Made by a program: the position numbers and the translations under genes. A stretch of 64,000 nt of DNA from an uncultured Flavobacteriaceae bacterium (GTDB lineage: Bacteria > Bacteroidota > Bacteroidia > Flavobacteriales > Flavobacteriaceae). Location: positions 62,001 to 126,000 of the forward strand of contig CANMSN010000003.1 in assembly GCA_947500585.1 (NCBI GenBank), given 5' to 3'. Shown here one piece after another: positions 1 through 64,000 of the stretch. The notes under the pieces are model-generated. The model saw only the letters and a list, made by a program, of their open reading frames with translations. It ran no database searches and was not told the origin of the DNA. Numbering within the stretch: the stretch's first letter is position 1; each line of letters opens with the position of its first letter.

Positions 1-434
1 TGGATATTGATAATGTAAGCCATGTTATTAATTTTGATACGCCTGATTTTCCTGAAAATTATATGCATCGTATTGGTAGAACAGGTCGTGCGGAACGTAA
101 AGGCGAATCTATTGTGTTTTCCACAGAAAAAGAACAAGATGCTATTGATCGTATTGAAGATTTAATGCAGATGAACATTCCGTTATTAGAACTTCCTGAA
201 ACTGTTGAAATTTCTAAAGAACTTCTTGAAGAAGAACGCCCTCAAATAAAAGAGCGTAACAACCCTATAAAACGCAAGGACGAAGATGCACCAGGGCCAG
301 CATTTCATGAAAAATCTGAAAAGAACGCTAAAGAAAATTTAGGCGGCTCTTATAAATTTAAAATTGCTGCCAAATATAAAAAGCCAAAAACTAGAGGCGA
401 TAAAAATTATAATAAGCGGAATAAAAGGAAATAG
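1..434 (+). CDS. DEAD/DEAH-box RNA helicase, C-terminal part (truncated by window edge)
   Basis: The reading frame is already open at base 3 and continues to the TAG at 432-434, so the gene begins outside the window; an ATG at 63 is internal. The visible part starts in helicase motif V (DIDNVSHVINFD) and continues into motif VI (HRIGRTGRAERKG), the arginine-finger region of the second RecA-like domain of SF2 RNA helicases. After about residue 60 it turns into a Lys/Arg/Glu-rich low-complexity tail typical of Bacteroidota RhlE/CshA-like helicases, which probably contacts RNA. Family-level role: ATP-dependent RNA unwinding in ribosome assembly or RNA decay. The subfamily cannot be decided without the N-terminal domain. 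Confidence 0.93.
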   Translation, partial: DIDNVSHVINFDTPDFPENYMHRIGRTGRAERKGESIVFSTEKEQDAIDRIEDLMQMNIPLLELPETVEISKELLEEERPQIKERNNPIKRKDEDAPGPAFHEKSEKNAKENLGGSYKFKIAAKYKKPKTRGDKNYNKRNKRK

Positions 435-515
435 ATTTTAGTATTCAGTCGCAATTTGCCGTTAGTTACGTTTTCAGTAATCGTATTTTAGTTAATTTGG
501 TTTTTGTCCTTTTTA

Positions 516-574
516 GTGGATTCCTGTCATAGTTTATCTTGAGTGTTAGTCGAAAGGCAAGAATGACAAACCAC
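516..574. repeat. possible degenerate dispersed repeat with inverted ends
   Basis: GTGG(N6)GTCAT at 516-530 is mirrored by ATGAC(N3)CCAC at 563-574. The interior contains CTTGAGTGTTAGTCGAAAGG, which resembles the CTGAGCGCAGTCGAA-type elements scattered in many Bacteroidota genomes. It lies alone in the gap between the helicase and the STAND gene; nothing else is recognised in that gap. Weak call. Confidence 0.25.
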
Positions 575-694
575 CCAAAACTCGAGATTTCTGGGAAAAC
601 CATATTTATTATTTAAGTATTTAACACTTAAAAACACATATATTTCTTACTTTTACTTAGTCACTATTAACAAGTTTCATTATAAATATTACGA

Positions 695-3151
695 ATGTCT
701 GATTACGATTTTTCTACTTTAAGCCCATTAGATTTTGAAAAATTAGCCTGTGATTTAATGAATGTTTATTTTAATTATGAGATAGGTCAATTTCAAACAT
801 TCAAAGCTGGTAGAGATAAAGGCATAGACTTGTTATTTTCAACACCAAAGAATGATTATGAAATAATAGCTCAAGTAAAACATTATGTTAAATCCCCATA
901 TTCTAAATTTATATACGATTTAAAAAATATTGAAAAGGATAAAGTATTTCAGCTCAAACCAAATACGTATTTAATAATCACATCACTAGAATTAAGTCAT
1001 CAAAATAAATCAGAAATAAAAAAAATTTTTGAACCATACATCACTTCTTTGGATTATATTTTTGGTAGAGAGGATTTAAATAAATTAATAAGAAATAATA
1101 AGACCGTTGAAGAGAAACATTACAAACTCTGGTTTTCAAGTTCTATTATTCTAAATAAACTATTAAGTTATAAATTTAAGGGAAGGAGAAACGAATTTAC
1201 AAATAATGTTTTAAAAAAGAAGTTTAGGTTATTCGTTATAACTAATGATTTTTTTAAAGCTAAACTAAGTTTACAAAAAAATAGATTTATAATTTTAACA
1301 GGCGAACCTGGAGTTGGTAAGAGTACATTGTCAGACATGATAATCTATGACTTTATTAAACAAGATTATCAATTAAATATTATTTATGATGATATCAAGG
1401 AAATTGAAATCAATTTATTAGATGACGATTCGAAACAGCTATTTTATTTTGATGACTTTCTAGGGCATACTCAAGAGGAAATTAATAAATCAAAGTCTGC
1501 AGAAAATGCATTGATAAGAATTACTAGTAGAATTGAAAATCTAGAAAATAAATTTTTAATTCTAAATACAAGAAAATTCATACTAACTTCTTTCTTAGAA
1601 GATTCTGAAAGATTCAGAAAATTCAACCCTTTAAGATCTGAAACTAAAATTGAATTAGTTTCTTATTCATATTCTACTAAAAGGAGAATGCTTGAAAATC
1701 ATATTCTTGAGTCTAATTTGAATGAAAACCAAATAAAAACAATAAAATCCTTAGCTCATCAAATATGCTCACATCAAAATTTTACACCTAGACTAATTGA
1801 ATTTTTCACAGATTCTGAAGTATTAAAACTAAATTTAGATGATTACGAAAGCTTTATTTTAAATAATCTAAAGAATCCAAAAGAAATATGGAATCATGCA
1901 TATTCATACCAAATAACTGATTATGATAGATTCTTCTTGAATACCCTTTTTAGTTTAAAAGGAGAAGACACAATACAAAGACTAGAAAAAGCTTATAATA
2001 ATCGACTTGATTTTGAAGTGAAAAACAACAATTACAAAAAGCCTTTAAACTCTTTCGAGCAAAGCTTGAGAAGATTGAATGACGGCTTTATAATAATAAG
2101 TGATGAAGATAAATATCAACCAAAATATGTTAGCTTTATTAATCATTCTTTAGAGGACTTTTTAAAATACTTCATTGGAAATAATGCACAAGAAGTAGAT
2201 AGAATATTAATGGGTTCTACATTTATTAAACAATGGTATTTTTTCTTCAAACCATACTTAAATGATAAATCTTCCTTTAATAAAAACATTCTCGATTATT
2301 TTAAGAACAACTATACAAAATTTATTTATCAAAGTAATCCTGATCAAAGCCTATATGAAATTTCAATTTTTATTTATTATTTTCTCGAAACTAAAGAGTC
2401 TAATTTTATATTTGAACTTTTAAATGAAATTAATATCTGGAACTTTTTAGATGGAGATTTAGAAATTCATTTTTTTTCAAAAAAATTCTTATCAAACGTT
2501 AAGAGCTATAAAGAACTAAACCATTTAATCTCTAATTTCGCATCAAACTTTTTTATCAAATCTTTATTGAATGAGAAAAATTTAGAAGACTTACTAGAAC
2601 TTAGTTTAATTTTTATAAAACATTATGATATAAAACTATCTCAATTGTTATCGCAAAAAGATGATAACTCAATTGGACTCCAAAAACATATTATGGAAGT
2701 ATTTGTAAATGAGGTAGAAGAAAATTATAAGTTTTTAAAATATGAAAACACCGAAATAGATACTCATATTGATTTAATAGAAAGAATTAACAAATCTCAT
2801 AATTTTATAGTTGAGAATCTTTTAGAAGAATTTGAATTTAATTATTTCTTTCTATTAAATCAAGAATGGAACCACATAGCACAAAATAATTTAGTTGAAA
2901 ACTTAACAGCAAATAAGGGTAATAATGAAAATGGTGATGATTATCAATTTCATAACTTATTTGATGATTATCATTTTAATAACTTATTTGACGATTATAA
3001 ATATAATGAATATGATGATAACGAAGATGTCACTTTAGACGATTTAATTACAAGAAATAATTCTAAATTAGCTAATAGGTATGTAACAAATGATGATATT
3101 ACTAATAACGATGATGATTTTTTTGATGATGAAGATGAACTTCCTTTTTAG
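695..3151 (+). CDS. Mrr-like restriction endonuclease fused to a STAND-type NTPase (putative anti-phage defence protein)
   Basis: 818 aa. Residues 1-135 look like a PD-(D/E)XK nuclease of the Mrr type: E14 in the first helix, D45 in GRDKGIDLL, then Q60-x-K62 in AQVKHY, the D-QxK catalytic arrangement. A P-loop NTPase follows, with Walker A GEPGVGKST at 203-211 and Walker B FYFDD ending at D253-D254, matching the nSTAND3 class. Residues about 400-735 are helical and unassigned; they are the expected sensor region. The tail (about 745-818) is Asp/Asn-rich with a tandem 9-residue repeat. Family knowledge: such nuclease-STAND proteins (Avs-like) oligomerise on sensing phage proteins and cut DNA. 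Base use is much more AT-rich than the upstream helicase (11 G/C in 1501-1560 against 25 in 61-120), suggesting transfer. It is a monocistronic gene with no partner. Domain assignment is good; the defence role is inferred. Confidence 0.8.
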   Translation: MSDYDFSTLSPLDFEKLACDLMNVYFNYEIGQFQTFKAGRDKGIDLLFSTPKNDYEIIAQVKHYVKSPYSKFIYDLKNIEKDKVFQLKPNTYLIITSLELSHQNKSEIKKIFEPYITSLDYIFGREDLNKLIRNNKTVEEKHYKLWFSSSIILNKLLSYKFKGRRNEFTNNVLKKKFRLFVITNDFFKAKLSLQKNRFIILTGEPGVGKSTLSDMIIYDFIKQDYQLNIIYDDIKEIEINLLDDDSKQLFYFDDFLGHTQEEINKSKSAENALIRITSRIENLENKFLILNTRKFILTSFLEDSERFRKFNPLRSETKIELVSYSYSTKRRMLENHILESNLNENQIKTIKSLAHQICSHQNFTPRLIEFFTDSEVLKLNLDDYESFILNNLKNPKEIWNHAYSYQITDYDRFFLNTLFSLKGEDTIQRLEKAYNNRLDFEVKNNNYKKPLNSFEQSLRRLNDGFIIISDEDKYQPKYVSFINHSLEDFLKYFIGNNAQEVDRILMGSTFIKQWYFFFKPYLNDKSSFNKNILDYFKNNYTKFIYQSNPDQSLYEISIFIYYFLETKESNFIFELLNEINIWNFLDGDLEIHFFSKKFLSNVKSYKELNHLISNFASNFFIKSLLNEKNLEDLLELSLIFIKHYDIKLSQLLSQKDDNSIGLQKHIMEVFVNEVEENYKFLKYENTEIDTHIDLIERINKSHNFIVENLLEEFEFNYFFLLNQEWNHIAQNNLVENLTANKGNNENGDDYQFHNLFDDYHFNNLFDDYKYNEYDDNEDVTLDDLITRNNSKLANRYVTNDDITNNDDDFFDDEDELPF
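2936..3016 (+). repeat. tandem 27-bp coding repeat (three units)
   Basis: Three consecutive 9-codon units, 2936-2962, 2963-2989 and 2990-3016, encode DDYQFHNLF, DDYHFNNLF and the diverged DDYKYNEYD. The first two units are nearly identical in DNA. They sit in the acidic tail of the nuclease-STAND protein. Confidence 0.7.
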
Positions 3152-3366
3152 CTGAATACACAATATTAAAACGATAATAATCACAGTTTAATATGCATTT
3201 CTGAAACGTTTAGACTATGAATTCGTTTCAATAATTTATATCCACAGACAAGCCTACAAAATAAAGTGTTGTAAAATTATAATAATAGGGCGTGTTTTTT
3301 AAAAATATTTATGGTTTCTAGAAAAATCTATCCTATTTCAACTAGATTAAAGTTTTACTTTAAGCA

Positions 3367-4065
3367 TTAAATTTTTTGATGAAAGCTAAACTGTAACTGG
3401 TTTTTGCTCCAAGTATTTGTGCTTTGCTTCATCACACCAAACTGAATTTTAAGGCCTTTTTTTATCATATAGCCCATAGCTAGGTAAAGTCTATTTCTAT
3501 CAAAAACCTCAACAGAATTACCATTACCAATTTTTCGTTCGCCATTTATAAAAAGCTCATTATAAAGTGCTAAATACACTGTTTTATCTTCAAAAACAGG
3601 TTTGTTCAATGGTATATTTAAAAATAGGTTATACCTATAGCGTGTTCTAAAATCTTGATTTTCAACAAAGCGTTGCTCATAACGAAATCGGTGGTTCGTA
3701 TAAAAGCGTTTACCAAATTGAACTGGAAACAACGCTTCTTGATAAATTCTACTCTCGGAAGACGTTGCATTGTCTAAGCCATAAGCTCCTGTAGTTATGT
3801 TTCCATAACCAAGCGTTAATTTAATATCGGCTTGCTTAGGTGTATATGTAATTCCAGCACGCAACAATAGTTGCTCTAAATCTCCTGCTACATTCCAGTT
3901 ACGGTATTGAATATCGCCTTGTAAACCCCATTGGCTTTCTTTAAATGTGGTATCAAAAAAATACATGTACCAAGCACCCAATTTATTTTCATCTGGTTGT
4001 GCATTTCCGTATTTTGAAACAAACAAGGAAATACTTATTACTAATAAAAATAGGTTCTTTTTCAT
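3367..4065 (-). CDS. DUF2490 outer-membrane beta-barrel protein
   Basis: 232 aa with a signal peptide (1-22, ending NAQ). The rest is alternating aromatic/polar strands typical of a small outer-membrane barrel, with the DUF2490 hallmarks KLGAWYMYFF near the mature N-terminus, HRFRYEQRF in the middle, and a C-terminus ending in an aromatic-rich strand (QLQFSFHQKI). No enzymatic residues are visible and the biochemical role of the family is unknown. A paralogue of almost the same length lies at 60851-61555 on the other strand. It is a single gene, about 215 bp after the convergent STAND gene; no strong terminator was seen between them, only a 7-bp inverted repeat at 3202-3230. Confidence 0.85.
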   Translation of the reverse strand: MKKNLFLLVISISLFVSKYGNAQPDENKLGAWYMYFFDTTFKESQWGLQGDIQYRNWNVAGDLEQLLLRAGITYTPKQADIKLTLGYGNITTGAYGLDNATSSESRIYQEALFPVQFGKRFYTNHRFRYEQRFVENQDFRTRYRYNLFLNIPLNKPVFEDKTVYLALYNELFINGERKIGNGNSVEVFDRNRLYLAMGYMIKKGLKIQFGVMKQSTNTWSKNQLQFSFHQKI

Positions 4066-4114
4066 AATTTAATACTATAAGGGTCTATTGTATATTTTTA
4101 TAAAATTTGTCAAT

Positions 4115-4157
4115 TCGAGTGAATTTTACTCATTTTTATGAGTGAAATTAGTATCGA
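4115..4157. repeat. imperfect palindrome of the flavobacterial TTCGAGTGA...TATCGAGAA type
   Basis: Left arm TCGAGTGAATTTTACTCAT pairs with right arm ATGAGTGAAATTAGTATCGA around a short T-rich loop, with a few mismatches. Sequences pairing TTCGAG...with GTATCGAGAA are common intergenic elements in Flavobacteriaceae. It lies about 50 bp upstream of the DUF2490 start codon, so it may be transcribed into that leader. Confidence 0.5.
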
Positions 4158-4265
4158 GAATAAAATTTTTCCGCCGGTATCTTTGTCTTAAAATCCGAAA
4201 AAAAAGCTTCGCTTTCATATGTAGAATAAGAATGTTAGGCGCACGATTTTAAGAGTTAAATTTCT

Positions 4266-4418
4266 TTAATTATCGTAATACCATAAAAAGTGCTCCCATG
4301 ATGAATGTGATTGACTAGTCGTTATGGAGACAATATCCAATTTGGTGGTGTTTGCGTTTACGAAATCGATTAGTTTTTGTTTTTTTTTAAACTCAATTAC
4401 TTTTAATTTTCTTTCCAA
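4266..4418 (-). CDS. possible small protein (50 aa), unknown function
   Basis: An open frame of 51 codons from TTG (4418) to TAA (4266), beginning MERKLKVIEF and ending SSWEHFLWYYDN. Amino-acid use looks coding-like: an amphipathic KKQKLIDFVNAN helix, a LDIVSITTSQS segment and an aromatic C-terminus. It follows the sulfatase on the same strand after 92 bp and could be co-transcribed or be the remnant of a longer gene, since a TAG lies just upstream in frame. The family is not recognised. The TTG start and short length make this a tentative call. Confidence 0.3.
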   Translation of the reverse strand: MERKLKVIEFKKKQKLIDFVNANTTKLDIVSITTSQSHSSWEHFLWYYDN

Positions 4419-4510
4419 TTTCTAAGTTGTTTTTAAATGGTTTGTAATATTATAAATATAACGAATTACTCAAAAGCATCCTCAATAACTTCCTTAAAGT
4501 TTTAAAGCTG

Positions 4511-6085
4511 TCAAATTGTTTTATTCGGTACTGCTTTTTGCCATCCGTCAGCCAGTTGTTTTGATAATCTTTCTACAACGTCCTTAAGCTTTTGGTCTTC
4601 GGCAATATTAACAGTCTCATTTGGGTCGTTTTCAGAATCAAACAACTCCTTATTTTTAAGTTCTCCTCTAGTTCCCGTTTCATGATCCCAAGTATACCAT
4701 TCAATGTAATGGTATTTTTTTGTATTTATGGAATATCCCATATAGCGCTTGCCATCTGTAGATACTTTTGGTCTGCGATGAAACTGACTAAATGCAGCAT
4801 TTTTCCATGAGCGTTTAGGATCTTTAATTAATGGTACAAAGCTAGTGCCTTGCATATAATCAGGAATCTTAATACCTGCTAGTTCGCAAAGTGATGGAAA
4901 CATATCTATTAACTCAGTAATTTCAAATGTTTGTGCACCTCTATTTTCTTGATTTGGATATCGAATAATCATTGGAACTTTCAAATCGATATTATAGTTT
5001 GTCATTTTACCCCAACTATTATGATCGCCTAATTTCCAACCATGATCGCCCCATAAAATAATAATGGTATTCTCGTAAACACCTATCTCCTTCATGTGAG
5101 CAATAAGATTGCCCAACAACGCATCTACATAACTTACACTTGCATAATACCCGTGTTTTAAAATCCGTGTGGTGTCCTGACTCATTCTATAAGGAGATTC
5201 AGGATGACCAATTTTATTAAACCCATCATAATGTCGCAATTCGTACATAGAATTCATGGTAAAACCAGGAGCATTTTTTGGCACGTTTGGGTTTGGAGCT
5301 AACGGTATTTTTTCAGCATCGTAAAAATCCCAGTACTTTTTGGGTACAGCAAACGGCAGGTGTGGCCTAAAATACCCTAATCCCATAAAAAAAGGAGCAT
5401 CCTTTTTGGCTATGCGTGTGAGCGTTTTTTTAGCGAGTTCGGTTTGAGCACCATCATAATACATCGTGTCATGAACCTCAGCCATTTCCCAAGCTGGCCC
5501 TGTATTCCAGCCATCTGCATATCTTACAGGTCTTAGTTTTAATAGAGAATCTCGTTTTATTGCTTGAGACTTTTGAATTTCCTCACTGATATAGAATGTT
5601 TCGCCATCTCGTTTTAACCAATCCGACCGTAAATACCTTGATGGTCGTAAATCTGGTTCATCCCATGAAATAGAATCAGGCATATAATTATGGAAAATTT
5701 TACCGAGGTTTACCGTATGATAACCAAACTTTGAAAAATATTGCGGCATTGTTACCGCATCTGGATTGATTTCACGAAACTTGTCTCCAAGATGCCATAC
5801 ACGTGTAGAATCTGGTCTTAAGCCCGTCATTAAACTAGCTCTAGAAGGCGCACAAACGGCAACCTGAGTAAACGTTTGCCTAAAGGTCATCCCTTCTGCC
5901 GCCAGTTGGTCAATATTTGGAGTTATGGCTACAGTATCTCCATAAGCACCTAAAGTAGGTCGAAGATCATCAATAGATATAAAGAGTATATTAGGTTTTA
6001 CAACATCTTTTTTAGGACTGCTACACCCAAATATTACCAGAACTAAAAGTACAAATAGCCAATAAGAAGCATTATGTTTTTTCAT
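4511..6085 (-). CDS. sulfatase lipoprotein, iduronate-2-sulfatase-like
   Basis: 524 aa. The signal peptide ends in a lipobox (VIFGC, lipidated C21), so it is an outer-membrane or periplasmic lipoprotein. The sulfatase domain runs from about residue 30. D39-D40 (SIDDLRPTLGAYG) are metal ligands, and CAPSR at 78-82 followed by ASLMTG is the consensus for conversion of Cys78 to formylglycine by an anaerobic or Cys-type activating enzyme. GDHGWKLGDH (about residue 346) carries further metal ligands. The pattern LRPDSTRVW...GKIFH is that of family S1_7 iduronate-2-sulfatases. Role: hydrolysis of sulfate esters on polysaccharides, common in marine flavobacteria. It is not in a polysaccharide-utilisation locus here: no SusC/D pair or glycoside hydrolase is near, so the substrate is open. 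No sulfatase-maturation gene is in the window. Confidence 0.93.
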   Translation of the reverse strand: MKKHNASYWLFVLLVLVIFGCSSPKKDVVKPNILFISIDDLRPTLGAYGDTVAITPNIDQLAAEGMTFRQTFTQVAVCAPSRASLMTGLRPDSTRVWHLGDKFREINPDAVTMPQYFSKFGYHTVNLGKIFHNYMPDSISWDEPDLRPSRYLRSDWLKRDGETFYISEEIQKSQAIKRDSLLKLRPVRYADGWNTGPAWEMAEVHDTMYYDGAQTELAKKTLTRIAKKDAPFFMGLGYFRPHLPFAVPKKYWDFYDAEKIPLAPNPNVPKNAPGFTMNSMYELRHYDGFNKIGHPESPYRMSQDTTRILKHGYYASVSYVDALLGNLIAHMKEIGVYENTIIILWGDHGWKLGDHNSWGKMTNYNIDLKVPMIIRYPNQENRGAQTFEITELIDMFPSLCELAGIKIPDYMQGTSFVPLIKDPKRSWKNAAFSQFHRRPKVSTDGKRYMGYSINTKKYHYIEWYTWDHETGTRGELKNKELFDSENDPNETVNIAEDQKLKDVVERLSKQLADGWQKAVPNKTI

Positions 6086-6240
6086 TACAGAATTAGGGTT
6101 TTTCTAAATATGAATATTTAAGATACACTGTTTAAACAATGCATTTAGAAAACATTTTATATCCAACACTAAACTAAATTAGAACTTTCTTGTCACTAAG
6201 ACAATATATTTCTGCTAAGTTTTTAATAGTAACAAATAAA

Positions 6241-6273
6241 AAATCCCTTTTCAAACTAATGAAAAGGGATTTT
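6241..6273 (-). terminator. hairpin terminator after the MotA/TolQ-like gene
   Basis: AAATCCCTTTTC and GAAAAGGGATTT are a perfect 12-bp stem around an 8-nt loop; on the minus strand it is followed by a run of Ts. It is one of three near-identical copies (also 9505-9537 and 13081-13117). Confidence 0.7.
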
Positions 6274-6306
6274 CCAGATTGATTGTGAAAGAACAGGCAG
6301 CTAATA

Positions 6307-6699
6307 CTAACTTTTTTGCAATGCTTTTAGAATAATAATACAGATTCTTGGAAGAATAAAAGTGATGCATCCAAACACTGTGGTTAGGAAAGCCACTTTA
6401 AGGCCTGCGGCCATCATGCCTTGGCTGATATCGCCAATAGCTTCAAGCGCATCAAAAGCCGCTATCATTCCGATTGTAGAGCCTAAAAACCCAAATACCA
6501 AACCTAAAATGCTAACATCTGACGCTAAACCGGTCATTTTTTTAGATTTAAGCACATCTTTATTAAGATTAAGAAAGCCTATAACTACAAAAGATAAAGC
6601 TAACAAAAGACATATTAAAATTAGGGACATAAAAAATGGTCCGCCCTCATTAAACCTATCTACAAAAGGATTTAAAACTACAACTGATAAAAAATTCAT
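6307..6699 (-). CDS. MotA/TolQ/ExbB proton-channel family protein, short
   Basis: 130 aa with three predicted membrane helices (about 21-45, 58-82, 96-122). GFLGSTIGMIAAFDAL and GMMAAGLKVAFLTTVFG (about 72-110) match the two conserved helices of the MotA/TolQ/ExbB domain, including the T/S positions that line the proton path. ExbB proteins are usually about 200 aa or more, so this is a minimal version without the long cytoplasmic domain. No ExbD/TolR or MotB partner lies beside it: the upstream neighbour is a divergent histidine kinase and downstream is the sulfatase. A TATGTTTG box (minus strand, 6727-6734) sits 28 bp upstream of the ATG and fits the Bacteroidota -7 element. Energy coupling to an unlinked partner is the likely role; the partner is unknown. 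Confidence 0.85.
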   Translation of the reverse strand: MNFLSVVVLNPFVDRFNEGGPFFMSLILICLLLALSFVVIGFLNLNKDVLKSKKMTGLASDVSILGLVFGFLGSTIGMIAAFDALEAIGDISQGMMAAGLKVAFLTTVFGCITFILPRICIIILKALQKS

Positions 6700-6889
6700 A
6701 ACTAATGGTTTTAATTAAACATGGTGCAAACATATTCGGTTTATGTTTACCATAAATTAAAATGCGACAGATGACTAATTTAGTAATTAAAACGACAGTA
6801 TGTTAAAACCACTGCTAATCTAGTTATTCGTCTACAAAACCTCCAATAGCTTAAAATTTATAGTATTATTGTAGATTAGTATTTAGGTT

Positions 6890-7942
6890 ATGCTTACTAA
6901 GCAATTCATTTTAAAAAAAATAGTACAAGCACTATTCCATATTATTTTTTGGTGTGGTGTCTTATTATTTTACACCTATTTTTTTGCAGTAGACAGTGAA
7001 GATTTTAGTTATGTTTTGTCTTTCTCATTATTTTTAATGCCTATTACCATAGCTACGACTTACGTTTTTATTTATAAATTAATTCCTGAGTATCTTATTA
7101 CAAAGCGTTACTTTTTGTTTGGGTTATATAGTTTATATACTATAATTATTTCGGCTTATCTTATTGTTATTTCTGTATTGTACGGGTTAGTTTACCTCTC
7201 CAATTTTGAATATGAAAACATGGCACCTATTAGCAAAAGTTTATTGCTTGTTGCTATTAGCGTGTATTTAGTAGTTATTGTTGTTAGCGCATTTAAACTC
7301 TTAAAACTGAATGTAAAACATACCGAAGACGCTAAAAAACTAGAGACTAAAATTCTTGAAACGCAGCTAAAACTAAAAGAACAGGAACTCCGTTACCTAA
7401 AAATGCAAATTCACCCACACTTTTTATTTAATACATTAAATACCATGTATGGGTTTGCTTTAAAAAAGGCAGATGAAACTCCAGAAATGATATTAAAACT
7501 GTCAAACTTACTAGATTATTTGTTATACCAAGTAGATAAACCTTTTGTTTTGCTTAGCGATGAAGTAAACCATATTAACGATTACATCGAATTAGAGAAA
7601 ATACGTTTTAACAACTCACTTCATATTAATTTTAAAACGGAAAACATTTTAGAAAACACCAAAATTGCACCCATGCTCCTATTGCCTTTTATAGAAAATA
7701 GCTTTAAACATGGCAGCTTAAAAAATGGTGTTTTAAATGTTGGCATAAAACTATACTGTGAAAATAAAAGTATCTTTTTTGAAATTGAAAACTCAAGTAA
7801 TACAAATACTACTTCAGAAAGCGGTATTGGTTTAGAAAACATAAAAAAACGATTAGAACTACTTTATAAAGATCAGTACACACTTAATATTACTAACAAC
7901 AATGAATTATTTAAAGTAAATTTAAAGCTGAATAGCGTTTAA
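6890..7942 (+). CDS. LytS-type sensor histidine kinase (His_kinase family)
   Basis: 350 aa. Four membrane helices (about 12-33, 42-62, 76-100, 117-138) form the sensor part. A coiled-coil linker (145-170) leads to the kinase motif QIHPHFLFNTLN, in which His177 is the expected phospho-acceptor (His175 is adjacent). The ATP-binding N box LLPFIENSFKHG has N270 and the G box SGIGLENIKKRL starts at 311. This is the compact His_kinase/HATPase_c_5 architecture of LytS/YpdA proteins. One base separates its stop codon from the LytTR regulator, so the two form a two-component pair. The upstream region shared with the divergent channel gene carries two CGACAG hexamers (6765-6770, 6793-6798) of unknown meaning. 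Signal and targets cannot be told. Confidence 0.94.
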   Translation: MLTKQFILKKIVQALFHIIFWCGVLLFYTYFFAVDSEDFSYVLSFSLFLMPITIATTYVFIYKLIPEYLITKRYFLFGLYSLYTIIISAYLIVISVLYGLVYLSNFEYENMAPISKSLLLVAISVYLVVIVVSAFKLLKLNVKHTEDAKKLETKILETQLKLKEQELRYLKMQIHPHFLFNTLNTMYGFALKKADETPEMILKLSNLLDYLLYQVDKPFVLLSDEVNHINDYIELEKIRFNNSLHINFKTENILENTKIAPMLLLPFIENSFKHGSLKNGVLNVGIKLYCENKSIFFEIENSSNTNTTSESGIGLENIKKRLELLYKDQYTLNITNNNELFKVNLKLNSV

Positions 7943-7943
7943 T

Positions 7944-8660
7944 ATGCCACAAAGCAAAGACATACAATGTATTATAGTTGATGACGAAACTATTGCCCGA
8001 GAAGTGATAGCAACGCATGTATCAAAAATACCTAATATTAAAATTGTTGCAAGTTGCAATAACGCCATTGAAGCTTTTAGCGTGTTGAGAACATATAAAA
8101 TAGACTTGGTTTTTCTTGACATTAACATGCCTGAAATATCTGGAATATCCTTTGCTAAATCTATAAACAAAGATTTGAAAATAATTTTTACAACAGCCTA
8201 TCGCGACTTTGCTGTTGAGGGTTTTGAATTGCAAGCAGTAGATTATTTACTAAAGCCCATTTCGTTTGAAAGATTGCTAAAAGCTGTGAATACCTATTTT
8301 GATATTTATACAGATACAAAACATGATGAAAACAAACTAGTTGATATTAACGATTTCATGTTTGTTAGAGCAGACCGCCGCATGATTAAAATTGATTTTG
8401 AAGCTATCATCTATATTGAAAGTTATAGTGATTATATTAAAATCCACTTACCTGACCAAACCATAGTTACCCGTGAAACGATTAGCTCTATAGAAGCAAA
8501 ACTTCCTAGTGAAAAATTTTTAAGAATTCATCGTTCTTACATTATCGCTTTAAAACACATTAGTTCTTTTACAAATGAAGAAATCACTATTAACAACACT
8601 GCTTTAACCATAAGCAGAAGTTATAAAAAGGATGTCTTACAAATTCTGGAAAAGTTCTAA
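7944..8660 (+). CDS. LytTR-family response regulator
   Basis: 238 aa. The receiver domain (about 8-125) has the acidic pair D13-D14, phospho-acceptor D59 in FLDINMPEISG, T83 and K104 (YLLKPISFERLL). The LytTR DNA-binding domain (about 135-238) has the family features FVRADRRMIKI, IIYIESYSDYIKI and FLRIHRSYII. It is the cognate regulator of the LytS-type kinase that ends one base upstream; the arrangement suggests translational coupling. LytTR domains bind pairs of imperfect direct repeats. Convergent with the membrane methyltransferase gene, 7 bp away, with no obvious terminator between. Confidence 0.95.
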   Translation: MPQSKDIQCIIVDDETIAREVIATHVSKIPNIKIVASCNNAIEAFSVLRTYKIDLVFLDINMPEISGISFAKSINKDLKIIFTTAYRDFAVEGFELQAVDYLLKPISFERLLKAVNTYFDIYTDTKHDENKLVDINDFMFVRADRRMIKIDFEAIIYIESYSDYIKIHLPDQTIVTRETISSIEAKLPSEKFLRIHRSYIIALKHISSFTNEEITINNTALTISRSYKKDVLQILEKF

Positions 8661-8667
8661 TAAACAA

Positions 8668-9471
8668 CTATTTATTAAGAGGATAGCCTTTAATATAATA
8701 GCCTAATTTCTTACCGTTTTCTTTAAAAGCATCATTTATTTCCCAATTGTAGTTTGGGGTTTCTAAGCCACTTAGTAATAAATCAATATCATCAAAAGTA
8801 TAAGTACGCATTAAAGATGCTTGACCATCCCACGCATATGCTAGCGGAATTATTGGAATTAGATAAGTAAAAAGTAATTGAGCAACCGTGAGGTTTTTTG
8901 AAAAAGGTGTCATTACTAATGACATAACAATAAGAATACTCAAAGACACTGGAAGTAACAGCACCCACGCTATAAATGGCACATTATTTTTTGCTATTTC
9001 ATATATTAAAATAGATTGACTATTTTTTGAGGCTGATTGTAAAATGTTTTTTGCTATTTCAGGACTCATGTGATGAAAACTAGCAATCATAGTTTTTAAA
9101 CCTTTTGGAGCTTCTAATAAGTTTGTTGCGTTTATTGATTCATTATGATAATTAACAAATTCATTATCATCCGTATTCATTTTTTTGACTAATTCTGGGT
9201 TTGGATGTAAATCGGTTAAAAGCAGATTCAACTTAGCTTCTTTTTCATTTATATAATTTATAACTTCTGGCATTGGCCCTCCAGAACCAGAACCTAAATC
9301 TATAATGGTATAAAAAGGAACTTTCTTTCGTAAATCAATTATAAGATTCGATATAACTTCGGTGGTTCCCATCATTCTATGAAACACCAAAATAAGATTA
9401 GTCATTCCTACTCTAATACCTGTAGGAAACCAACCGAAATCCTCAAACTCAAATAATTCTTTACGTTTCAT
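8668..9471 (-). CDS. class I SAM-dependent methyltransferase with membrane hairpin
   Basis: 267 aa. SAM-binding motif I is IIDLGSGSGGPMPEV (56-70), followed by LLLTDLHPN (about 83-91) for motif II and a Rossmann-like run to about residue 160. Two strong hydrophobic helices follow (about 166-190 and 197-213), then a soluble tail with RTYTFDDIDLLLSGL. A membrane hairpin inside or after a class I methyltransferase fold suggests a membrane-bound enzyme acting on a lipid, quinone or membrane protein, but the substrate is not visible. It has no operon partner: the mscS-like gene upstream on the same strand is separated by a terminator. The general fold call is secure; function is open. Confidence 0.85.
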   Translation of the reverse strand: MKRKELFEFEDFGWFPTGIRVGMTNLILVFHRMMGTTEVISNLIIDLRKKVPFYTIIDLGSGSGGPMPEVINYINEKEAKLNLLLTDLHPNPELVKKMNTDDNEFVNYHNESINATNLLEAPKGLKTMIASFHHMSPEIAKNILQSASKNSQSILIYEIAKNNVPFIAWVLLLPVSLSILIVMSLVMTPFSKNLTVAQLLFTYLIPIIPLAYAWDGQASLMRTYTFDDIDLLLSGLETPNYNWEINDAFKENGKKLGYYIKGYPLNK

Positions 9472-9504
9472 ATAATCAACTGATTATGTTTTGTAAAAAT
9501 ATAA

Positions 9505-9537
9505 AAAAATCCCTCTCCAAATTAATGAAAAGGGATT
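9505..9537 (-). terminator. hairpin terminator after the mscS-like gene
   Basis: AATCCCTCTCC and GAAAAGGGATT form an imperfect stem around AAATTAAT, with a T-run on the minus strand. Second copy of the element at 6241-6273. Confidence 0.6.
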
Positions 9538-9603
9538 ATAAGATGTAGAGCGTGTTTTCAGATTATAGAAGGTAACCAACCAAATTCCAACCCTAACTTA
9601 AAG

Positions 9604-10431
9604 TTAATCCTGTATACTTACTTGACTCTCTACAATATCTTTAATGGGTACAACTAATTTCCCGTCTTTTGTTTTTAATGTTACTGATATACTATTTATA
9701 GATTCAACCTCGCCACGAATACCATTAAATTCAATAACATTACCTATCTCATATAACTTTCTTGCATAAAAGGTATTTAATACTTTTTCTATAGCACTTC
9801 TAGCTCCCAAACCAAATGCTAGAGCAAATGCCAATAAAAAGGATGCTAAAATCATTGTTAAATTACTTGTTACTATCTCAGTATCTATTCCTGCTTGATT
9901 TAAAGCCGTAATGGACACAAAAATCAAAATAATAAAAAAGACAACTTGACTTATAATTTTTGCTCCAGATAAATCCATAGATTCGAAGAAGGATTTCAAT
10001 CCTTTTTTTACAAGATTTGCTAAAATTAAACCAACAGTAAATATTACTAATGCACTAAATAATTGTGGTAAATAAGCTAACAAGTTGCTAATTTGTTCAG
10101 AAATCATTGTTAAGTTCATAATATCTGATGCCATTATTAAAAGCATGATATACATGACCCACTTTACAAAACTTGAGACCACTTTTATAGTATCAAAGTT
10201 TAGCTTTTTGCCCTCTACAATCTCAATTTCATTTATTGCATCATCCAACTTATTGGCTTTAGCCAGTTTTAATGCCTTTTTAATGATTTTAACTATGAGC
10301 TTTGTTAAAAGCCAACCAAAAACTAATACAATTATGGTTCCTATTATACTGGGAAATATTTTTGAAATTTCCAGCCACATAGTTGTTAAAGATTCCATGG
10401 TTATATCTTTCCATTGTGTTGCTTTATCCAT
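9604..10431 (-). CDS. small-conductance mechanosensitive channel (MscS family)
   Basis: 275 aa. A first helix (about 28-50) is followed by a charged linker, then helices at about 88-108 and 116-140 and the pore region (about 160-215) with the Gly/Ala-rich TM3 pattern ASFLLAFALAFGLGARSAIEKVL. The MscS beta domain follows (about 220-272) with NVIEFNGIRGEVESINSISVTL and VPIKDIVESQVSI. The usual C-terminal alpha/beta cage domain is absent, as in many short Bacteroidota MscS-like proteins. Role: pressure release on hypo-osmotic shock at the inner membrane. It is the third gene of a likely minus-strand group: ECF sigma factor, 59-aa protein, channel. The gap to the small gene is only 19 bp, so regulation by that sigma factor is plausible but unproven. 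Confidence 0.92.
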   Translation of the reverse strand: MDKATQWKDITMESLTTMWLEISKIFPSIIGTIIVLVFGWLLTKLIVKIIKKALKLAKANKLDDAINEIEIVEGKKLNFDTIKVVSSFVKWVMYIMLLIMASDIMNLTMISEQISNLLAYLPQLFSALVIFTVGLILANLVKKGLKSFFESMDLSGAKIISQVVFFIILIFVSITALNQAGIDTEIVTSNLTMILASFLLAFALAFGLGARSAIEKVLNTFYARKLYEIGNVIEFNGIRGEVESINSISVTLKTKDGKLVVPIKDIVESQVSIQD

Positions 10432-10450
10432 GTTAATTTATTTAGTTAGG

Positions 10451-10630
10451 TTATTTTTTAGTTTTTCTTTGTTGTACTACAGATTCTATAACATCGCCTA
10501 TATTATATGAAAACAAAGCAGCTAAATCCATAAGTAGCTTTGCTATGGCAATATCATTCATAACCTTCGACTTAAGTTCTGGCGGAACTTCCTTTAGCGG
10601 TTGGTTTATATGTTTAAACGGATTGTCCAT
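10451..10630 (-). CDS. small conserved-looking protein (59 aa) coupled to the ECF sigma factor gene
   Basis: The ATG at 10630-10628 overlaps the last base of the sigma factor's TAA stop (TAATG on the minus strand), and the frame runs to TAA at 10453-10451. The product starts MDNPFKHINQPLKEVPPELK and ends VVQQRKTKK. VPPELKSKVMNDIA followed by IAKLLMDLAALF predicts one or two short helices, the second hydrophobic. Position directly behind an ECF sigma gene, translational coupling and good codon use argue that it is real; I recall similar short proteins after ECF sigma genes in other flavobacteria, but a search is needed. It could modulate the sigma factor, although it is much smaller than known anti-sigma factors and has no zinc motif. 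Confidence 0.75.
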   Translation of the reverse strand: MDNPFKHINQPLKEVPPELKSKVMNDIAIAKLLMDLAALFSYNIGDVIESVVQQRKTKK

Positions 10631-11205
10631 TATTTTAGGTTCTCGTTATACATCGTTACTAATTTATCCTTTGCGCGCTTTATTCTCATTTTAACGGCAC
10701 TTTCGCCAACATCTAAAACACTTTCAATCTCTTTAATAGATAAGAAATCTTGGTATTTAAGCAATAAAATCATTTTTTCTTCAGGCGAAATCATTTCTAA
10801 AGCTTTTTGTAGCTTATCAACTCGCATATCTAGAAAACTATTATCGTCTTCTTCATCTTCAGAAAGATTTTCAATATCTTCATAATCCACAGACTGCTTT
10901 TCAAACTTTTTAGCCTTATCTCTAGTTACATAGTTTACACAATGGTTGTATGTAAAGGCATATAACCATGTTGAAAATTTAGATTTCCCTTTAAAACTAG
11001 CCAACTTCACAAAAAGCTTTAAAAACACATCTTGTGTCATATCTTTAGCTTCATCTGCATCCTTAGCAAAACCATAGCACTTATTGTAAACTAGTGCAGC
11101 GTACCTATCATACAAAATCTCAAAAAGCAATGTGTTGTTTGTTTTCACAATAGCTTCTACCAGATCTTCGTCTGTTTGCTTATTAATTTTTTCTAAGGCT
11201 TTCAA
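10630..11205 (-). CDS. RNA polymerase ECF sigma-70 factor
   Basis: 191 aa. Region 2 (about 26-98) includes LYDRYAALVYNKCYGF, DMTQDVFLKLFVKLASFKG and the -10-recognition helix KFSTWLYAFTYNHCVNYV. Region 4 (about 135-188) has MISPEEKMILLLKYQDF and the helix-turn-helix LSIKEIESVLDVGESAVKMRIKRAKDKL. The acidic linker ENLSEDEEDDNS separates them. The start is TTG at 11205: no ATG or GTG lies in frame upstream before a stop, and the next Met is already inside region 2. The TTG overlaps a TACATTTG string that resembles the -7 promoter box, so the true start remains somewhat uncertain. It heads a group with the 59-aa protein and the MscS-like channel. No classical membrane anti-sigma gene (FecR, zf-HC2) follows. 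Confidence 0.93.
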   Translation of the reverse strand: MKALEKINKQTDEDLVEAIVKTNNTLLFEILYDRYAALVYNKCYGFAKDADEAKDMTQDVFLKLFVKLASFKGKSKFSTWLYAFTYNHCVNYVTRDKAKKFEKQSVDYEDIENLSEDEEDDNSFLDMRVDKLQKALEMISPEEKMILLLKYQDFLSIKEIESVLDVGESAVKMRIKRAKDKLVTMYNENLK

Positions 11206-11615
11206 ATGTAGCTTACGCCATTTAGTTGTTATGGTTTTAAGACACTTCCTTTTCTATAAAAGTCACATGGAATTACAAAAAATGAAATGACGTTATAAAT
11301 GTAAGGTTTTATTACTAAAAATTGGTAGTTACCTGAGTTCGATTAATATCTTTAGGAGGTATTAGTTATAATTTACTGTTTATCATTAAGTAAAAATAAT
11401 TACAAATCCTGCAAGGTCTTTTTTTTTTGACCTTGTAGGTATAAAGCACTGATATCAAAATACCTACAAGGTATTTAAAACCTTGCAGGATAATAGTACT
11501 CATTTTAAAATCAGGTATTTAATAATCGTGCTCAGGTTAGTATGTTAATTTTGAATTATATTAAAATTAAGCCCACAATAATAATTGTATTATTCTTAAA
11601 TTTGAAAAAAAAATT
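11206..11615. other. 410-bp gap between sigma factor and S1/P1 nuclease genes
   Basis: Divergent upstream regions of the two genes. The only structured element is the double palindrome at 11406-11491. A TAAATTTG box at 11597-11604 lies just before the nuclease ATG but has no suitably spaced -33 TTG. No further ORF or RNA gene was recognised. Confidence 0.6.
11406..11491. repeat. nested double inverted repeat (CCTGCAAGGT family)
   Basis: Outer arms ATCCTGCAAGGT (11406-11417) and ACCTTGCAGGAT (11480-11491) enclose inner arms GACCTTGTAGGTAT and ATACCTACAAGGT. The two left arms are also near-inverted copies of each other, so the element can fold either as one long hairpin or as two short ones. 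CCTGCAAGG/ACCTTGTAGGT units are dispersed repeats in flavobacterial genomes. Confidence 0.75.
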
Positions 11616-12398
11616 ATGAAGACCTTTACTATAGCCCTAATTACTTTATTAGTTATAATGCCTATCAATACATATTCACTTGATGACTATTGGAGTGCTA
11701 CGGGCCACAGAGTTGTTGGAGAAATAGCTGATAACTACATTAATGGAAAAACGAAAAGAGCGCTAAAAAAGCTTTTAAAAAGTCAATCGTTAGCATTTGC
11801 ATCTACTTTTGGTGATGAGATAAAGTCTGACCGTCGATATAACAAATTCTATACTTGGCATTATATAAACATGCCTTTAGATATGAATTATGAAGATTCA
11901 AATAAAAATCCGGAAGGCGATTTAGTTACTGGAATAAATTATTGTATTCAAGTGATAAAAGATGAAAAGGCTTCTGATGAAGACAAAGCCTTTTATTTAA
12001 AGTTACTCATTCATTTTATTGGCGATTTACACCAACCTATGCATGTTGGTTTAGAAGAAGATAAAGGCGGAAACGACTTTAAAGTACAATGGTTTTATGA
12101 AGACTCTAACTTACACCGTGTTTGGGATAGCCAAATGATTGAAAGCTATGGTATGAGCTTTTCTGAATTGGCCGATAACGCAGATGTATTAACAAAACAA
12201 GAGGTAAAAGACATTCAAAAAGGGACTCTTATTGATTGGGTAAATGAAACACATCAACTTACCAGAAAAGTTTATGAAAACGTAAAACCTGATGATAATT
12301 TAAGATACCGATACTCCTATGATAATTTCGGAATCGTTAGAAGTCAGCTACAAATTGCTGGAATACGATTAGCTAAGGTTTTAAATGAGTTGTTTTAA
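11616..12398 (+). CDS. S1/P1-type zinc-dependent nuclease, secreted
   Basis: 260 aa with a signal peptide of about 21 residues. All nine zinc ligands of the S1/P1 family are in place with the family's spacing: W26, H31 (WSATGHRVVGEIA), D67, H82 (WHYINMP), H133, D137 (HFIGDLHQPMHVG), H143, H167 and D171 (NLHRVWDSQMI). In mature P1 nuclease the N-terminal Trp is itself a ligand, which predicts signal cleavage just before W26 with a few residues trimmed. Role: periplasmic or extracellular degradation of single-stranded DNA and RNA, probably phosphate and nucleoside scavenging. Standalone gene; no nucleoside transporter nearby. Confidence 0.95.
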   Translation: MKTFTIALITLLVIMPINTYSLDDYWSATGHRVVGEIADNYINGKTKRALKKLLKSQSLAFASTFGDEIKSDRRYNKFYTWHYINMPLDMNYEDSNKNPEGDLVTGINYCIQVIKDEKASDEDKAFYLKLLIHFIGDLHQPMHVGLEEDKGGNDFKVQWFYEDSNLHRVWDSQMIESYGMSFSELADNADVLTKQEVKDIQKGTLIDWVNETHQLTRKVYENVKPDDNLRYRYSYDNFGIVRSQLQIAGIRLAKVLNELF

Positions 12399-12652
12399 AG
12401 TTTAATTTACCATAGAAGTTTTTCTAATGAACTTTTAAGTTTATTCTATTAATAGAAAATATTTCTGATTTAGAATCGACCAAATCGATCACTAATAGCC
12501 CTCTATTTCATAGAAAGCCAATTCTTCACAAACTACTGATTAATAATAACATGTGGTTTAATTACATTTTTTTTGTAACTTTTATCCTTTATAAAAGATC
12601 ATGATTAATGGATTATGATTTTTTAAAATATTTTAGAAAAACAACGAAATCA

Positions 12653-13063
12653 ATGAAAACAATTATAATAGTCCTAATTTGTTGTTTAGGATTTTTAAAT
12701 AATGTATTAGCACAAGTTATAACTCAGGATAAAAATCAATCACCTCAAGAATTATATGATTTTCATATAAGTAAAAAGAAAGCAAATAATTTAGCTGCTT
12801 GGATAACTTTTGGTGGTGGAGTAGCTATGATTGTCGGTGGATTTGGAATTAATTTAAGTGGAGGCATTATTGATAATGACTCGACAAATAACGACAAAGG
12901 TCTTTGGTTATCTTATTTAGGAGGCGCTACAACTTTAGCAAGTATACCTTTATTTATTTCCGCAGGTAAACATAAAAAAAAGGCGAAATTTCAATTGCAG
13001 AATGGTGCTGTAGGATTCAACAATACTAATTATACAGGGATTTCCATAGCATTTTCATTTTAG
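12653..13063 (+). CDS. hypothetical secreted/membrane protein
   Basis: 136 aa from the ATG at 12653, preferred because MKTIIIVLICCLGFLNNVLAQ is then a clean signal peptide; an in-frame ATG at 12608 would add a charged 15-residue leader. After cleavage comes a short helical stretch, then two hydrophobic Gly-rich segments (about 52-80 and 91-105: GGGVAMIVGGFGINLSGG, YLGGATTLASIPLFISAG) and a basic HKKKAK, ending in an aromatic strand (ISIAFSF). It resembles small Bacteroidota proteins with a paired glycine-zipper-like membrane hairpin. No family or function recognised. A hairpin follows 17 bp after the stop. Confidence 0.7.
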   Translation: MKTIIIVLICCLGFLNNVLAQVITQDKNQSPQELYDFHISKKKANNLAAWITFGGGVAMIVGGFGINLSGGIIDNDSTNNDKGLWLSYLGGATTLASIPLFISAGKHKKKAKFQLQNGAVGFNNTNYTGISIAFSF

Positions 13064-13080
13064 GAATTATTAAAAAATCA

Positions 13081-13117
13081 AAATCCCTATTCAAATTAAT
13101 GAAAAGGGAATGTTTTA
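13081..13117. terminator. bidirectional hairpin between convergent genes
   Basis: TCCCTATTC pairs with GAAAAGGGA (one mismatch) around AAATTAAT. It serves the plus gene ending at 13063 and lpdA ending at 13146. Third copy of the AAATCCCT...AGGGA element. Confidence 0.6.
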
Positions 13118-13145
13118 TTAAGGTTGCTTCCAATGGAGGATATAG

Positions 13146-14546
13146 TTATATATGCAATGCCCTATCCTCAGTTGCAGCCAGAGCCGCTTCTTTAATAGCT
13201 TCAGCAAACGTTGGATGCGCATGAGACATTCTAGAAATATCTTCAGCAGATGCTCTATATTCCATGGCAACAACAGCTTCAGCAATTAAATCGGCACAAC
13301 GTGCTCCAATCATGTGTACACCTAAAACTTCGTCTGTTTTTTCATCAGCGAGAATTTTCACAAATCCGTCTAAATCCATACTCGCTCTACTTCGTCCTAA
13401 AGCACGCATAGGGAATTGTCCTGATTTATATGCTACGCCTGCTTCTTTTAACTCTTCTTCCGTTTTACCAACAGCTGCAACTTCTGGCCATGTATAAACC
13501 ACACCAGGAATCAAATTATAATCAATATGTGGTTTTTGTCCAGCAATAGTTTCTGCAACAAAAACACCTTCTTCTTCAGCTTTATGAGCTAACATAGCAC
13601 CTTTTACAACATCTCCAATAGCATAAATGTTTGATACCGATGTTTGTAAATGTCCGTTTACTTCCACTCTACCTCTATCATCTAACTTCACACCAGCAGC
13701 TTCAGCATTTAAACCTTTTGTATAAGGACTTCTACCAACAGAAACCAAACAATAATCACCTTTAAACTCTACTTCTTCGCCTTTTTTATTATCTGCTTTT
13801 ACAATAACTTCATCTCCAACACGCTCAACAGATTTTACTTTGTGAGACATTTGCATAGAAAATTTTGCCTTTTTGAATACTTTAGTCAATTCTTTAGACA
13901 AACCAGCATCCATGGTTGGAATGATGCGATCCATATACTCCACAACAGTTACCTCAGCACCTAAACGACGGTAAACCTGACCTAACTCTAAGCCAATAAC
14001 ACCACCACCAATAACGATCATGTGTTTTGGAATTTCTTTAAGTTTTAAAGCTTCTGTAGACGTTATAATACGCTCTTTATCAAGCGTTATAAAAGGTAAA
14101 TTTGACGGTTTACTTCCTGTTGCTATAATCGTGTTTTTAGCTTCAATCTCGGTAGTTTCTTCACCTGAAATTACAATATGTGTAGCATCTTTAAAACTTC
14201 CTAAACCTTGATAAACATCAATATTGTTTTTTTTCATTAAAAAATCAATACCGCCTGTTGTTTGATCTACAACAGCTTGCTTCCTAGCAATCATTTTCTC
14301 AAGATTCACTTTAATGTCTCCTGGAATTTCAATACCGTGTTCCTCAAAATGCTTTACGGCATCGTCATAATGATGCGAAGAATCTAAAAGGGCTTTACTT
14401 GGAATACAACCTACATTAAGGCAAGTACCACCAAGTGTTGCATATTTTTCTATTAGTGCAGTTTTCATGCCTAGTTGTGCGCAACGAATAGCTGCTACAT
14501 AACCTCCAGGACCAGAACCGATAACGGCTACATCGTATGAATTCAT
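13146..14546 (-). CDS. lpdA: dihydrolipoyl dehydrogenase (E3)
   Basis: 466 aa, full length for the family. FAD-binding motif IGSGPGGYVAAIRCAQ (9-24), redox-active disulfide GGTCLNVGCIPSK with C42 and C47, NAD-binding motif VIGGGVIGLELG (about 178-189), FAD-ribityl motif YAIGDVV (about 310), and the dimer-interface catalytic pair in HAHPTFAE (H444, E449). It re-oxidises dihydrolipoamide of pyruvate, 2-oxoglutarate and branched-chain dehydrogenase complexes and of the glycine cleavage system. No E1 or E2 gene is adjacent, so it is a shared, separately expressed E3. It ends at the bidirectional hairpin. Confidence 0.97.
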   Translation of the reverse strand: MNSYDVAVIGSGPGGYVAAIRCAQLGMKTALIEKYATLGGTCLNVGCIPSKALLDSSHHYDDAVKHFEEHGIEIPGDIKVNLEKMIARKQAVVDQTTGGIDFLMKKNNIDVYQGLGSFKDATHIVISGEETTEIEAKNTIIATGSKPSNLPFITLDKERIITSTEALKLKEIPKHMIVIGGGVIGLELGQVYRRLGAEVTVVEYMDRIIPTMDAGLSKELTKVFKKAKFSMQMSHKVKSVERVGDEVIVKADNKKGEEVEFKGDYCLVSVGRSPYTKGLNAEAAGVKLDDRGRVEVNGHLQTSVSNIYAIGDVVKGAMLAHKAEEEGVFVAETIAGQKPHIDYNLIPGVVYTWPEVAAVGKTEEELKEAGVAYKSGQFPMRALGRSRASMDLDGFVKILADEKTDEVLGVHMIGARCADLIAEAVVAMEYRASAEDISRMSHAHPTFAEAIKEAALAATEDRALHI

Positions 14547-14642
14547 GTGATTTTTTTTGTGATTTTTGTTTATAAACTGAAATTCAAAAATACGAATTTA
14601 GATTCACGCATTTAATACGGAATTAGAGTTTTTTAAAAGAAT

Positions 14643-16235
14643 TTAGTCTCGATCATAAATATCTGATAATATCCATTCTAATTCTGTATCTATTCCAGCA
14701 TTTCTATCGGTTACAGTAGGCAGAATTTGTACATCTGGTTTAATACCATACCCATCTGGTTCTTGTTTTTGTGATGCCTCAACTTGCATTAAACCCATAC
14801 GAACTTTTAATTTAGTGGTTGGCAACTTATATACTTTATAAACACCAGCAACTGTTCCGTTGTAAGCGCCTCCTGTTTCTTCGCCAACAAATTTAGCCCG
14901 TTTTGTGGCCTTTAAATGTGTTGATAATAATGATGATGCCGAAAATGAATTTCCGTTTATTAAAACATACATGTTGCCTTTATAATTTAAATTATCTGGT
15001 TCTCTAATTTTAGATTCTTTAAATTTATAATATAGCTTCCCGTCTTTCTTCTTGGTTTTTAATAAATTCTCAGTAATAATAATTGGAGAAAGTAGTCCTG
15101 CAAATACTTTTAAACCAACAGGCATTGAATTACTCATTAAAAATTTCATAAAAGGAATTCTACTATTTACCTCACTTTTTGTGATAAATTGATAATCTTC
15201 ATCTGTTAAATAGGAGTATAATTTTTCAATTTCTGCTATTCGTCCGCCGCCGTTATCTCTTAAATCTAGAACAAAATAGTCCGTTTTTGCAGAATCTAAT
15301 TTTGTAAAACTTTCTTTGTAAAACTTCTTATAATTACCATTAGAAAACCCTCTAATCTTCATGTAAGCCACTGAACTATCTTTTCCAATAAAATCAAAAT
15401 TTCTTGTGTATTGCTTTCTTTTACTAATATATCCGTACTTTTTGTTGTCTTTTTTGGTCTTTTTTCTGGCTATTTTATTTTCTTTCTTTTCTGCTTTAGT
15501 TAGTTTTTTAGGCTTCTCTTTTTTTACCGATATTGAATCTATAGCCAAAGTATCTTTTGGTTCTTTTTTAGGAATTCTTTTAAATAACTTTGTAAATACA
15601 GAATCTTTTGCTTTGAAAGTTACCTGTAAACTATCAATAAAACCTTTATCTCTAACATAAAAAGCAGTAAACGCTTTACCAACAAATCTGTCGTGCAATG
15701 TGGTATTATAACCATCTGAAGCAAAACGTGTTTTGTATGTTTCAACTAATTTAGAAGCAGGTTCATTATCAATACTTACAACCTCGTTTCCTATAAGTGT
15801 AGAATCTTTTCCGAAACTATTTTTCACCCAAAGCTTATCTTCTAAATACTCAAAATCTAAATCGTAAAATTCAAACTTCTTTTTTATTAAAGCCTTACGT
15901 TCTTTTTTTGTGAATTGTTTAGATACTGAACCAACATCTACATGCCCATGACGAACATGAGCAACAACTGGCACAAGCTTTCTGTAAAACGCCTTAGACG
16001 TCATGGGCTGATTTATCGATTTTTTTAAACTATCAAACTTAAAATCTAACTCGTTTTTAGGCGTGTATTGATAAAGTTTTGGATGATGTTTTTTTAGTTG
16101 TTTATATAACTTGTCTACATCACTCTGTAAATCTTCAATGTCATGTTTAGCAGTAATGTGTTCGTTATATTTTTTTACACTACCACAAGACGAAAAGATT
16201 ACTAAAACAAGGGCTAGTAAAATAGTTTTATTCAT
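14643..16235 (-). CDS. S41-family peptidase lipoprotein (tail-specific protease-like)
   Basis: 530 aa. Lipoprotein signal with lipobox IFSSC (C17). After an N-terminal helical domain (about 35-105) and a PDZ-like region (about 140-220) comes a Lys-rich insertion (217-268). The S41 core follows: FVLDLRDNGGGRIAEIEKL (321-339) and the nucleophile segment LINGNSFSASS, with S432 the probable catalytic serine, then FVGEETGG (about 449-456) and DGYGIKPDV. Role: processing or degrading of envelope proteins in the periplasm; the lipid anchor places it on a membrane. Single gene with its own promoter region divergent from smpB. The basic insertion, with many consecutive KK pairs, is unusual for a periplasmic protein. 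Substrate unknown. Confidence 0.9.
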   Translation of the reverse strand: MNKTILLALVLVIFSSCGSVKKYNEHITAKHDIEDLQSDVDKLYKQLKKHHPKLYQYTPKNELDFKFDSLKKSINQPMTSKAFYRKLVPVVAHVRHGHVDVGSVSKQFTKKERKALIKKKFEFYDLDFEYLEDKLWVKNSFGKDSTLIGNEVVSIDNEPASKLVETYKTRFASDGYNTTLHDRFVGKAFTAFYVRDKGFIDSLQVTFKAKDSVFTKLFKRIPKKEPKDTLAIDSISVKKEKPKKLTKAEKKENKIARKKTKKDNKKYGYISKRKQYTRNFDFIGKDSSVAYMKIRGFSNGNYKKFYKESFTKLDSAKTDYFVLDLRDNGGGRIAEIEKLYSYLTDEDYQFITKSEVNSRIPFMKFLMSNSMPVGLKVFAGLLSPIIITENLLKTKKKDGKLYYKFKESKIREPDNLNYKGNMYVLINGNSFSASSLLSTHLKATKRAKFVGEETGGAYNGTVAGVYKVYKLPTTKLKVRMGLMQVEASQKQEPDGYGIKPDVQILPTVTDRNAGIDTELEWILSDIYDRD

Positions 16236-16357
16236 AAAGTTCTAATTCTTCAGCAATTTTGAGGCTAAAAATAAGTGTATTAAATTTAATTTAAAACCTA
16301 TTAATCTTTCTTTAACTTTTCATATAAATCTACACAACGTCTCACAATAAATTTATG

Positions 16358-16365
16358 TAGTTTTG
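16358..16365 (+). promoter_or_regulatory. TAGTTTTG box, candidate -7 promoter element of smpB
   Basis: Matches the Bacteroidota -7 consensus TAnnTTTG and ends 6 bp before the smpB ATG, which would give an almost leaderless mRNA. No TTG was found at the usual -33 distance, so the call is weak. Confidence 0.3.
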
Positions 16366-16371
16366 TGCTTT

Positions 16372-16830
16372 ATGCAAAAGAACATTAACATACAAAACAA
16401 AAAAGCGCGCTTTCAATATGAGATTTTAGATAAGTACACTGCTGGTATTGTACTTACAGGAACAGAAATAAAATCTATTAGAAGTAGCAAAGCATCTATT
16501 GCAGAGAGTTTTTGTGAGTTTAATGAAAATAGTGAGCTTTTCGTCATTAATATGACCATTCAAGAGTACGCTTTTGGTAATTACTACAACCATAGACCGA
16601 AAGCAGAACGAAAACTTTTACTCAATAAAAAAGAGCTTAAAAAGCTTAATAAAGAAGTTCAAAATACGGGGCTTACCATTATTCCTTTACGTTTATTTAT
16701 CAATGAAAAAGGCTATGCTAAATTAGTTATAGCACTAGCAAAAGGTAAAAAACTATACGATAAACGCGAAACTATAAAAGACAGAGATAATAAGCGCGAT
16801 CTAGATAGAATCAAGAAGATTTATAAATAA
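16372..16830 (+). CDS. smpB: SsrA-binding protein SmpB
   Basis: 152 aa from the ATG at 16372; a TTG at 16363 is in frame but lies within the probable promoter box. N-terminal [13 protein letters not shown], then [19 protein letters not shown], the tmRNA-contacting segment, and the [21 protein letters not shown] region. The C-terminal tail [20 protein letters not shown] is the helix that reaches into the A-site during trans-translation. Role: partner of tmRNA in ribosome rescue. Divergent from the S41 peptidase gene. The ssrA gene itself was not found in the window. Confidence 0.97.
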
Positions 16831-16955
16831 TTCTCGAAGTCTCTAGAATAAATACCTTCAAGCATCGAGTAAATATTTTTAAATTTAAGAAAGCATTAAC
16901 GCTTAAATTATTACAAAACCGCTACTTTGTAAACATTAATTACTCAAACTTTTAA

Positions 16956-17498
16956 ATGATGAGAAAATATATTTGTGTTCTTTTTTTATGCGTTATATCC
17001 TTTGCCTCAATAGCACAAGAAAAAAAAGAAGCTAAAGACTATTTCGATAAAGTAAAAACATTAGATAGTACTGTTAAAACGCTATATGCTGTTATTTCTG
17101 GTGAAAAAGGCAAAGAAAGAGATTGGGATCTTTTTAAATTTTTGTTTCAACCCGATGCAAGACTAATCCCTTCAGGTAAAAACGAAAAAGGAGAATTTAT
17201 GGTGCGTTATATGAAACCCGATGACTATGTTAAAGGTTCAGGAAAGTGGCTTGTTGAAAACGGTTTTATTGAAAAAGAAATTCACAGAAGAGTCAATGCT
17301 TTTGGAAATATAGCCCATGTATTCAGTACTTATGAAGCATATAAATATGATACAGGCGATAAACCTTTTATGCGTGGCATTAATAGCATTCAATTATTAA
17401 ATGACGGAAAACGCTGGTGGATTGTCAATATTTATTGGACTCAAGAGACTGAGAAAACACCCATACCAAAAAAGTATTTACCTAAAGAACTAAAATAG
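16956..17498 (+). CDS. secreted NTF2-like (SnoaL/DUF4440-type) protein
   Basis: 180 aa with a signal peptide (1-20, ending SIAQ). The mature part follows the NTF2-like cone fold: a first helix KTLYAVISGEKGKERDWDLFKFLF, the FQPDARLIPSG strand, the region KEIHRRVNAFGNIAHVFSTYEAY, then SIQLLNDGKRWWIVNIYWTQE at the end. WWIVNIYW is the typical last strand of DUF4440-like proteins. No catalytic residues can be assigned. It lies 7 bp upstream of the S15 peptidase gene and is likely co-transcribed; the link may only be shared secretion. Start is either of two adjacent ATGs. Confidence 0.8.
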   Translation: MMRKYICVLFLCVISFASIAQEKKEAKDYFDKVKTLDSTVKTLYAVISGEKGKERDWDLFKFLFQPDARLIPSGKNEKGEFMVRYMKPDDYVKGSGKWLVENGFIEKEIHRRVNAFGNIAHVFSTYEAYKYDTGDKPFMRGINSIQLLNDGKRWWIVNIYWTQETEKTPIPKKYLPKELK

Positions 17499-17505
17499 TA
17501 TATAG

Positions 17506-19326
17506 ATGATAGCATTAATAAAAAACAACGTCTTGCTTTTTGCAATGACACTTACTTGTGTATCAAATTTTGCTCAAGAAAAAGCAAAACCAGTATTTAA
17601 AGATGGTGAAGCACAAATAGTTGAGGCTTTTATTACACCTGGCAAATGGATTAGACACGATTTATTTGTTGAAACTACTTTTGACACCGATGGCGACGGC
17701 AAATTAGACCGCATGCATGTTGATGTTACAAGACCCTACCAAACCGAAAGCGAAGGTTTAAAATTACCTATTATTTATAATTCCAGTCCTTATTTTGCAG
17801 GTGTAGCACCAGATGTAGATGGTGTTTTTTGGGATGTAAAACATGAATTAGGTGAAATGGCTGCAGAGCGTGTGCACCCTGAAGTAACCCGATTAGGTGA
17901 ACGTCCAATTATATCTAATGCACTTATTGAAACTTGGGTGCCTCGTGGGTATATTGTGGTGCATTCTTCCTCACCCGGAACAGGATTATCACAAGGCTCT
18001 CCAACAGTTGGTGGCGACAACGAATCGTTAGCACCAAAAGCAGTGATTGATTGGTTAAACGGACGAGCAAAAGGCTACACAGAACCTTACGGAAACGAAG
18101 AAGTTAAGGCATATTGGTCTACTGGAAAAGTAGGCATGACGGGGACATCTTATAATGGTACCATTCCTCTAGCAGCAGCGACTACTGGTATTGAGGGTTT
18201 AGAAGTTATAATTCCTGTAGCTCCAAATACATCGTATTACCATTATTATCGCTCTAACGGTTTAGTGCGTTCTCCTGGTGGCTATTTGGGTGAAGATATT
18301 GATGTTCTATATGATTATATTCATAGTGGAGATGAGTCAAAACGCGCCCACAATAACACCAAAGTTAGAGATACCGAAATGAAAAATGGTATGGATAGAT
18401 TTACTGGCGATTATAATGATTTTTGGGCTGGTCGTGATTATCTAAACGATATGAAACCTATGAAAGCTGCGATGTTAATGTCTCACGGATTTAACGATTG
18501 GAATGTGATGCCAGAACACAGTTATCGTATTTACAAAAAGGCAAAAGAAATGGGCTTGGAAACTGCTATATATTATCATCAATTTGGTCATGGTGGTCCA
18601 CCGCCTTTAAACATGATGAACAAATGGTTTACCCACTATTTACATGGTATTGATAACGGTATTGAAAATGAAGAAAACAAGGCTTTTATTGTTCGTGAAG
18701 GAGATAAAATGGAAAATCCAACAGCTTATAAGGATTATCCAAACCCTGATGCCAAAGATGTTACTTTCTACTTAAGTTCTGGTGCACCTAAACTAGGTGG
18801 TTTATCAACTACTAAAACAGCAAAACAAAGTAAAGAAACGCTAGTTGATAATTATTCGTTTTCTGGTGAAGCCTTAGCTAAAGCTGAAATCACAGAACAC
18901 CGTTTATTATATGTTACGCCTAAGCTTACAAAAGATTTACATATTTCTGGTACACCAAAGATTACTGTTAAACTGGCAAGCAATAAACCTGCTGCAAATT
19001 TATCCGTTTGGTTAGTATCCTTACCTTGGAATGATGGTAGACAAGTAAAAACTACAGACAACATCATCACTCGCGGTTGGGCAGACCCACAAAACTATAA
19101 ATCGTTAAGTGAAAGTGAGCCTTTAAAACCTGGTAAGTTTTACAATGTTTCTTTTGAACTCATGCCAGACGATCAAATTATAAAAGCAGGACAACAAATA
19201 GGTTTAATGATTTTTTCTAGTGATAAAGAATTTACATTACACCCAAAACCAGGAACGGAATTGACTGTTGATTTAGATGGAACGCGTTTGACTTTGCCTG
19301 TTGTTGTTGGGGTAACTGACTTTTGA
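17506..19326 (+). CDS. Xaa-Pro dipeptidyl-peptidase-like protein, family S15
   Basis: 606 aa with a signal peptide (1-23, ending NFAQ). The alpha/beta hydrolase core has the S15 nucleophile S215 in MTGTSYNGT, acid D331 in HGFNDWNVMP and H362 in QFGHGGPP. SSPGTGLSQG (about 155-164) is the oxyanion region shared with cocaine esterase and glutaryl-7-ACA acylase. The C-terminal domain (about 400-606) is the jelly-roll PepX_C beta sandwich. Role: removal of N-terminal X-Pro dipeptides from peptides outside the inner membrane, or a related acylase/esterase activity. Second gene of the pair with the NTF2-like protein. Substrate specificity cannot be read from sequence. Confidence 0.93.
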   Translation: MIALIKNNVLLFAMTLTCVSNFAQEKAKPVFKDGEAQIVEAFITPGKWIRHDLFVETTFDTDGDGKLDRMHVDVTRPYQTESEGLKLPIIYNSSPYFAGVAPDVDGVFWDVKHELGEMAAERVHPEVTRLGERPIISNALIETWVPRGYIVVHSSSPGTGLSQGSPTVGGDNESLAPKAVIDWLNGRAKGYTEPYGNEEVKAYWSTGKVGMTGTSYNGTIPLAAATTGIEGLEVIIPVAPNTSYYHYYRSNGLVRSPGGYLGEDIDVLYDYIHSGDESKRAHNNTKVRDTEMKNGMDRFTGDYNDFWAGRDYLNDMKPMKAAMLMSHGFNDWNVMPEHSYRIYKKAKEMGLETAIYYHQFGHGGPPPLNMMNKWFTHYLHGIDNGIENEENKAFIVREGDKMENPTAYKDYPNPDAKDVTFYLSSGAPKLGGLSTTKTAKQSKETLVDNYSFSGEALAKAEITEHRLLYVTPKLTKDLHISGTPKITVKLASNKPAANLSVWLVSLPWNDGRQVKTTDNIITRGWADPQNYKSLSESEPLKPGKFYNVSFELMPDDQIIKAGQQIGLMIFSSDKEFTLHPKPGTELTVDLDGTRLTLPVVVGVTDF

Positions 19327-19373
19327 TTTTATTTATTAAAACTATAATTAATAGACTGTGAAAATAAAAAGTA

Positions 19374-19835
19374 ATGACAAACTTTAAGTTTTTAATAACC
19401 ATTTTAATAATTTCTTCAACATTTAAACTTACATATGAAGAAATTATGCCGAATAAAATTAGTCCAAATCTCTATATTTATGATAAGGATGAAGCTTTTT
19501 TAGGAAAATGGAAGTTCCATCAAATTAAGTGTTTAAATGTGAAGAAATACGATAAAATATTTGATAGAATTAATATTACTGATTCAAAAATTGAATTCTA
19601 TTTAAAAAACTTTAAGAATAGAAATTTAATAACATTAGAGGAATACGAATTAAAGACTTTAGACTTAGTTAAAGAGAAGGTTTTTCAAACAAATACAAAT
19701 ACAAACAAAGAATTATGGGTTTATAATATCGATTCAACTAGAACAAAATTAAAAATTTTAAAAATAAACGATAGTTCAAAAGAATTTAGTCTTTTTAACC
19801 AATTGAATTACGGGTACTTTGAAAAGGTTGAATAA
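19374..19835 (+). CDS. hypothetical exported protein
   Basis: 153 aa with a hydrophobic N-terminus (TNFKFLITILIISSTFKLTYE) that looks like a signal peptide or anchor. The remainder is a beta-rich, lysine-rich domain with FLGKWKFHQIKCLNVKKYDK, the G-x-W pattern seen at the start of lipocalin-like sheets, and LWVYNID near the end. The family is not recognised. AT-rich and Lys/Asn-rich compared with the S15 gene 47 bp upstream. Possibly a lipocalin-like envelope protein, but that rests on one motif. Confidence 0.6.
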   Translation: MTNFKFLITILIISSTFKLTYEEIMPNKISPNLYIYDKDEAFLGKWKFHQIKCLNVKKYDKIFDRINITDSKIEFYLKNFKNRNLITLEEYELKTLDLVKEKVFQTNTNTNKELWVYNIDSTRTKLKILKINDSSKEFSLFNQLNYGYFEKVE

Positions 19836-19857
19836 AAAAGAATCGTAAAATTAAATC

Positions 19858-20400
19858 ATGAGCAAATTTTTCACCGAAATAACACCAGAATTACAAGATT
19901 TCATCCAATCACAAAAAATCTTTTTTGTCGCTACCGCAGCAGCAGAGGGTCGTATAAACTTATCTCCAAAAGGGCATGATACGCTTAGAGTTTTAAGTTC
20001 TAATAAACTTGTTTGGCTAAACCTAACGGGAAGCGGAAACGAAACCGCTGCTCACCTTCTAAAAAACGACAGAATGACAATCATGTTCTGCGCTTTTGAA
20101 GGCAAACCGTTAATTTTAAGAATTTATGGTCATGCTAAAATATACCATGAACGCGATGCTGAGTTTCAAAAACATATCAACTTATTTGAAGAAAATACAG
20201 GTTCCAGACAAATTATAGTATTAAAAGTTGATTCTTTGCAAACATCATGTGGGTATTCTATACCTTTTATGGATTTTAAAGAAGAACGCGGGCAATTAAA
20301 CTCATGGTCTAAAAAACAAGGAAAAGAAAAAATAAAAGCCTATTGGCAGGAAAAAAACACCAAAAGTATTGATGGTTTTGAAACTGAAATCTTAAAATAA
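19858..20400 (+). CDS. pyridoxamine 5'-phosphate oxidase-family (split-barrel flavin) protein
   Basis: 180 aa. KIFFVATAAAEGRINLSPKGHDTLRV (about 20-45) is the flavin-binding first strands of the PPOX-like split barrel, followed by LVWLNLTGSGNETAAHLLKNDRMTIMFCAFEG and LRIYGHAKI. The stretch SCGYSIPFMDFKEERGQLNSW is seen in the general-stress-protein-26-like subgroup. These bind FMN or F420 and act as small oxidoreductases; the actual substrate is unknown. Starts 23 bp after the hypothetical gene and is followed by a membrane protein gene whose last codons resemble its own (see findings). Confidence 0.88.
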   Translation: MSKFFTEITPELQDFIQSQKIFFVATAAAEGRINLSPKGHDTLRVLSSNKLVWLNLTGSGNETAAHLLKNDRMTIMFCAFEGKPLILRIYGHAKIYHERDAEFQKHINLFEENTGSRQIIVLKVDSLQTSCGYSIPFMDFKEERGQLNSWSKKQGKEKIKAYWQEKNTKSIDGFETEILK

Positions 20401-20427
20401 AAAACACTTAATTTAATATTAGTCAAA

Positions 20428-21153
20428 ATGGAAGTCATTGAAAGTATTCCTTTGTATGTTAACGTCCTCTTTATTCTAACTACTTTTTTAACCATTTACT
20501 TTTTCTACAAAGCAACGACACAAAATTCAAAAACAGTAGTATTGCTTATTTTTATTTGGATAACATTACAAGGTGTTTTAAGCTTTAATGGTTTTTATCT
20601 AATTACTGATACGATTCCTCCGCGTTTTATACTCATGGCAGTACCGCCAATGCTTTTTATTTTGTTTTTATTCATTTCAAAAAAAGGTAAAAAATTTGTT
20701 GATAGCCTAGATACTAAAACCTTAACTGTATTACATATTATAAGAATACCCGTAGAAATTATTTTATGGCTTTTATTTGTTCATAAAGCTATTCCAGAAA
20801 TAATGACTTTTGAAGGTAGAAACTTTGACATACTCGCTGGATTATCTGCCCCCTTTATATACTATTTTGGCTATTTAAGAAAATCTTTGAGTAATTCAAC
20901 TTTAATTATTTGGAATATTTTATGCATTGGGTTACTTGTGAATATTGTCGTTCATGCTATTTTATCAGCCCCATCAAATTTTCAACAATTTGCATTTAAC
21001 CAACCAAATATTGCCATTTTGAACTTTCCTTTAGTATGGCTTCCAAGTTGTGTAGTGCCTTTAGTTTTTTTATCACATTTTGCTAGTATTAGAAGCCTAT
21101 TAGCAAAAAAAGATACAAAAAATATTGATGGTTCTAAAACAGAAATTTCATAA
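20428..21153 (+). CDS. multi-pass membrane protein, unknown function
   Basis: 241 aa with about seven hydrophobic helices (approx. 10-28, 37-56, 72-84, 104-122, 136-149, 160-178, 194-216), no soluble domain and no recognisable catalytic motif. PPRFILMAVPPMLFILFLF and GLSAPFIYYFGY are the most distinctive segments. The C-terminus ends KKDTKNIDGSKTEIS, echoing the C-terminus of the preceding flavin-family protein. The Crp-like regulator gene starts 14 bp after its stop, suggesting co-transcription. Family not recognised. Confidence 0.75.
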   Translation: MEVIESIPLYVNVLFILTTFLTIYFFYKATTQNSKTVVLLIFIWITLQGVLSFNGFYLITDTIPPRFILMAVPPMLFILFLFISKKGKKFVDSLDTKTLTVLHIIRIPVEIILWLLFVHKAIPEIMTFEGRNFDILAGLSAPFIYYFGYLRKSLSNSTLIIWNILCIGLLVNIVVHAILSAPSNFQQFAFNQPNIAILNFPLVWLPSCVVPLVFLSHFASIRSLLAKKDTKNIDGSKTEIS

Positions 21154-21166
21154 AATTAAAACTTTA

Positions 21167-21703
21167 ATGAACCCAATAGCGCAACTCATAGAATCCTTAA
21201 ACCAACACGATTTATGGGACAAAACTATTGAGCTAAAAAGAAATGACTATTTAAAAGTTAAAGGAAGTACTGATACTAATTTGTATTTAATTTTAAGTGG
21301 AAGTTTGCGCATTTTTGTGCTGGATGAATTTGAAGAACACACGATAAGGTTTGGTTACAAAAACAATTTAATTGCGGCTCTTGATTCTTTTTTAAGCGAA
21401 CAGCCTTCTGACTTATATATCCAGACTTTAAAACACTGTACTTTAAAAGTAATTAGTAAAACTAATTTTATGGGTTTTATAGCATCCTCTTTAGACCATA
21501 CCAAAACATGGCAGCTGATTTTAGAAAATTTCGCACTTCAACAAATGGAACGTGAACGCGATATTTTAACCACATCGCCAGTTGAACGCTACAATCGGGT
21601 TTTAAAACGCAGTCCGCAATTATTTCAAGAAATTCCGAATAAATACATTGCATCTTATCTTAGAATGACCCCTGAAACACTTTCAAGAATTAAAAAATCT
21701 TAA
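21167..21703 (+). CDS. Crp/Fnr-family transcriptional regulator
   Basis: 178 aa from the ATG at 21167; a longer frame from 21125 would overlap the upstream membrane gene and add no domain. The cyclic-nucleotide-binding barrel (about 20-110) has LYLILSGSLRIFVLDEFEEHTIRFGYKNN, without the cAMP-binding Arg-Ser pair of true CRP. The short C-terminal helix-turn-helix is PNKYIASYLRMTPETLSRIKKS. This is the compact Bacteroidota subtype that responds to unknown ligands. A paralogue is at 46105-46671. No Cys cluster is present, so it is not an Fnr-type oxygen sensor. Confidence 0.88.
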   Translation: MNPIAQLIESLNQHDLWDKTIELKRNDYLKVKGSTDTNLYLILSGSLRIFVLDEFEEHTIRFGYKNNLIAALDSFLSEQPSDLYIQTLKHCTLKVISKTNFMGFIASSLDHTKTWQLILENFALQQMERERDILTTSPVERYNRVLKRSPQLFQEIPNKYIASYLRMTPETLSRIKKS

Positions 21704-21758
21704 TTTCAATCAATTTTTATATCTTCTTAATTACCAACCTTTGTAAAAAATAAAAATC

Positions 21759-22313
21759 ATGAAAATTACATCGGAAGGATTAATTTCAGAATTAATAGAA
21801 TTAACAAGACAACACATTAACCAAGCGGAGCATTTAAATCTAAAACCAATTAACGAACTCAATTGGAAACCAGATGAAAACACATGGAGCGTTTTGGAAT
21901 GTATCGAGCATTTAAATCTTTACGGCGATTTCTACTTACCAGAAATAGAACTCAAAATAAATAGAAGTAAAACCAAACCAGAAATCCATTTTAAACCAGG
22001 GTTGTTAGGTAATTATTTCGCAAAAAGTATGTTGCCAAAAGAGAAATTAAACAAAATGAAAACGTTTAAAAGTAAAAATCCTAATGGTAAAGAGTTAAAC
22101 GAAAAAACTTTAGAACGGTTTTTAACGCAACAAGAAAAAATACTTAACCTTTTGAATGACGCTAGAAAAGTAAGCTTGAATACAATTAAAATCCCAACAA
22201 CTCTTGGTAGTTTAGTAAAACTAAAATTAGGCGACACATTTAGGTTTGTTCTTTACCATAATTCCAGACATATGGTGCAAGTACAAAAAATTTTAGAATC
22301 AAAAATGAAATGA
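21759..22313 (+). CDS. DinB-family (YfiT-like) putative metal-dependent protein
   Basis: 184 aa, four-helix bundle. The metal-ligand pattern is E...WSVLECIEHLNLYGDFYL with a His about residue 50 and the C-terminal FRFVLYHNSRHMVQVQKIL with two His. The segment NELNWKPDENTWSVLECIEHL is characteristic of DinB_2 proteins, related to bacillithiol- and mycothiol-dependent transferases. A bacillithiol S-transferase role would fit with bshB1 elsewhere in this window, but it is inference only. Converges on pcm with a 6-bp gap. Confidence 0.85.
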   Translation: MKITSEGLISELIELTRQHINQAEHLNLKPINELNWKPDENTWSVLECIEHLNLYGDFYLPEIELKINRSKTKPEIHFKPGLLGNYFAKSMLPKEKLNKMKTFKSKNPNGKELNEKTLERFLTQQEKILNLLNDARKVSLNTIKIPTTLGSLVKLKLGDTFRFVLYHNSRHMVQVQKILESKMK

Positions 22314-22319
22314 TAAAGC

Positions 22320-22961
22320 TTAATTCTTATCCTCCAATAAAGGCACAAACCGAAACTCACCAAATTCCTCTTGCTCAAATTCCTTTTGTCCTTTTCTAAT
22401 AAAAAGTGTCATTACTTGAACATCCTCACCAACAGGAATTACAAGCCTACCTCCTATTTTTAACTGACTTAACAATGGCTTAGGAACAAAAGGCGCACCC
22501 GCAGTTACAATAACACCATCAAAAGGTGCTTCATCGGGTAATCCTTTATAGCCATCACCAAAAATGAGTTTTTTAGCACGATAACCTAATTTTGGTAAAA
22601 ACTTACTTGTTTTTTTAAAGAGCTCTTGTTGGCGCTCAATACTATATACTTTAGCGCCTAACTCACATAAAACTGCCGTTTGGTAACCGCTACCCGTGCC
22701 AATTTCTAAAACCTTATCGCCACGTTTTATATTCAATAATTCACTTTGAAAAGCCACTGTGTATGGCTGAGAAATTGTTTGGTCTGCTCCAATAGGAAAC
22801 GCTTTATCTTGATAAGCATGATCTAAAAAACCTGAATCCATAAATAAATGGCGAGGAATCTTTCCAATAGCTTTTAGTACGCTGTCATCATTTATTCCTT
22901 TGTTTATTAATACATTAACAAGTTGCTGTCGCAATCCTTTGTGCTTAAAAGTATCCTTCAA
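22320..22961 (-). CDS. pcm: protein-L-isoaspartate O-methyltransferase
   Basis: 213 aa, the normal length. The PCMT signature PIGADQTISQPYTVAFQSELL (about 57-77) is followed by SAM motif I VLEIGTGSGYQTAVL (about 85-99), VYSIERQQEL and the post-motif GAPFDGVIVTAGAPFVPKPLL region. Role: methylates isoaspartyl residues in aged proteins so that they can revert to aspartate. Divergent from the Gfo/Idh gene; intergenic region of 156 bp with nothing recognised beyond a TAATTTTG box for the other gene. Confidence 0.96.
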   Translation of the reverse strand: MKDTFKHKGLRQQLVNVLINKGINDDSVLKAIGKIPRHLFMDSGFLDHAYQDKAFPIGADQTISQPYTVAFQSELLNIKRGDKVLEIGTGSGYQTAVLCELGAKVYSIERQQELFKKTSKFLPKLGYRAKKLIFGDGYKGLPDEAPFDGVIVTAGAPFVPKPLLSQLKIGGRLVIPVGEDVQVMTLFIRKGQKEFEQEEFGEFRFVPLLEDKN

Positions 22962-23117
22962 TTTTGGTGGTGTTAGTTGTGCTAAAATTAGTTAAACATT
23001 TTATAGCTTGAAACAATTTATTAAGATTTTATTTTTCATATAATTCGTTCTAAATATTCATATTATTTGAGTAAATTGATACTTTATTATTTTAATTTTG
23101 TTGAAAACGTAAATATT

Positions 23118-24077
23118 ATGCTAAACGCTGGAGTACTTGGTGCTGGTCACCTCGGAAAAATTCATTTAAGACTACTTAATCAATCAGAAAAATACAATCT
23201 AGTTGGTTTTTATGATGCTGATGAAACTAACGGTAAAAAAGTTGAAGATGAATTTGGATATAAATTTTTCAATTCTATTGATGCGCTTATAGATGCCGTT
23301 GATGTGGTTGATATTGTAACACCTACCCTTTCGCATTACGATTGTGCTAAACTAGCTATAGCAAAAGGTAAACATATTTTTATTGAAAAACCCATTACTA
23401 ATACCGTTGAAGAAGCAGAACATATTAGAGTGCTTTTGGCGGAACATAATTTACGTGGACAAGTAGGTCATGTAGAGCGTTTTAACCCTGCATATTTAGC
23501 AGTGAAAGACGATATTAAATCGCCTATGTTTATCGAAACACATCGATTAGCAGAATTTAACCCTCGTGGTACAGATGTGCCTGTTGTGTTAGATTTAATG
23601 ATTCATGATATCGATATTATCTTAAGTGTTGTAAAATCTAAAGTAAAGCATGTTTCTGCTAGTGGTGTTGCTGTAATTAGTGATACCCCAGATATTGCTA
23701 ACGCCCGTTTAGAATTTAAAAATGGTTGTGTGGCAAATTTAACTGCCAGTAGAATTTCGCTTAAAAAAATGCGTAAAGCACGTTTCTTTCAAAAAGATGC
23801 CTATATCTCGGTAGATTTTTTAACCAAAAAATGTGAAGTTGTAAAAATGAAGGATGCTCCAGAAACTCCAGGAGATTTTGATATGGTTTTACAAAATGCG
23901 GAAGGCGTAAAAAAACAAATCTATTTTGATAATCCAAAAGTAGCAGATAATAATTCTATTTTAGATGAATTAGAAGCTTTTGCTGATGCTATAAATAATA
24001 ACACAACACCAGTTGTAACGTTGCATGATGGTACCGAAGCTCTTCGTGTTGCAACACAGATAATAAACTGTTTTTAA
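23118..24077 (+). CDS. Gfo/Idh/MocA-family NAD(P)-dependent oxidoreductase
   Basis: 319 aa from the ATG at 23118, which puts the Rossmann motif GVLGAGHLGKIHLRLL at the N-terminus; an upstream TTG at 23067 falls in the promoter area. EKPITNTVEEAEHI (about 93-106) supplies the conserved Lys of the EKP motif, and the second domain carries GHVERFNPAY and LDLMIHDIDIILSV with the catalytic-type H-D-x-D arrangement. Family role: oxidation or reduction of sugar-like substrates; substrate unknown. A TAATTTTG box at 23093-23100 is a possible -7 element. A palindromic dispersed repeat begins 4 bp after the stop codon. Confidence 0.92.
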   Translation: MLNAGVLGAGHLGKIHLRLLNQSEKYNLVGFYDADETNGKKVEDEFGYKFFNSIDALIDAVDVVDIVTPTLSHYDCAKLAIAKGKHIFIEKPITNTVEEAEHIRVLLAEHNLRGQVGHVERFNPAYLAVKDDIKSPMFIETHRLAEFNPRGTDVPVVLDLMIHDIDIILSVVKSKVKHVSASGVAVISDTPDIANARLEFKNGCVANLTASRISLKKMRKARFFQKDAYISVDFLTKKCEVVKMKDAPETPGDFDMVLQNAEGVKKQIYFDNPKVADNNSILDELEAFADAINNNTTPVVTLHDGTEALRVATQIINCF

Positions 24078-24081
24078 TTCA

Positions 24082-24178
24082 CGTCATTGCGAGGACGAAG
24101 GACGTGGCAATCTGCTTAATTATTATTTCAATTAAAAAGATTGCCACTTCACGCCCAAAAGCGTGATTCGCAATGACA
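24082..24178. repeat. palindromic dispersed repeat, GTCATTGCGAGG family, copy 1
   Basis: Terminal arms CGTCATTGCGAGGA and TTCGCAATGACA are inverted copies, and inner arms GTGGCAATCT and AGATTGCCAC also pair, so the 97-bp element folds into one long hairpin. The last bases supply an in-frame ATG at 24173 that is not the real start of the next gene. Related copies at 25092-25183 and 27117-27211. Confidence 0.85.
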
Positions 24179-24193
24179 AAACTAAATAAATTA

Positions 24194-25084
24194 ATGAAAA
24201 AAATTGCAGTTATAGGTGCAGGAACTATGGGAAACGGTATTGCACATACCTTTGCTCAAAGCGGATTTAAAGTTAACCTAATCGATATTAGTGAAGCTTC
24301 ATTAAAACGCGGCATGGAAACCATTTCTAAAAATTTAGACCGGATGGTTGCTAAAGAAAAAATTTCTGAGGCAGATAAAACTAAAACACTATCAAATATC
24401 TCAACATTTACTACTATTAAAGAAGGTGTTAAAAATATGGACTTAGTGGTTGAAGCCGCAACCGAAAACGTAGATTTAAAACTAAGCATCTTCAAACAAC
24501 TGGATGACGTTTGTGACGCAAATACTATTCTGGCTACTAACACGTCCTCAATTTCTATTACACAAATTGCAGCAGTTACAAACAGACCCGACAAAGTAAT
24601 TGGTATGCATTTTATGAATCCTGTTCCAATTATGAAATTAGTTGAAATTATTCGTGGATATAATACAAGCGATGAAGTCACAAAAACCATAATGGAGCTG
24701 TCTAAAACCTTAAGTAAAGAACCTGTTGAAGTAAATGATTATCCAGGTTTTGTAGCGAACCGTATTTTAATGCCCATGATTAACGAATCTATAGAAACAC
24801 TTTATAATGGCGTTGCTGGTGTAAAAGAGATTAATACTGTTATGATGTTAGGAATGGCGCACCCAATGGGTCCGTTACAATTAGCTGATTTCATAGGTTT
24901 AGATGTATGTTTATCCATTTTAAACGTGATGTATGATGGATTTAAAAATCCTAAATATGCACCGTGTCCGTTATTAGTGAATATGGTAAGAGCAGGGAAA
25001 TTAGGAATAAAGTCTGGTGAAGGTTTTTATGATTACTCTGAAAGCAGAAAAGCAGAAAAAATTGCTTCACAGTTTTTAAAGTAA
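24194..25084 (+). CDS. 3-hydroxyacyl-CoA (3-hydroxybutyryl-CoA) dehydrogenase
   Basis: 296 aa from the ATG at 24194. The NAD-binding motif IAVIGAGTMGNGIAHTFAQSG is at the N-terminus, EAATENVDLKLSIFKQLD and NTSSISITQIA follow, and catalytic His and Glu are in GMHFMNPVPIMKLVEII. The C-terminal dimerisation domain has DYPGFVANRILMPMINE and MGPLQLADFIGLDVCL. Full family length without a fused enoyl-CoA hydratase. Role: NAD(H)-linked interconversion of 3-hydroxyacyl-CoA and 3-oxoacyl-CoA, in fatty-acid or amino-acid breakdown. The ATG at 24173 lies within a dispersed repeat and adds a non-conserved TKLNKL, so it is rejected. Flanked on both sides by copies of the same repeat. Confidence 0.93.
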   Translation: MKKIAVIGAGTMGNGIAHTFAQSGFKVNLIDISEASLKRGMETISKNLDRMVAKEKISEADKTKTLSNISTFTTIKEGVKNMDLVVEAATENVDLKLSIFKQLDDVCDANTILATNTSSISITQIAAVTNRPDKVIGMHFMNPVPIMKLVEIIRGYNTSDEVTKTIMELSKTLSKEPVEVNDYPGFVANRILMPMINESIETLYNGVAGVKEINTVMMLGMAHPMGPLQLADFIGLDVCLSILNVMYDGFKNPKYAPCPLLVNMVRAGKLGIKSGEGFYDYSESRKAEKIASQFLK

Positions 25085-25091
25085 ATTAAAA

Positions 25092-25183
25092 CGTCATTGC
25101 GAGGAAGAATGACGAAGTAATCTTTCAAATTGAAACTTCAAACTAACAGATTACCACGTCGTAAAACACTCCTCGTAATGACA
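25092..25183. repeat. palindromic dispersed repeat, GTCATTGCGAGG family, copy 2
   Basis: Arms CGTCATTGCGAGGAAGAATG and CACTCCTCGTAATGACA, with inner GAAGTAATCTTT and CAGATTACCACG; 92 bp. Lies 7 bp after the dehydrogenase stop codon and 15 bp before the DUF1015 gene. Confidence 0.8.
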
Positions 25184-25198
25184 AGTTGAAAATAAACA

Positions 25199-26443
25199 AT
25201 GGCAAAAATAATTCCATTTAAAGCAGTAAGACCAACCAGAGCAATTGTAGGCTTAGTTGCTTCGCGTTCATATCAAAGTTATACCATAAACGAACGTGAA
25301 TCGCGTATGAGTTATAATCCCTATTCATTTTTACATATTGTAAACCCAGGTTATAAATACGATCAGGTAATTAAAGGTGAAGAGCGTTACAAACTAGTTA
25401 AAAACAGATATTTAGAATTTAAGGAAGAAGGCGTATTCATTACAGATAAAAAACCGGCTTTATATGTGTATAAAATAGTAAATCGTCACAATCAAACTTT
25501 TAATGGTATTATAGCTGCAACCAGTGCAGAAGACTACGAAAAAGATATTATTAAAAAGCATGAAGACACCATTGAATCTAGAGAAAAAACTTTTAAAAAT
25601 TATTTAAAAACAGTAGGTTTTAATGCGGAACCTGTCCTTCTCACCTACCCAGACAACACAATTATTGAAGATATTATTACAGAAACTCAAAAAAAACATG
25701 CTGAATATGAGTTTACTATGACCTATAAAGACACGCATTACTTATGGAAAATTGATGATGAAGCCATTATCAAATCAATACAAAACGAATTTGAAAAAAT
25801 GAATACCATCTATATTGCTGATGGGCATCATAGATCGGCATCTTCACATTTATTATGTCAAGAGGAAAAAAAATTAAATCCAAATCACAACGGTTCAGAA
25901 TCATATAATTTTTTCATGTCCTATTTAATTCCAGAATCAGATTTGGTAATTCACGAATTTAACCGCTTAGTGAAAGACCTTAATGGACTAACCAAGGAAG
26001 CGTTTTTAATAAAATTAGATTCTGTTTTCCGAATTAAAAACCAAGGCAACACACCATATAAACCAACCAAGACGCATCATTTTAGTATGTATTTAGATGG
26101 CGAATTTTATGCGCTATATTTGCGGAAATCTGCTTATGAATTTAAAACATCATTGGATGATTTAGACGCCTATATACTCTATAAAACCATATTGAAACCT
26201 ATTTTAGGGATTAAGGATTTACGTAATAACAATCGTATTGAATATTCACACACACATGGAAAAGACGAAACAGTGAATATAAAAGCCAGTGTTGATAGTG
26301 GTGAATTTAAAGTTGGTTTTGGCATGTGTGCGGCAACTGTAAATCAAATGAAACAAATTGCAAACGATGGCTTAAAAATGCCACCAAAAAGCACCTATAT
26401 TTTACCAAAGTTAAGAAGTGGAATTACAATTTATGAATATTGA
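25199..26443 (+). CDS. DUF1015 family protein
   Basis: 414 aa, full length. It starts AKIIPFKAVRPTRAIVGLVAS, then RESRMSYNPYSFLHIVNPG (the conserved NP.SFL..I segment), the invariant YIADGHHRSASSHLL (about 203-217) and the terminal MPPKSTYILPKLRSGITIYEY. The ADGHHR motif suggests a metal- or phosphate-binding active site, but no activity is established that I can cite. In several Bacteroidota this gene lies beside serC and serA; here those are 22 kb away. The YggS-like gene starts two bases after its stop, so the two are co-transcribed. Confidence 0.9.
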   Translation: MAKIIPFKAVRPTRAIVGLVASRSYQSYTINERESRMSYNPYSFLHIVNPGYKYDQVIKGEERYKLVKNRYLEFKEEGVFITDKKPALYVYKIVNRHNQTFNGIIAATSAEDYEKDIIKKHEDTIESREKTFKNYLKTVGFNAEPVLLTYPDNTIIEDIITETQKKHAEYEFTMTYKDTHYLWKIDDEAIIKSIQNEFEKMNTIYIADGHHRSASSHLLCQEEKKLNPNHNGSESYNFFMSYLIPESDLVIHEFNRLVKDLNGLTKEAFLIKLDSVFRIKNQGNTPYKPTKTHHFSMYLDGEFYALYLRKSAYEFKTSLDDLDAYILYKTILKPILGIKDLRNNNRIEYSHTHGKDETVNIKASVDSGEFKVGFGMCAATVNQMKQIANDGLKMPPKSTYILPKLRSGITIYEY

Positions 26444-26445
26444 TA

Positions 26446-27114
26446 ATGAGTATTAAAGAAAATCTGAATAAAATAAAATCCACATTACCCGAACATGTAA
26501 CTCTGGTAGCCGTTTCAAAAACCAAACCTGTAAGCGATTTAATGGAAGCTTATAATGCTAATCAACGAATTTTTGGTGAAAACAAGATTCAAGAAATGGC
26601 AGAAAAACATGAAGTTATGCCTAAAGATGTTGAATGGCATATGATAGGGCATGTTCAGCGTAATAAGGTAAAATATATGGCGCCATTTGTGAGCTTAATT
26701 CATGGTGTTGATAATTTTAAATTACTAGCAGAAATAAATAAACAGGCTCAAAAAAATGACAGAATCATTGATTGCTTATTTCAAATAAAAATAGCTGAAG
26801 AAGATTCAAAGTTTGGCATGTCTCCAAAAGAAGCTTCAGAAATTATACAATACGAAGATTTTTTAGAACTAAAAAATATAAGAATTACTGGTGTTATGGG
26901 AATGGCTACTTTTACTGATGACCAAATTCAAATAGAAAAAGAATTCAAACTATTAAAGTCTACTTTTGAAGCATTAAAAAAATTAGATTCTGAAAACTGC
27001 AAACTAAAAACCATTAGCATGGGCATGAGTGGTGACTTTAAATTAGCAATTGAATTTGGAAGCACTATGATTCGAGTGGGAAGTAGTATATTTGGAAGCA
27101 GAAATTATAATTAA
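26446..27114 (+). CDS. YggS-family pyridoxal-phosphate homeostasis protein
   Basis: 222 aa from the ATG at 26446 (a TTG at 26440 overlaps the upstream stop region). VTLVAVSKTKP carries the PLP-binding Lys25, followed by FGENKIQEMAEKHE, WHMIGHVQRNKVKYM, GVMGMATFTDD and the phosphate-binding SMGMSGDFKLAIEFGSTMIRVGSSIFG. This is the single-domain alanine-racemase-like fold (YggS/PLPBP) that holds PLP and regulates its free level rather than catalysing racemisation. Downstream of DUF1015 with a 2-bp gap. A dispersed repeat starts 2 bp after its stop. Confidence 0.94.
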   Translation: MSIKENLNKIKSTLPEHVTLVAVSKTKPVSDLMEAYNANQRIFGENKIQEMAEKHEVMPKDVEWHMIGHVQRNKVKYMAPFVSLIHGVDNFKLLAEINKQAQKNDRIIDCLFQIKIAEEDSKFGMSPKEASEIIQYEDFLELKNIRITGVMGMATFTDDQIQIEKEFKLLKSTFEALKKLDSENCKLKTISMGMSGDFKLAIEFGSTMIRVGSSIFGSRNYN

Positions 27115-27116
27115 TT

Positions 27117-27211
27117 CGTCATTACGAGGAGCTTAAGCGACGTGGTAATCTGTCTATTTTAAGTTTTAACTAATAAGATTGTCACGACTTTAAAAAAAGT
27201 CTCATAATGAC
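27117..27211. repeat. palindromic dispersed repeat, GTCATTGCGAGG family, copy 3
   Basis: CGTCATTACGAGGAG pairs with CTCATAATGAC, and inner GTGGTAATCTG with AAGATTGTCACG; 95 bp, more diverged than copies 1 and 2. Confidence 0.75.
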
Positions 27212-27249
27212 TTAAATCAACAAAAAACAAATAAACGCATAAACAATTT

Positions 27250-28614
27250 TTGTACGCAATATTAGACATAGAAACCACTGGTGGTAAGTATAATGAAGAA
27301 GGCATAACAGAAATTGCTATTTATAAGTATGATGGTCATGAAGTAGTCGACCAGTTTATAAGTCTTATTAACCCAGAGCGTGATATTCAACCTTTTGTAG
27401 TAAACTTAACGGGCATAAATAGTGGTATGTTACGTAATGCGCCTAAATTTTATGAAGTGGCTAAACGCATCATAGAAATTACTGAGGATTGTATTTTAGT
27501 CGCACATAACGCACAGTTTGATTACCGAATTTTAGGAACAGAATTCAGAAGATTAGGTTACGATTTTAAACGAAAATCATTATGCACAGTTGAGTTATCT
27601 AAAGACTTAATCCCAGATCAACCTTCTTATAGTTTAGGCAAATTAGTACGCTCGCTAGGAATTCCAGTTACTGATAGACATCGTGCTTCAGGCGATGCAT
27701 TAGCCACTGTGAAGTTGTTTAAAATGTTATTGGACAAAGATTCAACAAAAACCATTATACAAAAATCTGTTCGATTAAATCCCAAGCGCCAATTAGAACC
27801 CAGACATCTTGACATTCTGGACAGTTTACCATCAATAACTGGCGTTTATTACATTCATAAAGCTGATGGCGAAATTATTTATATAGGAAAGAGTAACAAT
27901 ATAAAAAAGCGGATAAATCAACATTTCACGAATACAAATCATAAATCGAAAAAAATACAAGTGCAAGTAACTGCCGTTACTTATGAAGCAACAGGTAGTG
28001 AATTGGTTGCACTTTTAAAAGAAAGTGAAGAAATAAAACGTGTAAAACCTATTCATAATAGAGCTTTACGTCGAAACATTTTTACACACGCTTTATATAG
28101 TTATAAAGATGAAAACAGCTATTTAAATCTTAAAATTGATATTGTAGATGGTCGTAAAAAACCTATTACTACTTTTAGTAATCGGCAAAGTGGAAAAAGC
28201 TTTATAACAAGAGCAGTAGAGGACTATAATTTATGTCAAAAATTGGCTGGATTGTACAAAACTAAAAGCAGCTGCTTTAAATATGACATAAAAGAATGCG
28301 AAGGTGCTTGTATTCAAAAAGAAGCTCCTGAAATTTACAACAAACGTGTTCAAACTTTAATTGATAAAAATAGTTATACCAATAAAAATATGGTAATTAT
28401 TGATAAAGGTAGAGACATTGATGAACGTAGTGCAATTTTAATTGAAAATGGTGTATTTAAAGGTTTAGGTTTCTTCAACTTAAATTATCAAATTAATAAT
28501 ATTGAGGTTTTAGAATCTATTATTACACCCATGAATAACAATAGGCATACACAGCATATTATTCAAAGTTATCTCAGAAAAAATAAACGATTAAAAATTA
28601 TTACATTCGATTAA
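27250..28614 (+). CDS. DnaQ-like 3'-5' exonuclease fused to a GIY-YIG (UvrC/Cho-like) nuclease
   Basis: 454 aa. The DEDDh exonuclease domain (1-165) has D6 and E8 (LDIETTGG), D91 (HNAQFDYRI) and H144...D149 (DRHRASGDA). The GIY-YIG domain (about 195-275) has GVYYIH at 198-203, YIG at 211-213 and R221. A UvrC-like Cys segment SCFKYDIKECEGACI (C342, C350, C354) and a C-terminal domain follow. The start is TTG at 27250, with the first residues YAILDIETTGG matching the usual N-terminus; no ATG is available upstream. Family knowledge: such fusions combine proofreading-type exonuclease and Cho-like incision activities, presumably in DNA repair. The next gene's ATG directly abuts the stop codon. Confidence 0.92.
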   Translation: MYAILDIETTGGKYNEEGITEIAIYKYDGHEVVDQFISLINPERDIQPFVVNLTGINSGMLRNAPKFYEVAKRIIEITEDCILVAHNAQFDYRILGTEFRRLGYDFKRKSLCTVELSKDLIPDQPSYSLGKLVRSLGIPVTDRHRASGDALATVKLFKMLLDKDSTKTIIQKSVRLNPKRQLEPRHLDILDSLPSITGVYYIHKADGEIIYIGKSNNIKKRINQHFTNTNHKSKKIQVQVTAVTYEATGSELVALLKESEEIKRVKPIHNRALRRNIFTHALYSYKDENSYLNLKIDIVDGRKKPITTFSNRQSGKSFITRAVEDYNLCQKLAGLYKTKSSCFKYDIKECEGACIQKEAPEIYNKRVQTLIDKNSYTNKNMVIIDKGRDIDERSAILIENGVFKGLGFFNLNYQINNIEVLESIITPMNNNRHTQHIIQSYLRKNKRLKIITFD

Positions 28615-30579
28615 ATGAAACGGCAAATTTCTACTATAATATTTCTATTTATTTCATCTTTTGTGTTTTCTCAAACTGATTACAATACTAGTAAATACAG
28701 AGTGACTTTAAGTGATTTAGAAATGAAAACTTATGAAAAAGATTCAACTGCAAATGCTTTAGTACTATATGAATATGGAAATAGTTATGTTGATAAAAAC
28801 GATTATGATTTAAGAACCGAAGAGAAACACAAAATAAAAATTCTTAACAAAGAAGGATTTGATCAAGCTACGGTTATTATTTATTTATACAACAACAATA
28901 GAAACTCAGAAAGTATAAAAGATATTATTGCCACAACGTATAATTTAGAAGATGGTAACGTTATTATCACCAAATTAGAGAAAGAAGATATTTTTGAAGA
29001 AAAATATAATGATAATTATACCTTAGTAAAATTCACGCTACCAAACATAAAAGAAGGATCTGTGATCACTTATGGCTATACTAAAAAATCACCTTTTATG
29101 TTTAAATACAAGGGATGGGATTTTCAAAGTGAAATACCAAAAATATATAGTGAATACAGAGCTAGCATACCCGCAAATTGGGATTATAATATAAAACTTG
29201 TTGGGGCACAAAAACTATCTGAAAACGAATCTGAATTGAAGGAAAATTGTTTAACTGGCGGTAATGGGGCTTATGCACATTGTGGTAACTACAAATATGT
29301 TATGGAAAATATTCCAGCTTTTATTGAGGAAGATTTCATGACTAGTAAACAAAACTATTTGTCCAGAATTGAGTACGAACTCAAAACTTTTTCAGGTTTT
29401 AATGGTGTTATAAGTGATTATACAAAAACATGGGAAACCGTAGATAAAGATTTAAAAACCGATGGAGACCTAGGTAGACAACTTAAAAAGTCTATTGATT
29501 TGAATGAATTACTAAGTGAAGACATTATTAATGAGCCAAATGTTTTAAAAAAAGCACATTCAATTTATAATTACGTACAAGAAAACTTTACATGGAATGG
29601 TGATTATAAATTATTTACAGAAGGCTCAGTCAAAGACTTACTAAAAAATAATTCTGGCAATGCTTCATCTATAAATATTTTACTGCACAACCTTTTAAAA
29701 GAAGCTGATATTGAGGTGAAACCCGTTTTAATTTCCACAAGAGATAATGGTTTTGCTACAAAAATTCATCCTGTTTTATCAGATTTCAATTACCTAATAG
29801 TACAAGCAACTATTAATAAAAAAACCTATTTATTGGATGCCACAGATAAATACTTAAGTTTTGGAGATATTCCTTTTAGATGTTTAAACGAATATGGACG
29901 CTTACTAGATTTTAAAAACGGCAGTGAATGGATAGATATAAAACCAATAAATAAATCATCTATTCAATATAAAGTTGATCTTAAGCTAAATGAAGATGGT
30001 ATTATTGGAGGTGAAGTAAACTCAAAAATAACTGGTTATCATGCATTGCGAAGTAAGAAAAAATACTATGCTAATCCTGATTTGTACATAAAAAAAATTG
30101 AAGACAGAAATCCATATTTTGAAATTTTGGATTTTGATTTAACCGATGAAGATATTAAAAGTAAGGATTTTAAGGAGAAATACTCTTTAGAATACCAATC
30201 AGATGAAACTGGAAATAATATTTATTTAAACCCGTTTTTTGTTACTTTTTTCAATGAAAACCCATTTAAACTTCAAGAAAGAACATACCCTATTGATTTT
30301 GGTTATAAAGACAGTTATTTATATATTCTTAAATTAGATTTCAGTAAAAATTATTCCGTTGCCGAAAAGCCAATAGATGTAAATGTGGCATTACCAAATA
30401 ATACTGGAACATTACGTTTTGCTACTGCAAATACAGGGAATTCAATAAATGTATTATTAAAAATAGAATTCAAATCTCATATTTACACACCAGAATATTA
30501 CCCTTATCTCAAAGAATTTTTTAGTAAAATTGTTGACATCCAAACCAAATCATTGGTGCTTTTAAAGAAACATGAATAA
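28615..30579 (+). CDS. DUF3857 protein with degenerate transglutaminase-like domain
   Basis: 654 aa with a signal peptide (1-20, ending FVFSQ). DUF3857 (about 50-215) is followed by a transglutaminase-like domain (about 300-415) and a C-terminal beta-rich region (about 440-640). At the position of the catalytic Cys the sequence is SGNASSINILL (347-357), and where His is expected it is FNYLIV (391-396); only the Asp (LLDATD, 411) remains. It is therefore probably a non-catalytic structural or binding protein in the periplasm. The gene begins directly after the stop of the DnaQ-GIY-YIG gene, so they are co-transcribed, though no functional link is evident. Confidence 0.88.
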   Translation: MKRQISTIIFLFISSFVFSQTDYNTSKYRVTLSDLEMKTYEKDSTANALVLYEYGNSYVDKNDYDLRTEEKHKIKILNKEGFDQATVIIYLYNNNRNSESIKDIIATTYNLEDGNVIITKLEKEDIFEEKYNDNYTLVKFTLPNIKEGSVITYGYTKKSPFMFKYKGWDFQSEIPKIYSEYRASIPANWDYNIKLVGAQKLSENESELKENCLTGGNGAYAHCGNYKYVMENIPAFIEEDFMTSKQNYLSRIEYELKTFSGFNGVISDYTKTWETVDKDLKTDGDLGRQLKKSIDLNELLSEDIINEPNVLKKAHSIYNYVQENFTWNGDYKLFTEGSVKDLLKNNSGNASSINILLHNLLKEADIEVKPVLISTRDNGFATKIHPVLSDFNYLIVQATINKKTYLLDATDKYLSFGDIPFRCLNEYGRLLDFKNGSEWIDIKPINKSSIQYKVDLKLNEDGIIGGEVNSKITGYHALRSKKKYYANPDLYIKKIEDRNPYFEILDFDLTDEDIKSKDFKEKYSLEYQSDETGNNIYLNPFFVTFFNENPFKLQERTYPIDFGYKDSYLYILKLDFSKNYSVAEKPIDVNVALPNNTGTLRFATANTGNSINVLLKIEFKSHIYTPEYYPYLKEFFSKIVDIQTKSLVLLKKHE

Positions 30580-30600
30580 TCTTTTCATAAATTTGAATAA

Positions 30601-31449
30601 ATGAGTGACACGACTAAAAAAAGCTGGAAAACCAAACTTCATGATATTATTTATGAAGCGGATACACCTACTGGCAAATTATTCGATATTATATTACTTA
30701 TTACCATAATAGCAAGTATTATACTTGTTATGCTAGAGAGTATCAAAAGTTTTGATAATAAATTCCATAACTTTCTAAACATAGCTGAATGGATAATTAC
30801 TATTTTATTCAGTATTGAATATATTGCAAGAATAATTACCGTTAAAAAACCTCTGAATTATATTTTTAGTTTTTACGGTATTATAGATTTGCTTTCCACA
30901 ATTCCAAAATATATTTCCTTACTATTTGGAGGTATACACGCCCTTGCAGCATTACGAGCGCTTCGTTTACTTCGGGTTTTCAGAATTTTAAAACTAGCGC
31001 GCTATTTAGGAGCCTCAAATATGTTAGCTTCAGCTTTAAAGGCTAGTCGTGCTAAAATATCAGTATTTCTATTTGCAGTGCTTATATTATCTATCATTTT
31101 TGGTACACTCATGTATTTAATTGAAGGAGAAGCAAGTGGGTTTACTAGTATTCCTATAAGTGTGTATTGGTGTATTGTAACTCTTACTACGGTGGGTTTT
31201 GGTGACATAGCTCCAGTAACACCAGTAGGACAACTAATTGCAGCCATAATTATGATTTTAGGTTACGGTATTATTGCTGTACCAACAGGAATAGTTTCTG
31301 CAGAATATACGAGCCAAAACAAAACTAAACAAGATTCTGAAAAACCTAAGGTTAATCTCAATTCTCAATCCTGTGAGAATTGTTTAGCAGAAAATCATAA
31401 GGATAAAGCAGATTACTGCTATAATTGTGGAGAACGATTACATGATTAA
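30601..31449 (+). CDS. voltage-gated potassium channel with C-terminal zinc ribbon
   Basis: 282 aa. Six membrane helices: S1 about 28-47, S2 about 62-80, S3 about 88-105, S4 with regularly spaced Arg (ALRALRLLRVFRILKLARY, 117-135), S5 about 152-174 and S6 about 210-233. The pore loop carries the K+ selectivity filter TTVGFGD at 196-202. The cytoplasmic tail has a four-Cys ribbon, C258-x2-C261 and C273-x2-C276 (SCENC...YCYNC), an unusual addition to a Kv-like channel that may sense metal or redox state. It lies 21 bp after the DUF3857 gene and 8 bp before miaA. Assignment as a K+ channel is firm; the ribbon's role is unknown. Confidence 0.93.
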   Translation: MSDTTKKSWKTKLHDIIYEADTPTGKLFDIILLITIIASIILVMLESIKSFDNKFHNFLNIAEWIITILFSIEYIARIITVKKPLNYIFSFYGIIDLLSTIPKYISLLFGGIHALAALRALRLLRVFRILKLARYLGASNMLASALKASRAKISVFLFAVLILSIIFGTLMYLIEGEASGFTSIPISVYWCIVTLTTVGFGDIAPVTPVGQLIAAIIMILGYGIIAVPTGIVSAEYTSQNKTKQDSEKPKVNLNSQSCENCLAENHKDKADYCYNCGERLHD

Positions 31450-31457
31450 AGACAATA

Positions 31458-32390
31458 ATGCCAACTAAAGTAGATCAAACTAAATACCTTATCTCCATTG
31501 TTGGTCCAACAGCAATTGGTAAAACTGCCTTGAGCATAAAGTTAGCACAACATTTTAATACTGAAATTATTTCAGCTGATTCTCGACAGTTTTTCAAAGA
31601 GATGCAAATTGGTACTGCTGCTCCTACTGAGACTGAATTAATTTCTGTAAAACATCACTTTATTCATCATAAATCTATACATGAAAGATACAATGTTGGT
31701 ACTTTTGAAAAAGACGCTTTAAACTGCTTAAAGAAACTTTTTAAAACACAAAATGTTGCTATTATGGTTGGTGGCTCAGGGCTTTATACTGATGCAGTAA
31801 CAAATGGTTTGGATGATTTTCCTGAGATAGACTCAACTATTCGTAAAAATCTTAATAAAATTTTAGAAACTAAAGGTTTACCAGATTTACAAAACCAGCT
31901 TAAACAATTAGATTTTAATGCTTATGAAACAATTGCTATTGACAATCCTCATCGTGTAATTCGTGCTTTAGAGATTTGTATTGGTACAGGTAAACCCTAT
32001 TCTTCATTTTTAAATAAAGGAAAAGAAAAGCGTGATTTCAAAACTATTACCGTTGGATTAACTGCCGAAAGAAATATTATTTATAACAGAATTAACAAAC
32101 GAGTTGATATTATGTTGCAAGAAGGGTTAATTGATGAAGTTAAAAGTTTAAAAGAATACCAAAATCTAAACGCATTAAATACTGTTGGTTACAAAGAATT
32201 ATTTAAATATTTAAATGAAGAATGGACTTTAGAATTTGCTATTTCAGAAATAAAAAAGAATACACGGCGCTTTGCTAAACGACAATTAACTTGGTTTAAA
32301 AAAGATAAAGAAACACTTTGGTTTGATTTCAGTACAGATTCAAATTTAGTTATATCTGATTTAGAAAATAAAATTCAAACTGAATATTAG
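31458..32390 (+). CDS. miaA: tRNA dimethylallyltransferase
   Basis: 310 aa. P-loop GPTAIGKT at 16-23 binds the pyrophosphate of dimethylallyl diphosphate. ISADSRQFFKEMQIGTAAPT (about 36-55), the MVGGSGLYTDAV helix and NPHRVIRALEI are all MiaA signatures, as is RRFAKRQLTWFKKD near the C-terminus. Role: adds the isopentenyl group to N6 of A37 in tRNAs reading codons that start with U. Last of a close plus-strand run that begins at 27250; the following 206-bp gap holds nothing I could assign with confidence. Confidence 0.97.
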   Translation: MPTKVDQTKYLISIVGPTAIGKTALSIKLAQHFNTEIISADSRQFFKEMQIGTAAPTETELISVKHHFIHHKSIHERYNVGTFEKDALNCLKKLFKTQNVAIMVGGSGLYTDAVTNGLDDFPEIDSTIRKNLNKILETKGLPDLQNQLKQLDFNAYETIAIDNPHRVIRALEICIGTGKPYSSFLNKGKEKRDFKTITVGLTAERNIIYNRINKRVDIMLQEGLIDEVKSLKEYQNLNALNTVGYKELFKYLNEEWTLEFAISEIKKNTRRFAKRQLTWFKKDKETLWFDFSTDSNLVISDLENKIQTEY

Positions 32391-32596
32391 CTCATTTTCT
32401 GATTAAAAAACAATATAATTAAGTAGGTTTTATCTTATTTTTATAATTTAAATGTTAAATTAAATTACTTTTAATCGATTTTATATGCTTTTTGTCGTAT
32501 ATTTAATGATATTTATTAGTTTTACAAAGTATAATCAGGCTAAATGAAATCTAACCAATTATTGATTAGAAAAAACAAAATTAGAAACTTAAGAAA

Positions 32597-33892
32597 ATGA
32601 AAAAAGCAATTAGTATATCTGTTTTTCTATTATTCACAATATCAATGATTGGTCAACGTATTGTTTTTCCTGGACAAAATCAAATCTATCGGTTTCTGGA
32701 AGACCCTTCATTTATATCACTAAATGGAGAATATAATATGACAAGTATGCTCCAAGTTTCAGATTCAGATGTTGCACAAACCTCACAATATATAGCTGCT
32801 CAACTGTCTTTTTTTGATAATGTGGCGTTTGGTTTAGATTACTCAAGGCATAGTTACGATGCTTTTCGCTATTCTCAAATTTTCCTGAGTGCTCGATATA
32901 AACTCGAACTCGGAAATCAATTCCATTATTTTAACATTGGTGGTTCTATTGGCTCTGGAAAGTTAAATGAAGTAGATACTTCAAAAGATAACGATATTAA
33001 TACTTTATACAGATTAGGGTTTCACTATACAAACTTCAATCTTACTATTGGTGGTTATATGAATACATACCCAACACAAAATGATCCTTTGGTAAATATA
33101 CTTAATCCACTTTCAACAACGGAAGGCTATACACTATACCTATCGTATCAATTGGCTCTTTCTGATTACTTGAGATTAACTCCTTCTGTAAAGTACAATT
33201 CTTATGATGAACTTGACATTTATGAAGGTACTGCCGCTTTAAACTATAGAGATAAATATGATTTAGCAGTTTCTTATAAGGGCGATTATTCCATAAACGC
33301 CGTATTAGGTGCGAAGTTTTTTAACAGATTAAAAGTAAGTTACTCTTATGAAAGCGCTATTGGAATACAAAATTTTAATGATGTGCATGCCTTAGGCATT
33401 TCAGTAGATTTAAGAGCAAAAGAAGCGGACATACCTGAATGGTTAGCAAATGTTAAAAGAAATAGAGAGAAACTAAATCGTATAAAAAAGGTGAAAGAAG
33501 AGCCAGTAATAGCTGTTGAAGAACCTGAAACTAATAATACTGTAGAGGAAATCATTGAAAAAGTATTAACGCCAGAAGAAATTGAAAAAGCTGAACTTGC
33601 TAAGTATCCTGTAATGACGGAAGAAACGCCATCAGATATTGTAGGGGATCAATTAAAACCTGGATACTATATTATTCTTGGTAGTTATAAAAAAGTTGAA
33701 AATGCTGAAAAAGAAATTCAGCGATTGAGAGAAAGTGGCGCTTATGCAAGATACGGTAAAAAAGATGCTAATGATGATTTCAATTATGTTTATGTAGATC
33801 GTTATGATGACAGAGATATCGCTATTAAACGTACCATATCAAAACAAAGTGAAAAAGGTTTTGAAAGAGTATGGTTACTTCGTGTTAAATAA
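32597..33892 (+). CDS. PorP/SprF-type outer-membrane protein with C-terminal SPOR domain
   Basis: 431 aa with a signal peptide (1-19, ending SMIGQ). Residues about 20-280 are a PorP/SprF barrel: QNQIYRFLEDPSFISLNGEYNMTSMLQVS at the N-terminus and FLSARYKLELGN / FNIGGSIGSGKL strands. A charged Glu/Lys-rich linker (about 290-345) leads to a SPOR domain (about 353-431: GYYIILGSYKKVENAEKEIQ ... FERVWLLRVK). PorP/SprF proteins belong to the type IX secretion/gliding system; SPOR domains bind denuded peptidoglycan. The fusion could anchor the barrel to the cell wall. No other type IX gene is nearby, so it may be an accessory paralogue. Confidence 0.88.
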   Translation: MKKAISISVFLLFTISMIGQRIVFPGQNQIYRFLEDPSFISLNGEYNMTSMLQVSDSDVAQTSQYIAAQLSFFDNVAFGLDYSRHSYDAFRYSQIFLSARYKLELGNQFHYFNIGGSIGSGKLNEVDTSKDNDINTLYRLGFHYTNFNLTIGGYMNTYPTQNDPLVNILNPLSTTEGYTLYLSYQLALSDYLRLTPSVKYNSYDELDIYEGTAALNYRDKYDLAVSYKGDYSINAVLGAKFFNRLKVSYSYESAIGIQNFNDVHALGISVDLRAKEADIPEWLANVKRNREKLNRIKKVKEEPVIAVEEPETNNTVEEIIEKVLTPEEIEKAELAKYPVMTEETPSDIVGDQLKPGYYIILGSYKKVENAEKEIQRLRESGAYARYGKKDANDDFNYVYVDRYDDRDIAIKRTISKQSEKGFERVWLLRVK

Positions 33893-33910
33893 TGTAACTG
33901 TCTTAAATCA

Positions 33911-33952
33911 AAAAAGAAAATCTCAGATTAAATAATCTGAGATTTTCTTTTT
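33911..33952. terminator. strong bidirectional terminator
   Basis: A perfect 20-bp inverted repeat with only two central bases: AAAAAGAAAATCTCAGATTA and its complement. A/T runs at both ends let it end transcription of the PorP-SPOR gene (plus) and parC (minus). Confidence 0.85.
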
Positions 33953-33964
33953 ATTTGACATTTA

Positions 33965-36619
33965 TTAAAACAGCGTTATTTGTCCTTCAGAATCAGCATC
34001 ATCTTCGTTTTTTATTTGAGAATCTGAAGAAGATGAATCTTTAGTATCCTTGTTATCTGAAAGGGTTTCTTCATCAATAACCTCTAAATCATCTGCATGA
34101 ACTTCTTCAGGAGCTTCATAAGGTAAAGGATCTAAAAGATTTATCTGATTTACTTTTTCTCTTGTTAACTGGTTTCCCATAGCAGAAAGTCCTTTTACAT
34201 CAATAAATTCTTCTAAATTTATTTCTAAATTATCTTTTCTGTCTTTTCCACGTTCTTTAGCAAAAACAATTTCTGCCATGGGCTTCCAATCGGTTGAAAC
34301 AATTTCTAATTGTGAGTTTTGATGTTCAGAAATAAATAATTCTTCCTTTCCTTCCTGTTCTATTAAAAAACGTTTTACATAATAGAGTTCTTTTTCACCA
34401 TTAAAATAAATTGCAGAAATAGGTTTTTTAGGAATCCATTTTTCCATCACAATCATATCATCATCAAAATGCATAGTCACTTCTGGAGTTACTGTTTTTA
34501 TCATTCCAGATTGTGTTATAATCAATAATTTATCTTCTCCTCTAAATTCGCCAACTAATTCACCTCTACCATCAACATTTAGACGTTGTACGGTATCATC
34601 AAACCAAATTTTACGAGGCTTTAACGTTGAAACCCCTTTCTCTTTAAGCTCAATGCGCTTTATAGGGTATTTGGTAACTAAATTCCCTTTTGATACGCGT
34701 CCTTTTATTAAAATATCGGCAAAATCAATATCCCATTTTAATTTTTTTATACTACCCGCTTGTCTGAGTAAAATTGTAACAACCTCTGCTTCACCATTAG
34801 GGTTTGCTGAGAAATACAATACATTAGAACTTTTATTACCATTCGTAAGGTCATATTCTCTATCACGTGTTATACTGGTTACAGCAAAACGTTTTATATA
34901 AGATGGACCTTTACTTCCATCCCTATAAATTAAATTATAAATAGTACGCTTATCTTTCTTTTTAAATACAGCAACGTGAATAATATCTTTACCAATAAAG
35001 GTTTTGCTATCTACTTTAGTCACCATCATTTTACCTTGCTTGGTAAACACAATAATATCATCAATATCGCTACAATCACACACATATTCATCACGACGTA
35101 AAGATGTACCTATAAAGCCTTCTTCCCTATTTACATAAAGTTTAGTGTTGCGAATAATTACTTTAGTGGCATCTACATCATCAAAAGTGCGTATTTCAGT
35201 TTTACGCTCACGACCTTCTCCATAGTCCTTTTTTAATCTTTTAAAATAGGCAATTGCATAATCAATAAGGTTTGCCAAATGATGCTTTACTTCAGCAATT
35301 TGATCTTCTAAAGCGTCAATTTTTTGTTGCGCTTTATCTATATCAAACTTCGAAATACGCTTAATGCGAATTTCTGTTAAACGCACAATATCATCCTCAG
35401 TAATGGCTCGCTTTAGATGTTTTATATGCGGTTGAAGCCCTTTATCAATAGCACTAATTACACCTTCCCAAGTTTCTTCTTCTTCAATATCGCGATAGAT
35501 TCTGTTTTCAATAAAAATACGTTCTAAAGATGCAAAATGCCACTGTTCTTCAAACTCACCTAATTTTATTTCTAACTCTTGTTTTAAAAGCTGAACGGTG
35601 TTATCTGTAGAGCGACGCAACATTTCTGTAACACCAACAAATAATGGTTTATTATCCTCAATAACACAGCCTAATGGTGAGATTGACGATTCACAACTTG
35701 TAAATGCGAATAAAGCATCTATGGTTTTGTCTGGCGATAAACCAGATGGTAAGTGTATTAAAATTTCAACCTCTGCAGCTGTATTGTCCTCTATCTTTTT
35801 AATTTTAATTTTGCCTTTGTCATTAGCTTTTAAGATAGAATCTATAAGCGTTGACGTTGTGGTACCAAAAGGAATTTCGGTTATTACTAAAGTATTTTTA
35901 TCTAACTGAGAAATTTTAGCACGTACACGTACTTTCCCGCCACGTAACCCATCATTATAATTTGAAAAATCTGCTACACCAGCAGTTGGAAAATCAGGAA
36001 CAAGAGTAAACCGTTTCCCTTGCAAATGTTTTATAGAGGCATCAATAAGTTCAATAAAATTATGCGGTAATATTTTGGTAGATAAACCAACCGCAATCCC
36101 CTCGCCGCCTTGAGCTAAAAGCAATGGGAACATTACTGGCAAGTTTACAGGCTCTTTTCTGCGTCCATCGTAACTGGCTTGCCATTCTGTTATTTTTGGA
36201 TTAAAAACAACATCCAATCCAAATTTAGAAATACGTGCTTCAATATAACGAGATGCCGCAGCACGATCACCGGTTAAAATATTACCCCAGTTTCCTTGAG
36301 TATCTATTAATAAATCTTTCTGACCAATTTGAACCATAGCATCAGCAATACTTGCATCACCATGTGGGTGGTATTGCATCGTATGACCAACTATATTTGC
36401 TACTTTATTATAACGCCCATCATCCAAATCTTTCATAGAATGCATGATACGACGCTGTACGGGCTTAAAGCCATCCTCTATAGCTGGAACAGCACGTTCT
36501 AAAATAACATAGGATGCATAATCTAAAAACCAATCTTTATACATACCAGTAATTCTGGTAATGGTTTCTTGTGGTTCGTCTTGTTCGTTTGTTAAATCGT
36601 CGTTTTGGTCTTCTGTCAT
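33965..36619 (-). CDS. parC: DNA topoisomerase IV subunit A
   Basis: 884 aa. YKDWFLDYASYVILERAVPAIEDGFKPVQRR opens the winged-helix domain; the catalytic tyrosine is Y125 in AAASRYIEAR, and YHPHGDASIADAM (83-95) is the quinolone-determining region. The C-terminal half is a beta-pinwheel (about 500-800) with an acidic tail (about 830-884). The position matching E. coli GyrA Ser83/ParC Ser80 is Ala89, which I believe is normal for Bacteroidota ParC. Choice of ParC over GyrA rests on the parE partner in the same operon and on the GDAS pattern. Role: decatenation of replicated chromosomes. AGGAG precedes the ATG by 7 bp, an unusually good Shine-Dalgarno for this genome. Confidence 0.92.
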   Translation of the reverse strand: MTEDQNDDLTNEQDEPQETITRITGMYKDWFLDYASYVILERAVPAIEDGFKPVQRRIMHSMKDLDDGRYNKVANIVGHTMQYHPHGDASIADAMVQIGQKDLLIDTQGNWGNILTGDRAAASRYIEARISKFGLDVVFNPKITEWQASYDGRRKEPVNLPVMFPLLLAQGGEGIAVGLSTKILPHNFIELIDASIKHLQGKRFTLVPDFPTAGVADFSNYNDGLRGGKVRVRAKISQLDKNTLVITEIPFGTTTSTLIDSILKANDKGKIKIKKIEDNTAAEVEILIHLPSGLSPDKTIDALFAFTSCESSISPLGCVIEDNKPLFVGVTEMLRRSTDNTVQLLKQELEIKLGEFEEQWHFASLERIFIENRIYRDIEEEETWEGVISAIDKGLQPHIKHLKRAITEDDIVRLTEIRIKRISKFDIDKAQQKIDALEDQIAEVKHHLANLIDYAIAYFKRLKKDYGEGRERKTEIRTFDDVDATKVIIRNTKLYVNREEGFIGTSLRRDEYVCDCSDIDDIIVFTKQGKMMVTKVDSKTFIGKDIIHVAVFKKKDKRTIYNLIYRDGSKGPSYIKRFAVTSITRDREYDLTNGNKSSNVLYFSANPNGEAEVVTILLRQAGSIKKLKWDIDFADILIKGRVSKGNLVTKYPIKRIELKEKGVSTLKPRKIWFDDTVQRLNVDGRGELVGEFRGEDKLLIITQSGMIKTVTPEVTMHFDDDMIVMEKWIPKKPISAIYFNGEKELYYVKRFLIEQEGKEELFISEHQNSQLEIVSTDWKPMAEIVFAKERGKDRKDNLEINLEEFIDVKGLSAMGNQLTREKVNQINLLDPLPYEAPEEVHADDLEVIDEETLSDNKDTKDSSSSDSQIKNEDDADSEGQITLF

Positions 36620-36628
36620 TAAAAACTC

Positions 36629-36766
36629 CTAATTTTTTGGTTTTCCGTTAAGATATGTTCTTCCTTTTTTACGTCGTTTTTTAGCGTTATCATTAACATG
36701 CTGATGTAAATGTAAATAGTCGTAAGACCTTTTTACGCCTTCTTTTTTATTTTTATTATATAACAT
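36629..36766 (-). CDS. possible small basic protein (45 aa) between parE and parC
   Basis: ATG at 36766 to TAG at 36629. The product begins MLYNKNKKEGVKRSYDYLHL and ends RTYLNGKPKN, rich in Lys/Arg with a KKRRKKGR cluster, so it would be strongly basic and likely to bind nucleic acid. It stops 9 bp before the parC ATG and shares the operon's strand; the stop lies next to parC's AGGAG. No family recognised. Location inside a conserved topoisomerase operon makes it worth noting, but it could be chance given the low-complexity composition. Confidence 0.4.
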   Translation of the reverse strand: MLYNKNKKEGVKRSYDYLHLHQHVNDNAKKRRKKGRTYLNGKPKN

Positions 36767-36836
36767 TTAGTTTAGTTTTTGATTCTTGTTTTCCGACTAT
36801 CGTTCAAGATAATCTATGGTAAAAATCTAGTTTAGT

Positions 36837-37175
36837 TTATTTTCTTCTAATCATATATCCATTAAATGATTTAGTTGCATTCATTTGTTGTTGCCAAAAA
36901 ATAATAGGCATTACAATACTAATCGTTCCTATTGCTCCAAAAAATAACCACAAAATTATTGTTGCTAAAACACCTATTCCTACTCCAATTAATAAAATAA
37001 TGTTATTAGGCTCAGCTTTTATATCGTTTACATGCTTCTTTTCAATTTTTCCACAGTTCCCACAATTTACATTAAATTCATCTCCTTTTTCCATCTGTAA
37101 ATCAGGTCGCGTTGAAGCATTAGATTTAATAGTAATATTCTTTTTGCAAGATTTACAATATGTATATAATATCAT
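36837..37175 (-). CDS. zinc-ribbon membrane protein in the parE-parC operon
   Basis: 112 aa from the ATG at 37175, chosen because the longer frame from 37235 overlaps parE and has no conserved look. An N-terminal four-Cys zinc ribbon (YTYCKSCKKNI, C7/C10, and NVNCGNCGKIEKK, Cys pair near residue 40) is followed by two membrane helices (about 60-80 and 83-98) and a basic end (MIRRK). It lies 34 bp downstream of parE and upstream of parC on the same strand, so it is co-transcribed with both. Function unknown; the ribbon is probably cytoplasmic. Confidence 0.75.
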   Translation of the reverse strand: MILYTYCKSCKKNITIKSNASTRPDLQMEKGDEFNVNCGNCGKIEKKHVNDIKAEPNNIILLIGVGIGVLATIILWLFFGAIGTISIVMPIIFWQQQMNATKSFNGYMIRRK

Positions 37176-37209
37176 ACTAAACTGTCTTATAATCAATATA
37201 TCAGAAATA

Positions 37210-39063
37210 CTACTCTTCAATAATATCCAACTCAACTTTTAAATTATCAATAATGAATTCTTGACGTGTTGGTGTGTTTTTACCCATATAAAATGATAAT
37301 AAATCTTCAATAGACATGTTATCATCTAACATAATCGGGTCTAATCGAATATCATTACCAATAAAATGTTTGAATTCATCTGGTGAGATTTCACCGAGTC
37401 CTTTAAATCGAGTTATCTCTGGTTTTGGTTTTAATTTTTCTATGGCATTTCGACGTTCATCTTCAGAATAACAATAAATAGTTTCTTTTTTATTTCTTAC
37501 CCGAAAAAGTGGGGTTTGTAAAATATATAAATGCCCTTGTTTTATGACTTCTGGAAAAAACTGTAAGAAGAATGTAATTAATAATAACCGAATATGCATC
37601 CCATCAACATCGGCATCTGTAGCAATTACTACGTTATTATATCGTAAATCTTCAAGAGATTCCTCAATATTTAATGCGGCCTGCAACAAGTTGAATTCTT
37701 CATTTTCATAAACAATCTTCTTGCTTAGTCCATAGCAATTTAGTGGCTTTCCTTTTAAACTAAATACCGCCTGGGTATTTACATCGCGAGATTTTGTAAT
37801 ACTTCCGGATGCAGAATCTCCCTCTGTAATAAACAAAGTAGTCTCTAAATTTCTTTCGTTTTTAGTATCCCCAAAATGTACACGACAATCGCGCAATTTT
37901 TTATTGTGAAGACTTGCCTTTTTAGCACGATCTTTAGCTAATTTTCGGATGCCTGATAATTCTTTTCGCTCACGTTCTGCTTGTAGTATTTTACGTTGAA
38001 TTTTCTCTGCAGTTTCCTGATTTTTGTGTAAATAGTTATCAAGCTTTGTTTTGAGAAAATCGTTTATGTAGGTTCTTACTGTTGGTAAATCGCCTCCCAT
38101 ATCTGTAGATCCTAGCTTCGTTTTGGTCTGACTCTCAAAAACAGGTTCCATAACCTTTATTGCTATAGCACTTACAACAGATTTTCGAATATCGGAAGCG
38201 TCATAATTCTTTCCGTAAAATTCACGAATCGTTTTAACTAATGATTCTCTAAAAGCATTTAAATGTGTTCCGCCTTGTGTGGTGTTTTGACCGTTTACAA
38301 AACTATTATATTCTTCGCTATATTGTGTTTTACTGTGGGTTAATGCAACTTCAATATCATCACCTTTTAAATGAATAATAGGATATAATAAATCTGTCTC
38401 AGCTATTTTTTCAGCTAATAAATCTTTTAATCCATTTTCGCTAAAATACTTTTCTCCATTAAAAACTATGGTTAAACCTGGGTTTAAGTACACATAGTTT
38501 TTAAGCATTTTTACAATATATTCACTTCTATATTTATAATTTTTAAAGATAATTTCATCAGGGACGAAAGATACTTTAGTACCCTTTCTTCTAGATGTAT
38601 CTTCTAATAACTCTTGATTAATTAAATTACCTTGTTCAAATTCTGCAGAGGCACTTTTACTATCACGCGTAGATTCTACTCTAAAAAAAGATGACAGCGC
38701 ATTCACCGCTTTTGTACCAACACCGTTAAGACCAACTGATTTTTTAAAGGCCTTGGAATCGTACTTACCACCAGTATTCATTTTAGAAACAACATCAACT
38801 ACTTTTCCTAGAGGTATACCTCGACCATAATCTCTTACCGTTACTTTTGTACCTTGAATGGAAATTTCAATAGTTTTGCCAGCACCCATGACATATTCAT
38901 CTATAGAGTTATCTAAAACCTCTTTAAGAAGAATATAAATACCATCATCTGGCGAAGACCCATCACCCAATTTACCAATATACATTCCAGGACGCATACG
39001 GATATGCTCTTTCCAATCAAGTGAACGTATATTATCTTCGGTATATTTGGTTTCTAAAGCCAT
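37210..39063 (-). CDS. parE: DNA topoisomerase IV subunit B
   Basis: 617 aa. The GHKL ATPase domain has [15 protein letters not shown] (N box), [11 protein letters not shown] and [14 protein letters not shown]. The transducer domain contains [12 protein letters not shown]; the Toprim domain has [10 protein letters not shown] and [14 protein letters not shown] with the Mg-binding acidic triad. The C-terminal PTRQEFII segment contacts subunit A. Length and the partner parC gene downstream favour ParE over GyrB (GyrB is typically slightly longer). The 165-bp upstream gap shows no clear promoter. Forms an operon with the zinc-ribbon gene, the small basic ORF and parC. Confidence 0.93.
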
Positions 39064-39228
39064 GTAAGTGAATAAAATTTTATGATGGAACGCTAATATA
39101 ACACAACGTTATAAAAAATAAAATAGCCGTCGCACAAAGTAATTAACAATATAATTTAATAAGTTATCAGTAAACGACACCAGTCAATTAAGATACAACA
39201 TGCTGCTCAATTTTCTAATACTAAATCA

Positions 39229-40131
39229 TTAAATTTTAGACTTTTTTAAAGACACTATTAAAATGCCAATAATGACTACCAAAGCACCAAATAATTGTAA
39301 TAACGTTAGCATTTCATCTAAGAAAATGGCTGCCAAAATTATAGTAGAAATAGGCCCAACTCCTGCAATAATTGCAAAATTTGAAGAATGAATGCGTTTT
39401 ATAGATTCTGAAACTAAAAAAGAAGGAATGACAGTTGCAAAAACAGCTATTAAAAACCCAAAGACATATACTTGCCAAGGGTGTCCAAAAATACTAGCAT
39501 CACTCACTATACTATAATGAACAAATACACAAAAACAAGAGACTATCATGGCATATGCAGTAAACTTAATAACACCAAACTTTGGAATTAACCAACCACT
39601 ACCAACCAAATAAGAAGCATATGTAATAGCACTTAATACGATAAAAAAACCTCCTAAATAAGTATTGCTACCTGAAATAACGACCTCATCCCAAAAAGCA
39701 ACAATAATACCTAAATAAGTTAATAATATAGCACTAGCCTGAACTAATGTAATTGGTTTTTTAAAAATAAACTTATTTAAAAGAACAACTATAGTTGGAT
39801 ATAAAAACAAAATGATACGTTCCAAGCTAGCTTTTATGTATGTGAGCCCAACAAAGTCGAAATAACTAGCCAAATAGTAACCTATAAATCCAAAAAAGAA
39901 TACCCAAGCATAATCTTTTTTAACTAACTCCAAATTAGTGTCTTTTTTTCTGTAAAGTATGGCTATTACTACATAAAAAGGGCAAGCAAATAGCATACGT
40001 AATAACAAAATACTTAATGCATCTACTTGATATTGATATGCCAACTTAACCATAACGGCTTTAGATGAAAATAGTACAATACCCAAAATACCTAATAAAA
40101 CACCTGAAATAAATCCTTTTTTTGAATGCAT
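39229..40131 (-). CDS. EamA/DMT-family transporter
   Basis: 300 aa from the ATG at 40131 (the TTG just upstream is rejected). Ten membrane helices in two EamA repeats: the first with GILGIVLFSSKAVMVKLAYQ and LLLRMLFACPF, the second from about residue 160 with LSAITYASYLVGSGW and ending IFLDEMLTLLQLFGALVVIIGILIV. YIKASLERIILFLYPTIVVLLN is the conserved re-entrant-like segment. Role: export or exchange of small metabolites across the inner membrane; substrate not predictable. Single gene between the topoisomerase operon and the SRPBCC gene. TACTTTCG lies close upstream as a one-mismatch -7 box. Confidence 0.92.
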   Translation of the reverse strand: MHSKKGFISGVLLGILGIVLFSSKAVMVKLAYQYQVDALSILLLRMLFACPFYVVIAILYRKKDTNLELVKKDYAWVFFFGFIGYYLASYFDFVGLTYIKASLERIILFLYPTIVVLLNKFIFKKPITLVQASAILLTYLGIIVAFWDEVVISGSNTYLGGFFIVLSAITYASYLVGSGWLIPKFGVIKFTAYAMIVSCFCVFVHYSIVSDASIFGHPWQVYVFGFLIAVFATVIPSFLVSESIKRIHSSNFAIIAGVGPISTIILAAIFLDEMLTLLQLFGALVVIIGILIVSLKKSKI

Positions 40132-40241
40132 CAAACGAAAGTAGGATTGTGAATTGAAAGGACTACTTGAAAAAATAAAGAATTACGATGTTCATCATAA
40201 TATCAAGGAATAATAAATATGACGACTAATAAAGTTCTAAT

Positions 40242-40703
40242 CTAAGATTTTGTGTTAGATTCAGCTTTCTGTTTTAATAAAGCGTTTCTTGTTTTTAAAA
40301 GATTAGTCATATACCTCTTAAGGAATAGCTTATTCGCAAGTTTCCCTAAAACTCCAAAAGGTGATTGAAAATCAAAAACATCAGTCATTACAGTTTTCCC
40401 ATTGTGCTCTTCAAACCGATGCTCGTGCCGAAAAGATTTAAACGCTCCAAAAACCATTTCATCAACAAAACGGTTTGGACTATCAAATTCAGTAATTTTA
40501 GATGTTAGATGTTGAACAATTCCAAAATGTTTGGCCTCCCAACTTACCCATTGACCAAGTTCAATTAACCCAGTCATTTTTCCTGCTACAGCAATTTCTC
40601 CTGAATGTTCTAAAGATTTTTGGTGAAAATCAATATCTCTGGCTAAATCAAAACAAGTTTGAATATCAGATTTTATTGAAGTTCTGATTTCAATTGTAGG
40701 CAT
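40242..40703 (-). CDS. SRPBCC-family (START-like) protein
   Basis: 153 aa. PTIEIRTSIKSDIQTCFDLARDIDFHQKSL is the N-terminal strand and helix of the helix-grip fold used by the group annotated as cell-division-inhibitor-like SRPBCC proteins. FGIVQHLTSKITEFDSPNRFVDEMVFGAFKSFRHEHRFEE and MTDVFDFQSPFGVLGKLANKLF follow the family closely. It probably binds a hydrophobic ligand in its cavity. No partner gene. The older name 'cell division inhibitor' comes from SulA-fused homologues and should not be taken as function. Confidence 0.88.
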   Translation of the reverse strand: MPTIEIRTSIKSDIQTCFDLARDIDFHQKSLEHSGEIAVAGKMTGLIELGQWVSWEAKHFGIVQHLTSKITEFDSPNRFVDEMVFGAFKSFRHEHRFEEHNGKTVMTDVFDFQSPFGVLGKLANKLFLKRYMTNLLKTRNALLKQKAESNTKS

Positions 40704-40897
40704 TGTACAAATAATTTATAGTATGATTTGGATTTCAAAAATAATTAAATACTTACAAAAGTACTACGGTTTTACCTTTTTATTTATTGTACACCCATAA
40801 AATTTTACATTTTATAGATAAAACCAAGAGCTGTTTTTAATTTTTTCAAAAATACAGCCTTATTTGTGAATAGTTTTTAACTAAAATATATGTTAGA

Positions 40898-41992
40898 TTA
40901 TACATTAAATAAGAAATGCATCACATCGCCATCTTTAACAATATAATTCTTGCCTTCAACACGCATTTTACCTGCTTCTTTTACCTTAGCTTCGCTACCA
41001 AAAGACACGTAATCATCATAAGCAATAACTTCGGCACGAATAAAGCCTTTTTCAAAATCCGTATGAATAACGCCTGCTGCTTGAGGCGCTGTAGCTCCAA
41101 TATCAATAGTCCAAGCGCGAACTTCTTTTACACCTGCCGTAAAGTAGGTTTGTTGGTTTAATAACTTGTAAGCAGAACGAATTAATTTTGCAGAACCAGC
41201 TTCATCTAAACCTATATCTTGTAAAAACATTTGGCGTTCTTCATAATCATCAAGTTCATTAATATCAGCTTCAGTTCCAACAGCTAGCACCAAAACCTCA
41301 GCACTTTCATCTTTCACAGCTTCTTTAACCAAATCAACATACTTATTACCAGAAACAGCGGCACCTTCATCTACATTACAAACATACATAACGGGCTTAT
41401 CGGTAATAAACTGCGCTGGTTTTACAAATTCTTCATTTTCATCATCACTAAACTCTAAAGCTCTTACAGAAATTCCTGCTTCTAATCCTGTTTTTATTTT
41501 TAATAATATAGCTTCTTCTTTTTGAGCTTCTTTGTTCCCTGTTTTTGCAGCACGCTTTACTTTATCTAGCTTTTTATCAACCGTTTCAAGGTCTTTTAAT
41601 TGCAATTCCATATCGATGGTTTCCTTATCGCGAATAGGATTTACATGACCATCAACATGCACAATATTATCGTTATCAAAACAACGTAAAACATGAAGAA
41701 TAGCATCTGTTTCACGAATATTTGCTAAAAACTGATTTCCTAAACCTTCGCCTTTGCTAGCGCCTTTTACTAAACCAGCAATATCTACAATCTCTACTGT
41801 TGCCGGTATAACACGCTCTGGATTTACTAAAGATTCTAATTTTTCTAAACGTTTGTCTGGCACATTTACAACACCAATATTTGGCTCGATAGTACAAAAC
41901 GGGAAATTTGCACTTTGTGCCTTAGCGTTAGACAAACAATTAAATAAGGTTGATTTCCCAACATTTGGTAATCCTACAATACCTGCTTTCAT
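40898..41992 (-). CDS. ychF: ribosome-associated redox-regulated ATPase YchF/Obg-like
   Basis: 364 aa from the ATG at 41992, so the protein begins [18 protein letters not shown] with the G1 loop at its usual place. The longer frame from 42016 starts with a TTG that lies inside the promoter box. [20 protein letters not shown] is G3/switch II, and NVDE replaces the NKxD of true GTPases, consistent with ATP preference. The C-terminal TGS domain has [24 protein letters not shown]. Full length. Role: translation-associated ATPase involved in stress response. Single gene, divergent from the next. Confidence 0.96.
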
Positions 41993-42013
41993 AATTCTGA
42001 TAATTTGCGAGTG

Positions 42014-42021
42014 CAAATGTA
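42014..42021 (-). promoter_or_regulatory. TACATTTG, candidate -7 box for ychF
   Basis: Exact TAnnTTTG match 21 bp upstream of the ychF ATG, on the coding strand. No good -33 TTG at the standard spacing. Confidence 0.35.
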
Positions 42022-42170
42022 GACAATAAAATAGAAATCTTTCACTTAGAAGTTTTAAGATTTTTTTAGATAAACATCTAATTAAAAGTTAAAATGAAAA
42101 ACAATTGATATTTAAGCTGTAACAATATTTACCTTGCTTCGTTTGAAAAGAGAATCATCAATCATTAAAC

Positions 42171-43640
42171 ATGACATTTAAAATTACATTCCTATCCCTT
42201 TTAGTAAGTTTTTCAATCTTTTCGCAAAACATTACAGCAAGACTTATAGATAAAAAAATGCAACAACCTATTCCATTTGCTAGTATAAAAACTGGTGAAT
42301 ATGACGGTGTTATAAGCAACGACGAAGGCTTTTTTACCATTCAATATAGCGATGAAAATAAAACCATAATTATTTCGTGTATGGGTTACGAAAATAAAAC
42401 CCTTAGCATAAAAGATATTAAATTACTTGATTTGGTTATAGAACTAAATGAGTCTATTAACCAACTTGATGAAATTTACATAAGTAATGGTGCGCCAAAT
42501 GCAGACTCTATAATAGCTAAGGTTAAAGCTAAACTAGCCGAAAATTATAACTTCGATTTAAACCAATACAATATTTTTCATCGTACCACAGACCATGTGG
42601 ATTTTAAAACCTTAGAGTTTGAAATTGATAAAGCATCAGACGTTAAAAGAAAACAACTAGAAAATGTAAATAATAATTTAAATGCTTTAGTTAATCAAGT
42701 AAAAAATAGCAACATGGTACAGTTTGTTGATTTTAAAGGAAAAGCATATACATTGGATAGAGACAGTATTAAAATTGAAGTGGAAAAAGCTACCGAATTA
42801 TTGGATGCTAAAAACAATTTCTCGATTGATAATATTCAAGAAAAAATGCAAACTATTATTCTTAAATATTTAGATACCACCAAAACCTACAAACTTAAAA
42901 CTGGGTTATTTACAATTGAAGATTCATTATCATTAAAAAACAATGATTCTATAAAGAAAAATGAGCATGAGCGCCAACTTTCCTATTTAAACATTCAAAC
43001 GAAATCATTATTAAAACATGCCCAGTTTTATGAAGATTCATTTTTAAACAATATTCTCAACACAAATTGGTATGATTATGAGGTTAAAGCTATAGGTACT
43101 AACAATGGAGAACTTACTTATATAATTTCATTTATTCCAAAAAAAGGAAAAGCAAAATATACTGGTGAAATTTATGTATCAGATAACACGTATGCAGTTA
43201 CCAGAACAAATTACGAATACTATAAAAATAGACATGGCGAAAAGTTGAATTTACGCTTAGTTCTTGGGGTTAAGTATAATGCCAATGTGAGTGAAGGCAC
43301 CATTATTTTTGAAAAAGATAGTAGCAATACTTATCATCCAAAATATATAAACCGCACCACAGGAAGTTACTTTTTTGTAAGCAGACCTTTAAAATTTATA
43401 GAAAATAGTAGCAACCGCTACAAAGTAAGTTTTGATTTTACAATTGAAGGAGACACCAATAATAAGGAAGAGCTTTTAATTACAGGAAACAAACCCATAA
43501 CATTATTAGATTTTCAAGCAGAAAAACAAGCAAAAAAAACACCCATACTTAAATTAAATACATACGAAAAAACAATTTGGGATAATGAGAGCGTTTTAGA
43601 GCCTTCTTTGGAGATGAAAGGCTTTAAGGTTGAAAATTAG
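42171..43640 (+). CDS. carboxypeptidase-regulatory-like domain outer-membrane protein
   Basis: 489 aa with a signal peptide (1-19, ending IFSQ). A CarboxypepD_reg-like beta-sandwich (about 20-100: ARLIDKKMQQPIPFASI, GVISNDEGFFTI, SCMGYENKTLSI) is followed by a long region with IAKVKAKLAENYNFDLNQYNIFHRTTD, the pattern of Bacteroidota surface proteins that lack the TonB barrel. The C-terminal half is beta-rich with WYDYEVKAIG and KYTGEIYVSDNTYAVTRTNYEY. It may be an envelope assembly or adhesion protein; function unknown. Standalone, divergent from ychF and convergent with the M43 protease gene. Confidence 0.8.
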   Translation: MTFKITFLSLLVSFSIFSQNITARLIDKKMQQPIPFASIKTGEYDGVISNDEGFFTIQYSDENKTIIISCMGYENKTLSIKDIKLLDLVIELNESINQLDEIYISNGAPNADSIIAKVKAKLAENYNFDLNQYNIFHRTTDHVDFKTLEFEIDKASDVKRKQLENVNNNLNALVNQVKNSNMVQFVDFKGKAYTLDRDSIKIEVEKATELLDAKNNFSIDNIQEKMQTIILKYLDTTKTYKLKTGLFTIEDSLSLKNNDSIKKNEHERQLSYLNIQTKSLLKHAQFYEDSFLNNILNTNWYDYEVKAIGTNNGELTYIISFIPKKGKAKYTGEIYVSDNTYAVTRTNYEYYKNRHGEKLNLRLVLGVKYNANVSEGTIIFEKDSSNTYHPKYINRTTGSYFFVSRPLKFIENSSNRYKVSFDFTIEGDTNNKEELLITGNKPITLLDFQAEKQAKKTPILKLNTYEKTIWDNESVLEPSLEMKGFKVEN

Positions 43641-43733
43641 TTTTCCTAAAAATTGCGGAATAAGCGAAGTTGGAATTTTCTTACCAGAAAATCAATAAGT
43701 CTTATCTTAAGTTTTAAACTTGTTATAAACAAA

Positions 43734-43760
43734 AAATTCCAAACAAAAGTTCAGGATTAA
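43734..43760 (-). terminator. weak hairpin terminator after the M43 protease gene
   Basis: AATTCCAAAC...GTTCAGGATT around AAAA, followed on the minus strand by TTTTTTG. It resembles the better hairpin at 46791-46819. Confidence 0.45.
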
Positions 43761-43781
43761 TTGTATTCATGCGTCTATAAT

Positions 43782-44705
43782 TTAATGCTTTAGAGCATGG
43801 CTAGTTAGTAAGGCATTCCGCCCTTGATGATTTTTTAAAACATAATGCATACGAGCAATTTGGTCGTTGGTGAATATATTCATCAACTCATCATCAGACC
43901 AATTCATATAATTATTAATCATCACTGGTTCTCCTTCACATCCTATAAAAGCGATATTATATACTGGTTTATCTACCGCAGGAGTATCTTCACAATAATC
44001 ATTAGTATCACAATCTCCACCTGCCCATGGATGCAATAGTCCCAAATAGTGTCCCATTTCGTGTGTTAAGGTTCTTCCGTACTTTGCTTGACAATCGATA
44101 TCTGATACTCCAAAATGATGCTGACTAATTATAATGCCTTCTTTATCATCAGGCCCTGGAAGTGATAGCAAGGATGCACCAGGTAAATCTATTGCTGGTC
44201 CTGAAGATAACCCCAAGGCAAGACATATTGTTTCTTCAGGCAAGGACGTGGTCCAAATATTAATATATTCACTAGGGTTCCAATACGCATATTGTGCATA
44301 GTGATTTTGATTGTATCCTAAACTTGGCACATCTATTTTGTTTTCATCTACTCTATTTATGCCATTTATAGGATTTCCGTTTGGATCTTGTTTTGCTAAA
44401 ACAAATTCAATTTTAGAATCTCCTCCATCTGGATGGTCATTATAACCTCTTGTACCAATTTTTCTTCTATAATCTTCATTTAAAATTTCAATCTGCCTTT
44501 TAATACGTTCTTCAGAAAGGTTTGCCCCCGTTCCAACAGTTTCTCCTTTATGCATAACGTGAACAACTACTGGTAAATAAAACACCTCATCATCTGGATT
44601 TGTAATGATTTGATTGTCATCGTTTGAGCATGAACTAAGCAAAAAACTTAATAAAATGGTAACAACTAAATGTTTAAAAATAATGTTCTTAAAAACTTTC
44701 ATCAT
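43782..44705 (-). CDS. M43 (pappalysin/cytophagalysin) zinc metalloprotease, lipoprotein
   Basis: 307 aa. Lipobox LLSSC (C26) followed by an acidic SNDDN. The zinc site HEMGHYLGLLH gives H215, E216, H219 and H225, and the Met-turn is MNWS with M267. CDTNDYCEDTPAVDKPVYN after the active site and the Cys residues C161, C205, C232, C238 and C256 fit the M43B disulfide pattern. No C-terminal sorting domain is present, so it is retained as a lipoprotein rather than secreted by type IX. Role: degradation of external proteins. It is last in a minus-strand group after the BP74-like lipoprotein (47 bp gap). Confidence 0.93.
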   Translation of the reverse strand: MMKVFKNIIFKHLVVTILLSFLLSSCSNDDNQIITNPDDEVFYLPVVVHVMHKGETVGTGANLSEERIKRQIEILNEDYRRKIGTRGYNDHPDGGDSKIEFVLAKQDPNGNPINGINRVDENKIDVPSLGYNQNHYAQYAYWNPSEYINIWTTSLPEETICLALGLSSGPAIDLPGASLLSLPGPDDKEGIIISQHHFGVSDIDCQAKYGRTLTHEMGHYLGLLHPWAGGDCDTNDYCEDTPAVDKPVYNIAFIGCEGEPVMINNYMNWSDDELMNIFTNDQIARMHYVLKNHQGRNALLTSHALKH

Positions 44706-44752
44706 GATAAAATTTAATAGTTGAATTGTTATCCCAATTCATTAGTTATACA

Positions 44753-45223
44753 CTATAGATTTGAGATTTCTTCTAAAACTCTATTTCCCCATCCACCGTA
44801 ATTACCCACACCTTCAGTATAATTAGTTAACTCTACATCACTATAAGCACAGCCATCATAAATTTCTATGCCTAATTCGACCATTTCCCAAGAGTCTTCA
44901 ACGAAATGCCAATTGAATATATGTGTTGCGTTTTTATTATAACCAGCATTCCCTTTTTCAATTTCACCTAACGGAAAAAGCACCCTAGATTCAAATGGTA
45001 ACTTTAATTGATCCAAACATTGTTGTATCACTTTTGGATTTGATGTTGCCGCCACAAACGAGGTATCTTGCCAATTCCCATGGCTATTTTCTGGACAGCT
45101 ATTAAATCTGAAATAACGCTTTAATGGTTCTTGAGAACTGTTATCATAATCATTATTGCATGATGTGAGTGCAATTGCAAAAACACAAAAACTAATACTT
45201 AATCTAAAAAATATTCTTTTCAT
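44753..45223 (-). CDS. lipoprotein with a possible BP74-like domain
   Basis: 156 aa. Lipobox ALTSC (C21), mature part starting NNDYDNSSQEP. The domain after residue 40 has TSFVAATSNPKVIQQCLDQL, GEIEKGNAGYNKNATHIFNWHF, EMVELGIEIYDGCAYSDVE and GGWGNRVLEEI; the order 'loss of amides helix / YN..W.WHF / E..IE.CDG / W...V..I' resembles BP74, a domain first described in a Dictyostelium adhesion-related protein. The match is from memory of the pattern and moderate only. Four Cys may form disulfides. Lies between the sterol desaturase gene (29 bp from that stop) and the M43 protease. Function unknown. Confidence 0.7.
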   Translation of the reverse strand: MKRIFFRLSISFCVFAIALTSCNNDYDNSSQEPLKRYFRFNSCPENSHGNWQDTSFVAATSNPKVIQQCLDQLKLPFESRVLFPLGEIEKGNAGYNKNATHIFNWHFVEDSWEMVELGIEIYDGCAYSDVELTNYTEGVGNYGGWGNRVLEEISNL

Positions 45224-45252
45224 TTTGATTTTTTTGAATGATGTTATACTTA

Positions 45253-46029
45253 TTATTTACTAGTTTTTGAAATATCTCTAAACAAAAACATATCTTTTAA
45301 TTTGCTTGAAGCACCATCATAAAAACCAGTTTCCTCCTTGTAGTTTTTAGGATTTTGGAAAGTCCCAAAAATCATATCTATGAGTGGTAAATCAGAATAA
45401 TTATTTTTATGAATGCCTCTTCCATGATGAACAGAATGACTTTCTGGACGCTGAACAATATATCCTATCCATCTAGCTGTCTTTATATTCGCGTGTTGAA
45501 AAAAGGCTAAAAAATTAATAACAAAAAGTAATATAGTTACTGATTGTGGAGGCAAACCGATAAAAAGTGTAAAACTAATACTGCCAACAATGGTAAAACC
45601 TATCATATCCAAAGGGCTATGAAATAAAGATCCGTAAGCGTCAAGTCGTTCAGCACTATGGTGTACTTGATGAAAAGTGCGCCATAAAAAATCATACTTA
45701 TGCATTGTATAATGATATGCATATATGACAACTTCATAAACAATAAGGCCGATTATGAGACTTGGGAGAACGCCTAAACCACTTAAATCGAATAACTGAA
45801 ATTTCGCCAAATATGGGTCAATAAAAATGGGTAAATAGGAGGCCACAAAAAAGAATGCAAAGAAAAAAAGTAATCCTTTAATTCTCCAAAACTTTACTTT
45901 TGGAAGTTTTCTTGCAGGAAAAATTTCTTCCCATAAAATTAAAAAAGTAAATGATGCTAATACATATACTGATAACGGGTCGAGTAATAACTCTAATGGT
46001 GTTGGTAATTGATTGATGATGTTTTTCAT
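45253..46029 (-). CDS. sterol desaturase / fatty acid hydroxylase family membrane enzyme
   Basis: 258 aa from the ATG at 46029, preferred over a TTG at 46080 because a TAGTTTTG promoter box lies between them. Four to five membrane helices and the eight-His di-iron site in three boxes: HYTMH, HQVHHSAERLD and HSVHHGRGIH, plus NYSDLPLIDMIFGTF near the end. Role: O2-dependent hydroxylation or desaturation of a lipid (fatty acid, carotenoid or sterol-like); substrate unknown. It follows the Crp/Fnr gene by 75 bp on the same strand and precedes the BP74-like lipoprotein by 29 bp. Confidence 0.93.
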   Translation of the reverse strand: MKNIINQLPTPLELLLDPLSVYVLASFTFLILWEEIFPARKLPKVKFWRIKGLLFFFAFFFVASYLPIFIDPYLAKFQLFDLSGLGVLPSLIIGLIVYEVVIYAYHYTMHKYDFLWRTFHQVHHSAERLDAYGSLFHSPLDMIGFTIVGSISFTLFIGLPPQSVTILLFVINFLAFFQHANIKTARWIGYIVQRPESHSVHHGRGIHKNNYSDLPLIDMIFGTFQNPKNYKEETGFYDGASSKLKDMFLFRDISKTSK

Positions 46030-46053
46030 AATTAACAATTTAAAATTTGAGTG

Positions 46054-46080
46054 CAAAACTAACTGCAACTCAAGAGACAA
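46054..46080 (-). promoter_or_regulatory. candidate promoter of the sterol desaturase gene
   Basis: On the minus strand TTG (46080-46078) is followed after 16 bp by TAGTTTTG (46061-46054), an exact -7 match, 24 bp upstream of the ATG at 46029. The spacing is a little short of the usual 19. Confidence 0.4.
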
Positions 46081-46104
46081 ACTAAAAATTACGCTTGATC
46101 TATG

Positions 46105-46671
46105 TTAGGAATTTAATTTCTTTCTAATTCTGCTTAAACTTTCAGGATGAATTCCTAAATATTTAGCAATTTTATTAATAGGAATATTTGAAATATATTT
46201 AGATTGCGTTTTAAACATTTTGGTATATCGTTCTTCTGCTGTTTTAACCAAAAAATCTTTTTCTCTATTTGCTTTTCTAATATAGGCATGTTCTATTACA
46301 ATACGTCCTAGTTTATTGGCATCAGCAGAATTTTTGTAAGCATTTTGTAAAGCTTCAAAAGAAATCATTTCTAACTCGCAGTCTGTTAATGCTGTCATTT
46401 GAACATCAGACGGGTTTTGAGTTAAAAAAGAGGTTAAAGATGATACCATTTCGTTTTCAAAAAAGAAATCGAGTACCTTTTCAGTCATATAACTTTTTAC
46501 AACCAACTCTACAATCCCTTTATTTATAAAATAAACAGCAGGTTCTATTTGATTGTAACCTGTAATCACTTCTCCTTTTTTAAAATGAGCTTTATTTACT
46601 AAGTAAGGTAACTCTGCATAAGATTTGCACGAAGTATTTAAAATGGCATTATAAAATTCTAAAAAAGTCAT
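46105..46671 (-). CDS. Crp/Fnr-family transcriptional regulator
   Basis: 188 aa. Cyclic-nucleotide-binding barrel (about 25-115) with FKKGEVITGYNQIEPAVYFINKGIVELV, then a connecting helix, and a helix-turn-helix in NIPINKIAKYLGIHPESLSRIRKKLNS. Like its paralogue at 21167-21703 it lacks Fnr cysteines and the canonical cAMP contacts. It is directly upstream of the sterol desaturase gene on the same strand, and may control it; a separate promoter for the desaturase also seems present. Confidence 0.92.
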   Translation of the reverse strand: MTFLEFYNAILNTSCKSYAELPYLVNKAHFKKGEVITGYNQIEPAVYFINKGIVELVVKSYMTEKVLDFFFENEMVSSLTSFLTQNPSDVQMTALTDCELEMISFEALQNAYKNSADANKLGRIVIEHAYIRKANREKDFLVKTAEERYTKMFKTQSKYISNIPINKIAKYLGIHPESLSRIRKKLNS

Positions 46672-46790
46672 GTATTGATAAATAGGTCAAAATTTCACAA
46701 ACTACTAATAACATATAATAGATACTATTTTTAGTTAATGGTTGCGTCAAAACTCATCGATCTTAATAAATCTTTCAGTTTTTTAATAAA

Positions 46791-46819
46791 AAAATCCCGA
46801 ACAAAAAGTTCAGGATTTA
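46791..46819 (-). terminator. hairpin terminator after the ferredoxin gene
   Basis: AAATCCCGAAC and GTTCAGGATTT pair (one mismatch) around AAAAA, followed by a T-rich tract on the minus strand. Sister copy at 43734-43760. Confidence 0.65.
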
Positions 46820-46844
46820 ATTATCAATAGTAAATTATCAATTA

Positions 46845-47198
46845 TTAATCTTCTGGGTGCATAAAACGTTGTTTAGCTAATAATTCTTCTTCAGTTTCAA
46901 CAACATCTTCATCAGGAACACAACAATCTACAGGGCAAACCGCAGCACATTGTGGCTCGTCATGAAAGCCTTTACACTCTGTACATTTATCTGGTACTAT
47001 ATAATAAAGCTCATCACTTATAGGCTCTTGCGCTTCGTCAGCATCCACTTCCATACCATTAGTAAGCACAACCTTCCCTTCTAAACTAGTACCATCTTTA
47101 TACCTCCAATCGTCAGCACCTTCATATATTGCTGTATTTGGGCACTCAGGTTCGCAAGCACCACAATTTATACATTCATCTGTTATTATAATTGCCAT
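46845..47198 (-). CDS. 4Fe-4S dicluster ferredoxin
   Basis: 117 aa. First cluster ligands C9, C12, C15 and C19 in [19 protein letters not shown]; the second set is in [24 protein letters not shown], where an insertion between the second and third Cys is typical of the YfhL/Alvin-type ferredoxins. An insertion of about 30 residues separates the two clusters, and the tail is acidic ([14 protein letters not shown]). Role: low-potential electron carrier; partners are not visible. Divergent from the acyl-CoA reductase gene, whose promoter overlaps its start codon. Confidence 0.94.
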
Positions 47199-47222
47199 AG
47201 CGTTTTTCTTTTTCTAACTTTG
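47192..47222 (+). promoter_or_regulatory. candidate promoter of the acyl-CoA reductase - serC group
   Basis: TTG at 47192-47194 and TAACTTTG at 47215-47222 are separated by 20 bp, close to the Bacteroidota consensus TTG-N19-TAnnTTTG. The -33 element overlaps the beginning of the divergent ferredoxin gene. Confidence 0.5.
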
Positions 47223-47266
47223 CAATCGCAAAAATAGAGCCAAAACCATTCATAACCAAATTAGGA

Positions 47267-48325
47267 ATGCAATTACAAGAAAGAATTAACGCTTTTGTAA
47301 AATTAGGAGAATTTTTAGGACAATTTTCTAATGAAGTTATAGAAAAGAACGAAAATATTGAACACAACGATTTATTTTTTGATGGTTTTAAGCACCAACT
47401 AAAACTTGCCGAAGAACACAACGGATGGTTTACTGTAGAAAATATAAAGTTTGCATTATCAAGTTGGGCAGAAGCTTTAACTGCTAAAAATTTAAACACT
47501 TGGTTAAACGCCTACAGTATTAATACAAAAACCCAAAAACAGGTTGCTATTATAATGGCTGGAAACATACCTTTAGTTGGTTTTCATGATTTTTTATCTG
47601 TTTTAATTACAGGACATTCAGTGTTAGTAAAACAATCATCAAACGATAAGCACCTACTACCCTATTTAGCAAAATATCTGGAATATATTGAACCCTATTT
47701 TAAAAATAGAATAACTTTTACAGAAGGTAAACTTGAAAATTTTGATGCCGTTATTGCTACAGGAAGCAATAATACAGCACGATATTTTGAGTATTATTTT
47801 AAAGGCAAACCTTCTATAATACGGAATAACAGAAATTCTGTTGCAGTTTTAACAGGTAATGAAACTCATGAAGAATTAAAAAATCTATCAGAAGACATTT
47901 TTAGATATTACGGACTAGGTTGCAGAAACGTATCTAAACTCTTTGTTCCAAAAAACTACAATTTTGATGCCTTTTTTGAAGCTATTTATCATTGGCATCC
48001 CATAGTTGATAAGGCAAAATATGCTAATAATTACGATTATAACAAAGCCGTTTATTTAATGAGTGAATTTGATATGCTTGAAAATGGTTTTTTTATGATT
48101 AAAGAAGATGAAAGCTACGCATCGCCCATAGCAACGCTGTTTTATGAATATTATGATGACGCTAAACAACTGAAAGAAAAATTAGAGCTTGATAACGACA
48201 AAATTCAATGTATTGTTTCTAACGGATTTACAGAAAATGAAATTGCATTTGGAGCTACTCAAAAACCACAACTTTGGGATTATGCGGATAGTGTCGATTC
48301 TGTTGAATTTTTATTAGCGATTTGA
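47267..48325 (+). CDS. LuxC-like acyl-CoA reductase
   Basis: 352 aa. An aldehyde-dehydrogenase-type fold with QVAIIMAGNIPLVGFHDFLSVL (NAD-binding entry), VLVKQSSNDKHLLPYL, ATGSNNTARYFEYYF (the S/T-GS-x-x turn) and the catalytic Cys in YYGLGCRNVSKLFVP. Role expected from the family: reduction of a fatty acyl-CoA to aldehyde; the physiological substrate in flavobacteria is not known. It is divergent from ferredoxin and followed on the same strand by serC (78 bp) and serA, an arrangement I recognise from other flavobacteria. Confidence 0.9.
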   Translation: MQLQERINAFVKLGEFLGQFSNEVIEKNENIEHNDLFFDGFKHQLKLAEEHNGWFTVENIKFALSSWAEALTAKNLNTWLNAYSINTKTQKQVAIIMAGNIPLVGFHDFLSVLITGHSVLVKQSSNDKHLLPYLAKYLEYIEPYFKNRITFTEGKLENFDAVIATGSNNTARYFEYYFKGKPSIIRNNRNSVAVLTGNETHEELKNLSEDIFRYYGLGCRNVSKLFVPKNYNFDAFFEAIYHWHPIVDKAKYANNYDYNKAVYLMSEFDMLENGFFMIKEDESYASPIATLFYEYYDDAKQLKEKLELDNDKIQCIVSNGFTENEIAFGATQKPQLWDYADSVDSVEFLLAI

Positions 48326-48403
48326 TGAAAAAATTATTGAATTTTTAACATGAAATACCCAATTTATTAGCAACTTTGCAACTTAAATTTTACCACAAAA
48401 AAA

Positions 48404-49468
48404 ATGAAAATACACAACTTTAGTGCCGGACCATGTATTTTACCCCAAAGTGTTTTACTAAAAGCTTCAGAGGCTGTAATGGACTTAGATAACAGCGGTT
48501 TATCGTTAATTGAAATATCTCACAGAAGTAAAGCTTTTGTTGATATTATGGAAAATGCTAGAGCATTGGCTTTAGAATTACTTGGTTTAGAAGGCAAAGG
48601 TTATAAAGCATTATTTTTACAAGGTGGAGCAAGTACACAATTTTTAATGGTGGCGTTAAATCTTTTAGAAAAAAGAGCTGGGTATTTAAATTCTGGTACT
48701 TGGGCAGATAAGGCCATTAAAGAAGCAAAAATATATGATGATATTTATGAAGTAGGCTCATCTAAAGATGCTAACTATAATTATATTCCAAAAGGTTACG
48801 ACATCCCTTCAGATTATGATTATTTTCATTGCACTTCAAACAATACCATTTTTGGCACACAAATAAAAACGTTCCCTAACTCACCAATTCCAATGGTTTG
48901 TGATATGAGTAGTGATATTTTCTCAAGAACTCTTGATTTTTCAAAGTTTGATTTAATCTATGCAGGTGCTCAAAAAAACATGGGACCAGCAGGAGCAACT
49001 TTAGTGGTTATTAAAGAAGATATTTTAGGAAAAGTATCTCGTAAAATCCCATCAATGATGGATTATAAAAAACATATTGCGAGCGGTAGCATGTTTAATA
49101 CACCACCTGTATTTGCTGTCTACACCTCAATGTTAACTTTGGAGTGGTTAAAAGGTCTTGGTGGAATTTCTGCTATTGAAAAAGAGAATGAAAAGAAAGC
49201 ACGTTTAATGTATTCTGAAATTGATTTAAATCCATTATTCAAAGGATTTGCAACTAAAGAAGACCGTTCATCGATGAATGCAACCTTCACTCTAGAAAAT
49301 GAAAACCTAAAAGAAACCTTTGAAACCATGCTGAAAGAAGCTGGTATTAATGGCCTAAACGGACATAGAAGTGTTGGTGGCTATAGAGCATCTATGTACA
49401 ATGCCTTACCACTTGATAGTGTTAAAGTGCTTGTTGAAGTAATGAGTGAATTAGAAAGTAAAGCTTAA
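48404..49468 (+). CDS. serC: phosphoserine aminotransferase
   Basis: 354 aa. It begins KIHNFSAGPCILPQSVL, the SerC N-terminal signature. FLQGGASTQFLMVALNLL binds PLP phosphate, HCTSNNTIFGTQIK follows, and the PLP lysine is in YAGAQKNMGPAGATLVV. GHRSVGGYRASMYNALP closes the family pattern. Role: converts 3-phosphohydroxypyruvate to O-phosphoserine in serine synthesis; may also act in PLP synthesis. serA follows after about 100 bp that contain a palindromic repeat. Confidence 0.97.
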   Translation: MKIHNFSAGPCILPQSVLLKASEAVMDLDNSGLSLIEISHRSKAFVDIMENARALALELLGLEGKGYKALFLQGGASTQFLMVALNLLEKRAGYLNSGTWADKAIKEAKIYDDIYEVGSSKDANYNYIPKGYDIPSDYDYFHCTSNNTIFGTQIKTFPNSPIPMVCDMSSDIFSRTLDFSKFDLIYAGAQKNMGPAGATLVVIKEDILGKVSRKIPSMMDYKKHIASGSMFNTPPVFAVYTSMLTLEWLKGLGGISAIEKENEKKARLMYSEIDLNPLFKGFATKEDRSSMNATFTLENENLKETFETMLKEAGINGLNGHRSVGGYRASMYNALPLDSVKVLVEVMSELESKA

Positions 49469-49480
49469 AATTTATAGTTT

Positions 49481-49553
49481 GTCATTCCCACGAAGGTGGG
49501 AATCTTATAAATTAAAACTTAATTATTAAAAGATTTCCGTCTTCACGGAAATG
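49481..49553. repeat. palindromic repeat of the GTCATTCCCACGAAGGTGGG class
   Basis: GTCATTCCCACGAAGGTGGG (49481-49500) contains its own short hairpin and also pairs imperfectly with the right arm (AGATTTCCGTCTTCACGGAA, then ATGA). Found in the serC-serA gap; could attenuate transcription between the genes. A different class from the copies at 24-27 kb, though both start GTCATT. Confidence 0.65.
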
Positions 49554-49569
49554 AAAAAAGTCATATTAA

Positions 49570-50520
49570 ATGAAAGTATTAGCAAATGATGGAGTTTCTC
49601 AAAGCGGTATTGACGCCTTAGAGAAAGCTGGTTACCAAGTTATTACAACAACCGTAGCACAAGAACAATTAGTAAACTACATAAACCAAAATGATATTTC
49701 TGTTTTATTAGTTAGAAGTGCAACAACCGTTCGTAAAGATTTAATTGATGCTTGCCCTAGCTTAAAAATCATTGGTCGTGGCGGTGTTGGTATGGATAAT
49801 ATTGATGTTGAATATGCTCGTGAAAAAGGACTTTCAGTAATCAATACACCGGCAGCATCTTCACATTCTGTTGCGGAATTAGTATTTGGCCACTTATACG
49901 GATTAGCGCGTTTTTTACATAACGCAAACAGAGACATGCCTCTTGAAGGCGACACTAACTTTAAAGGCTTGAAAAAAGCCTATGCAAAAGGAACCGAATT
50001 AAAGGGAAAAACTCTTGGTGTCTTAGGTTTTGGCCGTATTGGTCAAGCTACCGCTAAAGTAGCCTTAGGAGCTGGTATGAAAGTTGTTGCGTATGACCCA
50101 TTTTTAGAATCGGCAAATTTGGAACTAGACTTCTTTGATGGACAAACTGTAAACTTTAATATTAAAACCATTTCCAAAGAAGATGTTTTAAAACAATCAG
50201 ACTTTATAACACTCCATGTTCCTGCCCAAAAAGACTATGTTATTGATGAGGCAGAATTTAATATGATGAAAGATGGTGTTATTATAGCAAACGCTGCGCG
50301 TGGAGGTGTACTTAACGAAATAGCGCTTGTTAAAGCTATTGAAACTGGAAAAGTAGCAAGAGCTGCTTTAGATGTTTTTGAAAAAGAGCCAAAACCAGAA
50401 ATGCAATTATTAATGAACTCTGCTTTATCATTAACGCCGCATACTGGAGCAGCAACTAACGAAGCTCAAGACAGAATTGGTACAGAATTAGCATCGCAAA
50501 TTATTAGCATCTTAGGATAA
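49570..50520 (+). CDS. serA: D-2-hydroxyacid dehydrogenase, probable phosphoglycerate dehydrogenase
   Basis: 316 aa. Catalytic-domain pattern LLVRSATTVRKDLIDACPSLKIIGRGGVGMDNIDV, then the NAD-binding motif TLGVLGFGRIGQATAKVAL (about 148-166), the catalytic Arg in ANAARGGVLNE, Glu in AALDVFEKEP and His in LTPHTGAATNEAQ. It lacks the C-terminal ACT domain, as short SerA proteins do, so serine feedback through ACT is unlikely. The pair with serC makes the first two steps of serine synthesis from 3-phosphoglycerate. A rho-independent terminator follows. Confidence 0.93.
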   Translation: MKVLANDGVSQSGIDALEKAGYQVITTTVAQEQLVNYINQNDISVLLVRSATTVRKDLIDACPSLKIIGRGGVGMDNIDVEYAREKGLSVINTPAASSHSVAELVFGHLYGLARFLHNANRDMPLEGDTNFKGLKKAYAKGTELKGKTLGVLGFGRIGQATAKVALGAGMKVVAYDPFLESANLELDFFDGQTVNFNIKTISKEDVLKQSDFITLHVPAQKDYVIDEAEFNMMKDGVIIANAARGGVLNEIALVKAIETGKVARAALDVFEKEPKPEMQLLMNSALSLTPHTGAATNEAQDRIGTELASQIISILG

Positions 50521-50549
50521 CATAAATTGTGACCTAAATAGAATTATTG

Positions 50550-50581
50550 AGTCCTAACTATAAAAGTTGGGACTTTTTTTT
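50550..50581 (+). terminator. rho-independent terminator after serA
   Basis: AGTCCTAACT / AGTTGGGACT stem (one mismatch) with loop ATAAA and a run of seven to eight Ts. Confidence 0.85.
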
Positions 50582-50636
50582 GTACATTATGCTTCCAATT
50601 TTATTAAACTTTATTAATTAACACATAAAAACAAAC

Positions 50637-51275
50637 ATGGCAGGAATTTTAGATTTATTAAACAGTGACCTAGGAAAAACTATTATTAGTGGTGTTTCAG
50701 GATCAACAGGAGCAGACCAAAGTAAAACCAGTAGCGTGCTTACCATGGCACTTCCAGTATTAATGAAAGCAATGGAACGCAATGCGTCAACACCACAAGG
50801 TGCAGAAGGGTTAATGAGTGCGTTAAGCAATAAACATGATGGCAGCATATTAAATAATCTTGGTGGATTATTTGGTGGTGGAGTAGATGATAACGTAAAA
50901 CAAGATGGTGAAAAAATATTAAGCCATGTTCTTGGTGCAAAACAACAAGGCGTTGAAAAAATATTAGGAGAAAAATCTGGTTTAGATGCAGGTTCTGTTG
51001 CTAACATATTAAAAGTTGCTGCACCAATTTTAATGGGTGTTTTAGGTAATCAAGCCAAACAACAAAATGTAAGCTCCTCTAATGGTATTGGAGATTTATT
51101 AGGCGGAATGCTAGGAGGAAGTTCTGCTAAAAATGAGCAAAGTTTTTTAGAATCTATACTTGATGCAGATGGCGACGGAAGTGTTATTGATGATGTTGCA
51201 GGTATGGTATTAGGAGGTAGCAAAAACAAAAGTGGTCTTGGAGGATTACTAGGCGGATTGTTTGGAGGTAAATAA
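50637..51275 (+). CDS. DUF937 domain-containing protein
   Basis: 212 aa. The conserved DUF937 helical region covers about 1-135, beginning AGILDLLNSDLGKTIISGVSG, with VLTMALPVLMKAMERNAS and GSVANILKVAAPILMGVLG. A Gly-rich second half has repeated GGLLGG/GGMLGG segments and the calcium-loop-like DADGDGSVIDDV (about 179-190). YidB-type proteins of this family have no established function. Flanked by terminators on both sides, so it is its own transcription unit. Confidence 0.9.
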   Translation: MAGILDLLNSDLGKTIISGVSGSTGADQSKTSSVLTMALPVLMKAMERNASTPQGAEGLMSALSNKHDGSILNNLGGLFGGGVDDNVKQDGEKILSHVLGAKQQGVEKILGEKSGLDAGSVANILKVAAPILMGVLGNQAKQQNVSSSNGIGDLLGGMLGGSSAKNEQSFLESILDADGDGSVIDDVAGMVLGGSKNKSGLGGLLGGLFGGK

Positions 51276-51296
51276 ACATATCCTCGTATAAAATTT

Positions 51297-51330
51297 AAAA
51301 GAGCTAAATAAATTATTTGGCTCTTTTTTT
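51297..51330 (+). terminator. rho-independent terminator after the DUF937 gene
   Basis: GAGCTAAATA / ATTTGGCTC stem with a short AT loop and a run of seven Ts. Confidence 0.8.
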
Positions 51331-51535
51331 GTTAAAACCACTCAAAAACAAGTCTTTATGTAAAGGTTTTTGTAACTTTAAAATAGAAACAAAATGAGTT
51401 ATGGTGTTTACTCAATGAAAAATAGTATTCACTCATTCATATTTTTTTGATAAAGACACATCACATAATTTTGACCAACAAACAATTAGAAAACATGAAA
51501 ATATTTTATACATCTTAGTCGTTTTTGGTTTCATT

Positions 51536-51937
51536 ATGAGTTGCAATACATCAAAACCCGCTATATCAAACAAAAGTAATCCTAAAAAAGAACTGGCAAT
51601 TACAGAAAATGATACAGTTACCATAGCAAATGAAGAATTAGAATATGAGATAATAATTATCGAACCAGGTTTTAATGCGTGGTTAGTAAGCAGAGCACAA
51701 CAAAGAGGCTTTTATTCACAACAATTTTTAGAGACTAGAAACAATATCTATGTTATTGAATGGAACCAGAGAGTACTTCAACCTCAACGATTTAATCCAA
51801 ACTTGTATGAATTACGAATTGACTATCAACAAAATATAGACTATGGTTATGAAGTAAACTACTTATTGTATAATTACTTTATTTATTTCCAAATGACCTA
51901 TAATCAAAGATTAGGTCCATTTGTTCCTAGAATTTAA
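51536..51937 (+). CDS. DUF6146 family lipoprotein, start region disrupted by a one-base frameshift
   Basis: 133 aa from the ATG at 51536, but this ATG sits at the lipobox (F-I-M-S-C). In the same frame immediately upstream the DNA encodes ENILYILVVFGFI, the hydrophobic core of a lipoprotein signal, with no ATG, GTG or TTG in that frame. An ATG at 51495-51497 is one base out of frame; one more A in the run 51498-51501 would give MKNILYILVVFGFIMSCNTSK, a perfect lipoprotein start. The mature part has EYEIIIIEPGFNAWLVSRAQQRGFYSQQF and NYLLYNYFIYFQMTYNQRLG, typical of DUF6146. Either a recent one-base deletion or a sequencing error. Function of the family unknown; it sits upstream of DUF6787 as in other flavobacteria. 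Confidence 0.82.
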   Translation: MSCNTSKPAISNKSNPKKELAITENDTVTIANEELEYEIIIIEPGFNAWLVSRAQQRGFYSQQFLETRNNIYVIEWNQRVLQPQRFNPNLYELRIDYQQNIDYGYEVNYLLYNYFIYFQMTYNQRLGPFVPRI

Positions 51938-51974
51938 ATACATTTTCATTATTTTTGCACAATAAAATTTTGTT

Positions 51975-52277
51975 GTGGAAAAACTTAAAGCGCGTTGGGG
52001 TATAGAATCTAACTGGCAAATTATTGTAATACTTATTGTTTTTGCCATAACTGGATCTACGGCCTCTTATATAGGCAAGCCCATTTTAAGCTATTTAAAT
52101 ATAACTACCGACGCTTTTGGTAGTTTTAGTTATTGGGTAATACGCATTTTATTACTTTTCATCATGTACCAATTCTTACTCGTCTTTTTTGGTTGGCTTT
52201 TTGGTCAACATTCATTTTTTTGGAATTTTGAAAAAAAGATGCTTCGCAGATTGGGCTTTAAACGCTTTCTTGATTGA
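51975..52277 (+). CDS. DUF6787 family membrane protein
   Basis: 100 aa with GTG start at 51975. It begins EKLKARWGIESNWQIIVILIVFAITGSTASYIGKP, the characteristic DUF6787 N-terminus, has two membrane helices (about 14-35 and 56-76) and ends FFWNFEKKMLRRLGFKRFLD. Function unknown. A TATTTTTG box lies at 51950-51957. Its TGA overlaps the ATG of the following His-rich gene by one base, so translation is coupled to the putative metal-uptake genes. Confidence 0.88.
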   Translation: MEKLKARWGIESNWQIIVILIVFAITGSTASYIGKPILSYLNITTDAFGSFSYWVIRILLLFIMYQFLLVFFGWLFGQHSFFWNFEKKMLRRLGFKRFLD

Positions 52278-52615
52278 TGAAAACCATAAAGGAACATATC
52301 ATTTTTAGAATACTAACCTTAGTTTTGGTTACATCCTTATTGGTTCCTTCTGCAGTTAAATTTGCTCATATTTTTACGCACCATAAACATAAACATGAGG
52401 TTTGTAAAGGTGAAAAATCAACACATTTACATGAAATAGATTTAGATTGTGAATTTTACAAATTCCAATTAAATAAAAATTATATTTCATCATTACAATA
52501 CAATAACTTTTTCTGTGAAGTACCGCATTATAAAGTATCCTTTTTAACATACAAATTTCTTAATAATCATCAGCCTTTATCTTTTTCTTTAAGAGGGCCT
52601 CCTTCGTTAGTTTAA
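52277..52615 (+). CDS. small His-rich membrane-anchored protein, putative metal binding
   Basis: 112 aa from the ATG at 52277 (overlapping the upstream TGA). One N-terminal hydrophobic segment (about 9-28) is followed by FAHIFTHHKHKHEVCKGEKS, then THLHEIDLDCEFYKF: six His and two Cys in a short exported stretch, a likely site for Zn, Cu or Ni. The C-terminal half (about 65-112) is aromatic and not recognised. It precedes a TonB-dependent receptor by 34 bp and forms a compact group with it and the lipoprotein. Metal binding is inferred from composition and context. Confidence 0.75.
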   Translation: MKTIKEHIIFRILTLVLVTSLLVPSAVKFAHIFTHHKHKHEVCKGEKSTHLHEIDLDCEFYKFQLNKNYISSLQYNNFFCEVPHYKVSFLTYKFLNNHQPLSFSLRGPPSLV

Positions 52616-52649
52616 AATTAATATTTAAATTTTAAACTAATATTTCATA

Positions 52650-55046
52650 ATGAAACATATTATAGGGATAATAGCTTGTTGTATATGCAACTTAGCTTAT
52701 TGTCAAAACTGTACTAGTAGCCTTAATGGTTATATAGAAGATTTTCATGATGGTACGCCAATAAGTGGTGCTACCATTTATATTGAGACTCTAAACACGT
52801 ACAAAACATCTGATATTAATGGCAAGTTTACCATTAAAAACATTTGTGATGGCAAATTGGTTATTGTAGTTTCACATTTAGCGTGTGATACAAAACGAGT
52901 TGAAATTGATATTGAGGGCGAAACTAATTATGAACTAAATTTAGAACATCATATTGAGGAACTCGATGAAATCAAAATTAATGGGAAAATAAATTCAAAA
53001 TTAACTAAAACCTCACAAGAATCTGTTTTAAACACCGAAACGATAGAACGCTTTAGTGCGTTAAATCTTGGCGATGCCCTTAAACAAGTAAGTGGTGTTT
53101 CAGCAATTAATACAGGAAATGCTATTGTAAAGCCTGTTATTAATGGGTTGCATAGTAGCAGAATATCTGTTATTACTAATGGTGTACTATTACAAGATCA
53201 AGAATGGGGCATTGAACATGCACCAAACATCGATTTAAATTCAGCTGGAACTATAAATGTTATCAAAGGCGCTAATGCTTTAGCCTATAGTGGAGATGCC
53301 ATTGGAGGCGTTATAGTATTAAAACCCACAAATATTAGTTTGAAAGACTCACTATATGGAAAAACTATTTTAAGTGCACAAACAAATGGTAGAGGTTACA
53401 ATGTGGTATCGTCTTTAACTAAATGCTGGAAAAAAGGATGGTTTATAAATGGACAAGCCTCATTAAAACGCTTTGGTGATTTTGAGGCTCCTAATTATAA
53501 TTTGACCAATACTGGTTTAGAAACGAAAGGAATAAACTTAAATACTGGTTTCAAAACTTTTGAAAAAGGTTTCAACATCAATTACAGCTATTTAACTAAC
53601 GAAATTGGTATTTTAAGAGCAGCTCATATTGGAAGTATTAACGATTTAGTTGACGCCATAAATAATACTGAGCCTATTTTGATTGAAGATTTTAGTTATG
53701 ATATCAATGCGCCTCGTCAGGAAGTGACACATCAAATTTTTAAAGCTGAATTTTACAAACGTTTTAAACGATTTGGACGATTTGAATTTCAGTATGATTT
53801 TCAAGATAATCAACGCTTTGAATACGATGTTAGAAGAACTGATGACAACAAGCCTGCAATAGATTTGAATTTGAAAACGCATTCTATAAGAGCAGATTTG
53901 AAACTTGACGCCAATATAAAAGCCATTTATAATTTTGGAGTTAGTGCAAGATACCAAAACAATTTCGCTAATCCTGATACAGGCATAAGACGCTTAATAC
54001 CAGATTATGACAAATACGATATTGGTGTTTTTGCCATTTCAAACTTAAAATGGGGTGATAAAACTAATTTAGACTTTGGAGTTCGTTATGATTTCAACAG
54101 CATTGATGCTAAAAAATTCTATTTAAAGAGCAGATGGGAAGAACGAAATTACAGTCAGGATTTTAATGATATCATTATTGATGATGTAGGCAATCAGTTT
54201 TTAGCAAATCCAGTATACAACTTTCATAATGTATCACTTTCAGCAGGTATTTCCCATAAAATAAGCAGTAGTCAATCTATATTGTTTAATTATGGATTAT
54301 CTCAACGTTCACCAAATCCTTCAGAATTATTTAGTGATGGTTTACACCATTCTGCAGCTAGGATAGAATTGGGTGATTTGCGAATAAAGCAAGAAAGATC
54401 AAATCGTTTTGGTGGTACTTATCAATTGAATACGTCTAAACTACAACTAAATGTTGAAGGGTTTGTAAATCATATTAAGGACTTTATTCAAATAATTCCT
54501 TTTGGAACTGAGCAAACTATTAGAGGTGCTTTTCCTGTTTGGAATTATACACAAACCGATGCCTTTTTGTTTGGTGTTGATGTTACTGCCAATTACGACT
54601 TTAATGACCAATGGCGCATTAATAACAAATCGGCTTTCATAAAAGGAAGAGATACCAAAGCGAAAACTGCATTAATTGATATGCCTGCATTTAGAACTGT
54701 CAATATTTTAGGATACACCAACAAAAAATGGTTAGGTTATAATGCCAGTTTAGAAAGTGAATGGGTGTTTAGACAGAATGATTATCCGAATTATAATTTT
54801 GAAACGCTAAACCCTACTACACAACAAATGGTTTTGGTAGATATTAGCACACCACCTCCAGCGTATGATTTATTACATTTCAGGAATGATATTACCGTTT
54901 TACTATCAGATAAAACAAATTTAAACATTGGGCTTTATGTGTCCAATATATTTAATACGTCTTACAGAGAATACTTAAATAGATTAAGATATTTTGCTGA
55001 TGACTTAGGAAGAAATTTTATGTTACAATTAAAGTTAAACTATTAA
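52650..55046 (+). CDS. TonB-dependent receptor, possibly for zinc or another metal
   Basis: 798 aa with a signal peptide (1-19, ending AYCQ). A CarboxypepD_reg-like domain (about 22-105) precedes the plug (about 120-230), which has VKPVINGLHSSRISVITNGV, EWGIEHAPNIDL and INVIKGANALAYSGDAIGGVIVL. The D/E-HAP segment before the plug's KGANAL element recalls ZnuD-type receptors. The beta-barrel fills the remainder, ending NFMLQLKLNY with the C-terminal aromatic residue needed for insertion. No SusD partner, so it is not a glycan transporter. Its companions are the His-rich protein upstream and a lipoprotein 13 bp downstream. Metal specificity is inference; siderophore or corrinoid import remain alternatives. 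Confidence 0.92.
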   Translation: MKHIIGIIACCICNLAYCQNCTSSLNGYIEDFHDGTPISGATIYIETLNTYKTSDINGKFTIKNICDGKLVIVVSHLACDTKRVEIDIEGETNYELNLEHHIEELDEIKINGKINSKLTKTSQESVLNTETIERFSALNLGDALKQVSGVSAINTGNAIVKPVINGLHSSRISVITNGVLLQDQEWGIEHAPNIDLNSAGTINVIKGANALAYSGDAIGGVIVLKPTNISLKDSLYGKTILSAQTNGRGYNVVSSLTKCWKKGWFINGQASLKRFGDFEAPNYNLTNTGLETKGINLNTGFKTFEKGFNINYSYLTNEIGILRAAHIGSINDLVDAINNTEPILIEDFSYDINAPRQEVTHQIFKAEFYKRFKRFGRFEFQYDFQDNQRFEYDVRRTDDNKPAIDLNLKTHSIRADLKLDANIKAIYNFGVSARYQNNFANPDTGIRRLIPDYDKYDIGVFAISNLKWGDKTNLDFGVRYDFNSIDAKKFYLKSRWEERNYSQDFNDIIIDDVGNQFLANPVYNFHNVSLSAGISHKISSSQSILFNYGLSQRSPNPSELFSDGLHHSAARIELGDLRIKQERSNRFGGTYQLNTSKLQLNVEGFVNHIKDFIQIIPFGTEQTIRGAFPVWNYTQTDAFLFGVDVTANYDFNDQWRINNKSAFIKGRDTKAKTALIDMPAFRTVNILGYTNKKWLGYNASLESEWVFRQNDYPNYNFETLNPTTQQMVLVDISTPPPAYDLLHFRNDITVLLSDKTNLNIGLYVSNIFNTSYREYLNRLRYFADDLGRNFMLQLKLNY

Positions 55047-55059
55047 AAAAACAAGAAAA

Positions 55060-55623
55060 ATGAAACATTTAAAAGAATTATCAATTTTAATTATTGCCTT
55101 ATTAATTATAACATCATGTTCTGATGATGACAATCCGATTATAGTTGTTGAGGAAGAAGTAATTACAACCATGACCATAACCTTAACACCTGATGGGGGT
55201 GGCACCTCAACAATTATGCAAACTAGAGATGACGATGGCGATGGCCCTAATCCACCAGTTGTTACTAATCCAGTAAATTTAGCTGCTAACACTACTTATA
55301 CTGGTAGTATAGAATTGTTAAATGAATTAGAATCTCCAGCGGAAGATATTACAGAAGAAGTAGAAGAATTAGATGATGAACACCAGTTCTTTTTCTCAGC
55401 AACTAACGCTATTGCGACATTCGATTATACTGATCAAGACGATGATGGCAACCCTGTTGGATTGAACTTCACCCTTACCACTGGAAATGCAGGCACTGGT
55501 ACGGTTACTGTTTCGCTAATACACGAACCAATGAAAGATGCCAGCGGAGTTAGCGACGGCGACATTACAAATGCAGGAGGTGAAGAAGATATTTCAGAGA
55601 CTTTTAATGTAGTAGTTCAATAA
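55060..55623 (+). CDS. acidic lipoprotein associated with the TonB receptor
   Basis: 187 aa. Lipobox IITSC (C20) followed by SDDDNP. The mature protein is beta-rich with TMTITLTPDGGGTSTIMQTRDDDGDG, NTTYTGSIELLNE, HQFFFSATNAIATFDYTDQDDDGNPVG and TVTVSLIHEPMKD, ending in the strand SETFNVVVQ. Such proteins next to TonB receptors in flavobacteria are sometimes named 'type 1 periplasmic binding fold superfamily protein', a label not supported by its small size. The D-rich loops could bind calcium or other cations. Likely a surface-exposed partner of the receptor. Confidence 0.82.
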   Translation: MKHLKELSILIIALLIITSCSDDDNPIIVVEEEVITTMTITLTPDGGGTSTIMQTRDDDGDGPNPPVVTNPVNLAANTTYTGSIELLNELESPAEDITEEVEELDDEHQFFFSATNAIATFDYTDQDDDGNPVGLNFTLTTGNAGTGTVTVSLIHEPMKDASGVSDGDITNAGGEEDISETFNVVVQ

Positions 55624-55650
55624 CCATATTGACTAATAGAAAAAAAGAGG

Positions 55651-55686
55651 TCGTCAAAAAGCAATTTTTAGGCGATTTTCTTTTTA
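55651..55686 (+). terminator. terminator of the TonB receptor - lipoprotein unit
   Basis: TCGTCAAAAA and TTTTTAGGCGA form a stem with one bulged base and loop GCAA, then a T-rich tract (TTTTCTTTTT). Confidence 0.55.
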
Positions 55687-55710
55687 GTCATTTTTGAGAT
55701 TGTGTTTTTA

Positions 55711-55857
55711 TCAATATTCTTTTCGATAAAAAGCACATATTTTTTGTATCGTTTGTGAAACTTCTGGTGTCAAAACTTTTCGCCTGTATTTTATAGGATA
55801 AACTAAATGATATAGTAACAAACTTTTATTATGACTCTTGTAAATATACTCACTCAT
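55711..55857 (-). pseudogene. IS200/IS605-type TnpA (Y1) transposase, 5' fragment
   Basis: A minus-strand frame from ATG (55857) to a TGA (55713-55711) encodes 48 residues starting MSEYIYKSHNKSLLLYHLVY and continuing PIKYRRKVLTPE. The KSHN...LLYHLV.P.KYRR pattern is the N-terminus of TnpA transposases of the IS200/IS605 family. A full protein has about 140-150 residues; the HUH His pair and the catalytic Tyr are missing. Beyond the stop another frame carries IDKN-like residues that may be a shifted piece. It is a decayed remnant between the metal-uptake genes and tRNA-His. Confidence 0.8.
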
Positions 55858-55944
55858 AATGCCAAAATTACATATCTTTACGCTACACCCGACGCAAGCA
55901 TCTGGGAATTCTAATGATTAAAAAATGGATTTCAAATTTAACAA

Positions 55945-55976
55945 CAAAAGCCTTTCAATTTCTTGAAAGGCTTTTG
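55945..55976 (-). terminator. hairpin terminator of tRNA-His
   Basis: Perfect 14-bp stem CAAAAGCCTTTCAA / TTGAAAGGCTTTTG around the 4-nt loop TTTC, just 3' of the tRNA on the minus strand, with T-rich flanks on both sides. Confidence 0.8.
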
Positions 55977-55983
55977 TTTTTTG

Positions 55984-56057
55984 GGTGGAAGACCGGATTC
56001 GAACCGGCGACCCTTGGTACCACAAACCAATGCTCTAACCAACTGAGCTACAACCAC
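55984..56057 (-). tRNA. tRNA-His (anticodon GTG)
   Basis: On the minus strand: acceptor GTGGTTG, T8-A9, D stem GCTC/GAGC with loop AGTTGGTTA, anticodon stem TTGGT/ACCAA around TTGTGGT with anticodon GTG, T stem GCCGG/CCGGT with loop TTCGAAT, and 3' acceptor CTTCCAC plus C73. A G at position -1 opposite C73 is the hallmark of tRNA-His. Two T-T mismatches are in the acceptor stem; I believe they are common in Bacteroidota tRNA-His. CCA is not fully encoded. Confidence 0.95.
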
Positions 56058-56099
56058 CATGTATTTTATTATAAAACTTTAAAAAAATTTTGCAAAAGG

Positions 56100-56132
56100 A
56101 ACGCTCTAACCAACTGGTATGAAGCTACCATA
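56100..56132 (-). repeat. fragment of a tRNA 5' half (D-arm duplicate)
   Basis: GCTCTAACCAACTG, identical to the D-arm of the tRNA-His 70 bp away, recurs here, followed by a 6-bp insertion (GTATGA) and then AGCTACCA. No anticodon or T arm follows, so it is a tRNA relic. Confidence 0.65.
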
Positions 56133-56244
56133 TAACTTGCATTTTACAATGCGAGTGCAAATGTAATTTATTTCAATGGTATCTACAAAGACTTTTTTTA
56201 ATATTTTGTATTCTCTTTTGAAATAAAATTAACTGTAATCTTAA

Positions 56245-56964
56245 CTACTTTATATCGAACAAACTATCTACAGCTACATAGCGTTCCACATTAAAACCTT
56301 CAGCATATTCAACACCAACTAAGCGCCCTAAATCTCTTGCACGATACTTAATACTATCAGTAAAATTTTTACTGGATATTGGTGTTTCTGGCTCTTCACT
56401 TTTGGCATCATAAAACTGTGTTTTATAAGCCAAAACAGATTCCATTTTTTTATCCATAAATCCTGAAACATCAACAACAAAATCGGGTTCTAAGTTTTTC
56501 CATTGCATATAATGATATACTTGTTTTGGTCGCCATTGATTTTGCAATTGTCCATCATCATCTTTTGTTTCAACTTTAATCAATCCGCTTAAAAAACAAG
56601 CGTCGCTTACTAGTTTGCTTCCTTTTCCATGATCTATATGTCTATCATTAATAGCATTACAGAGCACTATATCTGGTTGATATTTACGAATCATTTTAAT
56701 GATCTCTAATTGATGTTGCTTATCGTTTACAAAAAAACCATCTGCAAAATTCATATTAACACGTAAATGCACACCTAAAATATGAGCCGCATTTTTAGAT
56801 TCTTCATCTCTAGTCTCAGTGGTTCCTCGAGTTCCTAATTCGCCACGAGTTAAATCGATAATACCTACACTTTTTCCATTCGCAATTTCTTTGGCTAAAG
56901 TGGCTCCACAACCTAGTTCTACATCGTCTGGGTGTGCGCCTATGGCAAGTATATCTAATTTCAT
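56245..56964 (-). CDS. bshB1: bacillithiol biosynthesis deacetylase BshB1
   Basis: 239 aa. The zinc-site signature GAHPDDVELGCGATLAKE is at 8-25 (H10, D12, D13), followed by DLTRGELGTRGTTETRDEES, the NDRHIDHGKGS metal/catalytic segment (about 125-135) and FMDKKMESVLAYKTQFYD. LmbE-like fold. Role: removal of the acetyl group from GlcNAc-malate in the synthesis of bacillithiol, the low-molecular-weight thiol of Bacillota and Bacteroidota. bshA and bshC are not in the window. Ends about 180 bp from the tRNA-His start. Confidence 0.95.
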   Translation of the reverse strand: MKLDILAIGAHPDDVELGCGATLAKEIANGKSVGIIDLTRGELGTRGTTETRDEESKNAAHILGVHLRVNMNFADGFFVNDKQHQLEIIKMIRKYQPDIVLCNAINDRHIDHGKGSKLVSDACFLSGLIKVETKDDDGQLQNQWRPKQVYHYMQWKNLEPDFVVDVSGFMDKKMESVLAYKTQFYDAKSEEPETPISSKNFTDSIKYRARDLGRLVGVEYAEGFNVERYVAVDSLFDIK

Positions 56965-57121
56965 AGTCTGTTAATTATTATAAATCCTAATTTTAGAAAT
57001 TTCTAACTTTAATTTTCTTAAAGATATTAAGAATACTTAAAAATTAGCTACTACTATCACGTTTTCGTTTTCTGTTTCCACAAATAAAAAGATTAAATTT
57101 TCATAATTATTAAAAAATGAT

Positions 57122-57150
57122 ATGCTTTTAAAAAGCATGACATTCGTCAT
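57122..57150. promoter_or_regulatory. overlapping palindromes upstream of the SLC13 permease
   Basis: ATGCTTTT-A-AAAAGCAT (57122-57138), a perfect 8-bp inverted repeat, overlaps ATGAC-ATTC-GTCAT (57137-57150). About 110 bp upstream of the permease start in the 297-bp gap after bshB1. Possible operator; no regulator assigned. Confidence 0.35.
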
Positions 57151-57261
57151 AATTATTAGTGAATATCCAATGTAATTTTACTTTGAAATAAAGAAACATA
57201 GTACATCTTAAATAAATATTATAGATGTATAAAGTGTAAAATTAATAAAGAATTACAAGAT

Positions 57262-59103
57262 ATGATCTATTTAATGCTCCTCATTTTAGTTATCACAATC
57301 GGACTTTTTGTTTGGGGCAAGTTTACACCAGATATTGTAGCGCTTATATCTATGATTACTTTATTCTTAACTGGTATTCTAGATGCTACTGAAACCTTAA
57401 GTGGGTTTAGCAACCCAACGGTAATTATGATTGCTGCGCTTTTTATAATTGGAGAAGGTATTGCACAAACGGGTTGGACCGCTATGGCTGGTAAAAAGTT
57501 TGTAGAGTGGGCTGGAAAAAGTATACCAAAATTATTAGTTATAGTAACTCTAGGAGCTGGTGTACTATCTGGCTTTGTGAGTAATACAGGTACTGTGGCT
57601 ACGTTAATGCCTTTAACTATATCTTCCGCTTGGAGTATTGGTACGTTGCCGTCAAAAATGTTAATGCCTGTTGCATTTGGTTCTAATACTGGTGGTTTAT
57701 TAACCTTAACAGGAACACCTCCAAATATTATTGCTAGTAACGCTTTAACCGAGGCTGGTTTTGAAGGTTTTTTATTTTTTGAATTCGCTTTAATAGGAAT
57801 ACCATTATTAATTATTGCATTACTCTATTTTAGATTTATTGGTCATAAATTATTACCAAAAAACAAAACAAATAATAAACCAATAAATATTGAATCTACA
57901 CTTCATAAGTGGATTGAAGCTTATAAAATTGATGATGATTACTATAGGTTACGTGTCCGTTCCTTATCACCATTAATTAATACAAAGATTAAGACATGGA
58001 AGTTCGAGAAGAAGTTCAATGTATCTATTATTAGATTAAAAAGAAGACATCCTAGTGTTTTAAAAGGTATTGCTCAATTTGAAGAATTTCCAGATCCAGA
58101 AACAGAATTAAGATATCATGATATTCTAACTGTGAAAGGTGATACTGAGGCCATTAATAAACTGATGATTACATTCAGATTAGGCCTACTACCTCTTGAA
58201 CCTATTACAGATGAATTAAAGAACAACCTTATAAACCAAGAAGTTGGTATGACGGAAGTGATTGTAAACCCAAACTCTATGTTAGTAGGAAGACGTTATA
58301 AATTGGGCGAATATTTTAACAAATATGGCATACAACTGCTAGCGGCTTCTAGAAATAATAAACCTTTATTAGACAAAGACATAGTTATAAAAGCCGGAGA
58401 TGCATTTTTATTACGCAGCACTTGGGAACATATTGACGATCTAAAACAACAACATGAAAACTTAGTAATTATTGGTAGCCCTGAAGGGATGGCTAAAAAT
58501 GTTGATAACCTAAATGGTAAATCATACATCGCACTAGGTGCTCTTGTACTAATGATTGTGTTTATGGTCTTTAAAATTGTACCAGGTTCAATTGCGGCTT
58601 TAATCTCAGCAGGTATTATTTTACTAACTGGTTGTTTACCAATAACAAAAGCTTATAAAGGTATTAGTTGGACAAGTGTTGTTATGATAGCAGCCATGAT
58701 ACCCATGGGAATTGCGTTGCAAAAAACGGGAACAGCGCAAGTTATAGCTAATGGCTTAGTAGAGTATTTAGGAGCCATTCATCCAATTATGTTATTAGGT
58801 GGTGTTTTTTTACTAACCACAACCTTTAGTCAGGTCATAAATAACTCAGCTACAGCTGTATTAATGGCACCTATTGCCATTTTAGCAGCAAGCTCTTTAA
58901 ATCTGTCACCAGAACCATTTATGATAGTAGTTGCCATAAGTGCTTCAACAGCATTTTTAACACCAATAGGTACAACAACTAATGCCATGGTTATGACAGC
59001 TGGAGGCTATAAGTTTATGGATTACCTAAAAGTAGGTGCTCCGTTACTACTTATATTTTTCATTATATCGCTAATACTCGTGCCAGTAATATGGCCATTT
59101 TAA
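57262..59103 (+). CDS. SLC13-family permease with central TrkA-C domains
   Basis: 613 aa. The membrane part is split in two: helices before about residue 200 with GFSNPTVIMIAALFIIGEGIAQTG and the motif GGLLTLTGTPPNIIASNAL, and helices after about 425 with SQVINNSATAVLMAPIAILAA and STAFLTPIGTTTNAMVMTAGGYKF. The soluble insertion (about 210-415) holds two RCK-C/TrkA_C domains (VRSLSPLINTKIKTW, VIVNPNSMLVGRRYKLGE). This is the architecture of DASS/SLC13 sodium-coupled carriers such as bacterial sulfate or dicarboxylate transporters. It is 40 bp upstream of pckA; a dicarboxylate substrate would suit that partner, but sulfate is equally possible. Confidence 0.92.
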   Translation: MIYLMLLILVITIGLFVWGKFTPDIVALISMITLFLTGILDATETLSGFSNPTVIMIAALFIIGEGIAQTGWTAMAGKKFVEWAGKSIPKLLVIVTLGAGVLSGFVSNTGTVATLMPLTISSAWSIGTLPSKMLMPVAFGSNTGGLLTLTGTPPNIIASNALTEAGFEGFLFFEFALIGIPLLIIALLYFRFIGHKLLPKNKTNNKPINIESTLHKWIEAYKIDDDYYRLRVRSLSPLINTKIKTWKFEKKFNVSIIRLKRRHPSVLKGIAQFEEFPDPETELRYHDILTVKGDTEAINKLMITFRLGLLPLEPITDELKNNLINQEVGMTEVIVNPNSMLVGRRYKLGEYFNKYGIQLLAASRNNKPLLDKDIVIKAGDAFLLRSTWEHIDDLKQQHENLVIIGSPEGMAKNVDNLNGKSYIALGALVLMIVFMVFKIVPGSIAALISAGIILLTGCLPITKAYKGISWTSVVMIAAMIPMGIALQKTGTAQVIANGLVEYLGAIHPIMLLGGVFLLTTTFSQVINNSATAVLMAPIAILAASSLNLSPEPFMIVVAISASTAFLTPIGTTTNAMVMTAGGYKFMDYLKVGAPLLLIFFIISLILVPVIWPF

Positions 59104-59143
59104 AATAAATAATTATTAATAGGAACCTTAAAATTCAATAAAA

Positions 59144-60775
59144 ATGGAAACAACAGGAACAATTAAAAAAGACAAAACCTTAGAAAGGTATGGTTTAAAA
59201 GACGTGATCGTAAACTGGAATTTATCACCTGAAGAACTTCAGAGAATTACAGTTGAAAAAGGTATGGGAAAAGAAACCGCAAACGGAACATTAGCTATTA
59301 ATACTGGTAAATTTACTGGACGTTCTCCTCAAGACCGTTTTCTTGTAAAAGATGATTATACAGCAGATAAAGTTTGGTGGGGAAAAACGAATAAAGCAGT
59401 TTCACCAGAAAACTTTTATAAACTTGAGAAAGAAATCGTTAAGTATCTTTCTGGAAAAGAAATTTATGCTAGAGACGGCTATGTTTGTGCAGACCCAGAA
59501 TTTAGAACAAATATTAGAACAGTAACCGAGTTACCATGGTCTAACATGTTCATATATAATATGTTTTTAAGACCTAGCCCGAAGGAGTTAGAAAGCTTTA
59601 AGGAAGATTGGTTAATACTTTGTGCTCCAGGATATGTTTGTCCAGATCCGAAAGCATTTGGTATTCGTCAAGGTAATTTTTCAATCTTAAACTTTACTAA
59701 AAAAATAGCTTTAGTTGGTGGATCTGCTTACACAGGTGAGATGAAAAAAGGGATTTTTTCTGCACTAAACCTTATTTTGCCAACAGAACGAAACGTATTA
59801 CCAATGCACTGTTCTGCTAACGTTGGAAAAAAAGGAGATACAGCTATTTTCTTCGGATTATCAGGAACAGGAAAAACGACCTTATCTGCAGATCCAGATA
59901 GAAAACTAATTGGTGATGACGAACACGGTTGGACAGCAGATAATACAATTTTTAACTTTGAAGGTGGTTGTTACGCTAAGGTAATTGACCTTACTGAAGA
60001 AAAAGAACCAGAAATTTTTAAAGCTGTTAAGCCAGGAGCAATACTTGAAAATATTGTCTTTAAAGATAATGGAGAGCCAGATTATGAAGATAGTAGCATA
60101 ACACAAAATACCCGTGTAAGTTATCCTATTTATCATATAGAAAATATTCAAGAAACACTTTATGCAAACAACCCAAAAAATATATTCTTCTTAACCTGTG
60201 ATGCTTTTGGTGTATTACCTCCAGTATCAAAATTAACACCAGGTCAAGCTGCATATCACTTTATCTCTGGTTATACAGCTAAAGTTGCAGGAACTGAAGC
60301 TGGAATTACAGAACCAGTTCCTTCTTTCTCTGCTTGTTTTGGCGAACCGTTTATGCCATTACACCCAACCGTTTACGGTGAGATGTTAAGTAAAAAAATG
60401 ACTGAAGCTGGTGTAAATGTTTGGTTAATTAATACAGGATGGAGCGCAGGACCTTATGGTGTTGGATCGCGTATAAAACTTAAATACACAAGAGCTATGA
60501 TTACGGCTATCCTTAATGGAGAATTGGACAATGTTGATTATGAACAAAACTTTATTTTCGGATTGTTTATGCCTAAATATTGTCCTGGTGTACCATCAGA
60601 GATTTTAGACCCGATGAACACTTGGTTACAAAAAGGCGCTTACGTTGGTAAAGCTATACAATTAGCGCACTCATTCCACTTAAACTTTGAGAAATTTGCT
60701 GCTCAAGCTTCTGAACAAATTATTGAAGGTGGTCCACTAATTGATGAACACCATCACTTACACGAACACTTTTAA
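59144..60775 (+). CDS. pckA: phosphoenolpyruvate carboxykinase (ATP)
   Basis: 543 aa. Kinase-1a loop GLSGTGKTT (238-246), kinase-2 metal site LIGDDEHGW with D258-D259, the N-terminal GTLAINTGKFTGRSPQDRF substrate-binding segment and VYGEMLSKKM; INTGWSAGPYGVGSRIKLKYTRAMI is the adenine-binding region of ATP-type enzymes. Role: oxaloacetate + ATP to PEP + CO2 + ADP, the entry to gluconeogenesis. It follows the SLC13 permease by 40 bp and may be co-transcribed, then ends at a strong terminator. Confidence 0.97.
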   Translation: METTGTIKKDKTLERYGLKDVIVNWNLSPEELQRITVEKGMGKETANGTLAINTGKFTGRSPQDRFLVKDDYTADKVWWGKTNKAVSPENFYKLEKEIVKYLSGKEIYARDGYVCADPEFRTNIRTVTELPWSNMFIYNMFLRPSPKELESFKEDWLILCAPGYVCPDPKAFGIRQGNFSILNFTKKIALVGGSAYTGEMKKGIFSALNLILPTERNVLPMHCSANVGKKGDTAIFFGLSGTGKTTLSADPDRKLIGDDEHGWTADNTIFNFEGGCYAKVIDLTEEKEPEIFKAVKPGAILENIVFKDNGEPDYEDSSITQNTRVSYPIYHIENIQETLYANNPKNIFFLTCDAFGVLPPVSKLTPGQAAYHFISGYTAKVAGTEAGITEPVPSFSACFGEPFMPLHPTVYGEMLSKKMTEAGVNVWLINTGWSAGPYGVGSRIKLKYTRAMITAILNGELDNVDYEQNFIFGLFMPKYCPGVPSEILDPMNTWLQKGAYVGKAIQLAHSFHLNFEKFAAQASEQIIEGGPLIDEHHHLHEHF

Positions 60776-60792
60776 TAGGTTCTTATTTAACC

Positions 60793-60823
60793 GTAAAAGG
60801 AGCTCGAAAAGAGCTCCTTTTAC
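60793..60823 (+). terminator. terminator after pckA
   Basis: Perfect 13-bp stem GTAAAAGGAGCTC / GAGCTCCTTTTAC with a 5-nt A-rich loop. Confidence 0.8.
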
Positions 60824-60836
60824 ATTTAATTGACTT

Positions 60837-60844
60837 TAACTTTG
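60837..60844 (+). promoter_or_regulatory. TAACTTTG, candidate -7 box of the second DUF2490 gene
   Basis: Exact TAnnTTTG match ending 6 bp before the ATG at 60851 and just after the pckA terminator; no clear -33 TTG. Confidence 0.3.
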
Positions 60845-60850
60845 TTTCAT

Positions 60851-61555
60851 ATGAAACGTAATATTACCCTCATATTACTTTTATTTAGTCTTATCAGTTC
60901 TTTTGCGCAATCACCTGTTGAGGAAAAACTAGGTTCATGGTTTACTCATTTTGGAAATTATAAAATTTCTGATAAATTTAGTGCCAGTGCTTTAGTTCAA
61001 GCTTGGGACTATGAATTAGCAGATAACTTTAACTTTATTTTATACAACCTTTCGATAAACTATACTGTTTCACCCAGAGTAACAACTACTTTGGCTTATG
61101 GGTATGCCGATATTGATAGTGGTTTTGAGACTAACGGCCCTCATACTTTTGAAAACCGTTTATCTGAACAGATTGGTTATAAACATGACCTGTTTAAACT
61201 TCCAATAGATCATAGGTTTAGAGTTGAACAGCGTTTTCTGAATAAACTTGGTCCAAACACTTTTCATAATAGACTTCGTTACAGACTTGGTAGTAAAGTA
61301 ACACTTAATAACACCTTGTTTTTTCGTGTTCACAATGAATATATAACGACTATTGGAACTAAAAAAGTAGATGCTTTTTCTGAAAATCGTTTTTATACTG
61401 CTTTGGGAATTAATACTTCTAAAGCCGTAAATATTCAAGTTGGCTATCTCAATAGAGCAATAAAAGGATTAAGTCTCCATAGGTTACAATTAGGATTATT
61501 TTATAAAGTAGATCTTAGAAAGAAAAAAATTGATGTTTTAAATAACGTTAATTGA
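60851..61555 (+). CDS. DUF2490 outer-membrane beta-barrel protein (paralogue 2)
   Basis: 234 aa from the ATG at 60851, which begins the signal peptide KRNITLILLLFSLISSFAQ; the frame from 60830 starts in the promoter. Mature protein opens EEKLGSWFTHFGNYKISDKF and has HRFRVEQRFLNK, HNRLRYRLG and VDAFSENRFYTALG, all aligning with the paralogue at 3367-4065 (KLGAWYMYF, HRFRYEQRF, VEVFDRNRLYLAMG). Beta-barrel of unknown function, outer membrane. Single gene between pckA and the convergent rlmF. Confidence 0.85.
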   Translation: MKRNITLILLLFSLISSFAQSPVEEKLGSWFTHFGNYKISDKFSASALVQAWDYELADNFNFILYNLSINYTVSPRVTTTLAYGYADIDSGFETNGPHTFENRLSEQIGYKHDLFKLPIDHRFRVEQRFLNKLGPNTFHNRLRYRLGSKVTLNNTLFFRVHNEYITTIGTKKVDAFSENRFYTALGINTSKAVNIQVGYLNRAIKGLSLHRLQLGLFYKVDLRKKKIDVLNNVN

Positions 61556-61597
61556 AAACAATATCAAAGGTTACATAAATATAGTTTTCGATACTTT

Positions 61598-62479
61598 CTA
61601 TTTAAAAGTCCAAGCAACAATTCTTGAAATTTTATTTCCTTGCCCCATATTTATAGTTTTAACATCAGTAGCTCCCAATTTTTTCAAAGACAAATACATA
61701 CCTTTTACTAAATCTTTTTTAGAAACTAATGTTGTAAACCAAATACATTGATTTTTAAACAAAGAACTTTCATAAAGATAATTATGAATAAATGATTTTT
61801 CGCCGCCTTTATACCACAATTCGCTTTCTGAACCAGCAAAATTTCTAACAATTTCATCTACGCCCTTATTCAATCCTTTTAATTTTCTAGTTGTGGCTTT
61901 TATAGCGTCTTGTTCAGACTTAAAAAATGGTGGATTACATATGGATACAGAAAATTTATCATCCGCTTTTAAAACACCTTTTAAAATCTGAGAACTATCT
62001 TTTTGTAGCCTTAAAGAAATATAATAGCTTAACTCATTTTTATTAATAATTTTTTGAGCATATTGAATCGATTTCTTATCAATATCAGTAGCTACAAACT
62101 TCCAATTATATTCTGAATGTCCTAAAACAGGATAAATACAACTTGCTCCTGTTCCAATATCTAAAACCTTAATATACTCGTTTATTTTTGAAGCTTTTAA
62201 TAAATCGGAAATATGATGAATATAATCTACACGCCCAGGAATTGGTGGACATAAATTTGTATCGGGAAATTCCCAAAAATCAATTTTATAATACTTTTTA
62301 AGTAATGCCGCGTTTAGAGCTTTTATAGCTTTTGGGTTTGCGAAGTCTAGGGTTTTATTATCATATTTATTTTCAAATACAAAAGGCGTTAAATCAGGAT
62401 AAGTTTTACATAAAGCTTCTAAATCATATCCTGATTTATGTTTATTTTTTGGGTGGAAATTTGGTTTACTTTTGATAAT
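61598..62479 (-). CDS. rlmF: 23S rRNA (adenine(1618)-N6)-methyltransferase, without a standard start codon
   Basis: The frame is open without interruption from the TAA at 62491-62489 to the TAG at 61600-61598, and encodes the whole enzyme: FHPKNKHKSGYDLEALCK near the N-terminus, WEFPDTNLCPPIPGRVDYIHH, SAM motif I VLDIGTGASCIYPVLG, the N6-adenine motif NPPFF and SELWYKGGEKSFI. There is no ATG, GTG or TTG before a TTG at 61873, which is far inside the gene after NPPFF. The only plausible starts are ATA (62482), ATT (62479) or ATC (62476), just before KSKPNFHPKN; ATT is used here, giving 293 aa. It follows the MATE gene in the same frame, separated by TAA-TAT-TAA, so re-initiation is conceivable. 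Role: methylates A1618 of 23S rRNA. Confidence 0.85.
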   Translation of the reverse strand: MIKSKPNFHPKNKHKSGYDLEALCKTYPDLTPFVFENKYDNKTLDFANPKAIKALNAALLKKYYKIDFWEFPDTNLCPPIPGRVDYIHHISDLLKASKINEYIKVLDIGTGASCIYPVLGHSEYNWKFVATDIDKKSIQYAQKIINKNELSYYISLRLQKDSSQILKGVLKADDKFSVSICNPPFFKSEQDAIKATTRKLKGLNKGVDEIVRNFAGSESELWYKGGEKSFIHNYLYESSLFKNQCIWFTTLVSKKDLVKGMYLSLKKLGATDVKTINMGQGNKISRIVAWTFK

Positions 62480-62494
62480 TATAAGCTTTTAATA

Positions 62495-63901
62495 TTAAAC
62501 CAGTGTTTTTTTCCAATACCCTTTTTTAAACCAAATAATAGCTGTAATAGCTATTAAAATCTCTGCTAAAGTAATAGCCCAAAACACTCCTGAAGGACCA
62601 AAATCTAGAGTAATAGCCATAAAGTAAGCAAATGGTAATTGCAATAGCCAAAAACATACAAAGTTTATATATGTTGGTGTTTTTGTATCTCCTGCACCAT
62701 TAAACGCATTAATAACAACCATACCATAACCGTAAAAAATATAACCTGCTGCTATAACACGTAAACACAAACTACCATATTTTACAACGTCTGGAGTTTC
62801 ATTAAACAACAAAACAATTTGTGGCGCAAACACTAAATAAATTATAGAAACTAAGCCCATAAAAAGAGCACTATATTTACCCGTTTTCCAAACAGATTGT
62901 TCTGCACGTTTTGGTTTTTTAGCACCTAAATTTTGACCTACTAAAGTAGCAGCTGCATTACTCATACCCCAAGCTGGCATTAGTGTAAACATCATTACAC
63001 GAATAGCAATGGTATAGCCTGCCAATACTTCACTACCAAATTCGCTCATAATACGCATTAAAAACACCCAGCTAGAAGTCCCTATTAAAAACTGACCAAT
63101 TCCACCTAATGATACTTTAATTAAATTAAGCATCACACCTACTCGCAAGACTAAATCTTTTATCCCAACTTTAATTTTACTGTACCCATAAAATAAAATA
63201 GCTAATTGAAATAACACTGCAGTTCCTCTACCTATAGTAGTTGCTATAGCTGCACCTTCAACGCCAAAAGCGGGAACTGGCCCAAAACCAAAAATAAATA
63301 TCGGATCAAGTATAATATTCAATCCGTTAGACAAAACTAATGTCCACATAGCCACAGAAGCATCACCTGCACCTCTAAAAATTGCATTGATTAAAAACAA
63401 AAGCATTATGGTAATATTGCCGCCTAAAAGCACTTTTGTATAACCATAACCTTCTTCTATTAAATCTGCCTCTGCGCCCATTAAACCTAATATTTCTCTA
63501 GGATAAATAACACCTATTGCACTAATTATAGCAGCAACAAATACCCCGAGGAATATAACTTGTACTGCTGCATTTGAAGCGCCTTTTAAATCTTTCTCTC
63601 CCACGCGTCTTGCAACTATTGCAGTAGCTGCCATACTTAAACCTATTGCTACAGCATAAACCAATGTAATTACAGATTCTGTTAAACCAATAGTAGCTAC
63701 AGCATTTACACTTACTTGCGATACGTACATAATATCAACGAGTGCAAAAATAGATTCCATGAGCATTTCAAGAATCATAGGAATAGAAAGCATAAAAACC
63801 GCACGCCGAATACTACCAGATGTAAATTCTTGTTCTTTACCAGAAACAGCTACTTTAAAGTATTGAAAAAATTGTTTTATTGAAATTTTATTTGATTGCA
63901 T
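62495..63901 (-). CDS. MATE-family efflux transporter
   Basis: 468 aa with twelve membrane helices in two MatE repeats. SGSIRRAVFMLSIPMILEMLMESIFALVDIMYVS is the N-terminal helix with the conserved aspartate, VARRVGEKDLKGASNAAVQVIF is the loop signature, and the second half repeats it with AAATLVGQNLGAKKPKRAEQSVW. Role: Na+- or H+-driven export of organic cations or drugs across the inner membrane. Upstream of rlmF on the same strand, with 15 bp between. A TACATTTG box at 63931-63938 (minus) lies about 30 bp before the ATG. Confidence 0.95.
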   Translation of the reverse strand: MQSNKISIKQFFQYFKVAVSGKEQEFTSGSIRRAVFMLSIPMILEMLMESIFALVDIMYVSQVSVNAVATIGLTESVITLVYAVAIGLSMAATAIVARRVGEKDLKGASNAAVQVIFLGVFVAAIISAIGVIYPREILGLMGAEADLIEEGYGYTKVLLGGNITIMLLFLINAIFRGAGDASVAMWTLVLSNGLNIILDPIFIFGFGPVPAFGVEGAAIATTIGRGTAVLFQLAILFYGYSKIKVGIKDLVLRVGVMLNLIKVSLGGIGQFLIGTSSWVFLMRIMSEFGSEVLAGYTIAIRVMMFTLMPAWGMSNAAATLVGQNLGAKKPKRAEQSVWKTGKYSALFMGLVSIIYLVFAPQIVLLFNETPDVVKYGSLCLRVIAAGYIFYGYGMVVINAFNGAGDTKTPTYINFVCFWLLQLPFAYFMAITLDFGPSGVFWAITLAEILIAITAIIWFKKGYWKKTLV

Positions 63902-63930
63902 TTTTAAATAATTATAATGTAGAAAACTGC

Positions 63931-63938
63931 CAAATGTA
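63931..63938 (-). promoter_or_regulatory. TACATTTG, candidate -7 box for the MATE gene
   Basis: Exact TAnnTTTG match on the coding strand, 29 bp upstream of the start codon; no well-spaced -33 TTG. Confidence 0.35.
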
Positions 63939-64000
63939 AAACACTTAGCTCTTGTTTTGCTCGAGAGAATCTCGATGCTAACTGGAAGTCTAATTAAACA

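What the first reader, a model, noticed from the sequence alone, without database searches (positions are those of the whole stretch)
61598..62497. rlmF is complete but lacks any ATG, GTG or TTG start
From the MATE stop codon to the rlmF stop, the frame is uninterrupted and encodes all conserved motifs, yet the region before residue 200 contains no standard start codon. ATA, ATT or ATC just before KSKPNFHPKN are the only options. Either a rare AUU-type start (as in infC) or re-initiation after the in-frame MATE stop (TAA-TAT-TAA) is used, or the start codon was lost by a point mutation such as ATG to ATA. Automatic annotation would miss or truncate this gene.
Basis: seen in the sequence. Interest (0 to 1): 0.65.

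Follow-up and report, generated by a model that had tools for sequence, protein, structure and literature searches.

The report
rlmF starting at a conserved AUC
A ribosome-modifying gene in a large group of marine bacteria appears to start its protein at AUC or AUU instead of a normal start codon, and this oddity has been kept across many genera, which suggests that the weak start is kept on purpose, probably to restrain the enzyme.

Summary
The rlmF frame (61598-62488, minus strand) is intact, and its first ATG/GTG/TTG comes only after both catalytic motifs. It is not a recent lost start, an artefact or general MATE-coupled re-initiation. Among 156 distinct rlmF loci of Flavobacteriaceae and relatives, 46 have no ATG/GTG/TTG between the upstream stop and the conserved N-terminus. 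These 46 carry ATC (39) or ATT (7) at the matching place, never ATA. In the bodies of the same genes Ile codons are 65% ATT, 25% ATA and 10% ATC, so the triplet is conserved as a codon, not as isoleucine. In a 59-row clade 55 keep ATC/ATT, and the four that lost it each have an ATG nearby. The flavobacterial initiation signature is in register with the ATC. It most likely works as a weak start read by ordinary fMet-tRNA, probably disfavoured by IF3 as infC is; infC of relatives itself starts mostly with AUA. IF3 control and low expression are inferred, not shown.

The parts
61598..62476 (-). rlmF coding sequence read from the ATC start (292 codons plus stop TAG)
   Evidence: NF008725 394.5 bits; the 46 distinct loci without a standard start align ATC/ATT here
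62474..62476 (-). proposed start codon ATC (AUC)
   Evidence: 39 ATC, 7 ATT, 0 ATA among 46 distinct loci without ATG/GTG/TTG; initiation-region score peaks in this register
62477..62490 (-). upstream positions -14 to -1: A at -14 to -11, -6, -4 and -3, like the initiation region of flavobacteria
   Evidence: motif positions from PMC6847099 section 15
62489..62497 (-). TAA-TAT-TAA: MATE stop and a second in-frame stop, which leave 4 codons before the ATC
62129..62167 (-). SAM-binding motif VLDIGTGASCIYP, upstream of any standard start codon (motif role recalled)
61922..61939 (-). catalytic motif CNPPFF, upstream of any standard start codon (motif role recalled)
62498..63901 (-). upstream MATE efflux transporter gene (neighbour; absent just upstream in many relatives that keep the ATC/ATT)

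Best explanation
rlmF of this bacterium and of a large clade of its relatives (Algibacter, Flaviramulus, Flavivirga, Tamlana, Mariniflexile, Gaetbulibacter and others) is translated from AUC, in some from AUU. Shown by sequence: the codon is conserved at one position, as a codon rather than as isoleucine, in a well-formed flavobacterial initiation region, with no usable standard start. Inferred: ordinary fMet-tRNA (anticodon CAU) reads it with a third-base mismatch, so initiation is weak and IF3 disfavours it, as for infC. The likely use is to hold RlmF, a 23S rRNA A1618 methyltransferase, at a low level that rises when IF3 is scarce relative to initiating 30S subunits. An unusually open, A-rich leader partly makes up for the weak codon.
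For: No ATG/GTG/TTG before the conserved N-terminus in 46 of 156 distinct loci; at the aligned site 39 ATC, 7 ATT, 0 ATA. Ile codons in the bodies of the same genes: 622 ATT, 243 ATA, 95 ATC. In the 59-row clade the site is 47 ATC and 8 ATT, with 6 changes between them; 11 other conserved Ile columns change 9-19 times, are never ATC-dominant and all contain ATA. The four clade members without ATC/ATT each have an ATG at codon -10 to -7; one, L052, has ATG exactly at the site. In L192, two codons shorter there, an ATC persists. Only 1 or 2 codons separate the stop from the ATC/ATT in 11 of 46. A at -12/-11/-3 is 37, 38 and 32 of 46, against 146, 149 and 127 of 267 ATG-started ORFs; mean unpaired probability is 0.71 against 0.56; the initiation-region score is highest at shift 0. 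dN/dS is about 0.10-0.16 in nine pairs. infC of relatives starts ATA in 24 of 28 located. The exact initiator anticodon arm was found in one tRNA of this genome, with CAT.
Against: No proteomic, ribosome-profiling or reporter data. Rows are related, so raw P values overstate; only 2 independent pairs lie on supported branches (both go the expected way), too few for significance. The A enrichment is not significant at -13 and -4 (p 0.08 and 0.05), the ATG background is predicted and comes from one genome while the ATC/ATT set comes from many, and shift +1 scores nearly as well as 0 (1.02 against 1.14). IF3 control and harm from excess RlmF were not tested; Sergiev 2008 is recalled, not read. 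If weakness alone mattered, ATA should appear as it does in infC, yet it does not in these 46, which is unexplained. Changes to ATG (4 of 59) show that a strong start is tolerated.
Confidence: 0.85

Rival explanations
1. A standard start in another frame upstream, joined to rlmF by programmed frameshifting.
For: ATG-started frames overlap the site in 5 of 46 loci.
Against: No such frame in 41 of 46; only 5 of 46 have any ATG in any frame within 40 nt upstream. GTG and TTG starts in other frames were not counted.
Confidence: 0.03
2. Re-initiation by ribosomes that have finished MATE, without any true start codon.
For: The MATE stop is 18 nt from the ATC in the window; in 12 of 57 loci the end of the MATE match lies within 88 nt.
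Against: 33 of 57 loci have no MATE homologue within 1.4 kb upstream, and in 12 more its match ends 433-1079 nt away; the ATC/ATT is kept all the same. Coupling could still raise use of the AUC where MATE is adjacent.
Confidence: 0.05
3. Recent loss of the start (point mutation, pseudogene or sequencing error).
For: Nothing beyond the missing start; one relative, L225, does show stops near the N-terminus.
Against: Same lack in 46 distinct loci; open frames; dN/dS about 0.10-0.16.
Confidence: 0.01
4. A dedicated initiator-type tRNA (anticodon GAU) reads AUC and AUU, which would explain ATC/ATT without ATA.
For: The pattern C>U, never A fits G34 decoding; in an in-vitro assay initiator tRNA with anticodon GAU paired well with AUU and AUC (PMC10158994 passages).
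Against: The exact arm GGGCTNNNAACCC occurs in a tRNA only with CAT. Of 37 tRNA genes found, ARAGORN was run on the 30 loci returned; the only Ile(GAT) gene seen lies next to tRNA-Ala, as an ordinary elongator does. Variant arms and the tRNAs not covered are not excluded.
Confidence: 0.04

Closest known systems
infC (IF3) with its non-canonical start
   Same: A near-cognate codon conserved where ATG is expected; a translation-apparatus gene; no standard start in frame. ATT in E. coli and ATC in Streptomyces (PMC5472188 passages); in relatives of this genome ATA in 24 of 28 located loci.
   Different: Different gene; AUC/AUU and not AUA in the 46 loci; IF3 autoregulation is known for infC (same passages) but untested for rlmF, where IF3 would act in trans.
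Streptomyces sigR with a GTC start repressed by IF3
   Same: A non-infC gene with a non-canonical start that annotation misplaces (PMC5472188 passages).
   Different: GTC rather than ATC; a sigma factor rather than an rRNA methyltransferase; IF3 control shown there, not here.
E. coli RlmF (YbiN), 23S rRNA m6A1618 methyltransferase
   Same: Same equivalog family.
   Different: Normal start in E. coli (recalled).
Flavobacterium johnsoniae Kozak-like initiation regions
   Same: A at -3, -6 and -14 to -11, no Shine-Dalgarno (PMC6847099: section 15, passages).
   Different: That text holds no occurrence of 'infC', 'AUU', 'non-AUG' or 'GUG'; AUC was not looked up there.

Membership tests
RlmF (23S rRNA A1618 N6-methyltransferase) | Score above the NF008725 equivalog cut-off over the full model | tested here: met
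   394.5 bits vs 302, profile 1-293 of 293; Pfam PF05971 349.9 bits
RlmF (23S rRNA A1618 N6-methyltransferase) | SAM motif and NPPF catalytic motif intact (motif roles recalled) | tested here: met
RlmF (23S rRNA A1618 N6-methyltransferase) | Methylation of A1618 | not testable with these tools
   needs RNA analysis
Genes with a conserved non-canonical start codon (infC/sigR kind) | No standard start between upstream stop and conserved N-terminus | tested here: met
   46 of 156 distinct loci including the window
Genes with a conserved non-canonical start codon (infC/sigR kind) | Near-cognate codon conserved at one position as a codon | tested here: met
Genes with a conserved non-canonical start codon (infC/sigR kind) | Initiation-region signature in register | tested here: met
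   against positions in PMC6847099; shift +1 scores close to shift 0
Genes with a conserved non-canonical start codon (infC/sigR kind) | Experimental proof that translation begins there | not testable with these tools
   no proteome or profiling data
IF3-repressed genes | Expression rises when IF3 is impaired and falls when IF3 is raised | not testable with these tools
   inferred only
Pseudogene | Relaxed selection or broken frame | tested here: not met
   open frame, dN/dS about 0.10-0.16 in nine pairs

The most novel reading that the evidence does not exclude
AUC/AUU of rlmF and AUA of infC form an IF3-read code in these Shine-Dalgarno-less bacteria. The third base of a near-cognate start is a gene-specific setting under selection, so that a large-subunit rRNA modification enzyme is tied to the cell's initiation capacity and follows IF3 supply.
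Probability: 0.25. Interest if true: 0.82.

Novelty: new member of a known kind. Interest (0 to 1): 0.68.

Why it matters
Genes with a natural start other than ATG/GTG/TTG are rare in bacteria; infC is described as a rare well-characterised example in PMC5472188 (passages). A further gene with such a start, kept across 19 genus codes of the genomes searched, offers a comparative handle on how far IF3 discrimination is used as regulation, here in a phylum without Shine-Dalgarno pairing. It also means that gene callers limited to ATG/GTG/TTG would lose or truncate this gene in a whole clade (an inference; annotations of these genomes were not available to check). The claim can be tested with one N-terminal peptide or one reporter series.

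Tried and rejected
Rejected: lost ATG or sequencing error (relatives share it); the ATA at 62482-62480 or the ATT next to it as the start (not conserved; the ATC is); downstream TTG/ATG starts (they would remove both catalytic motifs); an upstream ATG in another frame (41 of 46 have no ATG-started overlapping frame); MATE coupling as the general cause; a second initiator-arm tRNA.

Led nowhere: the independent-pairs test had only 2 pairs on supported branches. Literature: only 3 papers of the open-licence library hold both 'rlmF' and 'start codon' (listing only), and their titles and abstract starts do not concern an rlmF start. The wider searches were seen as listings, seven of them cut (25 of 30, 15 of 230, 12 of 1,617, 10 of 23, 15 of 123, 15 of 98 and 8 of 14 papers shown; two searches were shown whole); no listed title or abstract start reports an AUC-started rlmF. 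Closed-licence papers and preprints were not searched. A preprint on genes preferring non-AUG starts (arXiv 2008.10758) was seen only as a reference in PMC9845219 and not read; Hecht 2017 was not held; Sergiev 2008 was seen only as a reference. PMC7056703 (passages) has an overexpression column that concerns a reporter and does not bear on RlmF dosage. PMC11497404, PMC12096079 and PMC7949028 (passages) gave nothing used in the argument.

Rows dropped or set apart: L225 (broken N-terminal frame) was left out of the 46 and of the tree; 30 of 186 loci were dropped as identical from the match onward. L192 was counted with its ATC two codons nearer the anchor. Seventeen further distinct loci have ATC/ATT ten codons before the anchor but also a standard start; 11 of them lie in the clade and are counted in its figures, and 6 lie outside it and start with ATG, GTG or TTG elsewhere, so there the triplet is probably chance.

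Full report
What is there. The minus-strand frame 61598-62488 is open for 296 codons and encodes RlmF (NF008725 equivalog, 394.5 bits against a cut-off of 302; PF05971). It follows MATE (62498-63901) in the same frame, separated by TAA-TAT-TAA. The first ATG, GTG or TTG in the frame is a TTG 205 codons after the stop, beyond the SAM motif and the NPPF motif. In 464 kb of the same genome (window plus 400 kb of contig C1) 409 non-overlapping ORFs of at least 100 codons were examined; rlmF is the extreme case, the next having its first standard start at offset 59.

Relatives. A search of 397 genomes of the family found rlmF in 181 at E <= 1e-40. I read 100 of those 181 (16 loci, 24, 60), plus 6 from other families of the order and the 80 loci kept by one scan of named genomes (which found 582 relatives and keeps the best 80): 186 loci, 156 distinct. 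The 81 family genomes not read are mostly the less similar ones. Of the 156, 46 have no ATG, GTG or TTG in frame between the upstream stop and the conserved F-H-x-x-N motif, leaving aside L225, whose frame is broken. The 46 have ATC (39) or ATT (7) at the matching place, ten codons before the anchor Asn, or eight in L192, which is two codons shorter there; none has ATA. One or two codons separate the stop from this codon in 11 of 46, so little else could serve. Named members include Algibacter luteus, A. lectus and A. miyuki, Flavivirga amylovorans and F. jejuensis, Tamlana agarivorans I2M19, Mariniflexile fucanivorans, Gaetbulibacter saemankumensis and Bizionia arctica. The 27 of the 46 first met through the genome search carry 19 genus codes (my count). 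A further 17 distinct loci have ATC/ATT at the same distance but also some standard start; 11 of these belong to the clade below, 6 do not.

Why it is a start and not a conserved isoleucine. In the bodies of the 46 genes Ile is coded 622 ATT, 243 ATA, 95 ATC; the site is 39/7/0 for ATC/ATT/ATA. A naive binomial gives 1.7e-32, which overstates because rows are related. On the tree (FastTree, 155 rows), a 63-row clade at 99% local support holds 56 rows with ATC/ATT and 7 without (my count). In the rooted 59-row version 55 keep ATC/ATT and four do not; each of those four has an ATG at codon -10 to -7, whereas of the 55 only two have any standard start between -12 and -4. L052 has ATG exactly where its relatives have ATC. 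Eleven other conserved Ile columns of the same clade change third base 9-19 times each, all contain ATA and none is ATC-dominant; the start column changes 6 times between ATC and ATT.

Initiation region. In Flavobacterium johnsoniae, A at -3, -6 and around -14 to -11 promotes initiation (PMC6847099, section 15 read). With the ATC as position 0, A stands at -12, -11 and -3 in 37, 38 and 32 of 46, against 146, 149 and 127 of 267 ATG-started ORFs of this genome; purine at -3 is 44 of 46 against 156 of 267; -13 and -4 are not significant. The 80 bases around the site are less structured (median MFE -2.85 against -6.10; mean unpaired probability over -20 to +20 0.71 against 0.56). A matrix made from the ATG ORFs scores the set best at shift 0 (1.14), with +1 (1.02) and -1 (0.79) next and the other shifts tried at most 0.34. 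The ATG starts used as background are predictions from one genome, and differences in base make-up between genomes were not controlled.

Rival mechanisms. A frameshift from another frame would need an upstream start; 41 of 46 have no ATG-started frame over the site (GTG and TTG not counted). MATE coupling cannot be general: 33 of 57 loci with ATC/ATT lack a MATE homologue within 1.4 kb upstream. Decay is made unlikely by dN/dS of about 0.10-0.16 in nine pairs. A special initiator tRNA was looked for: the exact initiator arm occurs in one tRNA, with CAT; the other pattern hit is no tRNA. RF00005 gives 37 tRNAs, with ARAGORN run on the 30 loci returned.

How it probably works. fMet-tRNA reads AUC/AUU with a third-base mismatch; in vitro, IF3 disfavours weak third pairs at initiation (PMC10158994, abstract start and passages). 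infC, whose non-canonical start makes IF3 autoregulatory (PMC5472188 passages), starts in relatives of this genome with ATA in 24 of 28 infC loci that I could locate of 30 fetched (36 of 37 genomes had a match), ATC in 2 and CTG in 2, with no ATG/GTG/TTG in the first 25 codons of any of the 28 (for L146 and L140 the codon is my reading of the printed sequence). This genome's own infC (L131) is among the ATA ones. So IF3-sensitive starts are in use in this group. That rlmF is held low for a reason, for instance because surplus RlmF is harmful (Sergiev 2008, recalled), is inference. It fits that, of the 92 tree rows outside the 63-row clade, 32 have TTG/GTG and no ATG near the N-terminus (my count).

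Limits. The absence of ATA is not explained by weakness alone.

Noticed in passing
L131 (G000:C21) and infC loci L118-L147: infC (IF3) of this genome and of Flavobacteriales relatives starts with ATA (followed by GCN) in 24 of 28 located loci, with no ATG/GTG/TTG in the first 25 codons.
   Followed up: partly
e.g. L064, L071, L073, L080, L190, L195, L199, L218: Sister groups (among them Lacinutrix, Oceanihabitans, Bizionia and a Gaetbulibacter) start rlmF with TTG directly before the conserved His (TTG CAT AAA ...), another weak start.
   Followed up: partly
L225: rlmF of Lacinutrix algicola AKS293 has in-frame stops at its N-terminus; a TTG CAT lies in another frame, so a frameshift or sequencing error is likely.
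   Followed up: no
L032, L150, L160: Relatives with GTG or ATG just upstream in frame that still keep the ATT/ATC, possibly on the way back to a standard start.
   Followed up: no
L052, L005, L034, L154: Clade members that have ATG instead; natural comparisons for expression of RlmF with a strong start.
   Followed up: no
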